Assembly: GCA_035651655.1 (NCBI GenBank)
Contig: DASRFG010000014.1
Location: 62,001-126,000 of the forward strand
Direction: 5' to 3'
Length of the DNA: 64,000 nt
Source of the DNA: Terriglobales bacterium
GTDB lineage: Bacteria > Acidobacteriota > Terriglobia > Terriglobales > Acidobacteriaceae
This document shows, in pieces, positions 1 through 64,000 of the stretch. Numbering within the stretch: position 1 is the stretch's first letter; every line of letters begins with the position of its first letter. The translations under genes were made by a program, and so were the position numbers. A model generated the notes under the pieces. That model worked only from the letters and a program-made list of their open reading frames with translations. It did not search any database and was not told the origin of the DNA.

Positions 1-1
1 C

Positions 2-499
2 GGCGCTACGTGGATCCAGGGCACGATCAATGGAATGGGCGAGCGCGCGGGCAATGCCGATATCGCCGAGATCGCGCTGGCGCTGCGCTGCCTGTACGAC
101 GTCCCCGTGGCGCTCGACTTAACGAAAGTGCGTGAGGTATCTGAAGTCGTCCGCAAGGCGGCCGGCTATGATGTGGACGCCTGGAAACCGCTGGTCGGAG
201 AAAACCTGTTCATGCGTGAGAGCGGCGCCGTGGCCAGCCAGTTTCATATCCCCGAGGCAATCGAGCCTTACTCCGCCGATCTTGTCCGAGCCAACCGGCG
301 AATTGTGTTGGGAAAAAAGAGCGGCTTAGACAGCATCGACTTGAAATGCCGCGAGCTGGGAGTGGAAATTCCGGCAGATGCACGAGCAACCATCCTGGCC
401 GAAATAAAACGAAGAGCTATTGCGAAGCGTGGATTGATCAGCGATAAAGAATTCCGCGAGATCGCAGCTCAGCTCGCTCCAACGTCGCGACTCGCCTAG
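2..499 (+). CDS. Homocitrate / 2-isopropylmalate synthase-like protein, C-terminal part (runs in from left edge)
   Basis: The reading frame is open from base 2 and the true start lies outside the window; 165 residues are visible. The motif GMGERAGNA near the start is the conserved end of the HMGL-like TIM barrel of the 2-isopropylmalate, homocitrate and citramalate synthase family, which condense acetyl-CoA with a 2-oxoacid. After the barrel there is a short helical tail (GKKSGLDSIDLKCRELG) and the protein ends about 150 residues after the GERAGN motif, so the long LeuA-type regulatory domain is absent. This favours a NifV/AksA-like homocitrate synthase or a short isopropylmalate synthase. 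The substrate cannot be decided from the tail. It converges on the next gene, with a 4-base stop-to-stop overlap. Confidence 0.8.
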   Translation, partial: GATWIQGTINGMGERAGNADIAEIALALRCLYDVPVALDLTKVREVSEVVRKAAGYDVDAWKPLVGENLFMRESGAVASQFHIPEAIEPYSADLVRANRRIVLGKKSGLDSIDLKCRELGVEIPADARATILAEIKRRAIAKRGLISDKEFREIAAQLAPTSRLA

Positions 500-1590
500 T
501 CGCCTCTTCTTGCTCCCGCAGCTTTGAAATGCGGCAGCACCGCTTCGCCAAACAGCCGCGCTTGCTCTTCGCGATTTTCTCCCCAAATTTCCAGCAGGAT
601 GTGAGTGCATCCGGCGGCACGGTATTGTTCGATAGCTGCAATACATTCGTCGGGTGTGCCCGCGATGGGAGAGGTCTTACGCAGGATGTCGTCCGTGACC
701 GCGCCTGCGGCCGCTTTGCGCCCGCCGCGCTCCATAGCGTCCGCAATCGGCTGGATTTCTTCAGAGGTCAGACCGGCATTCTGCAGGATCATGTCGGCGG
801 AGCCGCGGATGTTCTGAACTTTGTTGGCTAAATACATGGCCGCCATCTCGCGAGCGCCCTCTTTTCCGCGCGCAGAATTGCGGTCGATGCTGCCGACCAC
901 CACCGAGCCGAGATCGAGGGCGGCAGGATCACGCCCCGCCTTGCGCGCACCTTCTTCCATGTTCGTGCGCGAGTAGCGCACAAATCCGGGCGTGGTGATG
1001 CTGGCGGTAAGCAGCCCGTCGGAGTGCGACCCGGAAAGCCGCTGCAGCACCGGACCGGTGGCGCCAACATAAATGGGGGGAACCGAACGCGGCGAATGCG
1101 CGTCGCTGCGCAAAGGCGGCAAGAATGCGGAAAAAGCCTTTCCCTGAAATTCCACGGCCTTTCCGGCGAGCGCAGCTTTGACAATCTCTATGCTCTCGCG
1201 CATCACCACCGCCGGACTTGCTTCCTTTCCCTTCTCACCCTCGCCAATTTCCTTCATGAAAATTTTCGAGGCGCCCAAGCCGAGCAGAAACCGTCCTTCG
1301 CCGGCGGCCTCCTGCATCACTCGAGCCTCCATCGCGATCTGCACCGGATGGCGCGTATAAGGCGAAATAATTCCCCAGCCGATGAGGATGCGTCGCGTCT
1401 CACGGCCAATGATGGCGGTAATGGCGGTTGAGGAACGCGCCTCCATGGAATGTTTGCGCCACCACGGGTAGGCCTCGGCCAGCCAGAACGCGTCGAAGCC
1501 GGCGCGGTCGCAGGCTTTCGCCATGCGCACCGTTTCTTCCAGCGGCTCCATGCTCAACTGCAATACACCAATGCGAAATGGAACGCTCAT
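496..1590 (-). CDS. LLM-class flavin/F420-dependent oxidoreductase
   Basis: A 364-residue luciferase-like TIM-barrel protein. The opening FRIGVLQLSMEPLEETVRMAK, the stretch GFDAFWLAEAY and the later PPIYVGATGP motif match the family of F420- or FMN-dependent oxidoreductases related to methylene-tetrahydromethanopterin reductase. These are cytoplasmic enzymes that move hydride between the flavin-type cofactor and small substrates. It is the last gene of a long minus-strand series and lies 31 bases after the ketopantoate-reductase-like gene, so it probably acts in the same pathway. Sequence alone does not tell whether it uses F420 or FMN, and no substrate can be assigned. The ATG at 1590 gives a normal N-terminus for the family. 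Confidence 0.8.
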   Translation of the reverse strand: MSVPFRIGVLQLSMEPLEETVRMAKACDRAGFDAFWLAEAYPWWRKHSMEARSSTAITAIIGRETRRILIGWGIISPYTRHPVQIAMEARVMQEAAGEGRFLLGLGASKIFMKEIGEGEKGKEASPAVVMRESIEIVKAALAGKAVEFQGKAFSAFLPPLRSDAHSPRSVPPIYVGATGPVLQRLSGSHSDGLLTASITTPGFVRYSRTNMEEGARKAGRDPAALDLGSVVVGSIDRNSARGKEGAREMAAMYLANKVQNIRGSADMILQNAGLTSEEIQPIADAMERGGRKAAAGAVTDDILRKTSPIAGTPDECIAAIEQYRAAGCTHILLEIWGENREEQARLFGEAVLPHFKAAGARRGD

Positions 1591-1621
1591 AAATTTCGGG
1601 TTCGTCCACGGTCGACGGTGT

Positions 1622-2542
1622 TTACGGCTCCGTCCACGAATGCTCCAGGCCCTTAATCAGCGCCCACATGGCGCGATTCAGCGGAGTGGGTACGCCGGTC
1701 TTTTCTCCCCAGTGCACGATAGCACCATTCATGAAGTCCACTTCTGTCTGGCGCTTCGCGATCACGTCCTGAAGCATGCTCGCCTTGTGCTTGCCGGGCG
1801 CGTTGGCGCCTTTCTTGACCAGCTCTCTCGGATCGCCGTGCAGCGCGATGCCCAACGCCTTTGCGACCGCTAATCCTTCGTCGATCAAGTCGTCGAAAAG
1901 TCGACCAGTGGATGGAAAGAATGTCGCAGCGCCATGGTGAAGTAGCGTGAGGGCGCCCACCGGATTTGTAGAAGCATTGAAGATCAACTTGGTCCATTGC
2001 GCGCCGCGGGCATCTTTGAGAGGAATAGTATTCATGCCGGATGCGGTGAGAATCGAAGCTAGCTCCTCTACTTTTTTCACGGGCGTTTTTGTGGGCTCGA
2101 ACGGACCAATCCACGTGTCGCCTTTGATGTCATATCCGATGTGACCTGGAGCGATGGGATGCCCCGCGGGAAACGTTGTCCCGCGAATGACGTAGCGTAC
2201 GTGTTCAGCAATAATTTCTTCGTTGCCGACGCCGTTTTGAACCGAGCAAACTGCGCTGCTCTCATCGAAGATGCGTGCCGCTTCGGATATGGCCGACCGC
2301 GTGTGCGTACTCTTGGTTGCCACAATGCCATAATCGCAGCGAGGAATTTCCGCCGCGTTGGTGGTGGCGGTGAGCCGTGCAGTGAAGTCGGCCGCGCCTG
2401 AAAGGCGCAGCCCACTTTGCTGGATGGCGCGAATGTGGTCCTGCCACACGTCGTAGGCAAAAATTTCATGCTGCCCGCCGCGAGCCAGATGGGCAGCAAA
2501 CAAGCTGCCGACCGCGCCGCACCCGACAATGCAAATTTTCAT
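1622..2542 (-). CDS. Ketopantoate reductase (PanE/ApbA)-family dehydrogenase, copy 1
   Basis: A 306-residue NAD(P)-dependent 2-hydroxyacid dehydrogenase. The protein opens with a Rossmann motif MKICIVGCGAVGSLFAA. KLIFNAS carries the family's catalytic lysine and EVDFMNGAI the substrate-binding glutamate. I chose the ATG at 2542 because the Rossmann strand begins right there; a longer reading would put 25 unrelated residues ahead of it and overlap the upstream gene. It starts 2 bases after the stop of the M24 gene, so the two are translationally linked. A clear paralogue lies at 6271-7233 in the same gene series. Two copies within a catabolic-looking operon argue against a role in pantothenate synthesis; reduction or oxidation of a pathway 2-oxo/2-hydroxy acid is more likely (inference). 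Confidence 0.85.
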   Translation of the reverse strand: MKICIVGCGAVGSLFAAHLARGGQHEIFAYDVWQDHIRAIQQSGLRLSGAADFTARLTATTNAAEIPRCDYGIVATKSTHTRSAISEAARIFDESSAVCSVQNGVGNEEIIAEHVRYVIRGTTFPAGHPIAPGHIGYDIKGDTWIGPFEPTKTPVKKVEELASILTASGMNTIPLKDARGAQWTKLIFNASTNPVGALTLLHHGAATFFPSTGRLFDDLIDEGLAVAKALGIALHGDPRELVKKGANAPGKHKASMLQDVIAKRQTEVDFMNGAIVHWGEKTGVPTPLNRAMWALIKGLEHSWTEP

Positions 2543-2544
2543 GG

Positions 2545-3693
2545 TTATCGCGCCGCGCTGTATTCGGCTCGCGCTTCCTCGCCGCTGAAGAAGCGCCAGG
2601 GCACATCCGCCAGACACTCCCCTTCAGTCTTGCCCACCCGATAAGTGTCTTGCGTGTAGAGGCAGACCGTGCCTTCTTTGTCCACGACCTGCGGATGCAA
2701 TGAAAAAATCATGTTCTCTTCCAGCGGCACCTGGCTTTTGGCGCCGATGGCGGGATGCTCGATCATCGTGGTGCCAATCGAGTGGCCCGAGAGATGGCCG
2801 AGCGCGAATCCATGCCGGGCAAAAATATCGGCCACGGCCCGATGAACGTTACTAGCCAGTTCCCCGGCTCGCATAAGCTTGCGCGCGGCTTCCAGGGCCT
2901 CGGGATAGGCGTCCGCCATTTTTTCTGTACGCGCGCTTGGCTTGCCGCCAATCAGCGCCCGTGAAAACTCCACCCAATAGCCGCCGGCGCCGGTGATCTC
3001 TAGCGAATAAAGCAGCAGATCGTCCCGCTGTACGGTGCGATGCCCCGGCACTTTGAACGATGCCTCTGCCTCACCGTGCTCACCGGAGAGCAGGATATTC
3101 ATCATGCGCGGCCCAGCGCCGCGGGCAAAAAACAGTTCGACCGCCGGCGCCATGATTTCTGCCTCGGTCTTACCAGGCTTGTAAGCTTCCACCAGCGCCC
3201 AAAAACCATCGAGAATGATGTCCATTCCGTCGCGGACTTCAGCCAGTTCCTCGGCGCTCTTTACCGCGCGCGCCATGTCGAATTGAAAGTCAAATGGCAC
3301 CAGTTCGAACGACGCTTGCTCAAGCTCGCGGTAGTCGCGCACAGCCATGATGAAATCGCGGCCATAAACGCCAATGCGTTTCCAATTGCTGTCCTGGGCA
3401 CGCTCCCGAATCCATTGACCAGGCACATCCGGCCACACCTGCTCTTTGACCCACGGCTTGCGCTTGTCGCCGATCCAACGGGCCTCTCGCGGAAACACGA
3501 GGGTGGGATCGCCCTTGAGCGGCAGCAACACATACACGTAGCGATGGACGATTTCGAATCCGGAAACGTAGAACACCGCGCCCTCAAAACCGGCGTATTG
3601 GTTGCCGCATACAATAAGGGCGTCGAGGCCCTCAGACTTCATTCGCGACCTGATGGCAGCGTAGCGGCGCTCGATCTCTTGGCGACTTGGCAA
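2545..3693 (-). CDS. M24-fold hydrolase, creatinase/aminopeptidase-P-like, with altered metal ligands
   Basis: A 382-residue two-domain protein: an N-terminal creatinase-like domain (about residues 10-150) followed by a C-terminal pita-bread domain (about 160-380). The family's five metal ligands are mostly substituted. The two aspartates are replaced by Glu (LEITGAGGYWVEFSR), the first C-terminal Glu position reads LHPQV instead of EPG, and the last reads QDTYRV instead of EDT. The catalytic-region histidine in SGHSIG remains. Creatinase uses this fold without metal, so this copy may be a metal-independent C-N hydrolase rather than a peptidase. It pairs with ketopantoate-reductase copy 1, two bases downstream. 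Its relative at 5051-6262 keeps more metal ligands. Confidence 0.8.
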   Translation of the reverse strand: MPSRQEIERRYAAIRSRMKSEGLDALIVCGNQYAGFEGAVFYVSGFEIVHRYVYVLLPLKGDPTLVFPREARWIGDKRKPWVKEQVWPDVPGQWIRERAQDSNWKRIGVYGRDFIMAVRDYRELEQASFELVPFDFQFDMARAVKSAEELAEVRDGMDIILDGFWALVEAYKPGKTEAEIMAPAVELFFARGAGPRMMNILLSGEHGEAEASFKVPGHRTVQRDDLLLYSLEITGAGGYWVEFSRALIGGKPSARTEKMADAYPEALEAARKLMRAGELASNVHRAVADIFARHGFALGHLSGHSIGTTMIEHPAIGAKSQVPLEENMIFSLHPQVVDKEGTVCLYTQDTYRVGKTEGECLADVPWRFFSGEEARAEYSAAR

Positions 3694-3747
3694 ATCTGTT
3701 TTCCTTCTGGGACTAGAGCCCGGTTTTCCCGCTAATCCGAAGACAAA

Positions 3748-5013
3748 TTAATGTGCGCCACAGAGTTCCGCGGCAGTGAGCGCGTAAATTTTGGTGATGT
3801 CCACTAGCGTTTTGATCGCAACTTTTTCGCCTTCGGCATCTCGCGGCCCACTAGAGGGACCATAGTTTACAGTCTCAATCCCGAAGCGAGTGAGCACCGA
3901 AGCATCCGAGCACCAGAGAACAGTGTCGCGCTTCGGCGCTTTATCCATGACCCGGCGATGGTTGGCCTCGATCGCTTTCACCATGGGGTGATCGGCGGAA
4001 ATGGAGGCGCCAGGAACAGAGACAAAAGTCTCGAATTCGAGGCCGTACTCAGGAAAACGCTTCTTCAGCTCGGAGAAAAGCGCTTTGGCCTCGCGCCGCG
4101 CCTCTTGCAAAGACATGTTCGGCGGTACACGCATATCAAGAAACAAGTCGGCGCGGTCGGGGGTGCGGCTCACGCGCCAGGGGTGTCCTGCCTGAATGCA
4201 ACCCAGGTTCGCTACTCCCCTATGACCGCCATAGGAAGTTTTCTTCTCCCATTCGGCGCTCCACTTCACAACTGCCTGCAGCACGTCATTCATGCGACGA
4301 ACCGAAGTTTGCTCCTGGCGTCCTTCGCTGAAAGCGGAGTGCACGTAAATACCTTTGGTGGAGAAGCGCACCCAGAGCGACCCGTAGTGTTCGAGCACAA
4401 GCTGCATGTCGGTGGGTTCGCCAAGAATGCACATGTCGGGCAGCACGCCGTGGTTCACCAGGTAATGCGTTCCCACCCCGTAGCCTCGGTACTGCTTGCC
4501 TGTATATTCGCCCCATTGGGCTTTCTCAATCTCGCCGACAACTGCGGCCAGCACCACGTCACCTTCGAGCCTCACGCCGGCACGCTGTAGCGCGGCCACG
4601 GCCTGGGTGTAGCAGACCAGCGCGCCCTTCATGTTGTAAATGCCGAGACCATAGATCATGCCGTTCTTCACTACCGCATTCGGCTTGTAGCCAATTCCTG
4701 TGAGGAACTGTTCCGATCCTGTATTAGACGTATCCATGTGACCGTTGAACATTAGCGATTTGGCGCGGCCGTCTCCGTCGCCTTCCCAGCGTCCAATTAC
4801 ATTAGCGCGGCCCTCTTCCACTTCCTGCCAAGTCACAGTGAGTCCGACTGATTCGAAGGTCCGGCGCATGTACTCGCCCATCTTGCTTTCGTCGCCGGTG
4901 GGGCTCGGGATGTTGACCACATCGCAGGCCATGGAGACGATCTGCTGCTCGTCCACCGCCGCGACGATCCGATCGGCGAGTTCGAGTGCTTGCTTTTTTT
5001 GCGGGGCAGCCAT
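3748..5013 (-). CDS. M20-family metallohydrolase (ArgE/DapE/aminoacylase-like)
   Basis: A 421-residue dizinc amidohydrolase-type protein. GHMDT near residue 90 supplies a zinc-binding His and the catalytic Asp. The bridging-ligand region reads IYNMKGAL, with Asn where most M20 enzymes have Asp. The usual DEE motif reads VGEIEK. A dimerisation domain follows and the chain ends with a C-terminal catalytic segment (NYGPSSGPRDAE). The Asn may be a subfamily trait rather than an inactivating change. I chose the ATG at 5013 because upstream in-frame sequence is Arg-rich and runs into the preceding gene. The gene sits exactly between the two M24/KPR pairs. Likely role: deacylation or decarbamoylation of a small amide in the operon's pathway (inference). 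Confidence 0.8.
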   Translation of the reverse strand: MAAPQKKQALELADRIVAAVDEQQIVSMACDVVNIPSPTGDESKMGEYMRRTFESVGLTVTWQEVEEGRANVIGRWEGDGDGRAKSLMFNGHMDTSNTGSEQFLTGIGYKPNAVVKNGMIYGLGIYNMKGALVCYTQAVAALQRAGVRLEGDVVLAAVVGEIEKAQWGEYTGKQYRGYGVGTHYLVNHGVLPDMCILGEPTDMQLVLEHYGSLWVRFSTKGIYVHSAFSEGRQEQTSVRRMNDVLQAVVKWSAEWEKKTSYGGHRGVANLGCIQAGHPWRVSRTPDRADLFLDMRVPPNMSLQEARREAKALFSELKKRFPEYGLEFETFVSVPGASISADHPMVKAIEANHRRVMDKAPKRDTVLWCSDASVLTRFGIETVNYGPSSGPRDAEGEKVAIKTLVDITKIYALTAAELCGAH

Positions 5014-5050
5014 TCTTTTCAGTCGTCTCTCTCGGACTTCTTTTCGAAGC

Positions 5051-6262
5051 TTAAACCGCCGCAGTTGACGGCGCTCGCGTCGTAGCCGCCAGGCGAAAAT
5101 CGTCTGGATACGTGCAGAGTTTTTCGTTGCCATCACCGGTGACAAAAAAATTATCTTCCAGACGCAGACCGCCGCCCTGTGGCCAATAAATGCCCGGTTC
5201 GATCGCCAGCACCATACCTTTGCGAATGGTTCCGCCGCCCGCCTGATGCGCATAAGGCGGCTCGTGCGCCCGTGTACCCACGCCGTGACAAATTGGGTGC
5301 GAAGGCTGACCGGGGTATCCGCCTTCCGCGATGCGCGCACGGACCAACCGGTCGAGTTCGGGAAAACTGGCGCCGTCACGTGAAAAACGTACCGCCTCGC
5401 TGAAAACTTTCAGCAGCAGGTCGAGCAGTTTCTGATATTCGCGGGTGAGCTCGCCCGGACAAGCATTCTTAGTAAGATCGGTCCAATAGCCGTCGGCACA
5501 TACCCAAATCTCAAACAGTGTAGGTTCATTTTTCTGAATGGGACGGTCGCCGGTCGCGGTAAATGTGCGGATCCCCGGACCCGACCACACCAGCGTAAAC
5601 GCGCGCGCCATCTCGACCTCGCCTTTGTAGCCGACGCCAATGCGGTGCACGAAGCTCTCATACATGCCGCCAACTTCGCTTTCTTTCATCCCCGGACGCA
5701 TGTGCTCACGGGTGTAGTCCATGGCGAGCGCGGCCAGCTCATTGGCCAGGCGCATGCGCTCGATCTCCTGAGCGGTCTTAATGGCGCGGGCTTGGCTGAG
5801 CAACGGCGTGGAATCGATCACCTGACCTGAAATCTTGCGGAACGCGTCGAAATACATTTGTGTGGGAGTTGTCGGCTCGCCCACCATGCGGTCGGCACTC
5901 TGAGTCCCCATGTTCAGCTCGATCGCCACTTTGTCGGTCAGGCCGCGGTCGCGCAGGAGCTGGAGCGCAACATCGAGGGCGCGGTATTGGGGCGGGCGCG
6001 GGTCGCGCTCATCGTAGCCTTTGAATAGTCGGATGTCCTTGGTCCAGGCGTTGCGCTGCGCATCCGCAAGCTGCGGCTCAAGCGCAATCAGCGTTGGATC
6101 GCCTTCGCGTGGGAAGACCGCGGCGTCGTAGCCCTTCATGCACCAGTAGTTCGTAAGGTAAAGAACATTGTCAGGGGCGCGCACCACCAGCGCGCTCACC
6201 TCCTGCTCTTTCATGAGAGCGCGCACGCGGTCGAGCTTCAGAGTGTCAATGGGATACGGCAT
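5051..6262 (-). CDS. M24-family metallopeptidase (Xaa-Pro dipeptidase-like)
   Basis: A 403-residue protein with an N-terminal creatinase-like domain and a C-terminal pita-bread metallopeptidase domain. Ligand motifs are better kept than in the 2545-3693 relative: WTDLTKN (second Asp), CHGVGTRAHE (His), AIEPGIY (Glu) and RLEDNFFV (Glu). Only the first Asp is replaced, by Glu, in FEIWVCADGY. It is therefore plausibly a metal-dependent Xaa-Pro-type peptidase or amidase of the cytoplasm; no signal peptide is seen. It starts 8 bases after ketopantoate-reductase copy 2 and is followed 37 bases on by the M20 gene. Together with the 2545 gene it makes one of two M24 members in the same transcription unit. 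Confidence 0.85.
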   Translation of the reverse strand: MPYPIDTLKLDRVRALMKEQEVSALVVRAPDNVLYLTNYWCMKGYDAAVFPREGDPTLIALEPQLADAQRNAWTKDIRLFKGYDERDPRPPQYRALDVALQLLRDRGLTDKVAIELNMGTQSADRMVGEPTTPTQMYFDAFRKISGQVIDSTPLLSQARAIKTAQEIERMRLANELAALAMDYTREHMRPGMKESEVGGMYESFVHRIGVGYKGEVEMARAFTLVWSGPGIRTFTATGDRPIQKNEPTLFEIWVCADGYWTDLTKNACPGELTREYQKLLDLLLKVFSEAVRFSRDGASFPELDRLVRARIAEGGYPGQPSHPICHGVGTRAHEPPYAHQAGGGTIRKGMVLAIEPGIYWPQGGGLRLEDNFFVTGDGNEKLCTYPDDFRLAATTRAPSTAAV

Positions 6263-6270
6263 TTTTTATC

Positions 6271-7233
6271 TCAAGATAGCGCTGCTCGGCTCGAGGTTGG
6301 CCGGTTCTCTTCATTGAACGTCCAGGATGCCTCTTTCGCTTTTATCAGCCGGTACATCGCCGAGTGTAACGGTGCAGGGACTCCGGCGCGCTCGGCCTCG
6401 CGCGCAATCGCACCACTGAGAAAATCGACCTCCGTAGGCAGATGGCGGCGAATGTCGTAAAGCATCGAAGGTGGATGATTGGTCTGCGCGCCAATCTTGT
6501 TCATCTCCCAAGGATCCTCGTGCAGTTCGATTCCACGCGCCGCCGCAACTGTCTTTCCCTCTTCGATCAGCGCATGCAGCAAATGGCCGAGATCGGAAAA
6601 TTGGCGCTCGGCGGCAAAGTGCGGCGAGTGCGGCAATTCGGACAGTGCCGACACCGAGTTCACCGACGCGTTGAAGATGAGCTTCGACCATTGTGCTGGG
6701 CGCGCGTCTTCCAGCGGCTCCGCTTTCAGTCCTCCGGCAACGATCAACTCAGCCGCCTCCTTCACCACGTCAAATGGCGTGCCACTCGGCTCGAATGGCC
6801 CTAGCCAGGTGGCGGTATCAAGCTCGTATTGCACATGGTTGTCGCTGTGACGCGTGCCGCTCATAAAAGTGGTGCCGCGAATTACGTATCCGCGAGTATG
6901 CTGCGCGATTATCTCTTCGCTGCCCAGGCCATTTTGCGCCGAGATGATTGCGCCTTTGTTGAATCGCTCACCCACCGGCGCGATCGCCTCAGCCGTCTGG
7001 GTCGCCTTTGTGGCGACGATTCCCAGGTCGCACTCGGGCAATTGCCTGGAATCGGTAGTCGCCTGCAGCTTCACTGAGAACTGGTGCGTCCCCGAAACTC
7101 GCAATCCGTGCTGGTTGAGAGCGCGTGCTTGTTCCTCACGCCTGACCAGCACGTGTACCTCGGCAACCTGCGCCAGATGCGCGGCGTACAGGCTGCCAAT
7201 CGCGCCGCAACCGACAATGCCGACGCGCTTCAT
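6271..7233 (-). CDS. Ketopantoate reductase (PanE/ApbA)-family dehydrogenase, copy 2
   Basis: A 320-residue Rossmann dehydrogenase beginning VGIVGCGAIGSLYAAHLAQ. It shares with copy 1 (1622-2542) many identical blocks: CDLGIVATK, YVIRGTTF, the catalytic-lysine segment KLIFNAS, and the glutamate segment TEVDFLSGAI. The two are clearly paralogues, yet diverged enough that the duplication is not recent. The gene lies 71 bases downstream of the molybdenum hydroxylase large subunit and 8 bases before an M24 gene. It probably reduces or oxidises an alpha-keto/alpha-hydroxy intermediate with NADP(H). The exact substrate is unknown, and a housekeeping pantothenate role cannot be excluded for one of the copies. 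Confidence 0.85.
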   Translation of the reverse strand: MKRVGIVGCGAIGSLYAAHLAQVAEVHVLVRREEQARALNQHGLRVSGTHQFSVKLQATTDSRQLPECDLGIVATKATQTAEAIAPVGERFNKGAIISAQNGLGSEEIIAQHTRGYVIRGTTFMSGTRHSDNHVQYELDTATWLGPFEPSGTPFDVVKEAAELIVAGGLKAEPLEDARPAQWSKLIFNASVNSVSALSELPHSPHFAAERQFSDLGHLLHALIEEGKTVAAARGIELHEDPWEMNKIGAQTNHPPSMLYDIRRHLPTEVDFLSGAIAREAERAGVPAPLHSAMYRLIKAKEASWTFNEENRPTSSRAALS

Positions 7234-7304
7234 GCGATTCTCGGATACGCACCAAAATTCGTTGCCACAAAGCTACACGGATTTCACAGATCAAATAAGA
7301 TACT

Positions 7305-9782
7305 TCATGCCCGCACTCCCCGATTCTCAACCCGAACGCCCTTCCGCGTCTTTCCCGTCGGCTGTGCCTGCATCAGCTGAAATATCCGGTCACCATTGTT
7401 GAAGGAGTCGTCGATGATGATGCCGCGCTCGAAGAGCGCGTCCTGTAGTGCCGCCGAGATGGTGTGAATCGGAGCGGCGCCACCTTCCCCCATGCCCTTC
7501 GCGCCGCTGTAGCTGTGCGGCGACGGCGTTTGAATGTCGCCAAACTTCACAGTGGGCATGTTCACCGCAGTAATGGGCGTGTAATCGCTGAAGGTGCTGG
7601 TGAGCATGTTGCCGACGTCATCGTACGCGCAAGTTTCCATGAGCGCTGCGCCGATTCCGTGTGCCGTCGCGCCGTAAACTTGGCCTTCGACAATCGGCGG
7701 ATTGATCACCGTGCCGCAATCGTCCACTGCAGCGTAGTCGAGGATCCTCGGAACATAAGTGTCGGGATCGACCTCGATGACCGCTATGTGCAGTTGCGAC
7801 GCGTACGTCAGCGTGAGATTGCCGTACTTCCGAACTTTATCCGGAACTTTGAACGGCGCGCGCCAGATGTAACGGCAGTTCAAGGTTACATCGTTCAATT
7901 CCTCCGGGAGGACCGCACTGTTGACGTTGACGATGTTAGACAATCCCCAATAATTGATTGCGCGCTCGGTGCCGCGTACGCGAACTTCCGGCCCTTGCGC
8001 ACCAGTGCCAAACTCGAGCTCGTCTTCTTTGGCATTCAGTGCGAACGCGGCCAGGCGCTGCATTTCTTTCTTTAATTTCTGAGCCGCACCGTGCACAGCT
8101 GACAAGCCTGAAACTGCGAACTGACTGGCATATGTACCGGAAAATCCGGTGTGAACGTTGCGATCGGTGTCGAAACCGGTGCGGACTGTCACCGTCTCCG
8201 GCTGCACGCCGAGCACGTCCGCCACTACCTGTGCCGCCGTGGTTTCGTGGCCTTGTCCCTGAGGACAGGAGCCGACCGCGACAACGATTTCGCCATAAAT
8301 ATCAAGCTTGACGTTGGCTCCTTGCGAATTCCCTGAAAACGGCGCATGCGGATTCACGATCTGCGACTGACCAAAATTGTTGGTACCAGAATCCAGAGTG
8401 GTACCAATTCCAATCCCCATCAGGCGACCTTCCCGGCGTGCCTGCACTTGCTTTTTCTTCCAATCGTCCCAGCCGATCAACTTTTTTGCCAGCGCCAGCA
8501 TCTTGGGATAGTTGCCGGAGTCGTAGATGCAGCCGTTCGGCGTGGTGTAGGGAAATTCTTCCGGACGGATGTAGTTGCGCAGGCGCATTTCATCGGGAGG
8601 AATTCCCAGCTCATGCGCACAAATGTCCACCACACGCTCCAAGAACCAGAGGTGCTGCATGCGGGAATAGCCCCGGTTGGGCCCTACAGGACATTTGTTG
8701 GTAACCGCCTGGCTGAAATCAATACGCGCGTTCTTAAATCGGTAAACTCCCGGAAACACCTGCGACCAGATCACGCAGCCCAACGGCTCGTAGCGCGGAT
8801 AGGCGCCGCAGTCGTCAATGTGGCGCGAGCTGATAGCAGTGATAACGCCGTCTTTATCGAGCGCCACCCGGGTATCGCGGAAAGTCCTCTCGTTGCCGTG
8901 CGCGCTCGAAGTCATGTGCTCGGAGCGCGTCTCTACCCATTTGACCGGCCGGCCACCACATTTGCGTGAGGCCAGCGCGCACACTGCCATTTGAGTGTAG
9001 TTCGTGATCTTTATTCCAAAGCTGCCGCCGATGTCTTCTGTCTGCACTCGGATCTTGTCAATCGGAATGCCAAGGTGCGGCGAGAGAAACTGAATGGCAA
9101 AAGACGGAAACGAATTGTTGCACCAGAAATACAGGCGGTCATCTTTCGCGTCCCAGTGTGCGATCACCACGTTGTTCTCGAGCGGCGTGCTGGAGAATCG
9201 GTGGAAGTGAAGGCGGTCGATCTCAACCACGTGCGCCGCGTCGCGAAAGGCGTTCTCAACGTCTCCATATTCGAATACTCCGCGCCACACCAGGTTTGTG
9301 CCCGCAAGTTCGTGCAGAATGCTTTTATTGGTGAGCGCCTGCTCGGCATCAACCACGGCGGGGAGCGGCTCGTATTCCACTTGCACCAGTTCGGCAGCGT
9401 CTTCGGCGATCTGCGGTGATTCGGCAACAACGGCGGCCACCGGCTCACCCTGATAACGCGCTTTGCCACAAGCCATGGGGTAGTCGGCAATTTTCTGGCA
9501 GTGATCGGGCCCGATCTCGATGAATGGCTTGGTCAGCGGCTCGATGTCACTTCCGGTCAGGACGGTAACTACGCCGGGCACGGCTTCGGCAGCTGCGGTA
9601 TCTATGCTCACGATGCGGGCGTGGGCATACGGCGAGCGGACAAATCGCAGCCAGCACATCTCCCGCAGCTTGATATCGTCGATGAACTTGCCTTTGCCGC
9701 GCAGCAGCCTGCCTTCCTCCTTGCGGGGGAGAGGCTGACCTACCCATTTTTTCTGGTGTCCGTTTTTGCCGTCGCTACTCAT
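7305..9782 (-). CDS. Molybdenum hydroxylase large subunit (xanthine dehydrogenase/CoxL-like)
   Basis: An 825-residue molybdopterin-cytosine-dinucleotide subunit. It has an N-terminal hammerhead domain (about 20-130), then the Mo-cofactor binding domains with GGSFGIK, GSCPQGQGHETTAA and the C-terminal GAKGMGEGG, whose Glu is the family's catalytic base. The active-site loop reads VGPNRGYSR, not the AYxCSFR of true form-I CO dehydrogenase or the AYRGAGR of form II, so CO is probably not the substrate. The ATG at 9782 is preferred to one 20 codons upstream, which would run into coxG. It acts with the [2Fe-2S] and FAD subunits encoded just upstream to hydroxylate an aldehyde or N-heterocycle using water as oxygen source. 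The operon context suggests a catabolic substrate. Confidence 0.9.
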   Translation of the reverse strand: MSSDGKNGHQKKWVGQPLPRKEEGRLLRGKGKFIDDIKLREMCWLRFVRSPYAHARIVSIDTAAAEAVPGVVTVLTGSDIEPLTKPFIEIGPDHCQKIADYPMACGKARYQGEPVAAVVAESPQIAEDAAELVQVEYEPLPAVVDAEQALTNKSILHELAGTNLVWRGVFEYGDVENAFRDAAHVVEIDRLHFHRFSSTPLENNVVIAHWDAKDDRLYFWCNNSFPSFAIQFLSPHLGIPIDKIRVQTEDIGGSFGIKITNYTQMAVCALASRKCGGRPVKWVETRSEHMTSSAHGNERTFRDTRVALDKDGVITAISSRHIDDCGAYPRYEPLGCVIWSQVFPGVYRFKNARIDFSQAVTNKCPVGPNRGYSRMQHLWFLERVVDICAHELGIPPDEMRLRNYIRPEEFPYTTPNGCIYDSGNYPKMLALAKKLIGWDDWKKKQVQARREGRLMGIGIGTTLDSGTNNFGQSQIVNPHAPFSGNSQGANVKLDIYGEIVVAVGSCPQGQGHETTAAQVVADVLGVQPETVTVRTGFDTDRNVHTGFSGTYASQFAVSGLSAVHGAAQKLKKEMQRLAAFALNAKEDELEFGTGAQGPEVRVRGTERAINYWGLSNIVNVNSAVLPEELNDVTLNCRYIWRAPFKVPDKVRKYGNLTLTYASQLHIAVIEVDPDTYVPRILDYAAVDDCGTVINPPIVEGQVYGATAHGIGAALMETCAYDDVGNMLTSTFSDYTPITAVNMPTVKFGDIQTPSPHSYSGAKGMGEGGAAPIHTISAALQDALFERGIIIDDSFNNGDRIFQLMQAQPTGKTRKGVRVENRGVRA

Positions 9783-9813
9783 GTCCAAAGTTTCGGCCGC
9801 GATATCTCGGTCG

Positions 9814-10254
9814 TTATGTAAGCGCCGCCTGAAGCGAATCAATCAACCTCTGCACATTTTTGCGAGCGAGCGGCTCGAGCAGTCCGCCTGCGATTGAGGT
9901 CAGCCGGCCGAAAATCTGCGCCTCACCGCTCCACTTTACTTTGGTGCCCGTCGGTGTCGGCGAGAGATCAAATCCTGCGGTAACGCTGGCGCTGCCGCCA
10001 GCTACACTACCCTGGCCCACATATTTGGCTCGCTTTGGACGTTCCGCCTCAGCGAGATGCATCTTCACCTCGGCCGTTCCCTTGATGTAGGAGATACCGA
10101 CGTTGACCTTCACGGTGAAGTGCGTCGGGTCCTGCACGGTCAAGCCCTGAAAATCGGGTAGCAGTGGCGCAAACTTATTCGGATCGGTGAGGAAGTCATA
10201 CACCTCTTCCGGCTTGCGATTGACTTCGAACTCACCGCCGAACTTAATTGCCAT
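9814..10254 (-). CDS. CoxG-like SRPBCC-domain protein
   Basis: A 146-residue single-domain SRPBCC (START-like) protein opening FGGEFEVNRKPEEVYDFLTDP, the usual N-terminal helix of CoxG. In carbon-monoxide dehydrogenase operons CoxG helps recruit or mature the enzyme at the membrane. Here it starts 1 base after the [2Fe-2S] subunit stop and ends 31 bases before the large subunit, so it is clearly part of the hydroxylase set. There is no signal peptide. The protein lacks the C-terminal hydrophobic tail present in some CoxG proteins, so the membrane-anchoring role is unsure. Confidence 0.85.
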   Translation of the reverse strand: MAIKFGGEFEVNRKPEEVYDFLTDPNKFAPLLPDFQGLTVQDPTHFTVKVNVGISYIKGTAEVKMHLAEAERPKRAKYVGQGSVAGGSASVTAGFDLSPTPTGTKVKWSGEAQIFGRLTSIAGGLLEPLARKNVQRLIDSLQAALT

Positions 10255-10255
10255 C

Positions 10256-10750
10256 CTATGCTTTCCTCATCTGACGTGCCGCCGCCTTGATTGCCTTGAA
10301 AATATTCTGGTAGCCGGTGCAGCGGCAGGTATTCCCGGCAATGGCCTTGCGAATATCTTTTTCGCTGGGATCGGCATTGCCGTCGAGTAACTGATACGTA
10401 GACAGCAGCAACCCCGGCGTGCAATAGCCGCACTGCAGTCCGTAGTTTTCGCCAAAGGCCGCCTGGATGGGATGGAGGTCCCCATTCTTAGCCAGGCCCT
10501 CCACCGTGAGTACTTCGCCCTGATCCGCATGAACCGCAAACACCGTGCACGACTTAACCGCTTTACCATTCAGCAGCACAGTGCAAGCGCCGCAATAGCT
10601 GGTATCGCAGCCTACATGCGTGCCGGTCAGGTCTAACGTCTCGCGCAACAGTTCCACCAACAGCGTTCGCGGCTCGACCTCGAGCGCGTGCGGCTTCCCA
10701 TTTACCTTCACGTCAATGGGAACGCGCTCAATCTTTTCAGCAGTAGGCAT
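10256..10750 (-). CDS. Molybdenum hydroxylase [2Fe-2S] subunit (CoxS-like)
   Basis: A 164-residue small subunit. The N-terminal plant-type ferredoxin cluster is bound by [15 protein letters not shown] plus a later Cys in AVKSC. The C-terminal four-helix cluster is bound by QCGYCTPG and NTCRCTGYQ. It carries electrons from the molybdenum site to the FAD subunit. I chose the ATG at 10750, which overlaps the FAD-subunit gene by 14 bases and suggests translational coupling; a longer reading would start 16 codons earlier inside that gene. There is no Tat signal, so the complex is cytoplasmic. Confidence 0.92.
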
Positions 10751-11630
10751 GAGTAATCTCGACCCGTTCGCCTCGCGCCCGGCGCGCGGCAACTTCAATG
10801 GCGCGCTTAACTAGTCCCGCCACTAACACACGCTTGTACTCGGCTGAGCCGCGCATATCTGGTTGCGGATCAGCGGCGGCCCGCGCCGCTTCTGCCGCCT
10901 GCGCGGTAGTCTGCGGCGTAATCTTCTGCCCCCGCAGCGCGCCCTCGGCCTCCTGGACGCGAATGGGCATCAGTCCGACAGCCCCGAGGACAATCGCCGC
11001 TTCGCGGCAAACGTCACCCTCCAACGTAAGTTGCACCGCCGCACTAGCGCTGGCATACACCGGGGCAGATCGTTTAAAAGCCACGTAAGCGCCGCTGCTT
11101 CCCTTAGGCGGCGATTTTACGAGCACCTCGCTGACCAACTCGTTGGGCGCGAGCGCGCTGGTGTAAGCGTCAACAAAGAATTTTGAAATCGGCAGCACAC
11201 GCTCACCCTTCGGCCCGATGCAACGCACTTCTGCCGCCAACGTGAGCAATACCGGTCCCCAGTCGCCGCTGGGATCAGCCTCTGCCAGCGAGCCGCCGAC
11301 GGTGCCTCGATTACGCACCTGTACATCGGCAATGCCGGCGGCGCAGTCATGCAGGATGGGAATGCGAGCGGCAATCTCGGAGTCTTCTATTTCGGCGTGG
11401 CGGGTGAGGGCGCCGATGCGCAACTGACTATCGCCATTGGTTACATACGAGAGCCCGGGGACGAAATTGAGGTCAACCAGATGCTCCGGATTGGCAAAGC
11501 GCAGCTTCATCAGCGGGATCAGGCTCTGGCCGCCGGCCAACACTTTGGCGTCCGCTCCCAATTGCGAGAGCATCGTGGCCGCCTCTTTTAGCGAACCAGC
11601 CCGGTGATAGCGGAACGCACGGGGATACAT
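10737..11630 (-). CDS. Molybdenum hydroxylase FAD-binding subunit (CoxM-like)
   Basis: A 297-residue medium subunit. FAD-binding motifs [15 protein letters not shown] (near residue 30) and [15 protein letters not shown] (near 105) are the two diphosphate-binding segments of the CoxM/CutM family, followed by the C-terminal CO-dehydrogenase flavoprotein domain. It takes electrons from the iron-sulfur subunit and passes them to a quinone, NAD or oxygen acceptor. It is the first gene of the ten-gene series 11630-496. About 100 bases separate it from the upstream membrane-protein genes on the same strand, so co-transcription with them is possible. No strong Shine-Dalgarno is visible before its ATG. 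Confidence 0.9.
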
Positions 11631-11731
11631 CGTTGTGCTTCGATCAGGGCCCTACCCGAGTACGAAACGGTTCTCAGGTGGGCCGATAAGCTTACCAGAG
11701 ACAGGATTTGCGCGGAAACAGACCCAGGTTG

Positions 11732-12226
11732 TCATGCCGCGCTGGTGGGCCTTCTGGCAAAGCCGAGCGCAACCGCAGCCAGCCCAAGAGTCACGAGTGC
11801 GGTTCCGGCCACCGCCATTCCGGAGGCCACCCGACCTATGCGCGCGGTCTGCAGGATTACACCCAAGGGAAAAATAGCGGAGCCGATCGCCAAAGACGCT
11901 GCGATCCACACTCGAACCCGAGCCGGGAAAGCCACACGATCGAAAACAACACCCAGGGCAATCAGCACCATCGCGAGACCGATCCAGTGGGAGTGAACAT
12001 CCACTTCGCGGACGTAATTGAATTTCGTGGCTGCGTAGGACGCAATGGCACTATGCGCGTCGCTCATGCGGCGCTCAGCCGCGCTCGTGAAAGCGGTTTG
12101 CAGCGAGCCGCCCATCGCCTCCAGCGCCTGGTGCTCAGATAAAACGGCGTATAGGAGGCCGTAGCACATGCCCCAGAGCGCCAATACCAATCCGGAGACG
12201 ATCAGCAGCCTGCGGGCTCGGCTCAC
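11732..12226 (-). CDS. Four-helix membrane protein with HxH motif (single module)
   Basis: A 164-residue protein with about four predicted membrane helices. The first helix (LLIVSGLVLALWGMCYG) is followed by a soluble stretch and then VDVHSHWIGLAMVLIALG, where H78 and H80 sit at the edge of the second helix. The same arrangement occurs twice in the neighbouring 351-residue protein, so this is a third, free-standing copy of the module. The start overlaps the upstream stop by 4 bases (ATGA type), so the two are made together. I do not recognise a named family with certainty. The helix layout and a His near helix 2 recall styrene oxide isomerase-type heme-binding four-helix proteins, which is a tentative comparison only. 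Confidence 0.65.
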   Translation of the reverse strand: MSRARRLLIVSGLVLALWGMCYGLLYAVLSEHQALEAMGGSLQTAFTSAAERRMSDAHSAIASYAATKFNYVREVDVHSHWIGLAMVLIALGVVFDRVAFPARVRVWIAASLAIGSAIFPLGVILQTARIGRVASGMAVAGTALVTLGLAAVALGFARRPTSAA

Positions 12227-13278
12227 GACTCAGCTCCCGCGCTGGCGTCACTTCGCCCGCTATGGCGGACGACGCCGAAGAGCATTCCGATGAGCGCGCT
12301 CACCACCAGCAAGCCGCCGAAATCAGCGATACCGCCGGCCAGCAATCCAATGTGAAGTTCCAGCAAAACAAAAACCGGCAATATCACAGAACCAATCAGC
12401 AGTACGACCGCCCAGCGCCGCCGCCAGCGCTCGCTGAGAAAAATGTAAGGCTGGATAAACGAGAGCAGCATTGCCATTAATCCAAATTCGATGATGTGAG
12501 AATGCGCCGCAATATGGACCGCCTTCTGGGCTTGCAGGTGTCCGTAATCGCTCACGTCTTGGGTAGCCGCGGCCGGATTGAACTTGGCGGCATTATCCAA
12601 CATGGAACTGAGAAGTGTCGCTTCCACCGCCTCGTGGCGATATAACTCAAATCCGGCATAAAAAGCTCCATCCAGAAATCCGAGCAGGATGAGCAAAGTG
12701 CCGCCGGTGAGAAGCACGCGCCCCGACCAGCTTTGATCGTTCAGCCATTCAGGTTTGGCAATCGAAGCCGCGGAGCCGCGAGACCCTAGCAGTCCAGTGA
12801 AATACCAAACTCCGGCGATGATAAGAAGCAGCCCGCCAAAATCGGCTACAACGCTCGCCCATCCGATCGCCGCAAACGGGCTGTAGCTCAGTCCAACGTA
12901 GTGGATCAGAAAAACACCGATCGGCAGCAGCACCGCGCCCGCCAGGAATATGCCCGCCAATTGTCGCTTGCGCCGTTCGCTGATCGCCAAATAGGGCTGC
13001 ACCAATGCCAGCAGCAGGGCGAGATAGCCGAAGCCCGTCAGGTGGACGTGAGTGTCCACCTTCGTTCCTCGGTCTTCCAGTTCGCCGCCAAGACCCTGCA
13101 ATTGCGCGCGCACTCCGGCGGAATCTTGCGCGGCCACAGCCAGTGTTGCCGCCAGTAATTTCTGGCCGGTACGGCCGGCATTCTGATGCAGAACAAAAAC
13201 CGCAAAGATTTCGCCGAAGATCATGCCGGCAACGATCAGGGCGATGCCGCCGATCATCAGCAGTCGACTGGCACTCAT
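12223..13278 (-). CDS. Membrane protein with two tandem four-helix HxH modules
   Basis: A 351-residue, roughly eight-helix protein made of two copies of one module with a period of about 182 residues. HVHLTGFGYLALLLALVQPY (H77, H79) matches HSHIIEFGLMAMLLSFIQPY (H259, H261). A second histidine recurs at H126 and H309 near the end of helix 3, and VADFGGLLLI recurs as IADFGGLLVV in helix 4. Each soluble stretch after helix 1 differs. The start at 13278 is chosen because it aligns with the start of the single-module neighbour (MSASRLLMIGG against MSRARRLLIVSG); an ATG at 13347 is the alternative. Paired histidines in a membrane bundle could bind heme or metal. Function unknown. Confidence 0.65.
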   Translation of the reverse strand: MSASRLLMIGGIALIVAGMIFGEIFAVFVLHQNAGRTGQKLLAATLAVAAQDSAGVRAQLQGLGGELEDRGTKVDTHVHLTGFGYLALLLALVQPYLAISERRKRQLAGIFLAGAVLLPIGVFLIHYVGLSYSPFAAIGWASVVADFGGLLLIIAGVWYFTGLLGSRGSAASIAKPEWLNDQSWSGRVLLTGGTLLILLGFLDGAFYAGFELYRHEAVEATLLSSMLDNAAKFNPAAATQDVSDYGHLQAQKAVHIAAHSHIIEFGLMAMLLSFIQPYIFLSERWRRRWAVVLLIGSVILPVFVLLELHIGLLAGGIADFGGLLVVSALIGMLFGVVRHSGRSDASAGAES

Positions 13279-13437
13279 GGCTGCGAAACCGCGCTCACCG
13301 CCGGCGAGAGGGATTGTTACTTTGAGCGTTTGCCGGTTAGCTGCCATGGCAGGTTGGGTACGCGACTTTCTATGAGCCAGCGAGCGACTCGCCCGCCCAT
13401 CGGCAATTTCCACACTTCGCAGGTCAGACTATCCCGC

Positions 13438-16400
13438 TCAGAACGTCAACCGTACCGCGAACTGGATCTGCCGGGGATTGAAAACTGCGCGCGGCGTTCC
13501 GTAGCCCGGATTCGGCGAGCCACTGAGGAACGTGCCCGGTGTTCCCGCCGGAATAAAATCTGGCGCGCCGTACACGGTATTGAAGAAGCGAATATTGGTG
13601 TTGTTCAAAGCATTGAAGGCTTCGGCCATAGCCTGCAGGCTGGTCCGCTCCGTTACCTTAAAGGTGCGCGAGAGACGCAGGTCAACGGTCTGATAGCTGT
13701 CACCTCTGAAGGTATTCCTGGGCTCGACGCCCACACGATCGTTCAGCGGAAATCCATCGCCGTTGACGTCAAAGCCAGTGAACTTGGTGAAATAATGCGG
13801 AGACTCCAGCGTCACGATAGTCGACAGTTCAAATCCGTTCACGACCGGATTAATGTTCGTCGGTCCGGCGAGAGTCATGTTCCCTACAAAGCGATGGGCG
13901 ACGTGGTCGGAGGAGAGGGCCTTTTCCTGGCCAAAGTTGCCGCTGTCTTGAGGAATAAGCACGAAGCTCGGATTCGGGCCATTGTCCAAACTCTTAGCCC
14001 ATGTGTAGCTGAGGCCATAACTGACGTGGTGTCCCATACGTTTGTTGAGATTGACGAGTAAGCCATCGAACTCTGACCACCAGCGTGAATCAGCCTCGAA
14101 AAAAGTAAAGTAAGCTGGATTCGCTGCGCCAGGAATGAGAGGCACCCCGGTGGGGCACGCCGATGGCGATACTCCAGGTATCGCACAAGCAAAGAACGTA
14201 TTCTTCGCACCCAGATTGCCATGCGAATCGTGTGCAAACACTTGCCCGCTAGGCGGCGGCTGATTGATGTTGAAGAAACTTCCCAAGTGCACGCCATGGG
14301 TACGCAGATAACTCACGCCGAGGATAGTGTCCTTGAAGGGTTGAAACTCGATTCCCAAGCTGCTCTGAATCCCGTAGGGCTCCTTATGATTCTGCGTGAA
14401 ACGCACAATGGTGGCCGGCAGCAGAACACCCGGCGTGGCGGCGCTGTTTGGGTCGGGATAGGTGCCGCTGGCAATTAATTGGTTGAAAGCGTTCTTGAAC
14501 GCACCAGGAAAGAATCCGGCATAGCCAAAAAGTTGAGAGGTAGAGTTCAGATTGTCCTCTCCGGGCCGGAATTTACCGAATGCCGCAGTGCCGCCGCAGC
14601 TCGGCTCCTGGCACATGAGCAGCGGCGAAGGAATAATTCCGTGAAAGAGTCCAAAGCCGCCGCGCACCACGACATTGCGGCTGGTTCCCAAGCTGTACGC
14701 AAACCCGACTCGGGGATCGAAATTGTTCATCGGATTGTCCAGAACCCTACTTGGCCAAGTCTCAAAGTCCCAACGCAGACCGAGGCTCAAGTTCAGGTTT
14801 TGGGTGGCCCGCCATTTGTCCTGAACAAACAGGCCGTTGTAGGTGTGGTTGAGCGTGCCTTTGGCCTGATTGCGGATATTGGAGGGATAGCCAGCCGATC
14901 GGAAAACTGCCGGATCAAAAGAAGGTTCTGTGAAATTCGGCGCCTGAAAGCGCTCCATCCAGAGAACCACTGGCGTATGGTCTTGCAGGTTAGAGCCATT
15001 GCACGGTGAGTTGGGGTTAGTGGGATCGGGAGCGATGCACACAAAAGTCGCCTCGAAGGGATAGAACAGCGGGAACGATTCAGTTGTGCGGACAAAATTA
15101 AAGTCGCCGCCGAAGCTCAGCGTGTGGCGACCGGCGATTTTGGTCGCATTGTCCACCACCTCAAACCGCGATTCATTGTAGAAGTCGGGATTGCCGCGGT
15201 TCACCCCGATAGCAAACTGGTTCGCCACCTCCATGTGCGGCTGCGCCGTCACGGTGGGGAAATCAAATGAGCGCCGCGCATACTGCATGCGCAGCTCGTT
15301 GGTCATCGTGTTAGAAAAAGTGGAGGTCAAGCTTCCCACCAACGACTGATCGCGTGAGTAGTTGTTCTTGAACCCGGAGGGCAGGTCCGACCCATCATTC
15401 AGCGGAGAGTAGTTTTGTAAGCGGCTGTCATCCAGAAAATATCTTAAATAGACGTACTGCTTCTGATTTATGGAATGGTCCAGCTTCAACAGGGCATTGT
15501 CATAGTTGGTGGTGCGGGTGACGTTAAGGTTCTCCGCGGGAAAACCAATGCTCGATTTGAAGGCGTTGATGGCGTCGAGCCGATTAAGGATGATTGAGTT
15601 GTAATAAGGGGACTCGCTGCGCCGCTGGCCCTCATAGTTCGCGAAGAAGAAAGTTTTATCCTTGATAATCGGGCCGCCAAAGGTGGCGCCGAACTGGTTT
15701 TGCCGCAGCTTATTCAGAAAACGACAACCACCCGAACTGAGAACGCCAGGGGTGCGACAGCTGGACGGGTCCTGTGAGGCGAGGAGGCTTTTCGCATCCA
15801 GAGCATCGTTGCGAAAGTACTCATACACCGACCCGTGAAACTGGTTGGTCCCGCTCTTGGTGATTATGTTAACGATGCCGCCTACTGCGCGGCCGAATTC
15901 CGTGCTGTAATCGCTGTTGATCACACGGAATTCGCGAACTGCTTCTTGCGAAGGCGTGTATTTCTGCACTCCTGACGCCGTGGAGATATTGTCCGCCCCA
16001 TCAATGGCGACAAAGTTGTAGTGAATGTTCTGACCCGCGAAGGAAAGCTTGGTGACCGGCTCAATGATGACGTCAGTGCTGCCCGAGGTCGTGTCCCCTA
16101 TAGTGACGCCCGGTGCGAGCAAAGCAAAATCGATGAATTGACGGCCGTTGACGGGAAGGTTCTCGATCTTCTGCTCATCAATGACCGAACTGATCATGGT
16201 TCGCGTGGGCTCAGCAGCAACCCCCACGTCCTCTACCTTGACTTCTTCCGTCACCTTGCCAATAGCCAGGTTGAAGTCCAGGGCTGCAGTCTGCCCGATA
16301 TCAAGGCTCACTTTCTTTCCCAGAGATTGAAAGCCAGACTTGCCTGCAGTTACCACGTAATCGCCCACTGGCAGCAACCCTATCTGATAGTCGCCGGTTG

Positions 16401-16593
16401 GGCTGGTAGTTGCACTGCGCGAGATCCTGGTTGCGGTGTTGACGGCGGTGACGTTGGCATCGGGAACGACCGCGCCGGTGCTGTCAAATACTCGACCTTG
16501 CACCGTCACCGTGACTTGGGATTGAAGCGGAGGAGCAAACAGGGCTGCGAAGGCCAGGAAGAGAGCAAAGCCGGCCGCAAGGCTACGTTTCAT
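13438..16593 (-). CDS. TonB-dependent receptor, Oar-like, with carboxypeptidase-regulatory-like domain (1)
   Basis: A 1051-residue outer-membrane protein. It has a signal peptide (ends near ALFAPPLQSQ), a beta-sandwich domain at about 30-110 (GRVFDSTGAVVPDANVTA, with the typical GDYQIGLLPVGDY), a plug domain (LPVNGRQFIDFALLAPGV), then a long beta-barrel ending in aromatic RLTF, as barrel-assembly signals require. It would import a large substrate, perhaps an oligosaccharide, across the outer membrane using TonB energy. It is the last of five minus-strand genes after the GMC oxidoreductase set. A GAGGTGA ribosome site sits just ahead of the ATG, and a possible promoter with TTGACA lies 95 bases upstream, so it may also be expressed on its own. 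Confidence 0.92.
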   Translation of the reverse strand: MKRSLAAGFALFLAFAALFAPPLQSQVTVTVQGRVFDSTGAVVPDANVTAVNTATRISRSATTSPTGDYQIGLLPVGDYVVTAGKSGFQSLGKKVSLDIGQTAALDFNLAIGKVTEEVKVEDVGVAAEPTRTMISSVIDEQKIENLPVNGRQFIDFALLAPGVTIGDTTSGSTDVIIEPVTKLSFAGQNIHYNFVAIDGADNISTASGVQKYTPSQEAVREFRVINSDYSTEFGRAVGGIVNIITKSGTNQFHGSVYEYFRNDALDAKSLLASQDPSSCRTPGVLSSGGCRFLNKLRQNQFGATFGGPIIKDKTFFFANYEGQRRSESPYYNSIILNRLDAINAFKSSIGFPAENLNVTRTTNYDNALLKLDHSINQKQYVYLRYFLDDSRLQNYSPLNDGSDLPSGFKNNYSRDQSLVGSLTSTFSNTMTNELRMQYARRSFDFPTVTAQPHMEVANQFAIGVNRGNPDFYNESRFEVVDNATKIAGRHTLSFGGDFNFVRTTESFPLFYPFEATFVCIAPDPTNPNSPCNGSNLQDHTPVVLWMERFQAPNFTEPSFDPAVFRSAGYPSNIRNQAKGTLNHTYNGLFVQDKWRATQNLNLSLGLRWDFETWPSRVLDNPMNNFDPRVGFAYSLGTSRNVVVRGGFGLFHGIIPSPLLMCQEPSCGGTAAFGKFRPGEDNLNSTSQLFGYAGFFPGAFKNAFNQLIASGTYPDPNSAATPGVLLPATIVRFTQNHKEPYGIQSSLGIEFQPFKDTILGVSYLRTHGVHLGSFFNINQPPPSGQVFAHDSHGNLGAKNTFFACAIPGVSPSACPTGVPLIPGAANPAYFTFFEADSRWWSEFDGLLVNLNKRMGHHVSYGLSYTWAKSLDNGPNPSFVLIPQDSGNFGQEKALSSDHVAHRFVGNMTLAGPTNINPVVNGFELSTIVTLESPHYFTKFTGFDVNGDGFPLNDRVGVEPRNTFRGDSYQTVDLRLSRTFKVTERTSLQAMAEAFNALNNTNIRFFNTVYGAPDFIPAGTPGTFLSGSPNPGYGTPRAVFNPRQIQFAVRLTF

Positions 16594-16657
16594 TTTTCAC
16601 CTCAGCACAACTTACGATCGCGACAGCGTGGAGGAGAGCGATAGATTCGCTGCTTGG

Positions 16658-16686
16658 TGGTACTGGAAAAGACGTAGTGCTGTCAA
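16658..16686 (-). promoter_or_regulatory. Possible sigma-70 promoter for TonB receptor (1)
   Basis: A perfect -35 TTGACA occupies 16681-16686 (read on the minus strand), preceded by GC as in the stronger promoter at 22371. The -10 position 17-18 bases on reads only GTACCA/TACCAC, a poor match. It lies about 90 bases ahead of the start codon at 16593. The -35 is convincing but the -10 is weak, so activity may need an activator. Confidence 0.3.
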
Positions 16687-16768
16687 GCACATTCGCATAG
16701 TCGGTCTAAGTTGCAGTGACGATTTGTTCTGGCGCTGAAAAGCTGCGGTCCTCTGCGCCAAACAATTG

Positions 16769-18589
16769 TTATTTTCGCCTTGCTGCTGGTTGTGCGCTCC
16801 CGCTGCCTTCTTCAATGGTGATGTAACGATCAATCGGCAGAGCCGTGAATCGCTCGACCAGTCCGCTGGGCTGCGGCCACTTGACCTCCACCCAATCGAG
16901 TTTCGGACGCTGGCCGATACCCAGCACCATACGCGGATCATGAGAAGCCAGGTAGCTCCCACCACCAGCCTTGAATTGATGGCGCTTTAGATCTCCTGCC
17001 TGCCAGGTCACGAGCGCTCCTACAGCGTCGCGGTTTGCCTTTTTTCCTACCAGACGAATTCCCAGCCAGTGGCTCCCTTTGGCGGCGACATTACGTAGAA
17101 GCAAGGGGGCGCCGTCGTTAACAGCAACCAACACGTCCACCGCGCCGTCGTTGTCGAAGTCTCCAATGGCCATACCACGTGCCGCGAAGCGCTCGTTGAA
17201 AATCGGGCCTGCCTGCGCACTTACATTCTTGAACGTTCGCCTGGACCCGGCACCGCTGTTCCAGTAGAGCAGCATCGGCTCAGAATACTTGACGGTATTG
17301 TCGCGAGTTTCAACTTTGTCGTCAGGGTGGCCATTCGCCAGAAAAAGGTCCGGGTTCCCGTCGTTGTCGAAGTCGAAAAACTTCAACCCCCACCCGCTCA
17401 TCAGCAATGTCGTTTTGCCAATATCATTCCCGATGGATTCGTCGTCGAAAGTCTGGTCATGGTTGTTGTGGTAGAGGGAGTACATCTCCCGATCAACGTT
17501 GGAGACGAAAAGATCCGGCCAACCATCGCCATCGTAGTCAGCCGCGTCAACCCCCATTCCGGAACGCGGATTGCCCTCGGCGCTGTAAGCGACGCCGGCT
17601 TCAACTCCGATTTCCGTGAATTTTCCATTTCCCTGGTTTGCGAAAAGAAAATTCTGTACCGTATCGTTGGCGACGAAAAGGTCAAGAAATCCGTCGTTGT
17701 TAATGTCCGAAGCGACTACTCCCCACGCTTTTCCCAAGGACTGGGCTATCCCAGATTCGCGGCTCACGTCGGTAAACGTCCCGTCTCCATTGTTGTGAAA
17801 CAGCCAGCTGGGCATAGGATCGTAAACTCGGGGAACGCAGTAGTAGCGTTCTTTGGTTGCCGTGTTGCCGCAGAACTTGTTCTTCGATTTATCGAAATCC
17901 ACGAATCGGCAGACGAAGAGATCAAGTTTTCCATCATTGTCATAATCGAACCAAACGGCGCTGGACGCCCACCCGGGCGCGCTTACCCCGGCTTTCTCAG
18001 TCACATCTGTGAAGGTTCCGTTCCCGTTATTGTGGTAAAGAATGCTGCGGCCGTACTGGGTTACATACAGATCCGGAAATCCATCGCCATCGTAATCGCC
18101 AACTGCAACGCCCATCCCATAGCCGCCGCCGGCAACACCCGCCTTCTCCGTAACCTCCGTAAACGAGCCGTCGCGATTATTTCGATAGAGGGCATTACGA
18201 AGTGGCGGCTGGGGATCGTAAAAATCACATTTCCCACTATTCACCAGATAGATGTCCATCCAGCCGTCATTGTCGTAATCAATAAAGGCGCAGCCTGCCC
18301 CCGTGGTTTCTGGAAGATAGTATTGAGGAGACCTGCCATTCACGTGTCGCCACGTGATTCCACTGGCCGCCGGCGGGACTACGACAAAATAAGGTCCCGG
18401 CCCCGGTTGCGTCCCGGGCGCAACCGCGAACCGGTTTGCGCCAAAGCCGCCGGAAAATAGGTCCCTGCCAGCCAAACATGCCAGCCCGAATGTTTTAAGA
18501 AAATGACGTCTGGGGAAGAAAAGGGAGTCGGCCTGATCTCTGCGCAAACCCAGTACCTCAAGACTTGGGAGTTTGCTTGATTTTCGCAC
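16769..18589 (-). CDS. CRTAC1-family FG-GAP/VCBS repeat protein with ASPIC/UnbV domain, Tat signal
   Basis: A 606-residue exported protein. A twin-arginine signal ([16 protein letters not shown]) occupies about residues 27-45. Then come at least six FG-GAP blades with calcium-loop pattern DxDxDG ([38 protein letters not shown] and others), forming an integrin-like beta-propeller. The last 120 residues are the ASPIC/UnbV domain ([22 protein letters not shown]). Such proteins are secreted and often sit beside TonB receptors in Acidobacteriota; their activity is not settled. The GTG at 18589 lacks a clear ribosome site; a TTG 14 codons downstream, preceded by GAGG, is an alternative that keeps the Tat signal. 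Confidence 0.88.
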
Positions 18590-18651
18590 ATTTGGCGACC
18601 GCGCATGGCGGGCAACGTCCCGGGGACGGGATGCCGAATACTGCTGAACCG

Positions 18652-19791
18652 CTAGCGCGTGGCTGCCAATAGAATGGGCGATGCCATCATGAGCGCGGCT
18701 GATCCCACGGGAATCAGCACTCCACGTGAAACGCCGCGACGGTCAGCGACGAATCCCACAGCGGGCGGAATCACAATCGCTCCCAGCCAGCCCCCAGTCG
18801 TGACCAGGCTAATAGCCGTTCCAACCATCGAAGGGAAGTACCTTCCCGCCAGCCCCAAGGCTGTGGGAAAGATAGGCGCCATAAACCAGCCCGCCGCCAA
18901 CGCAGAGGCCACAATCAACACTCGCTTGCGAGCGCGGAACATTGCTGCCAGGAAGACAACCGAGCCGGCCGCGCTTATCAGTAATAACCGCTCCGGCCCG
19001 AAGACCCCAAGTGTCCACTGCGTCGCCCATCGTCCAGCGATCATGGCCAGGGCGAAAGCGGAAATTATTCTTGACGCTGATTTTTGGTCGTAGCCGCGGT
19101 CCGTCGTTAGCAAAGTAACCGTCCAACTCCAGACTGAAAATTCAGTACCCACATACATGAAAATTAAGAAAACAAGCAACAGCAATCGTGGCTCGGTGAC
19201 CAGGCCGCCGGCACGAGCCAGAGGGAAGCTTTGTGCCGCGATCGCAGGGAACGAAAGACCCAAATGCAGCAACAGGACCGCGCCGGCCAAAACACCTGAA
19301 GCTTTAAGCACTCCCGAGAATCCGTAGCGCTTGAGGACGGGTATCACAATAAAGGGAGCTACGAAAGCGCCAACTCCGAAGAAGAGGTTCAATAGGTTGG
19401 CAGCAACCTCGCGCTGGCTGGTGTTGACCAGCGACATGGTGGTGTTCTCGCCCGCGACCACCATCGCTCCTCCCAGCCCCAAAACGAATGCCAAGGCATA
19501 CAGCAGCCTGGAGGAATTAATCATCCCCAGTCCCCAAAATGCGATCGCGACCAACAGGAGGCCGAGGCATACCACTAATTTTGTGCCCAGGAAATCCATG
19601 GTTAAGCCAGACGGTACTGAGGCAACGATCAGGCCAATGGAAACTGCCATGAAGAAACTGCCTGCCTGGGTTTTGTCCAGCTTGAGCTTCTCCATCAGGT
19701 TCGGCAGCACAATCCCCAGCATGGCGTTGAGGTAGCCGTATATAAAAATTCCCAACCACGCTGCCACGATTAGTGAGTGAGAGCCGCTCAT
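18652..19791 (-). CDS. MFS transporter
   Basis: A 379-residue integral membrane protein with about 12 hydrophobic helices. The first half shows the MFS pattern: [14 protein letters not shown] after helix 1 and [12 protein letters not shown] after helix 2. The overall spacing resembles the fucose permease/YbjJ-like group more than the aromatic-acid or hexuronate groups encoded elsewhere in this window. It lies 60 bases downstream of the GMC oxidoreductase and 62 bases upstream of the CRTAC1 gene, all on the same strand. It probably carries the product or substrate of that oxidoreductase across the inner membrane. The substrate is not readable from sequence. Confidence 0.82.
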
Positions 19792-19851
19792 CTACCTTCC
19801 TCCACGGCACAGAAACGCTGCGTTAAATTTCTCGTCAATGCTAAGTCGCGA

Positions 19852-21519
19852 TTAAGAGCGCTTGCCGCTACGCCAAGCGCCACCGCTCCACTGCTTCTTG
19901 ATGTATTCGGAGGCCCAAAACGCCAGCGCCTGAATGGTCAGCGAAGGATTAAATCCGGCGTCGGTCACGAGGACGCTGCCATCAGTTACAAAGAGGTTGT
20001 CCACGTCATGGCTCTGGCAGTAGCGGCTGACGACCGAAGTCTTAGCGTCGTTGCCCATACGGCAAGTGCCGTTCTGGTGGTCGCCCACGCCACCTTTCCC
20101 GTTTCTGCCACGCCAGGTCTTTATTGCGCCTGCTTCTTTCAGCAGCAGTTCCTCTTTGTCCATGACGAAGTCAGCAATGTCATAGTCAACCTTCATCAAT
20201 GAATGCGTGATACGAGCGACCGGCATTCCCCATGCGTCGCGCACCTTCGGGTCGAGGTCCACGTAGTTTTTTTCCTGCGGCATCGCCTGGCAGTTGCTGC
20301 CCAGGTGAATGTAACGACGAAAATACTTTCGCTGAAATTCTTTGTGAGCTTTGCCCCACATAGGTTCGCCAGGCGGCCGATTATCGGCGAATTCAATAGG
20401 GAGGGTGCAGTAGTAGTTGTAGATGTAGCCGCCACCGGGAATCCCGGGTGCGTGCGAGTGGTTCCAATCATTGAACGCAATGGACGGGCCGGGGCCGCGG
20501 CCATGAGGAATTTCTCGTTCAAAAAGACCAAAGGCGTCAGCGCCGGTGTGATCGTTGAGATTGCGCCCCACTTGTCCCGAAGAATTTCCCAACCCGCTAG
20601 AATGAAACTTGCTACCGGAGTTAAGAAGCAGCCTCGCGGACTCAGTCGCCGAGCAAGCTACTATAACTAGGTCGGCATTCTGTTGATGCCCTTTTTTCTG
20701 GGCGTCAAAATACTCAACCCCATTCGGCCGCCCCTTGGCGTCGGTTGTGATTCGAGTTACGAAACTGTTGGCGCGTAGTTCACATTTCCCCGTCTTAATC
20801 GCCCGCGGCAGCATGGTGATCTGGGTTCCTGATTTCGCGCCCACTTCGCACGCATGAGCCAGACACCACGGGCATTGCACGCACGCGCTTCGACCGTGGT
20901 ATGCCTCGGTCAGAATGGCAAACGGCGGCGGGAATGGATGCCATCCGATCCGTTTTCCGGCATCGCGGAGGATTTCGCCTTGCGGGTTAATAGGCAGCGG
21001 ACCAACGGGATAAGGCTTTTTTCGCGGCTCGGCGAAGGGGTCGGCGCCAGCTAGTCCGGAAACTCCGAGCTCGTACTCTGCTTTTTCATAGTACGGCTCA
21101 AGGTCGTCGTAGCTGATCGGCCAATCCTCTAACGTGGTGCCTGGAATCGCTCCGTAGGTTGACTTCATGCGGAAGTCTTCACGTTTGAAGCGCCATGCCG
21201 CCGCCCCATACGCGAGCGTCCCCCCGCCCACAGCCGCTGCGGTCTTGCCGTAATGCTCATCAACTCCCGGATAGACGATCTGGGCAGGCTCCCGGTCTGT
21301 AAATCGAAAAGTCCTGGGATTGGGGTGCACGCTTGGCCCGTATGCCGGCGGAACTGAATACTGCGAGTTCAGCTCATCGTGATTGAAATCAGCCAGGCTA
21401 TATTTTTTACCGCGCTCGAACACCACCACCGACAATCCTGCCTCGGCAAGTTCCTTGGCGACGATGCCGCCGCCGGCTCCCGATCCCACAACCACAACGT
21501 CAACCTTGGAGTTCGGCAT
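19852..21519 (-). CDS. GMC-family FAD oxidoreductase (gluconate 2-dehydrogenase large-subunit type)
   Basis: A 555-residue flavoprotein. The FAD-binding motif VVVVGSGAGGGIVAKELAEAG is near the N-terminus. The C-terminal catalytic region shows DHQNGTCRMG (active-site His) and NPSLTIQAL (partner Asn), typical of glucose-methanol-choline oxidoreductases. It has no signal peptide of its own. The neighbouring small subunit, 3 bases upstream, carries a Tat signal, so the folded complex is likely exported by hitch-hiking and oxidises a sugar or polyol in the periplasm. A cysteine-rich segment (CVQCPWCLAHACEVG) near residue 215 is a feature of this subgroup. The usual cytochrome c subunit of gluconate dehydrogenase is not encoded nearby. 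Confidence 0.88.
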   Translation of the reverse strand: MPNSKVDVVVVGSGAGGGIVAKELAEAGLSVVVFERGKKYSLADFNHDELNSQYSVPPAYGPSVHPNPRTFRFTDREPAQIVYPGVDEHYGKTAAAVGGGTLAYGAAAWRFKREDFRMKSTYGAIPGTTLEDWPISYDDLEPYYEKAEYELGVSGLAGADPFAEPRKKPYPVGPLPINPQGEILRDAGKRIGWHPFPPPFAILTEAYHGRSACVQCPWCLAHACEVGAKSGTQITMLPRAIKTGKCELRANSFVTRITTDAKGRPNGVEYFDAQKKGHQQNADLVIVACSATESARLLLNSGSKFHSSGLGNSSGQVGRNLNDHTGADAFGLFEREIPHGRGPGPSIAFNDWNHSHAPGIPGGGYIYNYYCTLPIEFADNRPPGEPMWGKAHKEFQRKYFRRYIHLGSNCQAMPQEKNYVDLDPKVRDAWGMPVARITHSLMKVDYDIADFVMDKEELLLKEAGAIKTWRGRNGKGGVGDHQNGTCRMGNDAKTSVVSRYCQSHDVDNLFVTDGSVLVTDAGFNPSLTIQALAFWASEYIKKQWSGGAWRSGKRS

Positions 21520-21522
21520 GTT

Positions 21523-22047
21523 CTAGCCTTCGAATCCAATCATCTTCCAGCTGGCTCCGTCACGATTGCCGCCGTGTTCAGGATCGCCGTAGTAGCCTTC
21601 CATGGTGTGTTCCAAAATCAGCGCAAAGAACTGCCGCCCGGCATTGCCCGCCGCCTGGCCTGATTCCAGATCTTTGAGAAACGTAGTCTGCTGCGCCGAT
21701 GTAAGAGAAGCAAATTTGGCGCCGAGCTGTTTTTGGCTGACCTCGTCTATCGTGCGCAAGCCTCTCTCGTAATGGTCTCTGTAAAATTTCCCGAATGGAC
21801 CGGCGAGGACTCCATCGATGTAAAAGACAACGCCAGCGCCTTTGCCGCCTGGAAAGTCGTCGCTGGGTACGATCTGCTCTGCGATGGCCTCAACCAACGC
21901 TGCCTGTGGAGGAGTGAAGACTTTGCAGCCGCGGGCGAGGGTACCCTCTGTGGTGAGCGCTTCCGAGACCGTCCATGAGGTCAATGCAACCGTTCCACCG
22001 GCTGCGATGGACTTCAGAAAATGTCGGCGATCAATTTCGTGCGACAC
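21523..22047 (-). CDS. Gluconate 2-dehydrogenase subunit 3-family protein, Tat signal
   Basis: A 174-residue small subunit. Its N-terminus MSHEIDRRHFLKSIAAGG is a twin-arginine signal. The mature part contains ALVEAIAEQIVPSDDFPGGKGAG and ends GGNRDGASWKMIGFEG, the signature of the small subunit that accompanies periplasmic GMC dehydrogenases. It chaperones and exports the FAD subunit encoded immediately downstream (2-3 base gap). The start is GTG at 22047, with GGAGG 5 bases ahead (reading AATGA between them), which decides it over nearby codons. It is the first gene of the minus-strand five-gene unit that continues to 13438. Confidence 0.9.
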   Translation of the reverse strand: MSHEIDRRHFLKSIAAGGTVALTSWTVSEALTTEGTLARGCKVFTPPQAALVEAIAEQIVPSDDFPGGKGAGVVFYIDGVLAGPFGKFYRDHYERGLRTIDEVSQKQLGAKFASLTSAQQTTFLKDLESGQAAGNAGRQFFALILEHTMEGYYGDPEHGGNRDGASWKMIGFEG

Positions 22048-22538
22048 TCATTCCTCCAAAGACTGCACAGCCGGCGCGTACCCGGTTGTGCGGCCCAGCG
22101 TACATTCGTCAATTGCGGAGTAACAGCGTCCGCATGTATACCACAAATTCTCCAAAACGGTTAGGTAAGATCCGCAATTCTGTATAGCGCTCCCATTGTT
22201 CACACTTCCCGCGCTTACGCGTGCATTTAAGGCGCGAAACGAGCCTCATCATCGGATGGAACCAGACACTCTAACCGATTAGCTGTCAGGACTTCTTTGG
22301 GATTTCAGTGAATCACCTGCTCCAATCTCCTTGTAGGTAGTGGGCGTGAGTCCGTAAAACCAAAAAATGCTTGACAACTCCGCACAAGCCAGTATAAAAG
22401 CGCCGATAGTTTGTCGTGTGGGCAGCGCTGCAAAATCCGAGATAAGCGGTTAGTTCCTCCGGCCTGTTTGGAAGATAGGGGTTTTTCGCGGCAGCTGCGA
22501 TGTTGGCCACCATTCAGGTGAAGAAAGAGGGGCGCGCA
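22048..22538. other. Divergent intergenic region between two five-gene units
   Basis: This 491-base gap is the longest in the window. Its right part (22371-22538) holds the plus-strand promoter and a leader of about 130 bases before the TonB receptor start. The left part must contain the minus-strand promoter for the GMC oxidoreductase unit; TATACA-like -10 candidates are at 22135-22140 and 22181-22186, but neither has a good -35. I see no coding frame, RNA gene or strong repeat here. Confidence 0.6.
22371..22398 (+). promoter_or_regulatory. Sigma-70-type promoter for the TonB receptor (2) unit
   Basis: A perfect -35 TTGACA at 22371-22376 and a -10 TATAAA at 22393-22398 are 16 bases apart. 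Transcription would begin near 22405, giving a 5' leader of about 134 bases before the ATG at 22539. This is the best-looking housekeeping promoter in the window and probably serves all five genes to 29640. Confidence 0.7.
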
Positions 22539-25500
22539 ATGCGGATTTTCGATTACATACGTCTTCGTAAGTTCCTGGCTGTCGCATTGTCAGTGTTGGT
22601 CCTCACCGGTATTTTGATCGCGCAAATTGACACTGCCAGCATCGTGGGTACAGTTAAGGACCCTAGCGGCGCCGTGATTCCCAGTGCCAAAGTTGCCGTC
22701 ACCAACCAAGCTACCGGAGAGACGCAGACCGTTACCGCGAGTTCCGACGGTAACTATGTATTTCCGTATCTCAGAGTCGGCAGCTATACCATGTCCGTGG
22801 ATGCTTCCGGGTTCAAGAAATCCAACATCAGCAACATCGTGCTGAATGTGCAGGACCGCAAACAGCTGGATGTGCAAATGCAGCTGGGCGCGGCGGAAGA
22901 GAAAATCGAAGTCACTACCGCGGCGCCGCTACTCGATACACAGACGGCGGACGTAGGACACGTGGTGGACGCGCAACAAGTTCGCGATTTGCCGCTGAAC
23001 GGACGTCGCTACGACCAGCTTTCATTGCTCACCGCCGGAGTGAATATCCCCAGCGCTTCCTTCCAGCAGCGTGCGGAAGGCGTTTTCAGCGTCAACGGGA
23101 ACAGTTCAACGCAAAATAATTACGTTATTGATGGCGCCGACAATAATTCTTTCACCACGAATCTGCAGGACCAGAGCGCCCAGACCGTCCAGCCGGCAGT
23201 TGATTCGCTGGCCGAATTCAAATTGCAAACCCGCGACTACGACGTGGAATACGGGCGCAGCGCCGGTGGTGTTATTAATGCGTCGCTGAAGTCGGGCACA
23301 AACAAGATTCATGGCGATGTTTATGAGTTTCTCCGCAACGACAAACTCGATGCCAACGACTACTTTTTGAACCGCGCCAACCAGCCCAGAGCTTCCTTCC
23401 AGCAGAATCAGTTTGGCGTCACAATTGGCGGTCCCATTCGAAAGGACAAGACTTTCTTTTTTGGCAACTGGGAGGGAACCCGAATCCGGCAGGGAACCAC
23501 TCTGGTCGGCACGGTTCCCACTCCTCTGATGCGCCAGGGAAACTTCAACGAACTCGGGCCAGCTCCCACCTCGCCTTCAATCGCGCCATTGGCAGCGTTT
23601 TCCGGGTGTATCAATGCGGGCATTGTCCAGCCGAGCTGCATTGACCCCGTCGCACTCAAGCTCTTCAATCTCTACCCCCTGCCCAATACGAATCGCGCGC
23701 AAGAAGGGGTGGTGGGAGGATTCTCTGGGAACAATTATGTCGCCAGCCCGAAGGTATCGCGCAACTCTGATGAGGTCGGTGGGCGTATAGACCATCGCAT
23801 CAGCAATTCGGACAATGTTTACGGGCATTTCATCCTCTACGACTTGCGCTTGTTCCGGCCCGGCATCTTTACCGAGGTGAACCCCATCGCGGATGGCACC
23901 TCGGATTCGACTCAGGGACGAAATCTCGACCGCGGAACCAGCGTAACCGCGGCTTGGGTGCACATACTTAATTCATCGCTCGTCAATGACGCCCACTTTA
24001 CGTTCAATCGCGCGGCTTCGCACTCGCAGCAAGCTCCTCTTGGCAAAAACGTTTACAGTCAATTCGGGCTGACGGGTATTCCGGATTTCGGCTCATCCAT
24101 AACTGGCGGCTTGCCGGAATTTGATATCGCTGGGTTCTCGCAGCTGGGAAGCCCTCGCTGGCTGCCGCAGAATCAGTTCGCCCAGATTTGGCAGCTTAGA
24201 GACGCGGTTACCTACATCAAGGGCAGTCACACCCTCAAGATGGGAGTTGAGTGGCGGCGGGATTCGGTTAACTTTCTCGATCTGTGCTGCAACCGTGGCG
24301 CCTTCAATTTCAGCAGTCAGTACACGGGGCAAGGCATTACCGATTTTCTGCTCGGATTGCCGCAGTATGACGCTCTCGAAAACCTGAATATTGCTCACAT
24401 CTACAGAAACGGTCTTAACTGGTTTGTGGGAGACAATTGGCGCACCAGTCACCACCTGACTATCAATTACGGCGTCCGCTACGAATATGCAAGCCCGCTG
24501 TTCGAACGTGACAACCACGCCACCAACTTCGACCCGAAACTGCGGGGCGGACAGGGAGGACTCTTCACCATCCCATCCAATGCCTCTGGCACATTCGAAA
24601 GGACCACAGTTCACCCTCAGCGGCATAATTTCGCACCGCGGGTCGGCCTCTCTTACGCAATTACACCCAAGCTGGTATGGCGCGCAGGAGCCGGGGTTTA
24701 TTTTGAGAACTATTACCGCTACGGAAGTGAGAGCCAGCTGGCGTTAAACCCGCCATTTCTGGCTGACGTTGAACAGAGCCGCTCGCAAAGCGAAGCTCCG
24801 GCCATGTTTCTTAAGAACGGCTTCCCGGCAAATTTCCTGACACCGGTTGATATCAATAACCTCGACCAGGCCAGTCAGCTTTTCATCCGTGCCATTGACC
24901 CCAACCTTGTGCCCTCAACCATCTATCAAGGTAGTTTTGGTTTTCAGTATTCTCTAACGAGCAATATGGTCGTTGAGGCGAATTACGTTTTCAATCAGGG
25001 ACGCCATATTTGGAGCTTGACTAATGAAAATCAGAGCAACCTGATCACTCCGGGATCGCCGCCAGTCATCCCGTTCCCGGATTTTCGCCAGGATCGAAGT
25101 GTTCCGCCCTCTGCCACCGGCCCGACCTATATTGAGTGGCTGGAAAGCGCCTCCAATTCGAACTACAACGCCCTTCAGCTTAGCGCTGACAAAAAGATGT
25201 CGCGGGGCCTCGCCCTCCACATGGCATACACCTGGAGCAAAGCTCGGACCCAGGTCAGTGATTTTGAAGCTGGTACCCGTGGAATCCAGGACCGCTATCG
25301 CCGCAACTTGGAGTGGGGGCTGTGGGACAACGATACGCCGCATCGCTTCGTGACCAGCTTTACCTACGAACTCCCAGTTGGGGCCGGGCACAGCTTCAAC
25401 CCCTCCGGTGTTGCTGGCAAAATTCTTGGGCAATGGCAGCTGAATGGCATCGTCACTTACGCCAGCGGTCAGCCGGTTACGATCGGCATTCCGTTTGACA

Positions 25501-25862
25501 CCAGCGGAACTGGATCAGGAAACCGTCCCAATTGCGTGGCCAGCCCCCACGTCCATCAGACAATCGATTCCTGGCTCGATCCCAACGCTTACGCCATGCC
25601 GGCGCAATACTTTTTTGGAAACTGCAGTCCTACACCCGGCCCGCGCACGCCTGGAGTCTCGCTGTGGGATATGTCGCTCTTCCGGCAGTTCCCCATAACG
25701 GAGAGCAAATCCTTCCAATTCCGGGTAGAGGCTTTCAATCTTTGGAACAAGCCGCAATTTGGACCTCCAAGCTCAACCATAACCAGTCCAAGCTTCGGCC
25801 ACATTTCCAGCCTTGCCAGCCCACCGCGGCAAATCCAGTTCGCTCTGAAGTTTTACTTCTGA
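22539..25862 (+). CDS. TonB-dependent receptor, Oar-like, with carboxypeptidase-regulatory-like domain (2)
   Basis: A 1107-residue outer-membrane receptor. A signal peptide (FLAVALSVLVLTGILIAQ) is followed by the regulatory-like beta-sandwich (GTVKDPSGAVIPSAKVAVTN), the plug domain (LPLNGRRYDQLSLLTAGV), and a barrel ending KFYF. The ATG at 22539 is chosen because AGAGGGG stands 6 bases before it and the signal peptide begins there; an ATG 13 codons earlier has no ribosome site. It leads a plus-strand unit with only 4 bases to the isomerase gene. It imports an unknown ligand; the downstream isomerase and the divergent GMC oxidoreductase suggest a carbohydrate. Confidence 0.92.
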   Translation: MRIFDYIRLRKFLAVALSVLVLTGILIAQIDTASIVGTVKDPSGAVIPSAKVAVTNQATGETQTVTASSDGNYVFPYLRVGSYTMSVDASGFKKSNISNIVLNVQDRKQLDVQMQLGAAEEKIEVTTAAPLLDTQTADVGHVVDAQQVRDLPLNGRRYDQLSLLTAGVNIPSASFQQRAEGVFSVNGNSSTQNNYVIDGADNNSFTTNLQDQSAQTVQPAVDSLAEFKLQTRDYDVEYGRSAGGVINASLKSGTNKIHGDVYEFLRNDKLDANDYFLNRANQPRASFQQNQFGVTIGGPIRKDKTFFFGNWEGTRIRQGTTLVGTVPTPLMRQGNFNELGPAPTSPSIAPLAAFSGCINAGIVQPSCIDPVALKLFNLYPLPNTNRAQEGVVGGFSGNNYVASPKVSRNSDEVGGRIDHRISNSDNVYGHFILYDLRLFRPGIFTEVNPIADGTSDSTQGRNLDRGTSVTAAWVHILNSSLVNDAHFTFNRAASHSQQAPLGKNVYSQFGLTGIPDFGSSITGGLPEFDIAGFSQLGSPRWLPQNQFAQIWQLRDAVTYIKGSHTLKMGVEWRRDSVNFLDLCCNRGAFNFSSQYTGQGITDFLLGLPQYDALENLNIAHIYRNGLNWFVGDNWRTSHHLTINYGVRYEYASPLFERDNHATNFDPKLRGGQGGLFTIPSNASGTFERTTVHPQRHNFAPRVGLSYAITPKLVWRAGAGVYFENYYRYGSESQLALNPPFLADVEQSRSQSEAPAMFLKNGFPANFLTPVDINNLDQASQLFIRAIDPNLVPSTIYQGSFGFQYSLTSNMVVEANYVFNQGRHIWSLTNENQSNLITPGSPPVIPFPDFRQDRSVPPSATGPTYIEWLESASNSNYNALQLSADKKMSRGLALHMAYTWSKARTQVSDFEAGTRGIQDRYRRNLEWGLWDNDTPHRFVTSFTYELPVGAGHSFNPSGVAGKILGQWQLNGIVTYASGQPVTIGIPFDTSGTGSGNRPNCVASPHVHQTIDSWLDPNAYAMPAQYFFGNCSPTPGPRTPGVSLWDMSLFRQFPITESKSFQFRVEAFNLWNKPQFGPPSSTITSPSFGHISSLASPPRQIQFALKFYF

Positions 25863-25866
25863 GCGC

Positions 25867-26841
25867 ATGGGACGCGCCTTGGAGCGGCGGGAATTTCTCA
25901 GGGTAGGTGCCCTAGGAGCACTGGCCCTCGGGGTTCCGTCTTCAATTGCCTTCGCAGCCCCCAAGCCGCAGAAGTTTAAAATCGGCATGGCGGCCACAAC
26001 CTGGCTTACGGAGACTGCGTCAACCGATTCTTATTGGAACGCCGCGCAAGCGATAGCCGCTCTAAATATCGGCGCAACCGAGGCCGATAATGGTGAAGCG
26101 CGCCTCGATTCCGCTTACCACAACAATGTATCCGCCTTCCGCAAGCGTTCGCATGCGGTTGGCGTGCGTCTACCGGGCGTCTTTCAGGCGTTGCCTTTGC
26201 ACGACTCCCAGAAACTGCCGGAAATGCAATCGAAGGTGCGCTCGGTCGCGGGCTTTCTGCAGACGGCGGGTGCCGAATACATCGCTTTGGGGTGGGATGT
26301 ACCCTCCTCTGCGCCCGGAAAACTCTACCAGCGGACCCCGGAAGACGTTCGCAACGCCATCAGCGTGATGGACAACATAGGTCGGCTCGCGCTGGAGGAC
26401 TTCGGCATCGTGATCGCCTTCCACGCCGAAAGGGACATTCCTAAGCAAATCGTGTTGCAGGTGCTGGACCAGACAAACCCGAAGTACATACGGTTCTGCG
26501 CGGATGTCGGCCACCTCACGGGAATGGGGCTTAATGCGGTCGAGACTGTCAAGACCTATGCTTCCAAGCTGGCTGTGAGCCACTGGAAAGATTTCGATCC
26601 CAAGCTGCCAGGTCCCAGCTACTTAGGGGAATCGGGGACTGGGGACTTTGTTGAACTGGGCAAGGGCGTCGTGAACTTCCCTGCATTGGCTGATCTGTAT
26701 CGCGATATCGGCTTCAATGGATGGGTAATGTTGGAACTGGACCGCACTCGTGAGCCTAGCATTGAAGCCAGCGCGCAAGAGATGAAGGCCTACGTGACTG
26801 ACCGCCTCAAGCTTCGCATGTACCCACGCAAGGCTAAGTAA
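25867..26841 (+). CDS. Sugar phosphate isomerase/epimerase-like TIM barrel with Tat signal
   Basis: A 324-residue protein of the xylose-isomerase-like (AP endonuclease 2) barrel family. ERREFLRVGALGALALG at residues 6-22 is a twin-arginine signal, and the mature chain starts near PKPQKFKIGMAATTW. Barrel motifs include GIVIAFHAERD, RFCADVGHLTGMG (metal-ligand Asp and His) and SHWKDFD. Such barrels bind a divalent metal and isomerise or epimerise sugars. Export means it would act on free sugars or sugar lactones in the periplasm, not on phosphorylated ones. It begins 4 bases after the TonB receptor stop, so the two are tightly linked. Confidence 0.85.
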   Translation: MGRALERREFLRVGALGALALGVPSSIAFAAPKPQKFKIGMAATTWLTETASTDSYWNAAQAIAALNIGATEADNGEARLDSAYHNNVSAFRKRSHAVGVRLPGVFQALPLHDSQKLPEMQSKVRSVAGFLQTAGAEYIALGWDVPSSAPGKLYQRTPEDVRNAISVMDNIGRLALEDFGIVIAFHAERDIPKQIVLQVLDQTNPKYIRFCADVGHLTGMGLNAVETVKTYASKLAVSHWKDFDPKLPGPSYLGESGTGDFVELGKGVVNFPALADLYRDIGFNGWVMLELDRTREPSIEASAQEMKAYVTDRLKLRMYPRKAK

Positions 26842-26882
26842 TTGTCTGGTAGAGTCGAGGCGGAACCTCTTTATCCGCCCTC

Positions 26883-28700
26883 ATGGCCCATCCCCGTCCA
26901 ATCCTCCAGCGTTTTTCGAACCTCTGGATCGGGCTGGCGTTCTTGTTGCTGGGCTTGGTGAGTATTTGCAGTGCGCAACAGCCGAATATATTGCGTTCCG
27001 CGCAGCAGGCACTCGAGTCAGGTGACATTCCCGGAGCGATTCGTATGCTCGAGGACTACCGGGGCACCCATTCTCGCAATCCGGACGTTTACAACCTTCT
27101 TGGCATAGCTTATGGCCGCGGCGGGAATGGCGAAAAGTCGCTTGCCATGTTTCAGAAATATGCGCGTCTGCGGCCCGGCCGGCCCGAGGCATACAACAAT
27201 TTAGGCGCGGCTTACCTTCATCAAGGCGATGCCAAGCATGCCGAGGCTGCGTTTCGTCAAGCGCTTGCTCTTAACACGGCTGACGTGAATGCCCTCTACA
27301 ATTTGGGAGCACTACTCAATAGCGCCCACCGATATGCGGATTCTCGGGCTCTGCTTGGGCGGGCATACCGGCGTGACCATTCCGCGGCCATCACCTACGA
27401 GCTTGCTGTGGCAACCGCCGGAATCGGTGATCGCAAAGGCGCTCTGCGCCTTCTCAGCTCGGCCGCACTTCCAGCCGGAGAAGATGGAGTGCCGTGGTTA
27501 AGGCTGATGGGAACGCTCAGCTTCGATGAGGGTGATATTCCTGCCGCGTCCACAGTGCTGGAAAAGGCCGTCGCTCTCGTGCCCGATGACCGTCAGTCCC
27601 TGTACGCATTGGCGTTGGTACGCCTGAAACAAGGCCGAACTGATGATGCCGTCACATTGATGGACAAGAGCATGCAAGATCTAAGCCCAGATGTCCGCCA
27701 TGTGCGGGAGGGAACAGTGCTGGCGTCTTACCGTGCGTACACGCAGGCACTAGATGTTTTCCAGAAAGCCACGCTTGAAGACCCCGGCTCTTACGACGCT
27801 TTTTACAATCTGGCTGTTTTGCGGCTGGAGCAAACCAAAGACCTCGCTGCAAGCCTTCAAGCGGCGCAACGCGCCCTCGCTATCAAGGACACAGGTGAAG
27901 TCCATGATCTTTTGGGTGACATTTACGAGGCCAGGCGCGAATACAAAGACGCTCTTGCCCACTATCAGGAAGCTGTCCGCCTTACTCCCGCAAGCGACAA
28001 GTTTGCATTTGACCTCGGAGCTGAGCTTCTTCTCCATGAGAATTTCGCTCCCGCAGAAAGCGTCTTTCATGCTGCAGAGGCGCGGTTCCCCAAGTCAGCG
28101 AAAGTTTTGGTAGGGCTGGGAACATCTCAGTTCCTTGGTGGCAAGACGGCAGAGGCGGTCAATTCATTTCTTAAAGCAGTGGACCTGGATCCTACGTTCG
28201 AACCGGCATACATTTTTCTCGGCGAGGCGTTCAGTTTTTCAGGTGCTCGAGCCGGTGATGTCGCTGCGAAATTGGCCTATTTTGCTGGCAAGAGGCCTGA
28301 CAGCTTCAGCGTCCAGTATTATTACGGCTCCGCATTAGTGAAGCAGATGGATGACGATAAGAATACAACTCATGCGCAACGAGCAAAGACGGCGCTGGAT
28401 CGTGCCGCGGTTTTGCACCCAGGTGACGCGCGAGTCTATTACCAGATGGGAGAATTGTCCCGATTGGAAAAACGATTGCCTGATGCCGTGGCTCGCTATG
28501 AAAAGGCTATAGCGATGGACCCCAACTTTCCGGAGCCGCTATACAGAGCTGGGCAGGCATATGTCCGTCTTGGTCGCCAAAAAGAAGCCAAAGAAATGTT
28601 TGCCCGACACCGCGAAGTTCTCGCCAAGGCGCAAGCGAACCTGGAACATCGCACCTCAGAGATCCAAAGTTTCGTCCTCAAGATGAAAGGCGCGGAGTAG
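26883..28700 (+). CDS. Exported tetratricopeptide-repeat protein
   Basis: A 605-residue protein with an N-terminal hydrophobic signal (LWIGLAFLLLGLVSICSAQ), followed almost entirely by TPR units. Examples of the 34-residue pattern are RPEAYNNLGAAYLHQGDAKH, AFRQALALNTADVNALYNLG and PEPLYRAGQAYVRLGRQKE. TPR superhelices mediate protein binding, so it is probably a periplasmic or outer-membrane scaffold for the receptor or CRTAC1-type partners. A GGCGGA/TCCGCC hairpin (26859-26879) lies just before the start codon and could mask the ribosome site; its meaning is unclear. It is the third gene of the unit, 41 bases after the isomerase and 5 before the first EamA half-transporter. Confidence 0.85.
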   Translation: MAHPRPILQRFSNLWIGLAFLLLGLVSICSAQQPNILRSAQQALESGDIPGAIRMLEDYRGTHSRNPDVYNLLGIAYGRGGNGEKSLAMFQKYARLRPGRPEAYNNLGAAYLHQGDAKHAEAAFRQALALNTADVNALYNLGALLNSAHRYADSRALLGRAYRRDHSAAITYELAVATAGIGDRKGALRLLSSAALPAGEDGVPWLRLMGTLSFDEGDIPAASTVLEKAVALVPDDRQSLYALALVRLKQGRTDDAVTLMDKSMQDLSPDVRHVREGTVLASYRAYTQALDVFQKATLEDPGSYDAFYNLAVLRLEQTKDLAASLQAAQRALAIKDTGEVHDLLGDIYEARREYKDALAHYQEAVRLTPASDKFAFDLGAELLLHENFAPAESVFHAAEARFPKSAKVLVGLGTSQFLGGKTAEAVNSFLKAVDLDPTFEPAYIFLGEAFSFSGARAGDVAAKLAYFAGKRPDSFSVQYYYGSALVKQMDDDKNTTHAQRAKTALDRAAVLHPGDARVYYQMGELSRLEKRLPDAVARYEKAIAMDPNFPEPLYRAGQAYVRLGRQKEAKEMFARHREVLAKAQANLEHRTSEIQSFVLKMKGAE

Positions 28701-28705
28701 ATTCC

Positions 28706-29212
28706 ATGACGCTTGAAGGTGCAACTCAACCACTAGAACCCGGCCAGCGCCCAGTTAGTGCTGATTCGGGAATCATTATCAAAACGCTTTCGCATTTCAG
28801 GCAGAAGTGGTTTGTCTGCTCCTTTCTGGCGGTGCTGTTGTGGGGAGCATGGGCGTTGTGCTCAAAACTCGGCTCCAATTATTTATCAGCCAGTGCCATG
28901 CAGTTTTTCTTCGCGGTGGGCGCTGCTCCGGTCGCCATCGCACTCCTGATCAAGCGTCGCGGTCAAATGGAAAAAGATTCGCTTGGAATTTTCTATGGCG
29001 TGGCGAACGGTCTGCTTTCCAGTGTGGGAAATCTGGCATTGGTCGCTGCCTATCGCAGTGGCGGGAACACGGCGGTGATTACCACCGCGACGTCGCTGTA
29101 TCCGATGATTACAGTGCTGTTGGCGATCACCGTCCTGCGCGAGCGGCTAACCCGTAAACAGATATTGGGACTGGGCTTTGCGGTCGCGGCAATGGTGATC
29201 TTCTCTCTTTAG
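28706..29212 (+). CDS. EamA-family half-transporter A (single five-helix domain)
   Basis: A 168-residue membrane protein with a polar N-terminal tail of about 40 residues and then five helices (FVCSFLAVLLWGAWALCSKLG to GLGFAVAAMVIFSL). It has one EamA domain; most drug/metabolite transporters of this superfamily contain two in one chain. NTAVITTATSLYPMITVLLA matches the fourth-helix motif of the family. The next gene encodes the second half, so the functional unit is probably a heterodimer in the inner membrane. It starts 5 bases after the TPR gene. Substrate unknown; the sugar-related operon suggests a carbohydrate or its breakdown product. Confidence 0.85.
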   Translation: MTLEGATQPLEPGQRPVSADSGIIIKTLSHFRQKWFVCSFLAVLLWGAWALCSKLGSNYLSASAMQFFFAVGAAPVAIALLIKRRGQMEKDSLGIFYGVANGLLSSVGNLALVAAYRSGGNTAVITTATSLYPMITVLLAITVLRERLTRKQILGLGFAVAAMVIFSL

Positions 29213-29223
29213 ATGGAGTGCGT

Positions 29224-29640
29224 ATGCACGTAGCTCCGTGGTTCTGGTTCTCGGTGGCGGTGCTGCTTTCATGGGGCGTCGTAGGCCTGCTGCAAAAGCT
29301 GTCCACCAACCGTCTGTCTGGCGAATCGGCTACCATCTGGTTGATCGTCGGCTTCCTCCTGTTTCAACCCTTGATTTTTCCGGGAAAGGCGGCGCTCGAA
29401 GTTTCCTTTTATGCTGCCGTTCTCGGCGTGCTGGGTGGGCTACTGAATTCCCTGGGCGCGTGGGCGCTGCTGGAGGCGATGCATAGTGGCGGGAAAGCTT
29501 CGGTAGTAGCGCCTTTCACGGCAATGTATCCCATCGTAGTTGTCCTGGTCGCCCCCTTGCTGCTGCACGAAACAGTGACCTTACTGCAAGGCCTCGGTGT
29601 CCTCTGCGGGTTAGCGGCAGTGGCTCTCCTTTCATCATAA
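29224..29640 (+). CDS. EamA-family half-transporter B (single five-helix domain)
   Basis: A 138-residue protein of five helices (WFWFSVAVLLSWGVVGLLQ to LLQGLGVLCGLAAVALLSS). It aligns with half-transporter A: ASVVAPFTAMYPIVVVLVAPLLL corresponds to A's NTAVITTATSLYPMITVLLA, and HSGGKASV to RSGGNTAV. I start it at the ATG 29224 because GGAG lies 5 bases before it; a GTG at 29218 would overlap that ribosome site. It ends the plus-strand unit and converges on the third TonB receptor. A split, paired EamA transporter resembles the SMR/early DMT condition in which two short chains assemble antiparallel. Confidence 0.85.
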   Translation: MHVAPWFWFSVAVLLSWGVVGLLQKLSTNRLSGESATIWLIVGFLLFQPLIFPGKAALEVSFYAAVLGVLGGLLNSLGAWALLEAMHSGGKASVVAPFTAMYPIVVVLVAPLLLHETVTLLQGLGVLCGLAAVALLSS

Positions 29641-29671
29641 AAACCGCCACAGGGCCAAAGAGTAATCAACA

Positions 29672-32212
29672 CTAGAAACGGTATCTCACAGATAGCTGCA
29701 CTGTTCTCCCCGGCAGTGCCGTAGATGGAAGTCCGAAAAAGGGAGAACTCTGTACCCCGATGAAGTTGCTGAAATTGGCATGATTAATTGCATTGAAAAA
29801 GTCCGCGTTTAATTCACAATTGTCCGCATGTCCCTCGCGGCTCAGCGCTCGAGGAACGCGAAATAATTTTGTGAAGCGCAGATCAAGCTGCACAGTTCCG
29901 GTCCCTTGCCCTTGATTACGCGTAATTCCCCACGGGCGGTCATTTGCCACCGTGTCGCCGTTCGTATCGAAGCCGGTGGTGATGTCAAATGGAGCGCCAC
30001 TAGAAAGAGCAAGCACCGTTCCTACTCTTGTAGAGCCCGGCAAATTCACCACGCCGGTCAAGCTGAAACGATGCCGGCGATCAAAATCGGCACGGCCTCG
30101 TTCCGCCCGCAAATCGTAATTGTTTGCCGGCAGGCTGAAGATCCCGCTGGTGTCGTTAGTCGTGTGGGATAGATTGTATTGTGCCATCAGGTAAGCACGT
30201 CTTCCTACCCGCCCCCGAAAACTCACGCTCAGGCCTGCGCTTCGCATCATCGCGGTTGATTCGATCTGGTCCAGGTTAAGAAAATTCGCCATCGGGCGCA
30301 CGCCGGTTTGGGGCAGCGGTGCGTTAATGTCGAGTGTTCTGAAGAGATGGACTCCGCGAAGAAAGTGGCCTTCTACGGTCAGCACCATTTGTTTTCCCAG
30401 TTGGCGCTCAATCCCGAGGCTGCTCTGTAAGACGTAAGGCGCCGTCAAATCGGGCGCCAGTCGGAAGATACTGGGCGGAGCGGTACCAGAGACCGGCAAA
30501 CCATGGAAAGAGGGATTCGGGATCACCAACTGGCTTTGTCGAAGACCTTCGAAAAGCGCTGTGCGCCAGACAGCTATTTGCGGTAGGTACTCGTAAAAAA
30601 TTCCTGCTCCGGCGCGGAAAACTGTCTTCTGATCGCCCGGAGCGTATGCGACGGAAATACGTGGCGCAAACTCACTTCGGCGATCGAGGTTCGATTGCCA
30701 GTCATAACGCAGGCCGAGAGCCACGTTGAGGTTGGGCCGCAGCTTAATCTCATCCTGCAAAAATCCGCTGACTATCTGTACGCGGAAGGAAAGCTGCGGC
30801 TCGCCCTGATTAATGATGAAAACATAAGGTAGTCCCTGAGCAAAATGGTTCAGGTCTGCAAACTGAAAGGTCCCCCCAAAATTTGACCAGTCGCTGCCAT
30901 GCACCATCCGCGTCCAGTCGGTTGCACCGAAGCGAAATGTGTGACGGCCGTGACTGTAAGCCGCAACATCCTCGACTTGCAGGATATTTTCATGGGCAAG
31001 AGTCGCCGTCTGCGCAGACCCTCCGATAAATGCGCCGTTCACAACAATTTTTGCCGCATCCGGTGGAGACCCGCTTTGATCCATTTCCTTGCGTGCCATG
31101 AATCGAACCGTGTTCAAGAAATTCGGTGACAACGCCTGCTGATACGTGGCTTGAATACGATTTGAGCGCAATCGTGTAGCGATGCCTTGCGACGGAAGAC
31201 TGAGCCCGCCGATCCCGTGATTCATTTCATGTTTGTCGTTGAAGCCATACAAGAACGACAAAGTGCGGCCTGGATTAGAGTAAAAATCAACTCGTCCCAA
31301 TAGAGTTGTCCATTTTTGGCTTGTCGGTACGTTTGCCACAATTGGACCGGCGAGCGTGCGGGCATTTACCACCGCGGTCTCCTGATCTCCGAAATGCTGG
31401 CCGGAAACGAAAAACGAAGAGTGCCTCACAGCGAAAGGCCCGCTGAAGCTGGCTTCCCACAGACGCCGGTTCAGATCAGGCTTGATTCGGGCCAATGCGT
31501 TTCGGGAGTCAAATATTGAATTTCGCCCAAACAGGGCAAGATTCCCGTGAAACAGCTTCTGTGAGCCCGTCTTGGTTGTGATCTCAACCCGGGCCGTGCC
31601 CGGACGGCGGTATTCGGCCGAATAGGGATTCCTGTCAATGATCATGCGCTTGATTGCGTATGCCGGAACGTCGTCCAGTTGATCTGCCTCCAGACCGTCT
31701 ACAACGATCGAGGGTCCAGCCGTGGCTGTTGCGGCCGGTACGATGAAGTTGTTCAGCAGCGGCAGCAGGTTCTGACTGTCGGTCGGAAGCGCGCGCAGAA
31801 AATTATCGTTTACCGTCACCGCACTTGCGTTGCCTTCGGGTGAGACACGATCAATTGCACTGCTGGATACTGTGATTTGCTCTCCCGTCGTAATTCGCGC
31901 GGTGATTTTCAGTTCGACGGAAGTGTTACGGACGATCACAGCCAGATCTGGACTCTGAAGGCCTTCGCCTGTGGCTTTGATTGAATAGGGCCCCGCTTCC
32001 ACATTTCTAAATAAAAAACGCCCTTCCTCGTCTGTAAGGGTATGAAGCGATCGTTGTGTCATCCTGCTTGTCAGGGTCACCTTCGAGGAGGGAATCACAG
32101 CCCCGCTTTGGTCCTCTACAGTTCCCGCGACCTCAGCAATATTTTGTGCTGGACACACGCAAGCCGTGGTCGAGATAAGGACCAGAGCGATGTAACGGCC
32201 AATCTGGTTCAT
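29672..32212 (-). CDS. TonB-dependent receptor-like protein with carboxypeptidase-regulatory-like domain (3)
   Basis: An 846-residue outer-membrane protein, about 200-260 residues shorter than the other two receptors here. It has a signal peptide (IALVLISTTACVCPAQ), the regulatory-like beta-sandwich (GTVEDQSGAVIPSSKVTLTS), a plug-like region (RALPTDSQNLLPLLNNFIV) and a barrel ending RYRF. The plug lacks the LPxNGR motif of the other two. AAAGGA precedes the ATG. It follows the small acidic-peptide gene on the same strand, but a terminator-like hairpin lies between, so it probably has its own promoter; no clear one is visible in 32213-32284. Ligand unknown. Confidence 0.88.
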   Translation of the reverse strand: MNQIGRYIALVLISTTACVCPAQNIAEVAGTVEDQSGAVIPSSKVTLTSRMTQRSLHTLTDEEGRFLFRNVEAGPYSIKATGEGLQSPDLAVIVRNTSVELKITARITTGEQITVSSSAIDRVSPEGNASAVTVNDNFLRALPTDSQNLLPLLNNFIVPAATATAGPSIVVDGLEADQLDDVPAYAIKRMIIDRNPYSAEYRRPGTARVEITTKTGSQKLFHGNLALFGRNSIFDSRNALARIKPDLNRRLWEASFSGPFAVRHSSFFVSGQHFGDQETAVVNARTLAGPIVANVPTSQKWTTLLGRVDFYSNPGRTLSFLYGFNDKHEMNHGIGGLSLPSQGIATRLRSNRIQATYQQALSPNFLNTVRFMARKEMDQSGSPPDAAKIVVNGAFIGGSAQTATLAHENILQVEDVAAYSHGRHTFRFGATDWTRMVHGSDWSNFGGTFQFADLNHFAQGLPYVFIINQGEPQLSFRVQIVSGFLQDEIKLRPNLNVALGLRYDWQSNLDRRSEFAPRISVAYAPGDQKTVFRAGAGIFYEYLPQIAVWRTALFEGLRQSQLVIPNPSFHGLPVSGTAPPSIFRLAPDLTAPYVLQSSLGIERQLGKQMVLTVEGHFLRGVHLFRTLDINAPLPQTGVRPMANFLNLDQIESTAMMRSAGLSVSFRGRVGRRAYLMAQYNLSHTTNDTSGIFSLPANNYDLRAERGRADFDRRHRFSLTGVVNLPGSTRVGTVLALSSGAPFDITTGFDTNGDTVANDRPWGITRNQGQGTGTVQLDLRFTKLFRVPRALSREGHADNCELNADFFNAINHANFSNFIGVQSSPFFGLPSTALPGRTVQLSVRYRF

Positions 32213-32284
32213 TGTTTTCCTTTCTCATCCGCTCCTGGGTAGAGTTAACCGCGAGCGGCGAAGGAACTTCCGAACAAACAACGC

Positions 32285-32341
32285 GAAAGAAAATCGAGTG
32301 CCGCCCGTTCAGCCCGACTCGGCCAAGGGGACGGCACTCGA
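32285..32341 (-). terminator. Rho-independent terminator after the small acidic-peptide gene
   Basis: Read on the minus strand, the arm TCGAGTGCCG (from 32341) pairs with CGGCACTCGA (to 32294), ten perfect base pairs around a loop of about 28 bases. The stem is followed directly by TTTTCTTTC (32293-32285). The position, 44 bases after the stop codon at 32385, fits termination of that short transcript before the TonB receptor. Confidence 0.65.
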
Positions 32342-32384
32342 CTTGTCCTAAGTTACGGGACGTGAGAGTGGATGACGCGAAGGT

Positions 32385-32603
32385 CTAACCTTCGACGTTG
32401 CCGTCGCCATCGGGCCCCTGCTCCACGGTGTCAGGATCAACACCGGGCGTGTCGGAGCTGCCACCCTCATCGTCGGCTACCTGGACAATGGATGAAGTAG
32501 TTCCAGCGTGTGAGGACAGTTGATGCAGCGGCTTCTTCCATGCTCCGGAAAAGAGCGTTACCGCGAACAACAAGCCCAAAGTAAGTAGTGGTAGTCTCAA
32601 CAT
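32385..32603 (-). CDS. Small secreted acidic peptide (72 residues), predicted BlaI-controlled
   Basis: The chain opens with a hydrophobic signal or anchor (LRLPLLTLGLLFAVTLFSG), has a short basic stretch (WKKPLHQ), and ends with an Asp/Glu/Gly-rich tail (ADDEGGSSDTPGVDPD, then GPDGDGNVEG). The ATG has a perfect AGGAGG 7 bases ahead, the strongest ribosome site I found in the window, so it is a real, well-expressed gene. Two TCTTA-N6-TAAGA palindromes lie 44 and 114 bases upstream, matching the one at the blaI promoter, and a terminator follows it. No homologue is recognised. The acidic tail could bind calcium or another cation, or act as a signal to the BlaR1-type sensor; both are speculation. 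Confidence 0.7.
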   Translation of the reverse strand: MLRLPLLTLGLLFAVTLFSGAWKKPLHQLSSHAGTTSSIVQVADDEGGSSDTPGVDPDTVEQGPDGDGNVEG

Positions 32604-32645
32604 TGTTAAACCTCCTGTGTTTGAAATAGCTGCTGTATGGTTGAA

Positions 32646-32663
32646 GTCTTAATTGATTAAGAC
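32646..32663. promoter_or_regulatory. BlaI-type operator O1 and -35 box upstream of the acidic-peptide gene
   Basis: GTCTTAATTGATTAAGAC is a perfect inverted repeat of two 8-base arms about a TG centre. Its core TCTTA-N6-TAAGA is shared with the sites at 32717 and 34819. On the minus strand a perfect -35 TTGACA (32673-32668) stands 5 bases upstream, so a bound repressor would cover the spacer and -10 region of the 32603 gene's promoter. Confidence 0.65.
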
Positions 32664-32716
32664 GAAGTGTCAAGAAGAAACCAGAGTACCCAGTAATTTT
32701 GTGGCCCTGCATTTGC

Positions 32717-32732
32717 TCTTAATTGGCTAAGA
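32717..32732. promoter_or_regulatory. BlaI-type operator O2, 70 bases upstream of O1
   Basis: TCTTAATTGGCTAAGA keeps both TCTTA and TAAGA half-sites exactly, with the same 6-base spacing as the other two copies. The O1-O2 centre distance is 70 bases, close to seven helical turns less a fraction, so dimers bound to both could lie on nearly the same face. A further CTAAG half-site follows at 32733-32737. Confidence 0.6.
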
Positions 32733-32870
32733 CTAAGAATCGACACAACTTGGTTTGTTGCACGTAAGCAGAATGCCGTAGGGAGGCTGCGCCCGAAAGG
32801 TTCGGCGAGTCCAGTTGTTCAACTTAGATTGGCGAATTTCGAGAAAAAGTCTGGGAGATAGGCGGTTGCG

Positions 32871-34352
32871 TTATTTTCCGTCTTTGGTTTCCGGTCCTTC
32901 GCCGGAGCCTGGACCGGCGCCACTCTGGGCCAACCCAATTCCGGTTATGACGGCCCGGATTGCGACGCTTTCCCAACTCGGCGCAGTTGCAGCACGGGGC
33001 AGCGAACTCGGAGACTCGTCCCATCCACCATGCCGGTTGGTGCCTTCCGAAGTTGTATCCGCCGCGGCGTGTGTAGCGCTTTCTTCGCTATCCTCAACCC
33101 GCCGCTCCCCACTCGCTGAGAGAGAATCCTCGGGAGGGGCAGGCAAATAATGTGTGGAGGGCCACTTTAAATCGCTTGTGTTAAGTGATGGTGACCCTTT
33201 TATGGCCATTCCTATTGACGGAGCTGTCGCTGACGAATGTGCGATGTGCCGGATCTTGCCGCGATGTGCAACACTCGACGCTCGCAGTCGTGTCGTGGAA
33301 TTCTTTGGCCTGCTTTCCCCTCCCATGGGCCAGCCGAGACTGATACCGATACTGGGCAGCATCCATAGACCACAGGCGAACACCGACAGCGTACACATCG
33401 CGGTTATAGCCGATCGCATCCTTGAATACCTTACCGGTTCGTGTAACAGCGCCCGCACTCGAGTTGCAATCAAGGAAGCTGAAGAAGCGAAATCAATCGC
33501 CTTGGCGTCCTGGCTACCCAGAAACCACCAGCGAGCCAACTTGGCCAGGCAATCGGCGTAATCAAGACGGCGCTCTTTCCGCGCCTCCACTACCCCCTGG
33601 TCACACAGGAGCTCTCGTTCCCAGCAAAGACGGCGGTACGCAATCCAAACCGCGGGGTTAAAGAACATGATCTGACAGCTCAGAGAAGCAAGTCTGTCCC
33701 ACAAATAGTCCCGCCTGCGAACGTGAATGAGTTCGTGCCGCAAAATGTCCGACAGCTCGTCAACTGCAATTTGGGGAAGGAGTTCTTCCGGAAGCAGCAC
33801 TCGCGGCCTCCACCAGCCCGCCGTTGCGGGAGACCGCAGGCCAGGAAGGATTCCTAAAGCGCAAGATTTGACGCCGGCCTCGGCGCTCATCCGCTGAAAC
33901 ACGGCCTCCACATCGGGCGATGCCGGGCGGGCGCGGGCAATAAGGCGCTTCAGTCGAACCGATCGCGCACCGGTTTGCAACAACAACCCTGCGACTACCA
34001 GGAAGTAAACCCGAGTCAACCAGAAAGCAATGGAGTTAAGAAGAGGCGCAGAAAAGGGCGGAATCTCCCACGACTGCTGCATGGGGGTGTCGGCTGGGAG
34101 CATGGCAGAGCTTGCGTGGAGAGGGAACACGCTGTCAGTTAGAGCCGTAATAGTGGCTAAAACACGCAGGTGGAAAAGAGGCTCGAGCCATAAGAGAACC
34201 GTCACTCCGAGGAATGCCGCCCACAGCCGGAACCGGAGATGCGCGCTTGAAGAGAACCAGCACAACGTGCGTACCAGCACATATAAGCCAAGCACCTGCA
34301 GGAGATACGTCAGGCTGGCGCTGCCTGACCACACGGTGAAGTGGGTATGCAT
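32871..34352 (-). CDS. BlaR1-like M56 membrane metalloprotease
   Basis: A 493-residue sensor-protease. Helices at about 10-30, 45-65 and 105-130 precede a cytoplasmic zinc protease domain with HELIHVRRRDYLWD (HExxH near residue 206) and a downstream WERELLCDQGV carrying the third ligand Glu. A last helix (AITAMCTLSVFACGLWMLP) follows. The C-terminal 150 residues are Ser/Thr/Ala-rich and low in complexity. There is no penicillin-binding sensor domain with SxxK/KTG motifs, so beta-lactam is not the obvious signal. In the family the protease cleaves the BlaI repressor. The gene follows blaI by 67 bases and is probably co-transcribed from the operator-controlled promoter at 34826-34854. Confidence 0.85.
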   Translation of the reverse strand: MHTHFTVWSGSASLTYLLQVLGLYVLVRTLCWFSSSAHLRFRLWAAFLGVTVLLWLEPLFHLRVLATITALTDSVFPLHASSAMLPADTPMQQSWEIPPFSAPLLNSIAFWLTRVYFLVVAGLLLQTGARSVRLKRLIARARPASPDVEAVFQRMSAEAGVKSCALGILPGLRSPATAGWWRPRVLLPEELLPQIAVDELSDILRHELIHVRRRDYLWDRLASLSCQIMFFNPAVWIAYRRLCWERELLCDQGVVEARKERRLDYADCLAKLARWWFLGSQDAKAIDFASSASLIATRVRALLHEPVRYSRMRSAITAMCTLSVFACGLWMLPSIGISLGWPMGGESRPKNSTTRLRASSVAHRGKIRHIAHSSATAPSIGMAIKGSPSLNTSDLKWPSTHYLPAPPEDSLSASGERRVEDSEESATHAAADTTSEGTNRHGGWDESPSSLPRAATAPSWESVAIRAVITGIGLAQSGAGPGSGEGPETKDGK

Positions 34353-34419
34353 AAGACCTCGCTTCCGCTTTCAGCTCTGCTCTGAGGTATCGCCCAGCCA
34401 CTCACTGGGCACTCCACCT

Positions 34420-34818
34420 CTACGTCCTACCTCTGCGTCGCCTCCGGATCAATTGTTCCAGCTCCTCCAATTCCGCGGGCCTGATGTGCTCTTCCTCCAG
34501 AAGGTTCACCACCAGTTCGGCCCCCGAGCCGCCAAAGAAACGACCCAGTAAATTCCTCACCGAGACCCGAGTGATTTGTTCCCGGCTCACTCGCGCGCGG
34601 AATAAAAATGCCCTGCCCTGGGGCCTGTGGTTCACCAGTTTCTTTTGCTCCATGATGCGCAAAAGAGTCTGGGTCGTCTTGTAATTGGGCGGGGGTTTTT
34701 CCCCAGAGGCATCAAGCACGTCCTCAATTGTGCCTTCCCCAATACGCCAAAGAATTTCTAAGAGCTTAAGCTCGCCTGCTGTAGGGAGCGCTACTCGGGC
34801 TACCGACGATCTGGCCAC
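34420..34818 (-). CDS. BlaI/MecI/CopY-family transcriptional repressor
   Basis: A 132-residue winged-helix repressor. The HTH region reads LPTAGELKLLEILWRIGEGT through NYKTTQTLLRIMEQKKLV, and the dimerisation tail FFGGSGAELVVNLLEEE resembles BlaI/MecI; the family's Asn-Phe cleavage site corresponds to Asn-Leu here. I start it at GTG 34818, where the family's length is met. A -35/-10 pair places the transcription start at or within a base or two of this GTG, so the mRNA is probably leaderless. A GTG at 34875 would add 19 residues and put the operator and promoter inside the gene. It likely represses itself and the 32603 peptide gene. Confidence 0.85.
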   Translation of the reverse strand: MARSSVARVALPTAGELKLLEILWRIGEGTIEDVLDASGEKPPPNYKTTQTLLRIMEQKKLVNHRPQGRAFLFRARVSREQITRVSVRNLLGRFFGGSGAELVVNLLEEEHIRPAELEELEQLIRRRRRGRT

Positions 34819-34834
34819 TCTTAGGATACTAAGA
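34819..34834. promoter_or_regulatory. BlaI-type operator O3, overlapping the -10 of the blaI promoter
   Basis: TCTTAGGATACTAAGA is an inverted repeat with perfect 6-base arms and a 4-base centre, sharing TCTTA-N6-TAAGA with O1 and O2. It covers the -10 hexamer and ends exactly where the GTG start codon begins, the expected placement for autorepression. Confidence 0.7.
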
Positions 34835-34854
34835 TCGATTGGCCTGCTGGTCAA
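34826..34854 (-). promoter_or_regulatory. blaI promoter (-35 TTGACC, 17-base spacer, -10 TAGTAT)
   Basis: On the minus strand TTGACC (34854-34849) and TAGTAT (34831-34826) are separated by 17 bases. The -10 is 7 bases before the GTG at 34818, which leaves no room for a ribosome site and implies a leaderless transcript. Operator O3 overlaps the -10. Confidence 0.6.
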
Positions 34855-34900
34855 GGAGGCCAAGCCGGGCCACACGGTTCATAATAGGGCGGGCACCTAC

Positions 34901-36802
34901 TTACACCCCGCGAATCAGGTCCACCGGATCGGGTATGGCAGGTTCTTTGTTGTCGGCGCTGGCGTCCTCTTTCTCCGCCAGAAAATCGCCTTCGCCCGGG
35001 GCCAGAAACAGATTGGTCTCCAACCCGTGCTGCCGAGTGTATAAATCGTAGTAGCGGCCGCGGGCGGCATATAGTTCCTGGTGCGTTCCGCGTTCAACAA
35101 TTTCACCGGCCTCGACGACCAGGATCTGGTCCGCACGACGGATAGTACTCAGGCGGTGCGCGATTACAAAAGTCGTGCGCCCAGCCATCAGATAAGACAG
35201 TCCCTGCTGAATCAGTGCTTCCGATTCCGAATCCAGGCTTGACGTGGCTTCATCGAGAATCAAAATTCTCGGATCGGCAAGAATCGCACGAGCTATCGAG
35301 ATGCGTTGCCGCTGTCCGCCTGAGAGCTTCACACCTCTCTCGCCAACGATCGTGTCGTAGCCGGTGGCGAACTTCTCCGCAAACTCATCCACGCGAGCGA
35401 TGCGGCAGACGCGTCGGATTTCTTCTTCGCGGGCATTCGGACGAGAAAATGCCACGTTCTCCCGGATCGTGCCGTCGAACAGAAACGATTCCTGCAGCAC
35501 GACCCCTAGAGCCTCTCGGTAAGAATCCAGTCGTACGTGATTGAGGTCAATTCCATCAATCAGTATGCGACCCGCTACTGGCTTGTAGAACGCGGCGATG
35601 AGGCCAATGATGGTGGACTTGCCGGAACCCGATGACCCGACTAGCGCCGTCACCGTGCCAGGTTTGGCGTCAAAGCTGACGTCTTTCAACACCGGCTTGT
35701 CGGGATCGTAGGCAAAATCCACATTCTCGAAACGGATTGCTCCGTTATTTTCATGAAGCTGAATTTTGCGTTCTGGGTCTTGGTCTTCCGGAGGTTCGGA
35801 CAGGACTTCGTGAGTGCGCTCCAGGCCGGCAATTGCCTCAGTGATCTGCGTCCCGATATTTACCACCTGAAAAATCGGCGCCACCAGGTATCCCAGAAAC
35901 ATGGTGTACGTGAAAAAGCCGCCAAGGGTCAGCTTGCCGGCGATGATTTGCCGTGCGCCCATATACATGACCACGGCGCCGACGATGCCTATCAGCATTG
36001 CTGAAGATAGGCTCATCAATGAAGTGGCGGTGAGTGTCCGCAGAACGTTATTCAACAACCGGTGCACGCCCGCGCTGAACACGCCCTCCTCGCGGGCCTC
36101 AGCGTGATACCCCTTCACTACGCGCACGCCACCGAGCGATTCCGTCAGCCTTCCTGTAACCTCCGCATTGATCTTGCTGCGCTCGCGGAAAATGGGCCGA
36201 ATCGTCGTAAATGCCTTTTTCAGGCCAAAGGAAAACAGTACGAGGCAGGTAAACGCAAAAAGCGTCATGGACGCACTAAGGCGCATCAGCACGACCAGAG
36301 CGATTACAGCGGTGAGCAGTCCGCCGGCGAACTCCACCAGCCCGGTACCGATCAGGTTACGCACGCCCTCAACGTCATTCATAATTCGCGCCACCAGCGT
36401 GCCCGTCTTGTTGGAATCGTAGTAGGCCACGGGTAAATGGCCAACGTGGACCTGCACCTTCTGCCGTAACTCAGTGATTAAACGTTGCGCCTCTTTGGAG
36501 AGCAATTGGGTTAGACCGAACGACGTTGCGCCCTGAATCAGCGTAGCGGCAAGGACCGCTCCCAACAGAGGTAGAAGCAGTTGCGTATGTCGTTTAACAA
36601 TGATGTCGTCAACCAGGAATTTCGTGGAGGCGGGAAGCACCAATCCGGAAACCCGATTGATTGCCATGAGTATCAGCCCAAGCGCCAGCAAGCCGCGGCG
36701 GGGATAAATCAACGCCCACAAGTCCGGCCAGACCGTCTTCAGCTGTTGCATGGGCGCTTTTTTGGCCGAGCCTTTATCGGGGGTCGCTACGGGAGACGAC
36801 AA
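34901..36802 (-). CDS. ABC exporter, fused permease-ATPase (MsbA/multidrug type)
   Basis: A 633-residue half-transporter. Six helices span about residues 35-330 (GLLALGLILMAINRVSG and following). The nucleotide-binding domain has Walker A GSSGSGKST, signature LSGGQRQR, Walker B ILILDEATSSLD and the H-loop IAHRLST. It would work as a homodimer exporting a lipid, drug or peptide. The start is TTG at 36802, with GAGG 4 bases ahead. A 30-residue acidic tail (EKEDASADNKEP) follows the ATPase. It lies upstream of blaI on the same strand, but blaI has its own promoter inside the gap. Export of the small acidic peptide is conceivable, but that peptide has a Sec-like signal. Confidence 0.9.
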   Translation of the reverse strand: MSSPVATPDKGSAKKAPMQQLKTVWPDLWALIYPRRGLLALGLILMAINRVSGLVLPASTKFLVDDIIVKRHTQLLLPLLGAVLAATLIQGATSFGLTQLLSKEAQRLITELRQKVQVHVGHLPVAYYDSNKTGTLVARIMNDVEGVRNLIGTGLVEFAGGLLTAVIALVVLMRLSASMTLFAFTCLVLFSFGLKKAFTTIRPIFRERSKINAEVTGRLTESLGGVRVVKGYHAEAREEGVFSAGVHRLLNNVLRTLTATSLMSLSSAMLIGIVGAVVMYMGARQIIAGKLTLGGFFTYTMFLGYLVAPIFQVVNIGTQITEAIAGLERTHEVLSEPPEDQDPERKIQLHENNGAIRFENVDFAYDPDKPVLKDVSFDAKPGTVTALVGSSGSGKSTIIGLIAAFYKPVAGRILIDGIDLNHVRLDSYREALGVVLQESFLFDGTIRENVAFSRPNAREEEIRRVCRIARVDEFAEKFATGYDTIVGERGVKLSGGQRQRISIARAILADPRILILDEATSSLDSESEALIQQGLSYLMAGRTTFVIAHRLSTIRRADQILVVEAGEIVERGTHQELYAARGRYYDLYTRQHGLETNLFLAPGEGDFLAEKEDASADNKEPAIPDPVDLIRGV

Positions 36803-36835
36803 GTTGACCTCATATTATGTGGATGAGTTGAGACG

Positions 36836-37987
36836 CTACTGGGTCGCGGTCATTTTCGCGAACGGCGCAAGGTCCCAGACACGCCAGAAAGCCTGCATCT
36901 CATCCGGAGTCCCAAAAGACACGCGCGCGTGGGTTGGGAAGGCAGGGAAGGGGCGCCCGATCCAAACATTGTTGTTGCGGAAATGTTCGATCACCTCCCG
37001 GGCTGGGCGGTGTGTCTCCATCATCACAAAGTTTGTATGTGACTCAATAGGTGTCAAGTGTCGCGATGCAGCTTGATTGAAGAACTCCTGGCGGACATTG
37101 GCATTCTTCTTCACAGAATCAGCCACCGCCTCGGTGTCATGCATGGCCGCGAGTGCCGCCGGCATCACGATTCCATTCACATTAATCCCGGTAATAAACG
37201 GACGCATGCGCTCGATGAGGGTTGGAGAAGCGATCGCGTAACCGAGCCGCATCCCTGCCAGGCCATACACCTTCGAGAATGTCCGCATTATGATCAGGCG
37301 CTCGTCACTCACTGGGCGATCGAGAAACGAAACATAGGAGGGCGGCCCTCCGGCGAAATGGTGATACGCCTCGTCTATCAACACGTAGGATGAAGCCGGA
37401 AGTTTGGCCACAAAACTCTCGAGGTCGGCGCGCGGCGTGATAGAAGCCGTGGGATTATTTGGATTGCAGATATACACAAACGACGGCATGGCGCCGGCGT
37501 GTGCCAGCATTCCATCGAGATCGTGAGCAAAATCTTTGGTTAATGGGACCGAGACCACCTCGGAACCGCTGGAGCGGGCATACTGTTCTATCGTTTCAAA
37601 CGTGGGCAGTGCCTGGACCAGCTGCTTTCCCTTACCTAAAAAGGCCGCAGCTGCGACCCTGAGAATTTCTGTCGAGCCACATCCAAGTAACACCTGCGCA
37701 GGTTTTACACCGTGAAATGTGGCGATCTCCGATGTCAACTTGTCGTACTGCTTAAACGGATAGCGATTCGCGGAATCCAGCGCGATCCGCATCGCGGCCA
37801 TGGTCTTCGCAGAAGGACCATAAGCATTCTCGTTGCTATCCAGACGAACTGGCCCGCCGGGCTGCGTCGCTCGCGCAGGTTCAACGCGAGCAGCCTGGGA
37901 TGTTTCCCGCAGCGGCCACTGCATTGCCACCCCAGTGGCGGTCCCAATGCCAACAGTTCTAAGAAAGCTTCTGCGCGAAATGAACAT
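36836..37987 (-). CDS. HisC-like PLP aminotransferase with Tat signal peptide
   Basis: A 383-residue fold-type I aminotransferase related to histidinol-phosphate aminotransferase: LDSNENAYGPSAKTM at the start of the domain, NPNNPT, and TFSKVYGLAGMRLGYA with the PLP lysine. The N-terminus FISRRSFLRTVGIGTATG is a twin-arginine signal followed by a cleavable hydrophobic stretch. I chose the ATG at 37987 because it begins just before this signal; a reading 68 codons longer has no family resemblance. A PLP enzyme folded in the cytoplasm and sent through Tat would transaminate in the periplasm, which is unusual. It lies 33 bases upstream of the ABC exporter on the same strand. Confidence 0.88.
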   Translation of the reverse strand: MFISRRSFLRTVGIGTATGVAMQWPLRETSQAARVEPARATQPGGPVRLDSNENAYGPSAKTMAAMRIALDSANRYPFKQYDKLTSEIATFHGVKPAQVLLGCGSTEILRVAAAAFLGKGKQLVQALPTFETIEQYARSSGSEVVSVPLTKDFAHDLDGMLAHAGAMPSFVYICNPNNPTASITPRADLESFVAKLPASSYVLIDEAYHHFAGGPPSYVSFLDRPVSDERLIIMRTFSKVYGLAGMRLGYAIASPTLIERMRPFITGINVNGIVMPAALAAMHDTEAVADSVKKNANVRQEFFNQAASRHLTPIESHTNFVMMETHRPAREVIEHFRNNNVWIGRPFPAFPTHARVSFGTPDEMQAFWRVWDLAPFAKMTATQ

Positions 37988-38177
37988 GGCTTTGTGTCCC
38001 TCCGCTCCTACCGGCACCGGCCATTTATCTGGCCTTAACCGCGCCTGGAGTATGTGCGGCGTTTGGTGCGCGTATTCTACCCCGAGCGGGCTTCCGCTGG
38101 CAGATGGATTCTGAATAGGGTCAGAAAAGGCATTGTCTAATGGTGGGCAAATTTGGGCGGCTAGAATAGCGGGACGA

Positions 38178-38450
38178 ATGAAGCGGATCATGGCCGTGGT
38201 AATGCTGGTGGCTGCTACGCTCTACATTGGAGACTATCTTATCGTTCGATCTCGAATTGCCATGAATCGCAGAGCTTTCGGCTCGGTAAGCGTAGAACCG
38301 TATTACGCTATCCATCAGAAGAATGGTAAGACTGAATACGTCTTCAAAGAGCCAGAGAAGCAGATCTGTGTTCGTTCATTGTTTCCGCACTTTGGATACG
38401 GCCCCTGCTGGTACATCGCCCGGCACAGCGAAAAACGCACCGACATATAG
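38178..38450 (+). CDS. Small single-helix membrane protein of unknown function
   Basis: A 90-residue protein with one N-terminal helix (IMAVVMLVAATLYIGDYLIV) and a short outer domain. That domain has FGSVSVEPYYAI, a KNGKTEYVF stretch, and two cysteines in CVRSLFPHFGYGPCWY that could form a disulfide. The composition and compact cysteine motif look like a genuine conserved protein; I believe similar proteins occur in Acidobacteriota but cannot verify it here. The ATG at 38178, preceded by GGGACGA, is chosen over one 15 codons upstream because the helix begins right after it. It is divergent from the aminotransferase gene. Function unknown. Confidence 0.65.
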   Translation: MKRIMAVVMLVAATLYIGDYLIVRSRIAMNRRAFGSVSVEPYYAIHQKNGKTEYVFKEPEKQICVRSLFPHFGYGPCWYIARHSEKRTDI

Positions 38451-38480
38451 CTGTCCAGGCATTCCCAAGCAGGCGGTGCT

Positions 38481-39098
38481 TTAGAAGCGGAAGACGGGGC
38501 CAGTCGAAAAACGAAAATTATTTTGGGTATCGCTAAATGAGCGCGTCTGCAGCAAATCCACCTGCACGCGCCAGCCGATTACCGGTATCAGCCGGTAGTC
38601 GAGGCCGCCGCCAACAGCATCGCTGAATCCGAATTCGCTTACATGAAAAGTGGTAGTGCGCTCGTTAAAGGTCTCACTTATGCGAGAAAAGCCGAGCATA
38701 GCATGGGCGAAAGGGGTGAATTTTCCCACAGAAGCCGAGATCCTTGGCCCAAAGAGAAAATTGTGGAAATTCGTATCTGCCGTTCCCCGGGTGCGAATGC
38801 AAGGCAAGATGAACCCGCAGCTATGCGTAAAAGTCTGTGAGCCATACTGACCGCTAACATCGGCCACCAAGCCCACGTGTGGCAGGACCTTTCCTTCTAA
38901 AGACGCGTGCCAGCCGTTCAGGCCTGTGGGATTGTCAATGGTGATTAGGCCTGCATCTGGATTGGGCTTGGGGGCACCGAGGTCTGTGTGAACATACGAG
39001 TACCCCACGAACACATTGCCGCTGGTTGGAACCTGTGCGCTTGCGGCGAGTGCTAGCACAAAGATGATAAGCGCGAGCCCAACAATCCTGAGCGTCAG
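38481..39098 (-). CDS. Outer-membrane beta-barrel (OmpA/opacity-like) protein, probable CTG start
   Basis: A roughly 205-residue small barrel: signal peptide (IVGLALIIFVLALAASAQ), then amphipathic strands such as GNVFVGYSYVHTDLG, FLFGPRISASVGKFTPFAHAMLG and VGGGLDYRLIPVIGWRVQ, with the aromatic end VFRF. It is probably an eight-strand porin-like protein. The start is odd: AAGGAGG (39110-39104) lies 5 bases before CTG at 39098, directly ahead of the signal peptide, whereas the only upstream candidate, GTG at 39131, has no ribosome site and would encode a charged extension through the Shine-Dalgarno. I favour CTG. It follows the M48 protease by about 40 bases. Confidence 0.8.
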   Translation of the reverse strand: MTLRIVGLALIIFVLALAASAQVPTSGNVFVGYSYVHTDLGAPKPNPDAGLITIDNPTGLNGWHASLEGKVLPHVGLVADVSGQYGSQTFTHSCGFILPCIRTRGTADTNFHNFLFGPRISASVGKFTPFAHAMLGFSRISETFNERTTTFHVSEFGFSDAVGGGLDYRLIPVIGWRVQVDLLQTRSFSDTQNNFRFSTGPVFRF

Positions 39099-39140
39099 AA
39101 TAACCTCCTTCGCCCCCGGGCGATGCTTCACCCAACAGGG

Positions 39141-40637
39141 TTACTGCAAGTGCAGGCTGTTGAGCATGTGCTTGTATGTCGATTGTAATCTGCCAAAGGT
39201 ATTCTCCGGCGCCACAAATACTACATAGACAAAACCGCCCTGAGGACCGGGCAGCGTAACCAGCCAATCGTGCTCTGGGAGCGGCTGACCATTCTGCTGA
39301 ACAGGCGAAATGCCTACAAGATTTACGGAGCGACCCTCCACACCATTGACTTTTATTTTTCTCGCTTGGCCGGACGCGTGCAACCCCTGGTTCGACTGTT
39401 GCAGACTCTGAATAAGGTCCTGCGTAGCCTGATCAATTGAGCTGGCATTGGGATCATTGGCTGCATTAATACTCACGCCATAAGCGATTGCGTTCTGTGC
39501 TACTCCGGCCGGCGGAGCGATAGTAATCCCTCCCGAGCTTAGGGTTCCGCCCGCCTGCCAATTATCGGGATAGTCGATCGATAGGCCGTCCCCCTGGAAT
39601 TGCTTAAACTTCCCGCTAGGCTTGACCTGATCAAAGTTCACGCTCGAGATATCTGCCGTTCCGCCTCCGGCACTGCCTTGAGGGCTGGTATGTGCTGGCA
39701 AGTTCCCGGGTGTAGCTCCGCTCTGCTTGTTCTGCTTTGCCCAAATGCCCTGTTTCGCGCCATCTGCGACTTCCTGCGCCGTATACGCCTTAACTTTCGC
39801 AGCTTCCGGCTTGGCGCTGGCAAATTGAGGACTGTTCGTCATGAAATTTCTTTGCGGCCAGTCTTTGATCTCATTCTCCACTGCCTGGACGCGGTTGCCT
39901 GGATTGGGATGATCACTAAGGAACTGCGGCCCAGACCCCCCGCCCATCTTCTCCAGCTTCTCGAAAAAGGCCGCCATGGCGCGCGGATCGTAACCCGCCT
40001 TATACATGATGATCGCGCCTACGCTGTCGGCTTGAGCCTCGTCCTCGCGGGAGTACTTCATGCTCAGAATGCCGCCAGCAGTTTGCGCGCCCATGTTCGC
40101 CAGTGTCCCAGCTGTGCCCCCCAGCACGGACCCAAGAATGCCACCCACAATGCCGGCAATACCTTGCGCCATGCCCTGCTTCTTCATCGCTTTTACGGAA
40201 TGTTGCATGTACACGTGCGACATTTCGTGGGCCATCACCCCAGCCAGTTCCGCTTCATTGTCGGCAGCCGTGATGGTGCCCACATTAATGAAGATTGGCC
40301 CGCCCGGAATCGCAAACGCGTTGATTTCTTTTTGCTGAATAACGTGGAATTCATAGGGCCAGGAATGCTGCGGTGGAATTACGGTCTCGAGCTTTTTACC
40401 CAGCTGCTGGACATACCGCACTACCGGGTGAGAGTCAGGCAGCACCGGCATCTGCTGATAAACATCAGCCTTGGCCTTTTGCCCGAGCTGTATCTGTTGG
40501 TCCTTGGTGATCCCACCCACGGAACCGGGATCCGGCAATTCGGGCGCGGAAACCGCGGCAATCATCCCATTCGGAAATACGAGAAGTACACTTAAAACCA
40601 GTCCCATCAATCGGATTGCAAGCGTGCGTTCTTTCAT
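39141..40637 (-). CDS. M48-family zinc metalloprotease, exported
   Basis: A 498-residue protein with a signal peptide (LMGLVLSVLLVFPNGMIAA). The protease domain has MAHEMSHVYMQH (HExxH) and a downstream DEAQADSVG with the third ligand Glu, as in BepA/LoiP-type periplasmic proteases. After the domain comes a linker rich in Gln/Gly/Ser, and then a C-terminal domain from about residue 345 (FQGDGLSIDYPDNWQ) that resembles a PsbP-like beta fold. It probably degrades or repairs misfolded outer-membrane proteins. The ATG at 40637 is preferred because the signal follows at once. It is divergent from the APC permease, with about 105 bases between. Confidence 0.88.
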   Translation of the reverse strand: MKERTLAIRLMGLVLSVLLVFPNGMIAAVSAPELPDPGSVGGITKDQQIQLGQKAKADVYQQMPVLPDSHPVVRYVQQLGKKLETVIPPQHSWPYEFHVIQQKEINAFAIPGGPIFINVGTITAADNEAELAGVMAHEMSHVYMQHSVKAMKKQGMAQGIAGIVGGILGSVLGGTAGTLANMGAQTAGGILSMKYSREDEAQADSVGAIIMYKAGYDPRAMAAFFEKLEKMGGGSGPQFLSDHPNPGNRVQAVENEIKDWPQRNFMTNSPQFASAKPEAAKVKAYTAQEVADGAKQGIWAKQNKQSGATPGNLPAHTSPQGSAGGGTADISSVNFDQVKPSGKFKQFQGDGLSIDYPDNWQAGGTLSSGGITIAPPAGVAQNAIAYGVSINAANDPNASSIDQATQDLIQSLQQSNQGLHASGQARKIKVNGVEGRSVNLVGISPVQQNGQPLPEHDWLVTLPGPQGGFVYVVFVAPENTFGRLQSTYKHMLNSLHLQ

Positions 40638-40742
40638 ATTAAAGAAGATGCAAACTGCAGCACGCGGGGATGGGGCGTGCGCTGTAAAATTGTGCGCTTT
40701 CACTGGAGCGCGAGAGGCTTCCATCAGGGGTTCTCACTTTCA

Positions 40743-42224
40743 ATGAGCCAAACCAACGGCCGAGACGAACGAACTCTCACCGCTCTTGTCACTGGACCAA
40801 AGCCGTTAACATCTCCAGCCGGATTGCACGCCCCGCGAAAGGCGATGGGCTTTGTTGACCTTGTCCTATTTTACGTGGTTACCGGGATCAGCTTGCGGTG
40901 GATTGCGACGGCCGCCACGGCGGGGCCAAGTGCAGTGGTCATCTGGTTTGGCGCGTGGCTGGCCTTCTACGTTCCATTGGCCCTTTCGGTGGTCGAACTA
41001 TCTTCCCGTTATCCGCAGGAGGGCGGACTTTACGTTTGGAGCAAGCGTGCATTCGGCGACTTCTCTGGATTCATGGCCGCATGGACCTACTGGACCAGCA
41101 ATCTTCCCTATTTTCCTGCAGTGCTGTACTTCGCTGCCAGCAACGCACTGTACATTCGCGGTGCCCATTGGGAACACCTGTCGGACCGGCCAGGTTTCTT
41201 CATAATTTTCTCCATCGTGGCACTGGCAACGGTCACCCTCATGAACATTGTCGGCTTGAATGTCGGCAAGTGGCTGCACAACATCGGTGCATTCGGAATG
41301 TGGCTGCCAGTGATGATCATCATTGTTATGGGACTGGTTGCCTGGTACCGCTTCGGCTCCGCCACCCATTTCAGCGTGGCGACCATGATTCCCAGCACTC
41401 ACTTCAGGGACATCATCTTTTGGGCGACCATCACATTTGCGATGGGCGGCTGTGAAACTGCTTCGTTCATGGGCGAAGAAATCAAGGATGCCCGGCGGAC
41501 GATTCCATGGGCGCTCTTCCTTGGTGGATTAATCGTGACGTTCTGTTATGTCGTGGGGACGATATCTGTGCTTCTTGCTCTGCCCAAGGAACGTGTCAAC
41601 GATTTGCAAGGCTTGATACAAGCCCTTACCCAGACCGCGAGCCGAATCGGATTCTTTTGGGTAATTCCCGTCGCAGCAGTGCTCATCGCTCTGAGTAACC
41701 TCGGAGCCGCCGGCGCTTATCTGACTGCGGTAGCCCGCCTGCCATTCGTTGCTGGGATTGACCGGTTTCTGCCGCCCGCTTTTGGAAGGCTTCACTCGCG
41801 CTGGCGCACCCCTTATGTCGCCCTCTTGGTTCAGGCAATCTGCGGTCTGGTCTTTGTTTTTCTCGGTCAGGCGGGCACCAGCGTTAAGGGTGCTTATGAT
41901 GTGCTGGTACAACTTGGGATAATTGCCTACTTCATTCCCTATCTTTTTCTTTTCGCGTCTATGTTCAGGCTGCAAAGTGAACCGGCCAGCGCAGAGGTCA
42001 TTCGCGTGCCCGGTGGTAAGCCCGTTGCATTCTTGATATCGATCGTGGGCTTCACCACTACTTCTTTGACGATCTGCCTTTCTTTTGTGCCCAGCGTCGA
42101 CGAACCTAACAAGCTTCTAGCTATAGTCAAGGTGGTTGGACTCACAGCGGTGCTGCTCGGTGTCGGCTGGTTGATTTACTGGCGGGGGACGACCAGGAGA
42201 AGGTCGGCTGTAATGCCTGTTTAG
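40743..42224 (+). CDS. APC-family amino acid/polyamine permease
   Basis: A 493-residue inner-membrane protein of about 12 helices. GFVDLVLFYVVTGISLRW opens helix 1 and EGGLYVWSKRAFGDFSGF marks the conserved loop before helix 3. GAAGAYLTAVARLPFVAGID is in the central half. The family imports amino acids, polyamines or organic cations by proton symport or exchange. The ATG at 40743 is chosen; an upstream start would extend into the M48 promoter region. A 117-base gap separates it from the next oxidoreductase gene. Its substrate cannot be read from sequence. Confidence 0.85.
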   Translation: MSQTNGRDERTLTALVTGPKPLTSPAGLHAPRKAMGFVDLVLFYVVTGISLRWIATAATAGPSAVVIWFGAWLAFYVPLALSVVELSSRYPQEGGLYVWSKRAFGDFSGFMAAWTYWTSNLPYFPAVLYFAASNALYIRGAHWEHLSDRPGFFIIFSIVALATVTLMNIVGLNVGKWLHNIGAFGMWLPVMIIIVMGLVAWYRFGSATHFSVATMIPSTHFRDIIFWATITFAMGGCETASFMGEEIKDARRTIPWALFLGGLIVTFCYVVGTISVLLALPKERVNDLQGLIQALTQTASRIGFFWVIPVAAVLIALSNLGAAGAYLTAVARLPFVAGIDRFLPPAFGRLHSRWRTPYVALLVQAICGLVFVFLGQAGTSVKGAYDVLVQLGIIAYFIPYLFLFASMFRLQSEPASAEVIRVPGGKPVAFLISIVGFTTTSLTICLSFVPSVDEPNKLLAIVKVVGLTAVLLGVGWLIYWRGTTRRRSAVMPV

Positions 42225-42269
42225 CGTTCTCTACTTCCTGTGCCATCGCCGCGAAAGACCTGAGAAGGA

Positions 42270-42298
42270 AAGACAATTCAACGTCCTCCCAGTATTAT
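42270..42298 (+). promoter_or_regulatory. Possible sigma-70 promoter for the phytoene-desaturase-like gene
   Basis: AAGACA (42270-42275) and TATTAT (42293-42298) are 17 bases apart, matching four and five of six consensus bases. Transcription would start near 42305, 37 bases before the ATG at 42342. Confidence 0.4.
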
Positions 42299-42341
42299 GG
42301 CCGCTGCCTCAAGTGGTCTTGAGTGACACAGGCCCGCACCC

Positions 42342-43967
42342 ATGGCATCCAAGCGCGACAACTACGACGTGATTGTCATCGGCGCAGGTCACAACGGCCT
42401 GACTGCTGCTGCCTATCTTGCGGGCGCAGGACTTTCCACCCTGGTGCTGGAGCGCCGCGAAGTTGTTGGCGGGTGCTGCGTGACCGAGGAAATCGCCCCC
42501 GGCTGCCGGGCATCAACCACCTCCTATATCGCCAGTATGCTGCGGCCCGAGGTCATCCGTGACCTCGAACTCGCGGCGCACGGCTTGCGAATGGTCCCCT
42601 GCGATCCCGCGCTGCAAGTGCCGTTTCCCGACGGCCAGTTGGTGCCCTGGTGGGCCGAGCGCGAGCGCACCGTCGCTGAGCTGCGCAAGTTATCGCCGCA
42701 CGACGCTGTAACGTTTGTCCGAGTGGATGATCAGCTAAAGAAACTGGCTCGGTACTTGCAGCCCTTTTTCTTGGAGCCGCCGCCCGATTTTCAGACCAAC
42801 GGTCTGCACGGCTGGCTGGAATTGCTGCGCGTGGGCAAGCGGTTTCGCGGGATCTCCGGCCACGAAATCGCGCAACTGGTTTCGTTCTTGACCGGCAGCC
42901 TGGGCGAATTTCTCGACCGTCAGTATGAGTCCGAAAAGGTCAAAACACTTTTCCTCGCCAACAATGTTTATGGCAAGCACGGTGGCCCTTATGATCCCGG
43001 CACAGCGCTCGGCCTCCTGTTCCACCTGCTCAGCGGCGGCGACTTTGAACTGCAAGGCTTCTACGGGCACGTGATCGGCGGAATGGGCGCAATTACCCAA
43101 GCAATCGCTGCCGCGGCAAAAAAGCGCGGAGCTGAAATCCGCACCTCCGCACCGGTGGCTCGAATTCACGTCTCCAATGGCCGGGTCCGGGGAGTGATTC
43201 TGGAAGATGGAACCGAGATCACCGCCAGCACCGTCCTCTCCAACGCTGATCCCAAACGGACATTTCTGGGCATGCTTGAGGCGAGCGATCTGCCACAGGA
43301 TTTCCGTGACGCAGTTCGCGGCATAAAAATGGATGGCCCATGCGCGAAGGTGAACATGGTGCTGGCAGAGGAGCCGAAGTTTACCGGCACGCCAGTTGAC
43401 GCCACTCCGGGTCAAAAAGCGCTCTATACTCTGGTTCCGTCGCTGGAGTTCGCTGAGCGCTGTTACGACATTTCTAAGTTCGGCGAGATTCCGGAAGAAC
43501 TTTGGGTCGATTGCGTCGTAGCCTCGCAGGTGGATGACACATTGGCTCCGGAAGGACGCCACATCATGACCTGTTTCGTGCAGTACGTGCCGTACAAACT
43601 GCGGCACGGGACGTGGGACCAAAATCGCGAATTGCTGGGCGACCGGGTGATAAAAAAAATTGCCGAGTACGCGCCCAACGTGCCGAACGCGATTGTTGCG
43701 CGGCAAGTTTTAACTCCGCTCGACCTGGAACGAACTTATGGTCTGACCGAAGGCAATATATTCCACGGCGACTTGAACCTGGAACAGCTCTTCTTTATGC
43801 GGCCACTTCCAGGGTGGGCGCAATACCGAACGCCCATATCCGGCCTATACTTGTGCGGAGCTGGCGCTCATCCCGGTGGTGGCGTGACTGGCGCTCCCGG
43901 CCACAACGCCGCCTTTCAGGTGTTGCGTGACCTGCGCAAGCGGGGATTCCGTGCCGCGAGCGCCTGA
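42342..43967 (+). CDS. Phytoene-desaturase-like FAD-dependent oxidoreductase
   Basis: A 541-residue flavoprotein. The N-terminal dinucleotide-binding motif DVIVIGAGHNGLTAAAYLAGAG continues into LERREVVGGCCVTEE, the carotenoid desaturase/PYROXD2 signature. The C-terminal FAD motif LYLCGAGAHPGGGVTGAPGHNAA closes the domain. Members desaturate or isomerise carotenoids or oxidise amines. No carotenoid genes are nearby, so a PYROXD2-like or amine-oxidase-type role is as likely. A homocysteine methyltransferase-like gene follows 48 bases on. No clear ribosome site precedes the ATG. Confidence 0.85.
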   Translation: MASKRDNYDVIVIGAGHNGLTAAAYLAGAGLSTLVLERREVVGGCCVTEEIAPGCRASTTSYIASMLRPEVIRDLELAAHGLRMVPCDPALQVPFPDGQLVPWWAERERTVAELRKLSPHDAVTFVRVDDQLKKLARYLQPFFLEPPPDFQTNGLHGWLELLRVGKRFRGISGHEIAQLVSFLTGSLGEFLDRQYESEKVKTLFLANNVYGKHGGPYDPGTALGLLFHLLSGGDFELQGFYGHVIGGMGAITQAIAAAAKKRGAEIRTSAPVARIHVSNGRVRGVILEDGTEITASTVLSNADPKRTFLGMLEASDLPQDFRDAVRGIKMDGPCAKVNMVLAEEPKFTGTPVDATPGQKALYTLVPSLEFAERCYDISKFGEIPEELWVDCVVASQVDDTLAPEGRHIMTCFVQYVPYKLRHGTWDQNRELLGDRVIKKIAEYAPNVPNAIVARQVLTPLDLERTYGLTEGNIFHGDLNLEQLFFMRPLPGWAQYRTPISGLYLCGAGAHPGGGVTGAPGHNAAFQVLRDLRKRGFRAASA

Positions 43968-44015
43968 ATTTACGAATTTGCTTTCGCGTTGAACAGGTGA
44001 AGCACAGGAGACCAC

Positions 44016-45035
44016 ATGAAAAAGGGAATTCTGCAGAGGTTGAAAGAAGGACCAGTCCTCGGCGATGGCGGTTATCTGCTCGAGTTGGAAAAGCGCGGCT
44101 GGGTACGCGCGGGTCCGTTTACCCCGGAGGTTGCGCTGATGCATCCGGAAGCGCTGCGTCAGCTGCACATAGAGTTTCGCGAGGCGGGGGCGGAAGTATT
44201 GCAGGCGCTTACGTTTTATGCCAGCCGCGACAAGCTTGCTACTGTCGGTTTGGAGAACCGGCTGGAAGAATTGAACCGCGCCGCCGTCGGCATCGCTCGC
44301 GAAGTTGCAGGAGACTACTGTCTGGTCGCCGGCAACCTGAGCCTCACCTGGATGTATGAACCGGATAGCCCAGCGGCCAAAGACCGAGTGCGCGCCACCT
44401 TTGACGAGCAGCTCGGAGTCCAGGTAGACGCCGGTGTGGACTTCATCATCGGCGAAACTTTCTCCTGGCTGGGGGAAGCGCTCATTGCTGTGGAGCGCGC
44501 CAAAAGAACCGGCCTGCCGACCATGGTGACGATCTGCTTCGAAAACACCGATGCCACCGCGGAAGGTAAATCCGCGGCCGACGCCGCTAAAGCGCTGGTT
44601 GATGCCGGTGCGGACATCGTGGGCATGAACTGTCTGCGTCCCCCGGAACACATGCTCGCTTCGCTCGAGGAGATGCGGCGTGCGGTCCCCAATACATACA
44701 TCGCTGCTCAACCGGTGGCCTATCGAACCCCGGCGGACCATCCCGACTTCACCAGCCTCCCTGAATTTCCCTTCGAACTCGATCATCTGCAACTTAGCCG
44801 CAAAGACATGGCGGACTATGCCGAGCGTGCGAAGCGAATCGGGGTGAACTACATCGGTGCCTGCTGCGGCGCCGTGGCGACGCACATCCGGGAGATGGCG
44901 CGAGTACTGGGAAAGATGAACGCCGACAAACGGCCATGGAAGCTTGATTACGGCAAGCCTATGTCAGCTTATGAGTACTACAACCATGATCCGGCAGCGG
45001 TCGGAGCGGCTCCTGCGCAGGCAAAGGCCAAATAG
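44016..45035 (+). CDS. Homocysteine/betaine-homocysteine S-methyltransferase-family protein
   Basis: A 339-residue zinc methyltransferase barrel. [14 protein letters not shown] supplies one Cys and [20 protein letters not shown] the paired Cys of the zinc site that activates the homocysteine thiol. [13 protein letters not shown] and GADVLQALTF-like segments ([18 protein letters not shown]) match the betaine-homocysteine methyltransferase group. It moves a methyl group from betaine or another methyl donor to homocysteine to make methionine in the cytoplasm. AGGAG stands 5 bases before the ATG at 44016. Together with the neighbouring oxidoreductase and APC permease it could belong to methylated-amine use (inference). 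Confidence 0.85.
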
Positions 45036-45117
45036 GCAGAACGGGCGTTACATCTTTTTAGCCGTCAGATTTTCACCACGTGAGAAGCGCGCGGGCGTCC
45101 TCCGCGGCTCTTATATA

Positions 45118-45939
45118 ATGCCGGCTCCGACAAGTGGAATGCGCTGGCTGGCGCCCGGAGAGCACGCCGTGGTCCTCAGGATTTTTGACGACAAGGTTGT
45201 ACTCGGCCAAGCGGCTGCCGAGCAGGCTGCTAACGCCATACGCAAAGCTATAAAGGCCCGTAGGCAGGCTCGGATTATCGCTGCCACTGCCGCTTCGCAG
45301 AAGGAATTTCTCCAGGCGCTCACCAAACAGCCACAGATTGACTGGGAGCGCGTGGAAGCTTTTCATCTGGACGAGTACATTGGCCTGCCCATTATTCATC
45401 CGGGCAGCTTTCGCAGGATGCTTCTGGAGCAGTTGATCCAAAAAACTGGGATCAAGAAATACCACTTGCTCGATGGCGATGGCGACGCCGGGACAGTTGT
45501 CCGCCGGGAAGGTGCCGCGCTCGCGTCGGCCCCGGTTGATATCGCGTTTCTTGGCATCGGCGAGAATGGCCACATTGCCTTTAACGACCCGCCCGCAGAT
45601 TTCAAAACTGAAGAGCCCTACCTTATCGTCAATCTCGACGAGGCTTGCCGGCGCCAACAGGTAGGCGAGGCTTGGTTCGCGGACATCTCGCAAGTGCCAA
45701 AACAGGCAATTTCCATGTCTGTTCAGCAGATCCTGAAATCGGAAGAGATCATTGCGGTCGTCCCGGACTCGCGCAAAGCGCAAGCCGTCAAGGCCTGCTT
45801 CGAAGGCGAGGTCAGTCCCATGGCGCCAGCCTCGATATTGCGCACGCACCCCAATACGACAATTTATCTCGATAAGAATTCCGCTGCGCTGTTGAGTCCG
45901 GCGTTGCGCTCCGCTGCCGGCTCGATCGCAAGTAAGTAA
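45118..45939 (+). CDS. Glucosamine-6-phosphate deaminase-like protein (NagB family)
   Basis: A 273-residue sugar-phosphate isomerase. [10 protein letters not shown] has the catalytic Asp and [13 protein letters not shown] the catalytic His that opens the sugar ring. The N-terminal phosphate loop reads AATAASQ where E. coli NagB has PTGGTP, so phosphate binding is modified. In the family the reaction gives fructose-6-phosphate and ammonia. A -10-like TATAAT (45114-45119) overlaps the ATG at 45118, so a promoter there would favour the ATG at 45139 instead; the start is unsettled. The gene lies 82 bases after the methyltransferase and 37 before an MFS transporter. Confidence 0.82.
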
Positions 45940-45976
45940 TGGCTGTTGCTCAGTGACTCCGGTAGCATTACCCGCG

Positions 45977-47299
45977 ATGGCGACGGCCGGACAAATCACA
46001 TCCACCAGGCCCCGCGCGATTCCCGCCCTGCGCTGGTGGATCGGTGGTCTGCTGTTTGCCTCAACGGTTATCAACTACATTGACCGGCAGACGTTGTCGT
46101 TATTAGCCCCTTACCTCAAGCGGGACTATCACTGGACGAACACCGATTACGCCAACATCATTGTCGCCTTTCGGGTGGCGTATTCGATCGGACAGACTCT
46201 GTGCGGCCGCATGATGGACCGCATTGGCACCCGGCGTGGGTTGAGCATCGCGGTGGTCTGGTACTCCATCGTATCCATGTTCACTGCCTTTGCCCGTGGC
46301 TTCTACAGCTTCGCTGGATTCCGCTTCCTGCTGGGGGCCGGCGAATCGGCGAACTGGCCAGCTGCCACCAAAGCCGTTTCCGAATGGTTTCCCAAACGTG
46401 AGCGTGCCCTTGCCACTGCTCTGTTCGATAGCGGGTCTTCTATCGGCGGCGCCATCGCGCCCTTCATTGTCCTGGGGATTTTCTTTCGTTGGGGATGGCG
46501 GCCGGCATTCATGATTCCGGGCGTGCTTGGTTTCATCTGGCTGATTGCCTGGCGGTGGCTCTACTACCCTCCCGAACGCCACCCGCGAATCAACGAATCT
46601 GAGCGCCAGATGATTTTGGCTGATCGAAGTGAGTCCGAGCACCCGAACGGCGCGCGGCCGCGATGGCGCGATCTTCTGAAACTGCCGCAGACCTGGGGAG
46701 TGATCATCGCCAAAGCGCTGCCCGATCCGGTGTTCTTTTTCATCGCTGACTGGTTTCCCATTTATCTGGTTGCAAAAGGTATTGAACTCCGGGGCAGTCT
46801 GGTCGCCATTTGGATTCCATTCATTGCAGCCGATGTCGGCAGTTTTTTCAGCGGCGCCTTATCGGGCTATTTGATCAAACGCGGATGGTCGTTGGGCGCG
46901 GCCCGCAAGTCGCTGATCATTTTCGGCGGCATCGGCGTAACGCTATTGATCCCCACGATATTTACAACCAACCTGTATTTGATCGCCCTGCTATTCGGCA
47001 TGGCAACCTTCTCATACGCATGTTTCACCACGATGGCGAATGTATTGCCCGCTGATCTCTACAACAGCGATTCCGTTGCGTCGGTAAGCGGACTTAGCGG
47101 AACAGGCGCGGGGATCGGCACCATCATCGCCTTTGAACTCGTCGGGCATTTTTCCGATGCGCGCCAAGCCATGGGCACGCATTCCTTTGATCCGATCATG
47201 GTCGCTGCGGGCTTGGTGCCGCTGGTGGGAATGGTTCTGGTATTGTTGCTCGTCCGTAATACGCGAGCCACGGAACAAGGTTTGGTGCGCAGAATTTGA
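45977..47299 (+). CDS. MFS transporter, hexuronate/anion:cation symporter-like
   Basis: A 440-residue, 12-helix carrier. INYIDRQTLSLLAPYLKRDYH is the helix 1 motif of the ACS (ExuT/GudP) group, and GRMMDRIGTRRGLSI, FRFLLGAGESANWPAATKAV and EWFPKRERALATALF are its conserved loops. ExuT imports galacturonate/glucuronate, GudP glucarate. The mannonate dehydratase gene starts 39 bases on, supporting a hexuronate substrate. I start it at the ATG 45977; a GTG at 45953 is also possible. Confidence 0.87.
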   Translation: MATAGQITSTRPRAIPALRWWIGGLLFASTVINYIDRQTLSLLAPYLKRDYHWTNTDYANIIVAFRVAYSIGQTLCGRMMDRIGTRRGLSIAVVWYSIVSMFTAFARGFYSFAGFRFLLGAGESANWPAATKAVSEWFPKRERALATALFDSGSSIGGAIAPFIVLGIFFRWGWRPAFMIPGVLGFIWLIAWRWLYYPPERHPRINESERQMILADRSESEHPNGARPRWRDLLKLPQTWGVIIAKALPDPVFFFIADWFPIYLVAKGIELRGSLVAIWIPFIAADVGSFFSGALSGYLIKRGWSLGAARKSLIIFGGIGVTLLIPTIFTTNLYLIALLFGMATFSYACFTTMANVLPADLYNSDSVASVSGLSGTGAGIGTIIAFELVGHFSDARQAMGTHSFDPIMVAAGLVPLVGMVLVLLLVRNTRATEQGLVRRI

Positions 47300-47338
47300 A
47301 CCTTGGAAACAGCCCTGTGATTTGATTGAGGAGCACGC

Positions 47339-48547
47339 TTGAAGATCACTGAAGCCAAGGTGTTGATCACCAGCCCGGGAAGAAATTTCGTCACGCTAAA
47401 AATTTCGACCGATGAAGGTATTTATGGTTTGGGCGATGCTACTCTGAACGGCAGGGAACTCTCAGTAGCCTCATATCTCTCCGACCACCTTGCACCGACG
47501 CTCATTGGACGCGATCCCTTTCAAACAGAAGACATCTGGCAGTACCTTTACCGCGGCGCTTATTGGCGTGGTGGCCCGGTCACCATGGGCGCGATTGGCG
47601 CAGTGGACATGGCGTTGTGGGACATTAAAGGCAAAGCCCTGAACACTCCGGTTTATAACCTGCTCGGCGGCAAGAGCCGCACCGGGGTGCTGGTTTACGG
47701 CCATGCCAACGGCCGCGACATTAATGAAACGGTGGATGAGGTTGGCAAATACATCGCCATGGGATACAAAGCAGTTCGCGCCCAGACCGGTATTCCGGGG
47801 TTGCCCTCGACCTATGGCGTCGCCAAGGACAAACTGTTTTACGAGCCAGCGGAAAAGGGACTGCCACCCGAGAACGCCTGGTCAACCGAGAAATATCTAG
47901 TCCATGTCCCCAAGCTTTTCGAATCCCTACGAATGAAGTATGGCGACGACATTCATCTGCTGCACGATGCTCACCATCGACTCACACCCATTGAGGCCGC
48001 CAGATTGGGGAAAAGTCTAGAGCCTTATCATCTCTTCTGGCTGGAAGACGCGGTCACAGCTGAGCTGCAGGAGGGCTTCCGCATTGTCCGGCAGCACACT
48101 ACCACTCCGCTGGCCTTGGGCGAAGTGTTCACCTCCATCTGGGATGCACGCATCGTCATCAGTGAGCAACTGATCGATTACATTCGCATGACTGTGGCGC
48201 ATAGCGGCGGGCTTACTCATCTGAAAAAAGTTGCCGCATTTGCCGAGCTCTACCACGTTCAGACTGGGTGCCACGGCGCCACTGACCTCTCCCCAGTCTC
48301 CATGGCAGCGGCATTGCACTTTGATATTGCAGTGAACAACTTCGGAATTCAGGAATACATGCGGCACACCAAAGAAACCGACGAGGTATTTCCGCACCAC
48401 TATTCCTTCAAAGACGGCTATCTGCACCCCGGCGACGCTCCCGGCTTGGGCGTGGACTACAACGAGAAGCTTGCAGCTAAATTTCCCTATGACCGCGCCT
48501 ACCTGCCGGTGAACCGCAAATTGGATGGGACCATGTGGAACTGGTAA
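47339..48547 (+). CDS. manD: D-mannonate dehydratase (ManD type)
   Basis: A 402-residue enolase-superfamily enzyme. The magnesium ligands sit in LLHDAHHRL (Asp), FWLEDAV (Glu) and LALGEVF (Glu), and the Tyr/Arg catalytic segment is [17 protein letters not shown] and the C-terminal GTMWNW ending are typical of the ManD/RspA family. It dehydrates D-mannonate (or D-gluconate in weaker members) to 2-keto-3-deoxygluconate. The start is TTG at 47339, with GAGGAG 5 bases ahead, which settles it. It follows the hexuronate-type MFS gene and its product is the substrate for the kinase at 61396. Confidence 0.87.
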
Positions 48548-48582
48548 GCTCCGCCTTCAGCCGGCGCGCATCAGCGTGCGTT

Positions 48583-48588
48583 TATAAT
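48583..48588 (+). promoter_or_regulatory. -10 element upstream of typA
   Basis: A perfect TATAAT at 48583-48588 lies 28 bases ahead of the TTG start of typA. No good -35 is visible 16-18 bases upstream in this GC-rich stretch, so the assignment rests on the -10 alone. Confidence 0.35.
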
Positions 48589-48616
48589 TAACCAAGCACT
48601 CCTTGCGAGAAACCCA

Positions 48617-50449
48617 TTGAGTATCCAGCTTCGTAACATTGCCATCATTGCCCACGTAGATCACGGGAAAACTACCCTGGTCGATGCCATGCTCCGCCAG
48701 AGCGGGGTCTTCCGCGCCAACCAGGAAATGATCGAACGTGTGATGGACTCGAATGAACTGGAGCGCGAACGTGGAATCACCATTCTGGCCAAGAACACGG
48801 CGATTCAGTATGGCGACATCAAGATCAACATCGTGGATACGCCCGGCCACAGCGACTTTGGCGGGGAGGTCGAGCGGGCCCTGAAGATGGTTGACGGTGT
48901 GATGCTGCTGGTGGATGCCAGTGAAGGCCCGCTCCCGCAGACACGATACGTGCTGAGTAAAGCCCTCGAAGCCAAGTTGCCGCCGGTGGTAGTGATCAAC
49001 AAAATTGATCGCGCTGACGCGCGGCCTCAGGAAGTCCTGAACGAGATTTACGATCTCTTCATTGATCTTGATGCCGCTGAAGATCAGCTCGATTTTCCTG
49101 TGCTCTACACCAATGCCAAGCTAGGAACGGCGACCACCGATCCGAAGAAGGCTGGCGAAGATCTGCAGCCGCTCTTTGAAGCTATCGTAAACACGATTCC
49201 TTCTCCTTCCGGAGACGCCGACGCCACCCTGCAAGTGTTGGTGGCGAACCTCGACTACAGCGACTACCTCGGCCGGCTAGCGATTGCACGGGTTTTCAAT
49301 GGCACGCTGCGGACCGGGCAAGAAGTTGGGATCTCCAAGCTCGATGGATCTCTGGAAAAGGTAAAGATCACAAAGCTGTTCACCTTTGACGGCCTGAAGC
49401 GCGTTGACGTGACTGAAACCAATCTGGGCGATATTGTCGCGGTCGCCGGCGTAACCGGCATCACTATCGGTGAGACCATCACATCGGTAGATACTCCCGC
49501 GCCTTTGCCTAACGTCGCCATTGATGAGCCGACTATCGCCATGCAGTTCACCGTGAATACGTCACCATTCTCCGGAAGGGAAGGACAGTACGTCACTTCG
49601 CGCCACCTGCGCGAGCGGCTGGAAAAAGAACTGCTCACCAATGTTTCCATCAAAGTTGAGGATACCGACAGCAAAGACACGTTTACCGTGATGGGGCGGG
49701 GCGAGCTGCAGCTCTCAATTTTGATTGAGATGATGCGTCGGGAAGGCTATGAGCTGATGGTTGGCAAGCCGCAAATCGTAACTAAAAAAATCAGCGGCAA
49801 ACTAATGGAGCCGGTGGAGCGGCTTACCACTGACATCCCAGAGGAATTCGTCGGTGTAGTCATGGAAAAGCTGGGCATGCGTAAAGGCGAAATGCAGAAA
49901 ATGCATAATCACGGCTATGGTCGCGTGCGCATGGAATTTCGCGTCCCTAGCCGCGGGCTGATTGGCCTGCGGAGCGAGTTGCTCACGGATACGCGCGGCA
50001 CGGTAGTTATGAATTCTCTATTTGATGGCCACATCGAGTGGCAGGGCGAAATTCCGCATCGCGTTACCGGGGCGCTGGTCGCCGATCGTAACGGTCCCAC
50101 CACCGCATATGCGCTGTGGAATCTTCAGGAGCGCGGCGAGCTGTTTGTCGGTCCCGGAGTGGAAGTTTACGAGGGTATGATTATCGGTGAGAACTCGCGC
50201 GATAACGACCTCGACGTCAATGCCGTTCGCGAGAAGAAACTTACCAACATGCGCTCTTCTACCGCGGATGAGGCAATCCGATTGGTACCATTTCGTACTC
50301 TGAATCTGGAGCAGGCGATTGAATTTATTGCCGACGATGAATATGTCGAAGTAACGCCCAAGTCTCTCCGCTTGCGTAAGAAAATCCTTCAATCAAATCG
50401 CCGGCCGAGGAAGAACGCCGTGCCTGCCGAAATTTCTGCCACCGAGTAG
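48617..50449 (+). CDS. typA: TypA/BipA translational GTPase
   Basis: A 610-residue ribosome-binding GTPase. G1 AHVDHGKTT (near residue 12), switch-[18 protein letters not shown], and [10 protein letters not shown] (G4) define the EF-G-type GTPase domain. Later domains include the BipA-specific region ending [21 protein letters not shown]. It assists ribosome assembly and stress or cold adaptation. The start is TTG at 48617, directly before [17 protein letters not shown], the usual N-terminus. It is a housekeeping gene without functional link to its neighbours and converges on the SMP-30 gene, 7 bases apart. Confidence 0.95.
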
Positions 50450-50456
50450 CTGTGCG

Positions 50457-51428
50457 TTAATGATAGGGGATGTAGCCGTGAGTCTTAGTCCGTAGCTTAT
50501 AAATGGACGTGGTCGCGGTGATGTAAAGAGTGCGGTAATCTTTGTCGCCCCACGCCAGATTGGCCGGCTGCTCGGGCATCACGATTGTTCCTAAGTGGTT
50601 TCCATCCTTGTCCCACACCCATATCCCCTTAGGCCCGGTGACGAACAGGTTTCCCTCGCGGTCAACCTTCATGCCGTCCGGCACGCCTTCATGGTGTCCG
50701 CCCGGTTCCTCGCCAAAGACGCGGCCATTCGTTAGCCCACCGTTCTTGGCCACGTCATAAACTCTGATGTTTCGCTGCTCACTGTCGTCCACGTAGAACC
50801 GCTTGCCGTCTGGCGAAAATGCCAGGCCGTTGGGCTGCGACAGGTCTTTGGTCAGCAGCGTGACGCGCCCATTGGCTCCCAGGCGGTACACGCCCTGGAA
50901 CGGGATTTCCTGCTTCTCGCCTTTCGGTAAATCCAGTGTGGGATCGGTGAAGTAGATGGCTCTGTCCGGGCCGATGATCACATCGTTGGGGCTGTTGAAA
51001 CGCTTCCCTTGATAGCGGTCCGCAAGGATCGAATTGTGGGAACCGTTCACCCAAATAATTGCACGCATCACACTCGCGCAGTCAATCAGCCGATGACGCG
51101 AATCGAAGGTATTGCCGTCAGGGTCACCCAGCTCGATAAGGGTTTCTTTTCTCCCATCCGTCTTGTTGGTATAGACACGGAAAATCTTGTTCGCGATTTC
51201 GTCACTCACATACAAGAAGCCGGCCGGGTCCCACACCGGCCCCTCGGTAAACCCGAAGCCGCTGGCGACAACGCTGGGCTTCGCCTTGGGGTCCACCAGT
51301 TTCCAGAACGCTGGTGATTGCGCCTGCAACTGGAAGCTGCGCGGATGGGATTCCTCCTGTGCCCTTGAACCGCTTGGCAGAAGAATGCCCAGCAAAGCTA
51401 GCGCCGCTACAGACCTAAGAGTTCTCAT
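50457..51428 (-). CDS. SMP-30/gluconolactonase-family lactonase, exported
   Basis: A 323-residue beta-propeller with a signal peptide (SVAALALLGILLPSGSRAQ). The metal ligands appear as FTEGPVWDP (Glu), FNSPNDVII (Asn) and LAFSPDGKRFYVDDS (Asp), the layout of calcium-dependent lactonases. It would open sugar lactones in the periplasm, consistent with the periplasmic sugar-oxidising PQQ enzyme encoded at 56049. It is the third gene of a minus-strand unit with exported RidA and cytochrome c, 18 bases after the latter. Confidence 0.87.
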   Translation of the reverse strand: MRTLRSVAALALLGILLPSGSRAQEESHPRSFQLQAQSPAFWKLVDPKAKPSVVASGFGFTEGPVWDPAGFLYVSDEIANKIFRVYTNKTDGRKETLIELGDPDGNTFDSRHRLIDCASVMRAIIWVNGSHNSILADRYQGKRFNSPNDVIIGPDRAIYFTDPTLDLPKGEKQEIPFQGVYRLGANGRVTLLTKDLSQPNGLAFSPDGKRFYVDDSEQRNIRVYDVAKNGGLTNGRVFGEEPGGHHEGVPDGMKVDREGNLFVTGPKGIWVWDKDGNHLGTIVMPEQPANLAWGDKDYRTLYITATTSIYKLRTKTHGYIPYH

Positions 51429-51446
51429 AATTTATTTCTGAGCGGT

Positions 51447-52331
51447 TTAACGATCGTTCTCTTTGTTCCGCTCGCTGGCGCTTGAGGCTCCCTCTTCGGC
51501 CTCCTTCGGTGCTGCAACGCTGATTAGATAACTAACAATGTCGTCCAATTCCTGTCGGCTAAGTCTGGAAGAATAGTCAGAGGGCATAAGGGATTCTGAC
51601 GGGTACTCTACCTTGGCGAGTTCATTCTTCATGAAAAGATGAAAGGCGCCATCCAGCGTTTGTAGCTGCAATGAGAAGTTGTCTTCATTCCGTGCAATGC
51701 CCGTAAAAGTCCGGCCCTCACGGGTTAATATCACCACATGGCGATCGTGCGGCCCCAAATTTTTTGCCGGTTTAGTAATCGCATCGCGTACGTCGTCCAC
51801 TGATTCTGAGGCGCCATACGCCGTCAGGTCCGAGCCAATGAAGCCGCCTTCCCCTCTTACCATGTGGCAGCGGGAGCAACCGGCCTTCCCGAAGAAAAGT
51901 TTCTTGCCGCCCTCCGCGTTTCCCGGCAAGGTGGCATGTTGAAACTTGCCTTGCAGGATGCGCAAATAACTGACCACGGCATGAATGCCGGAGTTGCCAA
52001 TGGAGTGAAATGATGGCATCCCTCCCCCGGGTCGGCCGCTATCAACAATGCCGAAGAGCTCATCTTCGGATAGGCGTTGCACCTCGCGGCGAGTGGCTAT
52101 GTCAGGAGCTCGTTCGCTGCCGTGCCCATCCAAGCCATGACATGAGGCGCAGCTGGAATTAAAAACCCGCTGCCCCTCAAGTGTCGCTGCCGTGTTGGTG
52201 CCATTGGGGGAAGGTGTCGGCTTTGAGCCCGGCGGTTCTTGCGACTGGGCAGTGGACAGCATGGCCGCACACAAAAGGAGCGCGACTACGCCTCTCGACC
52301 AACTAAGCTTATAAAATTCTTTTTCACACAA
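51447..52331 (-). CDS. Exported diheme c-type cytochrome
   Basis: A 294-residue protein with a signal peptide (GVVALLLCAAMLSTAQSQ) and two heme c motifs, CASCH and CSRCH. Both cytochrome c domains are small; distal Met candidates are in GGGMPSFHS for the first. Between heme 2 and the end is VVILTREGRTFTGIARNEDN, which resembles the planctomycete/verrucomicrobial heme-binding domain fusions (TIGR02603 type). I start at TTG 52331, which has GGTGA 7 bases ahead; a TTG at 52367 would add 12 residues but has no ribosome site. It could take electrons from a periplasmic dehydrogenase such as the PQQ enzyme at 56049. Confidence 0.8.
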   Translation of the reverse strand: MCEKEFYKLSWSRGVVALLLCAAMLSTAQSQEPPGSKPTPSPNGTNTAATLEGQRVFNSSCASCHGLDGHGSERAPDIATRREVQRLSEDELFGIVDSGRPGGGMPSFHSIGNSGIHAVVSYLRILQGKFQHATLPGNAEGGKKLFFGKAGCSRCHMVRGEGGFIGSDLTAYGASESVDDVRDAITKPAKNLGPHDRHVVILTREGRTFTGIARNEDNFSLQLQTLDGAFHLFMKNELAKVEYPSESLMPSDYSSRLSRQELDDIVSYLISVAAPKEAEEGASSASERNKENDR

Positions 52332-52384
52332 TGAAATGTCACCGCAGTTCTTTTTTTGAAGAGCCAAAGCGCAGATTCCGTGGC

Positions 52385-52843
52385 CTATTTCTGCTTCACC
52401 GCAATCGCAGAAATCTCCACTCGGGCATCGTTCACCATCCCCGACACTTGGACCGTGGCGCGTGTGGGCTTGGGGTCGGGCATGATGCTCTTATACGCCT
52501 TGTTCATCTCCGAAAATTCCTTGATGTCGGACAGGTAAACCGTCACAGCGACTATATCTTTCAGCTCAAAGCCGGCCTCTTTGACTACCTTCTCCACATT
52601 TCGGAGCGTGGCCTCGGTTTCCGGGCCGATTCCCCCGGGGGCTAATTTGCCGTCTTTGCCGGTGCCCTGCTGTCCCGCAATGTAGAGCGTGTTGCCCACC
52701 GCAATTCCGTCACTGAACGGCAAGCCCTTAGGTCCGGGGATCACGTGTTTTTCCTGCCCATGGGCGAGCCCGGAACCGATCAACAGAACCGTTGCACAAA
52801 ATACAACCCTGGCGCTCAGCCGTCTCCATGTGTGCGACTTCAT
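52385..52843 (-). CDS. RidA-family protein with signal peptide
   Basis: A 152-residue protein: signal peptide (VVFCATVLLIGSGLAHGQ) followed by a YjgF/RidA domain (GNTLYIAGQQGTGKDG, ATLRNVEKVVKEAGFELKDIV). PTRATVQVSGMVNDARVEISAIA carries the conserved Arg and Glu of the active cleft. Cytoplasmic RidA deaminates reactive enamines and imines from PLP enzymes. An exported form suggests enamine chemistry in the periplasm, and a Tat-exported PLP enzyme is encoded at 57719. AAGGAG precedes the ATG at 52843. It is divergent from an exported RraA-like gene across a 70-base region with an inverted repeat. Confidence 0.88.
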   Translation of the reverse strand: MKSHTWRRLSARVVFCATVLLIGSGLAHGQEKHVIPGPKGLPFSDGIAVGNTLYIAGQQGTGKDGKLAPGGIGPETEATLRNVEKVVKEAGFELKDIVAVTVYLSDIKEFSEMNKAYKSIMPDPKPTRATVQVSGMVNDARVEISAIAVKQK

Positions 52844-52862
52844 GTCGGTCTCCTTTCCACAA

Positions 52863-52889
52863 TTCGCGGGAAATGTTACAGTCCGCGAA
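52863..52889. promoter_or_regulatory. Inverted repeat in the divergent RidA/RraA promoter region
   Basis: TTCGCGG (52863-52869) and CCGCGAA (52883-52889) are perfect 7-base arms, with centres 20 bases apart (two helical turns), a layout suited to a dimeric regulator. It sits in the 70-base gap between the divergent ridA-like and rraA-like genes, upstream of a TATATA -10 candidate at 52892. The IclR gene at 53797 is the nearest regulator. Confidence 0.45.
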
Positions 52890-52913
52890 CATATATACAA
52901 CCAGGAGCACGGA

Positions 52914-53702
52914 ATGAACAAATTCCCCAAGTTCGCTACCGGCCACATCAGGACAGTTCTCATCTTCGTCCTTTCATTTTCGGCGGCATTCTATGGTCTG
53001 GCCCGGCTCCTTCCAGCGCAGTCCCAGGCGAGCCCGTCTGCAGGCCAGACCGGAAGCACGTCGCTCTTGGAAGGATTTCGCCACGTGGAAGTCGCATCCG
53101 TTTCGGACGCGTTGGAGCAGATTGCCGGAAAGAGAATGTACATGACCCATCGCATGCAGCCAATTTTCCCCAGTAAATTTGCCGGGTATGCGCTCACCGT
53201 GTCGCTGAAAAAGGCAGAAGCGAACAACGACCCGGCGGCCCTCAGCGGAATGATTGCAGCCATAGACCAGGGCTCTCCCGATTCGGTTTACGTTATGGTG
53301 GTTGAAGACGGAGCCGATATAGCCGGGATGGGTGGCCTCATGGGAACCGCGATGTCGGCGCGAAACTTCGCGGGTGCAGTAATTGATGGCGGCGTGCGCG
53401 ACGTCGCCTATCTGAGGAAAATCGGCTTTCCGGTTTACGCACTCGGCATGGTTCCGTCCACATCCGTAAATCATTACCGCTTCGCTGGAGCCAATGTTCC
53501 GGTTACGTGTGATGGAGTGCCGGTTCAGGCTGGCGATATCGTTGTCGCCGATGCGGACGGGATTGCCGTGGTTCCACGCGCCAGGGCGCAGGAAGTTTTG
53601 ACCCGCGCACAGGAGATGGACTTCAAAGAGCATTCCATGTACCCCTATATAGAAAAATACAAGTCGCTGGGTGAAGCGATCAAGAAATTCGGACGGCTGT
53701 AA
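52914..53702 (+). CDS. RraA-family protein with signal peptide (1)
   Basis: A 262-residue protein with a signal or anchor helix (IRTVLIFVLSFSAAFYGLARLL) and a RraA/HMG-CHA-aldolase domain: GGLMGTAMSARNFAGAVIDGGVRDVAY with the DGxxRD active-site motif, then VTCDGVPVQAGDIVVADADGIAVV. Family members are divalent-metal aldolases for 4-hydroxy-4-methyl-2-oxoglutarate or oxaloacetate decarboxylases. A periplasmic location is unusual. AGGAG lies 7 bases ahead of the ATG at 52914. It is the first gene of a plus-strand group with IclR, 94 bases on, and has a second exported relative at 59050. Confidence 0.87.
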   Translation: MNKFPKFATGHIRTVLIFVLSFSAAFYGLARLLPAQSQASPSAGQTGSTSLLEGFRHVEVASVSDALEQIAGKRMYMTHRMQPIFPSKFAGYALTVSLKKAEANNDPAALSGMIAAIDQGSPDSVYVMVVEDGADIAGMGGLMGTAMSARNFAGAVIDGGVRDVAYLRKIGFPVYALGMVPSTSVNHYRFAGANVPVTCDGVPVQAGDIVVADADGIAVVPRARAQEVLTRAQEMDFKEHSMYPYIEKYKSLGEAIKKFGRL

Positions 53703-53796
53703 TTTGCCGAGAGTGGGCTATTGCATTAATGCCGTTTTCATCAGATAATCCGCACTTTCATTTTTAGGTCGGCAATTAAGTTGCGGAGATCACCCC

Positions 53797-54672
53797 ATGC
53801 CACCTTCTGTTCAACCAAAACGTACCTACAACATCACCGCCCTTCAGCGCGGCTTGCGACTGCTCAACCTGTTTGCGAAATCGGATCAGGGCCTCACCGC
53901 CAGCCAAGTCTCTAAACTGTCGGGACTCCCGGTCAGCACCGTGCATCGCTTCCTGGTAAATCTGGACGGAACCGGTTTTCTCAACTGTGACGGCACCGGC
54001 CACTACCATCTAGGCATCGCCTGCTTCTCCATAGGCCAGGCTGCGCTGGGGCAGCTTGATATTCGTCGCCTCAGCCTGCCGTTTCTTCGCGAACTCAACC
54101 AGCAAACACGTGAGACGGTTCATCTGACTGTGCGGCATGGGCTCTCTGCGGTGTACGTGGAGAAGCTTGACTCCATGGAACCGCTGCGCATTTATTCGCG
54201 CATTGGGGCGGCGGTTCCGCTGTACTGCACTGCCGTAGGCAAGATTTTGTTGGCCTACATGCCGGAGAACGAGCGGAACGACATTCTTCAGCAGAGCCAG
54301 TTGAAGCGGCTTACGCCCAACACCATTGGCAGCATTCAAGAATTGCAGACCCACTTGCAGCGAGTGCGAAAGAACGGCTACGCCTGCGATTTGGAAGAGA
54401 ACGAACCGCACATCCGCTGCATCGCCGCTCCTGTCTGGGACCATACCGGAGGAGTCAATGCCAGCCTCAGCATTACCGGCCCGGCGGTCCGCATGCCGGT
54501 CGCACGCCTGCGACAGTTGGCGCCGTTGATCCAGGATGCCGGTTTGAAGATCTCCCGGGAACTGGGCTACCAAAGCTTTCGGCCGTCGCCTGATTTGCCG
54601 CCTCGAGGCAATGTTGCCGCAACTGACATTCGCGCCCGCCACAGAGGCCCTCTCGAATCGGCCGTGAGATGA
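53797..54672 (+). CDS. IclR-family transcriptional regulator
   Basis: A 291-residue regulator. The winged helix occupies about residues 12-75 (NITALQRGLRLLNLFAK, ASQVSKLSGLPVSTVHRFLVNL) and the ligand-binding GAF-like IclR domain about 90-260, with YCTAVGKILLAYMP and the ligand-pocket Cys in HIRCIAAPVWD. It binds small acids such as KDG or aromatic acids in other members. Its stop overlaps the start of the DUF4380-like gene by 4 bases, so it is co-expressed with the PQQ dehydrogenase group. The candidate operator is the repeat at 52863-52889. Confidence 0.9.
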   Translation: MPPSVQPKRTYNITALQRGLRLLNLFAKSDQGLTASQVSKLSGLPVSTVHRFLVNLDGTGFLNCDGTGHYHLGIACFSIGQAALGQLDIRRLSLPFLRELNQQTRETVHLTVRHGLSAVYVEKLDSMEPLRIYSRIGAAVPLYCTAVGKILLAYMPENERNDILQQSQLKRLTPNTIGSIQELQTHLQRVRKNGYACDLEENEPHIRCIAAPVWDHTGGVNASLSITGPAVRMPVARLRQLAPLIQDAGLKISRELGYQSFRPSPDLPPRGNVAATDIRARHRGPLESAVR

Positions 54673-56045
54673 AACGTTGCGCGAGCATGGTTGTGGCAAT
54701 TTGCGGTCTGATGGGCGGGGCCCTTTGGGGACAATCACCGACTGCCGCTCATGCGCCGTGCCAAATTCGCTCCGCGACTTTCGAGGGATGGAAAGCCCAA
54801 GAAATTTCGAATGATTGGGTACGACTTACTATCGTCCCGCAACTCGGAGGCCGCCTGATGCAGGTGACCTTTGGCAGCCACCCTTATCTATTCGTCAACG
54901 CCCATTATAAAGGCCAATACATTTCTCCTGCCGACGCCAAGGGACGCTGGATCAATTACGGCGGCGACAAAGTCTGGCCGATGCCCGAGGGCACCGAGGA
55001 CGAGCAGCATTGGCCTGGGCCATACGCGGATCCACTCGATGATGGCGTTTACGAATTTAAGGTCCTCTTTCGCGGTCCAATGTGTACGGCGCGACTGGAT
55101 GGGCCTGCCGACCCGCTAACCGGGTTGCAATATTCCCGCGACATCAGCCTCCGTAGTGACTCGCCGGAAGTCTCCTTTCACGCCGTCATGAAGAATGCGA
55201 GCGGACACCCGATCACTTGGTCAATGCAATCCGTCTCCCAATATGATTTGGCGGATGCGAAATCTCCCGGCAGCTACAACCATGATTTCTGGGCATTCAC
55301 TCCGGTGAACACCAACAGCGCTTACCCCAACCGGTTTCACGTACGTTCCGGAGTGGCCGATGCGCCTGTTTTTGGAATCCACGATTCATTGTTCACCCTC
55401 CACTACTCGTACCTTGAAAACGAAATCTGGATTGATTCGACTGGCGGCTGGTTAGCAGTAGCGGACGGAGAATCGGGTTACGGGATGGTTGAGCGTTTTC
55501 GCTATCAACCGGGCGCCGATTACCCGGGCAAAGCGACCGTAATCTTCTACACCAACGGACCCAGTGTTGAAGTGCACGGCAACGACGCGGCGAAGCTGAG
55601 CGCGTCGAATCCTGACGATGCGCTTTATTACATGGAAGCCGAACTGAATAGCCCCATGGCCCGTCTAGGCCCTGGGGAAGCGTACGCCATGGATACACAT
55701 TGGTTTCCCGTGCGCATGGGACGGGAGTTGTCCGCGGTGACGGATGCCGGTGTCGTAGGGCGGCCACTCAAGTGCTCCAATGTCGCAGGTGGCGTGGAAC
55801 TTTCTGGAACCATCGGCGTGTTCTTCTCCGGCAAGCTGATAGCACGTGCTTACGACGCGCGCGGCGCACACATGAGTGATGTTTCTCTGCTACGAGTAGA
55901 TCCAACCAGCGCAGTGGAACTGAATCAGAAAATTGAGGTCCCGCAAACGACGGGCCGTGTTTCCCTTCATCTGATTGATGATCAGGGAAGCGACCGCGGA
56001 TCGTTGGGCGAAGTTGCCGTAAGCCGAACGGAAAAGGGTCACTAA
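54669..56045 (+). CDS. Exported DUF4380-like protein (galactose-mutarotase-type fold)
   Basis: A 458-residue protein with a signal peptide (SMVVAICGLMGGALWGQ). The main part reads like the DUF4380 / mutarotase-like beta-supersandwich: RLTIVPQLGGRLMQVTFGSHPYLF, GDKVWPMPEG, and a Trp-rich middle. Such proteins handle carbohydrates, often as putative epimerases or binding proteins. Here it sits between IclR (4-base overlap) and the PQQ dehydrogenase (3-base gap), so it probably prepares or binds the sugar substrate in the periplasm. The family name is from motif recollection and should be read as likely, not proven. Confidence 0.75.
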   Translation: MKRCASMVVAICGLMGGALWGQSPTAAHAPCQIRSATFEGWKAQEISNDWVRLTIVPQLGGRLMQVTFGSHPYLFVNAHYKGQYISPADAKGRWINYGGDKVWPMPEGTEDEQHWPGPYADPLDDGVYEFKVLFRGPMCTARLDGPADPLTGLQYSRDISLRSDSPEVSFHAVMKNASGHPITWSMQSVSQYDLADAKSPGSYNHDFWAFTPVNTNSAYPNRFHVRSGVADAPVFGIHDSLFTLHYSYLENEIWIDSTGGWLAVADGESGYGMVERFRYQPGADYPGKATVIFYTNGPSVEVHGNDAAKLSASNPDDALYYMEAELNSPMARLGPGEAYAMDTHWFPVRMGRELSAVTDAGVVGRPLKCSNVAGGVELSGTIGVFFSGKLIARAYDARGAHMSDVSLLRVDPTSAVELNQKIEVPQTTGRVSLHLIDDQGSDRGSLGEVAVSRTEKGH

Positions 56046-56048
56046 GGG

Positions 56049-57698
56049 ATGCGTTCTTGGCTGCGACTCATGAGTATGAGCGCCATATTCGGCTGCGCCG
56101 CTGCGACCATTGGCATCTCTGCGTCCGCTGGAGACGGCGCGGATTCGGCAGTCTCAACCGCTATTGATGTAACTCCCGCCGATATTGCTGCACAGCCACT
56201 GGGAGCCAATTGGCTGTCTTACAACGGCGATTACTCGGGGAAGCGTTACAGCACTCTCTCTCAAATTAACCGCAGCAACGTAGCCCAGTTGCGTGCACAG
56301 TGGGTCTTCCACGCTTCCAATGTGAGCTTCCTTGAGGTCACGCCACAGGTAGTAAACGGAATAATGTTCGTCACCGCTGCCAATGATGCTTATGCTCTGG
56401 ATGCGCGTACCGGAAGAACTATCTGGCATCACGCCCGTCCGGTGACTGAAGGGTTGATCGATGACGCCTCCCAGCATGTGACGCGAGGTGTGGGCATTTG
56501 GCATTCACGAATTTATATGGAAACCGACAACGCCCATCTGCTTTGCCTGGATGCGCGCTCCGGAAATTTGATTTGGGACGTCGCTTACGCGGCCGATAAC
56601 AAAAACTATGGGGCGACCAGTGCCCCGCTGGTGGTGAAAGATAAAGTTCTGGTTGGCACTTCTGGTGGAGACGACGGGGTACGCGGATTTCTTGCCGCCT
56701 ATGACGCTCAGACCGGCAAGCAGGCGTGGCGTTTCTGGACGATTCCTGCGCCCGGAGAGTTTGGGTCTTCGAGCTGGCCTGGAGACAGCTATTTGCACGG
56801 TGGCGGCACCACTTGGATGCCGGGTACGTATGACCCTCAACTAAACACGCTTTATTGGACTACTAGCAACCCCGCTCCCGATTTCGACGGTACCACCCGG
56901 CCCGGCGACAATCTTTATACCGACTGCGTGCTGGCGATTGATCCCGATACCGGCAAGCTGAAGTGGTACTTCCAATTCACTCCCCACGACCTCTTCGATT
57001 ACGACGCTACCGAAACCCCGGTGCTGGTTGACGCTGTTTATAAAGGCTCACCACGTAAGCTCTTGCTGCAGGCAAATCGTAACGGATTTATTTATGTGCT
57101 TGATCGGACGAGCGGGAAATTCCTTTCCGCCCTGCGGTTCGCCGAAAAATTGAATTGGGCGAAGGGAATTGACGCCGAAGGCAGACCCATACGTACCGAC
57201 GTAAAGCCGACACTAGAGGGAACTCGTGTATGTCCCAGCTATGCCGGCGCAACCAACTGGTTCTCTCCTTCGTATAATCCGGCCACTCGCCTCTTGTATT
57301 TTATGGCGCTGGAAGACTGCGAGATGTTTTTCTCCAAGCCACAGGAATTCTCGGAGGGGCGTACCTATTACTCCACCGGGGTGAAACACCTTCCCGGCGA
57401 GAGGGGCGAGAAGCTGCTCCTCGCCTACAACCTGGACACAGGAAAACTCGCCTGGCGTCTGCCGCAGGTGGGTCCCGGTCACTCTGCCGGCGGGACCATG
57501 ACCACCGCCGGTGGGCTAGTGTTCTTCGGAGATGATGCCCAATCATTTGAGGCGGTGGACGCGCAGACCGGTGCGCCGCTTTGGCATTTCAACACGGGCC
57601 AAACATTACATGCGTCCCCCATGAGTTATGCGGTCAATGGGAAGCAGTTTGTTGCGATCGCGTCGGGAACGGACCTGTTCAGCTTTGCGTTACCGTAG
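56049..57698 (+). CDS. PQQ-dependent alcohol/sugar dehydrogenase with lanthanide-type active site
   Basis: A 549-residue periplasmic quinoprotein with a signal peptide (MSMSAIFGCAAATIGISASA). The eight-bladed propeller shows Trp-docking repeats such as SLLDARTGRTIWHH-type segments (YALDARTGRTIW, AYDAQTGKQAWRFW, NLDTGKLAWRL). The catalytic segment TPHDLFDYD has D317 as the base and D319 two residues on, as in lanthanide-using XoxF and PedH; calcium enzymes have Ala or Ser there. The vicinal Cys-Cys pair found in many family members is absent (DASQHVTRG occupies the place). There is no C-terminal cytochrome domain, so an external cytochrome c, perhaps the one at 51447, must accept electrons. 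Confidence 0.88.
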   Translation: MRSWLRLMSMSAIFGCAAATIGISASAGDGADSAVSTAIDVTPADIAAQPLGANWLSYNGDYSGKRYSTLSQINRSNVAQLRAQWVFHASNVSFLEVTPQVVNGIMFVTAANDAYALDARTGRTIWHHARPVTEGLIDDASQHVTRGVGIWHSRIYMETDNAHLLCLDARSGNLIWDVAYAADNKNYGATSAPLVVKDKVLVGTSGGDDGVRGFLAAYDAQTGKQAWRFWTIPAPGEFGSSSWPGDSYLHGGGTTWMPGTYDPQLNTLYWTTSNPAPDFDGTTRPGDNLYTDCVLAIDPDTGKLKWYFQFTPHDLFDYDATETPVLVDAVYKGSPRKLLLQANRNGFIYVLDRTSGKFLSALRFAEKLNWAKGIDAEGRPIRTDVKPTLEGTRVCPSYAGATNWFSPSYNPATRLLYFMALEDCEMFFSKPQEFSEGRTYYSTGVKHLPGERGEKLLLAYNLDTGKLAWRLPQVGPGHSAGGTMTTAGGLVFFGDDAQSFEAVDAQTGAPLWHFNTGQTLHASPMSYAVNGKQFVAIASGTDLFSFALP

Positions 57699-57718
57699 CC
57701 ATGTAATCGAGAGGAGCA

Positions 57719-58972
57719 ATGATGCGACTGAGTGCGAGTTGGAACCGCCGAAGTTTTCTGAGTACTTTGACCGTGGCTGCAGGCTGGGCCTTGGCCGGGC
57801 CGCGTAGCCTCCTTGGCCGCGCCCCGTCCCGCAGTGGCGGGCCCACAGGTTTCGGCCAGTCAGGCAATGTTTACGAAGAACTTGGCTTGGCCACCGTGAT
57901 CAACGGCCAGGGGACCATGACCGTGCTCGGCGGGTCGCTGCCTCGTCCTGAGGTTGAGGCCATTATGGCCGAAGCCGGAAAGCATTTCGTCAGCATCAAC
58001 GACCTTGAGGTCGCAGCCGGCAATCGCATCGCGCAAATGCTGAAGCTCCCGGATGGCTACACTGCCCTAGTAACATCCGGCGCAGCCGGAGCTATGATGT
58101 CCGGATTGGCCGGCATTCTTACCGGGGACAACGAAACCTTTATCAAACAACTGCCCGACCTCACCGGGATGAAGTCCGAAGTAATCATTCAAAAGTCACA
58201 TCGCAACGGATTCGATCATCAACTGCGTGCCACCGGCATAAAGCTGATTGAAGTCGAAACTCGCGACGATGTGCGCAGGGCGGTCAACAACAAGACAGCA
58301 ATGATGCACTTCTCCAACTTTGCGAATGCGGCGGGAGAGATCAAGGTGGACGAGTGGCTGAAGCTGGCCAAGGAATATAAGATTCCGGCTTTTAACGACG
58401 CGGCCGCGGATACTCCGCCGGTTTCTCATCTTTGGGATTACGCCCATATGGGATATGACCTGATCGCATTCAGCGGGGGAAAAGCTATTCGAGGTCCGCA
58501 ATGCGCCGGGTTATTAACCGGTCGCAAGGACCTGGTCTCCTATGCTCTGCTGAACAACAGCCCGAATGAGGACACACTCGGTCGTGGCCAGAAAGTGGGG
58601 AAGGAAGAGATTATTGGGATGATCAAAGCTCTAGAGCTTTATCTGAACGAAGATCACGAGGCGCTCAACAAAGAATGGTGGGGAAGGCTGGATACGATTT
58701 CCCGCGAGCTCACAAAGGTGCCGGGCGTCAGCACTGCTTATTTCGTTCCTGATATCGCGAATCACGTTCCCACAATGCAGATCAATTGGGATCCCCGGCG
58801 CATCGCGCTTACCCCCCATGACGCTTCCACCTATTTGAAGGGACTGAAACCGAGAATCGTTTTGGGATCTAGCCCGATCGGTTTGGATATGAATTCATTC
58901 ATGCTCAAACCCGGAGAAGACAAGATTATCGCCGACCAGTTGGTACGCATGTTTCGGGCACATGCAGCATGA
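57719..58972 (+). CDS. SelA-like PLP enzyme with Tat signal peptide
   Basis: A 417-residue fold-type I PLP protein related to SelA and to D-glucosaminate-6-phosphate ammonia-lyase-type enzymes. VTSGAAGAMMSGLAGILTG is the PLP-phosphate loop, FNDAAADTPP the Asp region, and FSGGKAIRGPQCAGLLTG carries the PLP lysine. ASWNRRSFLSTLTVAAGWALAG at the N-terminus is a twin-arginine signal. It follows the PQQ dehydrogenase by 20 bases. It likely performs beta-elimination or deamination of an amino or sugar acid in the periplasm; an exported RidA nearby could clear the enamine product. Two adjacent ATGs (57719, 57722) both fit; GAGGAG favours the second. Confidence 0.87.
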   Translation: MMRLSASWNRRSFLSTLTVAAGWALAGPRSLLGRAPSRSGGPTGFGQSGNVYEELGLATVINGQGTMTVLGGSLPRPEVEAIMAEAGKHFVSINDLEVAAGNRIAQMLKLPDGYTALVTSGAAGAMMSGLAGILTGDNETFIKQLPDLTGMKSEVIIQKSHRNGFDHQLRATGIKLIEVETRDDVRRAVNNKTAMMHFSNFANAAGEIKVDEWLKLAKEYKIPAFNDAAADTPPVSHLWDYAHMGYDLIAFSGGKAIRGPQCAGLLTGRKDLVSYALLNNSPNEDTLGRGQKVGKEEIIGMIKALELYLNEDHEALNKEWWGRLDTISRELTKVPGVSTAYFVPDIANHVPTMQINWDPRRIALTPHDASTYLKGLKPRIVLGSSPIGLDMNSFMLKPGEDKIIADQLVRMFRAHAA

Positions 58973-59049
58973 TATATGCCTCAGCTGCTGAAGGATGGGA
59001 ATTGCCAATAGTGAAGTCCGTTCCGCAAAGACACCGGCTCTCGCTTTGC

Positions 59050-59952
59050 CTACTGAGGCGCCATGCGCCGTTTGGAGCCTTTCTGCTCCAGCCATTTATT
59101 AAATTCTTCGATCATTGGCTTTGTCCATCTGGCGTCAATCTGACCCGGCGTGTACTTGCCCTGGCGCAACATCATGTGTCCCCACTCGTCCACGAAGTGG
59201 GTCATCTCCGTGTCATCAGCCACTTTTTGCGCGAGTTGCGGAGGAATAAAGGTAACTCCCTCGGGGTCGCCCACCGCGATGTCTCCCGGCATCACCGTGG
59301 CGTTGCCGATTCGAATTGGCACGTTGATTCCCATCAACATTGTGCCCTCGAGCGCGGAGGGATCGGCGCCGCGCACGTAAACCTGAAATCCCTTGATCTC
59401 TTGTATGCCGCTGGTGTCGCGCACTGCACCATCCACGATCAGGCCGTTATGGCTGTGCGCGTAGATCGCAGTCGAGAGATTATCGCCCGCAAATGTGCCG
59501 TAGCGGATTTTGCCAAACAAATCCACCACCAGCACGTCCCCCGGCTTCAGAATATCTATGACCCAGGAGTTCTCGCCGCCCACACGCGATTCCTTCTTTC
59601 CGTTTGCCTGAATCACGGCGTCTACATCCGGCCTATGCGGCATAAAGACCGCAGTTACAACTCGTCCCACCAGTCGTTCTCCCGGATTAATCACCTTCCA
59701 TCCGCCCTCAAACTGGTTTCGAAAACCGGCATCTTGCAGGACGTCCCACGCCTCCTCTGCAGTGATGTCTTTAAATCGGGAGAGCAGAGCATCGGGAACC
59801 ATCGGACGGCCGTCAGGGAAGCGCTCGCCGCGCCATTCAGGTGTGAAGGCGATGCGCTGTTCTTTGGAGAACGTTCCCAACTGCGCGTTCGCTGGGAGCG
59901 CGACCACCGTACTCAAGACTCCAACTGCGAAGTAGCGGGCAACATTGATCAT
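59050..59952 (-). CDS. RraA-family protein with signal peptide (2)
   Basis: A 300-residue protein with a signal peptide (YFAVGVLSTVVALPANAQ). Like the gene at 52914 it has the RraA active site, here GLIVDGAVRDTSGIQEIKG with DGxxRD, preceded by a 100-residue N-terminal extension and a tail of about 60 residues after the core that the other copy lacks. Metal-dependent aldolase or decarboxylase activity is expected from the family. The ATG at 59952 is chosen because the signal peptide follows at once. It is divergent from the MFS gene at 60030 and lies opposite the plus-strand sugar-acid genes. Two exported RraA proteins in 7 kb is striking. Confidence 0.87.
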   Translation of the reverse strand: MINVARYFAVGVLSTVVALPANAQLGTFSKEQRIAFTPEWRGERFPDGRPMVPDALLSRFKDITAEEAWDVLQDAGFRNQFEGGWKVINPGERLVGRVVTAVFMPHRPDVDAVIQANGKKESRVGGENSWVIDILKPGDVLVVDLFGKIRYGTFAGDNLSTAIYAHSHNGLIVDGAVRDTSGIQEIKGFQVYVRGADPSALEGTMLMGINVPIRIGNATVMPGDIAVGDPEGVTFIPPQLAQKVADDTEMTHFVDEWGHMMLRQGKYTPGQIDARWTKPMIEEFNKWLEQKGSKRRMAPQ

Positions 59953-60029
59953 GGGACTTTCCGCGAGAAGCAACGATGTTGCCATGAGAGTCGAAACGCC
60001 GCAACCGTTTCCGCAATCCAGGAGCAAAA

Positions 60030-61376
60030 GTGACCAGCGAAAAATCTACCAACGTGCGCTGGTTCCTGGTGTTCTGGCTTTTCATTCTCAGTGCCGTGGC
60101 GTATCTCGATCGGGTGAATCTTTCGATTGCCGCCACCTCGATCGCCCGCGAGTACCATCTCAGCAAAATTCAGCTTGGGCCCGTCTTCAGCGCTTTTCTC
60201 CTGGGCTACGCGCTTTTTCAGACAATCGGAGGGCGATTGGCCGACCGCCTTGGTCCACGGCGAGTGCTCACGGCGGGGGTGTTGTGGTGGGGAATCTTTA
60301 CCGCGTTGGCCGCTGTTGTCCCTCCGGGGATCCGTGGCGCACTTGTTGTTTTCATTTCCCTACGGTTCTTGCTGGGAGCGGGAGAAGCTGTCATCTATCC
60401 GGCGTCTAATCAATTCGTTTCGCGCTGGATTCCGAGCAAGGACCGTGGGCTCGCCAACGGCCTCATCTTTGCCGGCGTAGGTGTCGGCGCGGGTCTCACC
60501 CCTCCATTGATTACGTACGTCATGATTCATCACGGCTGGCGATCCTCATTTTTTGTTTGTGCATTGATTGGAGCGCTGGCGGGGGCAGTCTGGTTTCTCA
60601 TCGCTCGCGACACTCCGGAACTGCACCCGAGTGTTTCCGCGGCTGAGCGCGAAGCCATTCGTTCGGGTTTAAGTCTCAAGGCATCGGCCGAACGACGGCC
60701 CATCTCATCACTGGTTCCCTGGACCAGCGTGCTGACCAGCAGAAGCGTTCTGGCAATAACCCTAAGCTACTTTTGTTACGGCTATGTCGCCTGGATCTTT
60801 TTCAGCTGGTTTTACATCTACCTTGCCGAGGTGCGGGGACTGAATTTGAAGGCCAGCGCCTTTTACGCGACGTTGCCTTTCCTCGCGATGGCAGTAACCT
60901 CGCCGCTCGGTGGTATTATCGGCGACCGGCTGACGCGCTCCCGGGGTGCCCGATTGGGAAGATGCGTTGTTGCCAGCGTGGCAATTTCCCTGGCTGCGGT
61001 GTTTCTTGTAATGGGTTCCAGAGTAGAGAGCGTTCGCCTCGCCAGTGTCGTGCTCGCTGGAGGAGCTGGCGCATTGTATCTGTCACAAAGCGCTTTCTGG
61101 TCGGTGACGGCTGACATTGCGGGCTCTTCGTCGGGGTCGGTTTCTGGATTCATGAACACGGGAAACCAATTGGGTGGTGCACTCACTGCCTCACTTACGC
61201 CCATCATCGCTGCTCGCTTTGGCTGGACCGCTTCATTCCTGGTGGCCGCCGCGATGTGTGTGGTTGGCTGCCTGGCTTGGCTGCTCGTGGATCCTGGATT
61301 TCGTCTGGCCGAAGTTACCCAGCCGCATCGGGAAGAAAATTCGGTGAAGACTCAGGTTGTGCAGCAACGCTCTTAG
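60030..61376 (+). CDS. MFS transporter, anion:cation symporter-like (hexuronate/sugar acid)
   Basis: A 448-residue, 12-helix carrier. AYLDRVNLSIAATSIAREYHLS, GRLADRLGPRRVLTAG and FLLGAGEAVIYPASNQFVSRWIP are the ACS-family motifs shared with the carrier at 45977. The start is GTG at 60030, with AGGAG 6 bases ahead. It begins a tight unit: KDG kinase 19 bases on, KDPG aldolase, then an aminotransferase. It therefore probably imports a sugar acid that is converted to 2-keto-3-deoxygluconate, or KDG itself. Confidence 0.87.
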   Translation: MTSEKSTNVRWFLVFWLFILSAVAYLDRVNLSIAATSIAREYHLSKIQLGPVFSAFLLGYALFQTIGGRLADRLGPRRVLTAGVLWWGIFTALAAVVPPGIRGALVVFISLRFLLGAGEAVIYPASNQFVSRWIPSKDRGLANGLIFAGVGVGAGLTPPLITYVMIHHGWRSSFFVCALIGALAGAVWFLIARDTPELHPSVSAAEREAIRSGLSLKASAERRPISSLVPWTSVLTSRSVLAITLSYFCYGYVAWIFFSWFYIYLAEVRGLNLKASAFYATLPFLAMAVTSPLGGIIGDRLTRSRGARLGRCVVASVAISLAAVFLVMGSRVESVRLASVVLAGGAGALYLSQSAFWSVTADIAGSSSGSVSGFMNTGNQLGGALTASLTPIIAARFGWTASFLVAAAMCVVGCLAWLLVDPGFRLAEVTQPHREENSVKTQVVQQRS

Positions 61377-61395
61377 TAATGAGCGTTCAAAGAAC

Positions 61396-62496
61396 ATGGC
61401 CGCATTAAAGCTCAAGAATAAGGAGTCGTGCCAGTGGGACCTGGTCAGCCTTGGCGAGGTGATGCTGCGCCTCGATCCCGGCGACTTTCGCGTAGCTACC
61501 GCGCGACACTTTCGAGCCTTCGAGGGAGGCGGTGAATACAACGTCGCGCGCGGCCTGCGGCGATGTTTTGGCATGAGGACCGCCATCGTGACCGCCCTTG
61601 CCGATAACGCCGTCGGCCACTTGGTAGAAGATCTGATGCTGCAAGGCGGAGTGGATCTGCGGCACCTTCGCTGGATGCCATTCGATGGCGTGGGCCGAAC
61701 CGTACGCAATGGCCTGAATTTTACTGAACGCGGTTTCGGACCCCGTGCCGCGCTCGGATGCTCTGACCGGGGACACACCGCAATTTCGCAGCTCAAGCCC
61801 GGCGATATTGATTGGAAGCAGATTTTTGATAAAGAAGGCGCCCGCTGGTTCCACGCCGGCGGCATATTCTGCGCCCTCTCAGAAACCACGCCGTTAGTGG
61901 CCAAGGAAGCCATGGAAGCGGCAAGACGTTCGGGCGCGGTGATTTCTTATGATCTGAATTACCGTGCCTCACTGTGGAAATCAATCGGAGGAAAAAAGAA
62001 GGCGCAAGAGGTCAATCGCCTGCTAGCGCCGCTGGTTAACGTGATGCTAGGCAATGAAGAAGATTTCACAGCCGCACTGGGCTTCGATGTTGCCGGCGTT
62101 GACGAGGGCCACTCTTCGCTCGATCCAGCCAACTTCAAGCAGATGATCGAGCAAGTTGCACGGGACTTTCCCAATCTTTCTGTGGTGGCGACGACTCTGC
62201 GGCACGCGAAAACTGCCACGGTGAACGATTGGGGCGCAATCTGTTATTGTGATGGCCGATTTTATGAGGCACCGGTCAGGAAGAACCTGGAGATTTACGA
62301 TCGGGTAGGCGGTGGCGATTCCTTTGCCTCTGGTTTGATTTATGGATTTCTGACCGGCAAAGAGCCGCAATGGTCGGTGGAGTGTGGCGCCGCACACGGT
62401 GCGCTGGCGATGTCCACGCCTGGGGACACCAGCATGGCGACCCTGGAAGAGGTGCTGCAAGTAATGAAGGCGCAAACGGCGCGCATCGCTCGCTGA
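61396..62496 (+). CDS. PfkB-family sugar kinase, probable 2-keto-3-deoxygluconate kinase
   Basis: A 366-residue ribokinase-fold kinase. The N-terminal FEGGGEYNVARGLRRCFG is the first PfkB signature, and YDRVGGGDSFASGLIYGF is the C-terminal signature with the catalytic Asp and anion hole. It would phosphorylate KDG to KDPG with ATP. The specificity comes from context: the KDPG aldolase gene starts 9 bases later. At 366 residues it is longer than typical KdgK (about 310), with insertions around 120-150 and 245-260. The ATG at 61396 is used; an earlier one overlaps the MFS gene. Confidence 0.87.
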   Translation: MAALKLKNKESCQWDLVSLGEVMLRLDPGDFRVATARHFRAFEGGGEYNVARGLRRCFGMRTAIVTALADNAVGHLVEDLMLQGGVDLRHLRWMPFDGVGRTVRNGLNFTERGFGPRAALGCSDRGHTAISQLKPGDIDWKQIFDKEGARWFHAGGIFCALSETTPLVAKEAMEAARRSGAVISYDLNYRASLWKSIGGKKKAQEVNRLLAPLVNVMLGNEEDFTAALGFDVAGVDEGHSSLDPANFKQMIEQVARDFPNLSVVATTLRHAKTATVNDWGAICYCDGRFYEAPVRKNLEIYDRVGGGDSFASGLIYGFLTGKEPQWSVECGAAHGALAMSTPGDTSMATLEEVLQVMKAQTARIAR

Positions 62497-62505
62497 AAAC
62501 CAATA

Positions 62506-63177
62506 ATGACTAGAGACGAGGTCATCCGCAGAATTGGCGAGATCGGGATCGTGCCCGTGGTAAGGGCAGGGAGTCCGGACGAAGCCTCGCGTGCTGTAGA
62601 AGCCATCCTTGCGGGCGGGATCTCGGTAGTTGAAATTACCATGACGGTTCCGAACGCTGTGGCTGTGATCCGAGAAGTGGTCCGGCAATATGGGAAAAAA
62701 GTGCTAACCGGCGCCGGCACCGTGTTGACAGCTAAGCAAGCTGAATCGTGCCTGGCCGCTGGAGCTGAGTTTTTGGTGAGCCCCGGGCTGTCGCTTCCGG
62801 TCCTGCGCGTTGCGGAAGCTGCCGGCAAGCTGGCCATCCCTGGAGCCTTGACGCCAACCGAATTGATGGCAGCCAGCATCGAGGGAGCCGAGTTGGTAAA
62901 GATATTTCCCTGCGGCAACGTTGGTGGACCGAAGTACCTCAGGTCTTTGCGGGCGCCCTTTCCCGACATTAACTTGATCCCCACGGGGGGCGTGAATTTA
63001 TCCAATGCTGGAGACTACATCGGTGCTGGCGCATTCGCGCTCGGTGTGGGCGCTGACCTGGTAGATACCGCGGCGCTACGCAATGGTGATTTGCAAAAGA
63101 TTATTGGCACTGCGAGGTCACTGGTAGATGCTGTCCGACGGGCTCGCGACAAAGATGCTCTTGCCAGCATCCCGTAG
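62506..63177 (+). CDS. eda: KDPG/KHG aldolase
   Basis: A 223-residue class I aldolase. VPVVRAGSPDEAS carries the phosphate/substrate-binding Arg; VLTGAGTVLTAKQAESCLAAG and FLVSPGLS follow the barrel. KIFPCGNVGGPKYLRSLRAPFP has the Schiff-base lysine, and LIPTGGVN the second phosphate site. It splits 2-keto-3-deoxy-6-phosphogluconate into pyruvate and glyceraldehyde-3-phosphate in the Entner-Doudoroff and hexuronate routes. It lies 9 bases after the kinase and 18 before the aminotransferase. Confidence 0.92.
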   Translation: MTRDEVIRRIGEIGIVPVVRAGSPDEASRAVEAILAGGISVVEITMTVPNAVAVIREVVRQYGKKVLTGAGTVLTAKQAESCLAAGAEFLVSPGLSLPVLRVAEAAGKLAIPGALTPTELMAASIEGAELVKIFPCGNVGGPKYLRSLRAPFPDINLIPTGGVNLSNAGDYIGAGAFALGVGADLVDTAALRNGDLQKIIGTARSLVDAVRRARDKDALASIP

Positions 63178-63195
63178 CGGAAAGGAGAAACGATT

Positions 63196-64000
63196 CTGCA
63201 GACGCCAGCCTCCAAAAAAGTTTTGATAAGCGAGAAGGCCGAACGCTTTACCGAGTCAGTGATCCGCGAGATGACTCGCCAGGCGCAGCTCCACGGTGCC
63301 ATCAATCTCGCCCAGGGTTTTCCTGACTTTTCGGCTCCTGCGGAGATCAAACGTGCCGCGCAGGAAGCCATCGCCGCTGATATAAATCAATACGCGATCA
63401 CCTGGGGTTCGAAGTCTTTGCGCCAGGCAATAGCCCGCCACATGAAGGTCTGGCAGGGACTGGACGTTGATCCGGAAACCGAAATCACCGTCTGCTGCGG
63501 TTCCACCGAAGCGATGATCTCTTCGCTCCTGGCGGTGACCAACCCTGGCGACGAGATCATCGTCTTCGAACCGTATTACGAGAACTATGGTCCGGATGCG
63601 ATCATTGCCGGCGCCCGTCCCCGCTTTGTGAAATTGCGGCCGCCAGCCGATCCCGCCGGTGAGTGGACCTTCGATGAGCGTGAACTGCGGCGTGCCTTCG
63701 GCTCAAATACCAAAGCTATTATCGTTAACACTCCCAACAATCCCACCGGCAAAGTATTCACGCGCGCAGAACTCAATTTAATTCGCGATTTGTGCATCGA
63801 ACATGACGCTCTGGCGATCACCGACGAAATCTACGAGCACATAATTTATGACGGCGCCGAGCATATCTCGATGGCAAAGCTGGACGGGATGCGCGAGCGG
63901 ACGATCACCATCAATGGTGCTTCCAAAACCTACAGCGTTACCGGATGGCGCGTGGGATGGGCAGTGGCCCCGGCACTACTTACGAACGCCATTCGCAAGG
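63196..64000 (+). CDS. Class I/II PLP aminotransferase, partial at right edge, probable CTG start
   Basis: The frame is open to the window's end with 268 codons visible. AINLAQGFPDF, NTPNNPTGKVF, ITDEIYEHIIYDG and ASKTYSVTGWRVGWA (PLP lysine) match the aspartate/methionine/kynurenine aminotransferase subgroup I-gamma. The start is unusual: AAAGGAG at 63181-63187 is followed 8 bases on by CTG at 63196, which would give an N-terminus of the normal type (QTPASKKVLISEKAERFTE). ATT at 63193 is possible too; the first in-frame ATG (63271) is inside the conserved domain. It is the fourth gene of the sugar-acid unit. There is no signal peptide. Confidence 0.83.
   Translation, partial: MQTPASKKVLISEKAERFTESVIREMTRQAQLHGAINLAQGFPDFSAPAEIKRAAQEAIAADINQYAITWGSKSLRQAIARHMKVWQGLDVDPETEITVCCGSTEAMISSLLAVTNPGDEIIVFEPYYENYGPDAIIAGARPRFVKLRPPADPAGEWTFDERELRRAFGSNTKAIIVNTPNNPTGKVFTRAELNLIRDLCIEHDALAITDEIYEHIIYDGAEHISMAKLDGMRERTITINGASKTYSVTGWRVGWAVAPALLTNAIRK

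Follow-up and report, generated by a model that had tools for sequence, protein, structure and literature searches.

The window, a 64-kb stretch of DNA from a soil acidobacterium, carries a blaI repressor gene followed on the same strand by genes for an M56 membrane protease, a 72-residue peptide and an Oar-like receptor (Table 1). BlaI passes the Penicillinase_R (PF03965) profile at 1.9e-25 (89.9 bits against a cut-off of 22.6), matches MecI/BlaI structures at about 1e-6, and is present as a single copy in the window's genome. The GTG at 34818 is the start codon giving the best agreement with homologue lengths, and the blaI mRNA is probably leaderless, beginning at this codon. An ABC exporter gene on the same strand (window positions 34901-36802) ends 46 bp before the blaI -35.

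Table 1. Features of the blaI-M56 locus, with window coordinates.
Feature	Position	Strand	Sequence or basis
Oar-like TonB-type receptor, CarboxypepD_reg + outer-membrane barrel	29672..32212	-	Pfam
Strong hairpin and then TTTTCTTT, intergenic between peptide gene and receptor gene	32297..32343	-	folding, z -2.81
72-aa peptide gene	32385..32603	-	sequence analysis; homologue in G009
Peptide-gene Shine-Dalgarno AGGAGG	32611..32616	-	kept in G009
Operator 3	32647..32662	.	TCTTAATTGATTAAGA; word scan; footprint kept in G009
Peptide-gene -35 TTGACA	32668..32673	-	5 bp before operator 3
Operator 2	32717..32732	.	TCTTAATTGGCTAAGA; word scan
M56 membrane protease, BlaR1-like, 493 aa	32871..34352	-	Pfam Peptidase_M56 1.5e-27
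blaI, Penicillinase_R, 132 aa	34420..34818	-	Pfam 1.9e-25; MecI/BlaI structures matched
Operator 1	34819..34834	.	TCTTAGGATACTAAGA on +, TCTTAGTATCCTAAGA on -; word scan, promoter scan
blaI promoter TTGACC-N17-TAGTAT	34826..34854	-	promoter scan; same arrangement in G013

The M56 protein matches BlaR1 and has HELIH at residue 206, the HExxH of a zinc protease, which is retained in 19 of 19 aligned M56 homologues. Four hydrophobic segments in its hydropathy profile suggest, by analogy with BlaR1, four membrane segments and a tail outside the cytoplasm. Phe288, 23 residues after Tyr265, is equivalent in position only to Phe284 of BlaR1, where the tyrosine is Tyr261. A Phe at this autocleavage position, 23 residues (24 in two) past the Tyr261 equivalent, was found by script in 15 of the 19 homologues, and a sixteenth with the same spacing (L046) was recognised by eye. 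Absence of the penicillin-binding sensor from this BlaR1 had been part of the original prediction and was confirmed, Peptidase_M56 being the only domain, and no penicillin-binding domain, detected by the Pfam scan of the protein. Its C-terminal tail of about 160 residues is without a Pfam match or recognised sensor; since the tail has no penicillin-binding domain, the protein is classed as an M56 protease working like BlaR1 and not as BlaR1. A search of the M56 protein against named genomes gave no match, and a single-sequence structure model (pLDDT 44.7) was too poor for use. In the repressor, S. aureus BlaI is cut at Asn101-Phe102, and Phe at P1' is reported to be almost invariant in classical BlaI (PMC9834060). 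At this bond the repressor of the window reads Asn-Leu; the P1 Asn is found in 18 of 20 BlaI homologues and the following Leu in all of them.

The three copies of TCTTA-N6-TAAGA from which the locus was originally read as a regulon were all re-found by word scan, and, in agreement with the original reading, the window holds no fourth copy; 0.01 copies are expected, and none of 100 shuffles contained three. The best -10 of the blaI promoter falls inside operator 1, in agreement with the predicted overlap, and this operator adjoins the likely GTG start without a gap. Operator 2 lies 70 bp upstream of operator 3. At operator 3, the sequence GTCTTAATTGATTAAGAC had been described as an 18-base perfect palindrome; its two 8-base arms are indeed perfect, but the central TG is non-complementary. 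Likewise, the TTGACA of the peptide promoter is close to operator 3 but does not strictly abut it, 5 bp lying between them. The -10 of this promoter is poor. The AGGAGG noted ahead of the 72-residue reading frame is present (32616-32611).

The peptide has a probable signal peptide (..SGA/W.., by eye), and the predicted mature form of 51 residues is acidic, with a pI of 4.05 and a charge of -8. Its C-terminus, EQGPxGDGNVEG, is conserved. A terminator had been ascribed to the gene, and a strong hairpin was found 3' of it, which may serve as a terminator or an attenuator. The loop of this hairpin exceeds the length that the automatic terminator scan allows, so that the scan did not report it; folding reveals it. 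The Oar-like receptor probably belongs to the regulon of the peptide, through read-through past the hairpin.

A homologue of the peptide (54% identical) occurs in a second genus, in genome G009, with two exact operators upstream. The G009 promoter has the same TTGACA-N5-operator layout, the remaining promoter sequence having diverged; when aligned, it retains the -35, the operator, the Shine-Dalgarno sequence and little else. TTGACA-N4-GTCTTAA-N4-TTAAGAC and ACAGGAGGTT are kept between the window and G009 amid diverged sequence. The order peptide-hairpin-receptor is the same in G009, where a similar hairpin (z -2.95) has changed stem bases. Confident homologues of the peptide were found only in these two genera, and alignment against named genomes gave one match, a Terriglobales MAG that is the G009 locus. 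Weak matches (E 0.002-0.06) were obtained in G043, G053, G081, G086, G087, G163 and G361, and inspection of L011 and L012 for a peptide gene in context revealed none. Tandem operators with a recurring spacing of 32-33 bp were seen at L046, L049, L054 and G136:C199:20021-20069.

Conservation of the sites in related genomes had been named beforehand as a check. Among 20 related blaI-M56 loci, the exact operator occurs at blaI or behind M56 in 13, a site being counted when it lay up to about 320 bp ahead of the conserved BlaI start or up to about 610 bp past M56. One further locus (G013) has a one-mismatch site at the place equivalent to that in the window. The word is absent near blaI-M56 in the other six, which implies drift of the operator at these loci or else a link that does not hold everywhere.

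G013 encodes the closest BlaI homologue (2.4e-57). Its blaI is intact and keeps the promoter-operator-GTG arrangement, the mismatched operator standing before the GTG. Its M56 gene is a fragment without HExxH (L053, reverse-strand offsets about 6832-7840), no peptide was detected in a search of the genome, and one exact operator is left. This pattern is consistent with the protease having been lost first and the regulon having decayed afterwards, or with the opposite sequence of events, and G013 may offer a natural knock-out for comparison.

Specificity of the word was examined in 34 genomes of the family: 14 with a site-bearing blaI-M56 locus, 15 comparison genomes, and five (G013, G169, G049, G197, G041) with a related blaI-M56 and no exact site at the locus, which hold 0-2 sites each. 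The main ground for picking the comparison genomes was the lack of a close blaI-M56 match; three of them have a distant one. The site-bearing genomes contain 68 sites and 39 copies of a reversed control pattern, whereas the comparison genomes contain 3 sites in 64 Mb and 37 control copies (Fisher P 4e-10). The site-bearing genomes had been picked partly for a site near blaI; when the sites at blaI-M56 loci were removed, the numbers were 44 against 3 (P 8e-11). Commonness of the motif at random genome positions had been named as a point that would speak against the prediction, and the word is not common in genomes without the system. Across the phylum, TCTTAA-N4-TTAAGA, an extended form of the word, is rare, being present in 12 of 119 genomes. 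That the sites bind another factor, their nearness to blaI being incidental, is hardly plausible when the word is nearly absent from genomes without the system and, in many genera, is found mainly at blaI and M56; what favours this explanation is that binding by BlaI is deduced, and that some sites in relatives fall within reading frames or near unrelated genes. Some sites will be chance occurrences, particularly in genomes with few of them.

In the window's own genome (4.07 Mb, 39 contigs) there are 7 exact copies of the operator, where the frequency in the comparison genomes leads to an expectation of about 0.2. As the genome has one BlaI, these sites can be assigned to it. The three sites of the original prediction are therefore real, but the extent given to the regulon was too small. 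Outside the window, one site precedes a 105-aa reading frame without a Pfam match and another a Phosphoesterase gene. The remaining two form a tandem pair 21 bp apart, close to where a methyltransferase gene ends (L142 2567-2603). The genes on either side of this pair converge, no target is obvious, and the pair may not be a promoter. Thus, the peptide is supported by sequence as a BlaI target but not as the sole one, the receptor and these four further sites being candidates also.

In relatives, where operators were taken with a nearby -35 or alone, the operator precedes CarboxypepD_reg/TonB proteins in several genera (L092, L094, L095, L096, L098, L101, L116, L117, L120 and L134, of which L096 and L117 were called by sequence likeness to their neighbours, without a domain scan). 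The near-identical TonB-receptor loci L116 and L117 of G109 each have the operator TCTTAAACATTTAAGA ahead of the receptor. In the genus g62, a conserved 35-aa membrane peptide, MxDDxDIPxSY (M[VI]DDxDIPxSY...), lies 108-339 bp behind the operator (L051, L052, L055, L058, L100, L103, L121). Other genes behind the operator encode polyprenyl synthases, type III PKS, aminotransferases, FAD oxidoreductases and PEP mutase.

These targets bear on the signal. In PetR/PetP of cyanobacteria, a BlaI-like factor and a BlaR1-like protease are controlled by copper (PMC7896320), and the M56 protein here could similarly sense metal or redox state instead of envelope damage or a ligand bound by the tail, with the sites still those of BlaI. 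It shares with PetP the lack of a PBP domain, and a very acidic peptide ahead of a TonB-type receptor would suit metal handling. However, the targets in other genera are mixed (CarboxypepD_reg envelope proteins, polyprenyl synthase, type III PKS, aminotransferase), without a copper or iron theme, and we give metal sensing only a minor chance. It concerns the signal alone and is compatible with the rest of the switch described below.

A proteolytic derepression switch of the BlaI/BlaR1 type, with a lineage-specific operator and a putative envelope signal, is the likely explanation of the locus. Its core, an autoregulated BlaI operator, a sensorless M56 protease and the peptide as a target, is well supported by the statistics of the sites, by their recurrence in other genera and by the residues of catalysis and cleavage. 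Operator and targets come from the sequence, and binding, cleavage and signal are proposed by analogy with the family. A BlaI dimer on TCTTA-N6-TAAGA would block the leaderless blaI-M56 promoter as well as the peptide promoter and, probably, expression of the Oar-like receptor by read-through past the hairpin. The membrane part of the M56 protein, together with the periplasmic tail, would perceive an envelope signal, and the cytoplasmic zinc site of the protease would cut BlaI at Asn-Leu, matching Asn101-Phe102 of the Staphylococcus protein. The cut repressor would then free the operators, and the peptide would be exported and act with the receptor.

The peptide could itself be the signal: after export, import or display by way of the Oar-like receptor it would be read by the M56 tail, in a self-reinforcing loop. 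Peptide, receptor and blaI lie under the same operator, the peptide C-terminus is conserved, and the M56 protein of the peptide-bearing G009 aligns over the tail too (residues 11-491). Yet the G109 tail also aligns (10-485) and no peptide was detected there; many relatives use the operator without this peptide, and the role of the receptor is putative. We consider such a loop improbable. Its closed form, in which the sensor would have been replaced by a disordered tail reading the cell's own secreted acidic peptide handled by the Oar-like receptor, appears quite improbable.

Penicillin resistance in Staphylococcus is turned on by a switch to which the present repressor and protease are related. 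With the BlaI/BlaR1 and MecI/MecR1 systems of Staphylococcus and Bacillus, the locus described here shares a winged-helix repressor and an M56 zinc protease in one operon, autoregulation, palindromic operators within promoters, the Asn of the repressor cleavage site and the Phe at the autocleavage position of the protease. It differs in having no penicillin-binding sensor and a Leu after the Asn. Its operator is TCTTA-N6-TAAGA in place of TACA-NN-TGTA, which is a feature of the classical systems and not of the whole PF03965 family, and its targets are the peptide and probably an outer-membrane receptor instead of beta-lactamase or PBP2a. By its description, PetR/PetP likewise applies a BlaI-like factor and a BlaR1-like protease to non-beta-lactam genes; its targets, however, are plastocyanin and cytochrome c6, its signal is copper, and PetR also activates (PMC7896320). 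The homologous CopR/CopY copper repressors recognise RNYKACANNTGTMRNY (PMC7253601), also a 16-base palindrome of similar frame, in which YKA-N6-TMR fits TTA-N6-TAA; the inner ACA/TGT of the CopY operator is missing from TCTTA-N6-TAAGA, and CopY is controlled by metal at CxC motifs and not by a protease. In the literature searched, neither this operator nor any acidobacterial BlaI regulon was described. The class of regulator is thus already known, and what is new is the operator, the targets and the sensorless tail.

BlaI-M56 pairs reach well beyond beta-lactam systems, and little is known of their targets and signals there. The operator word tracks this BlaI across at least 7 genera and lets its regulons be read from sequence. 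It points to genes of the cell envelope and of outer-membrane receptors as frequent targets, and it allows a direct test of what a BlaR1 without a sensor responds to.
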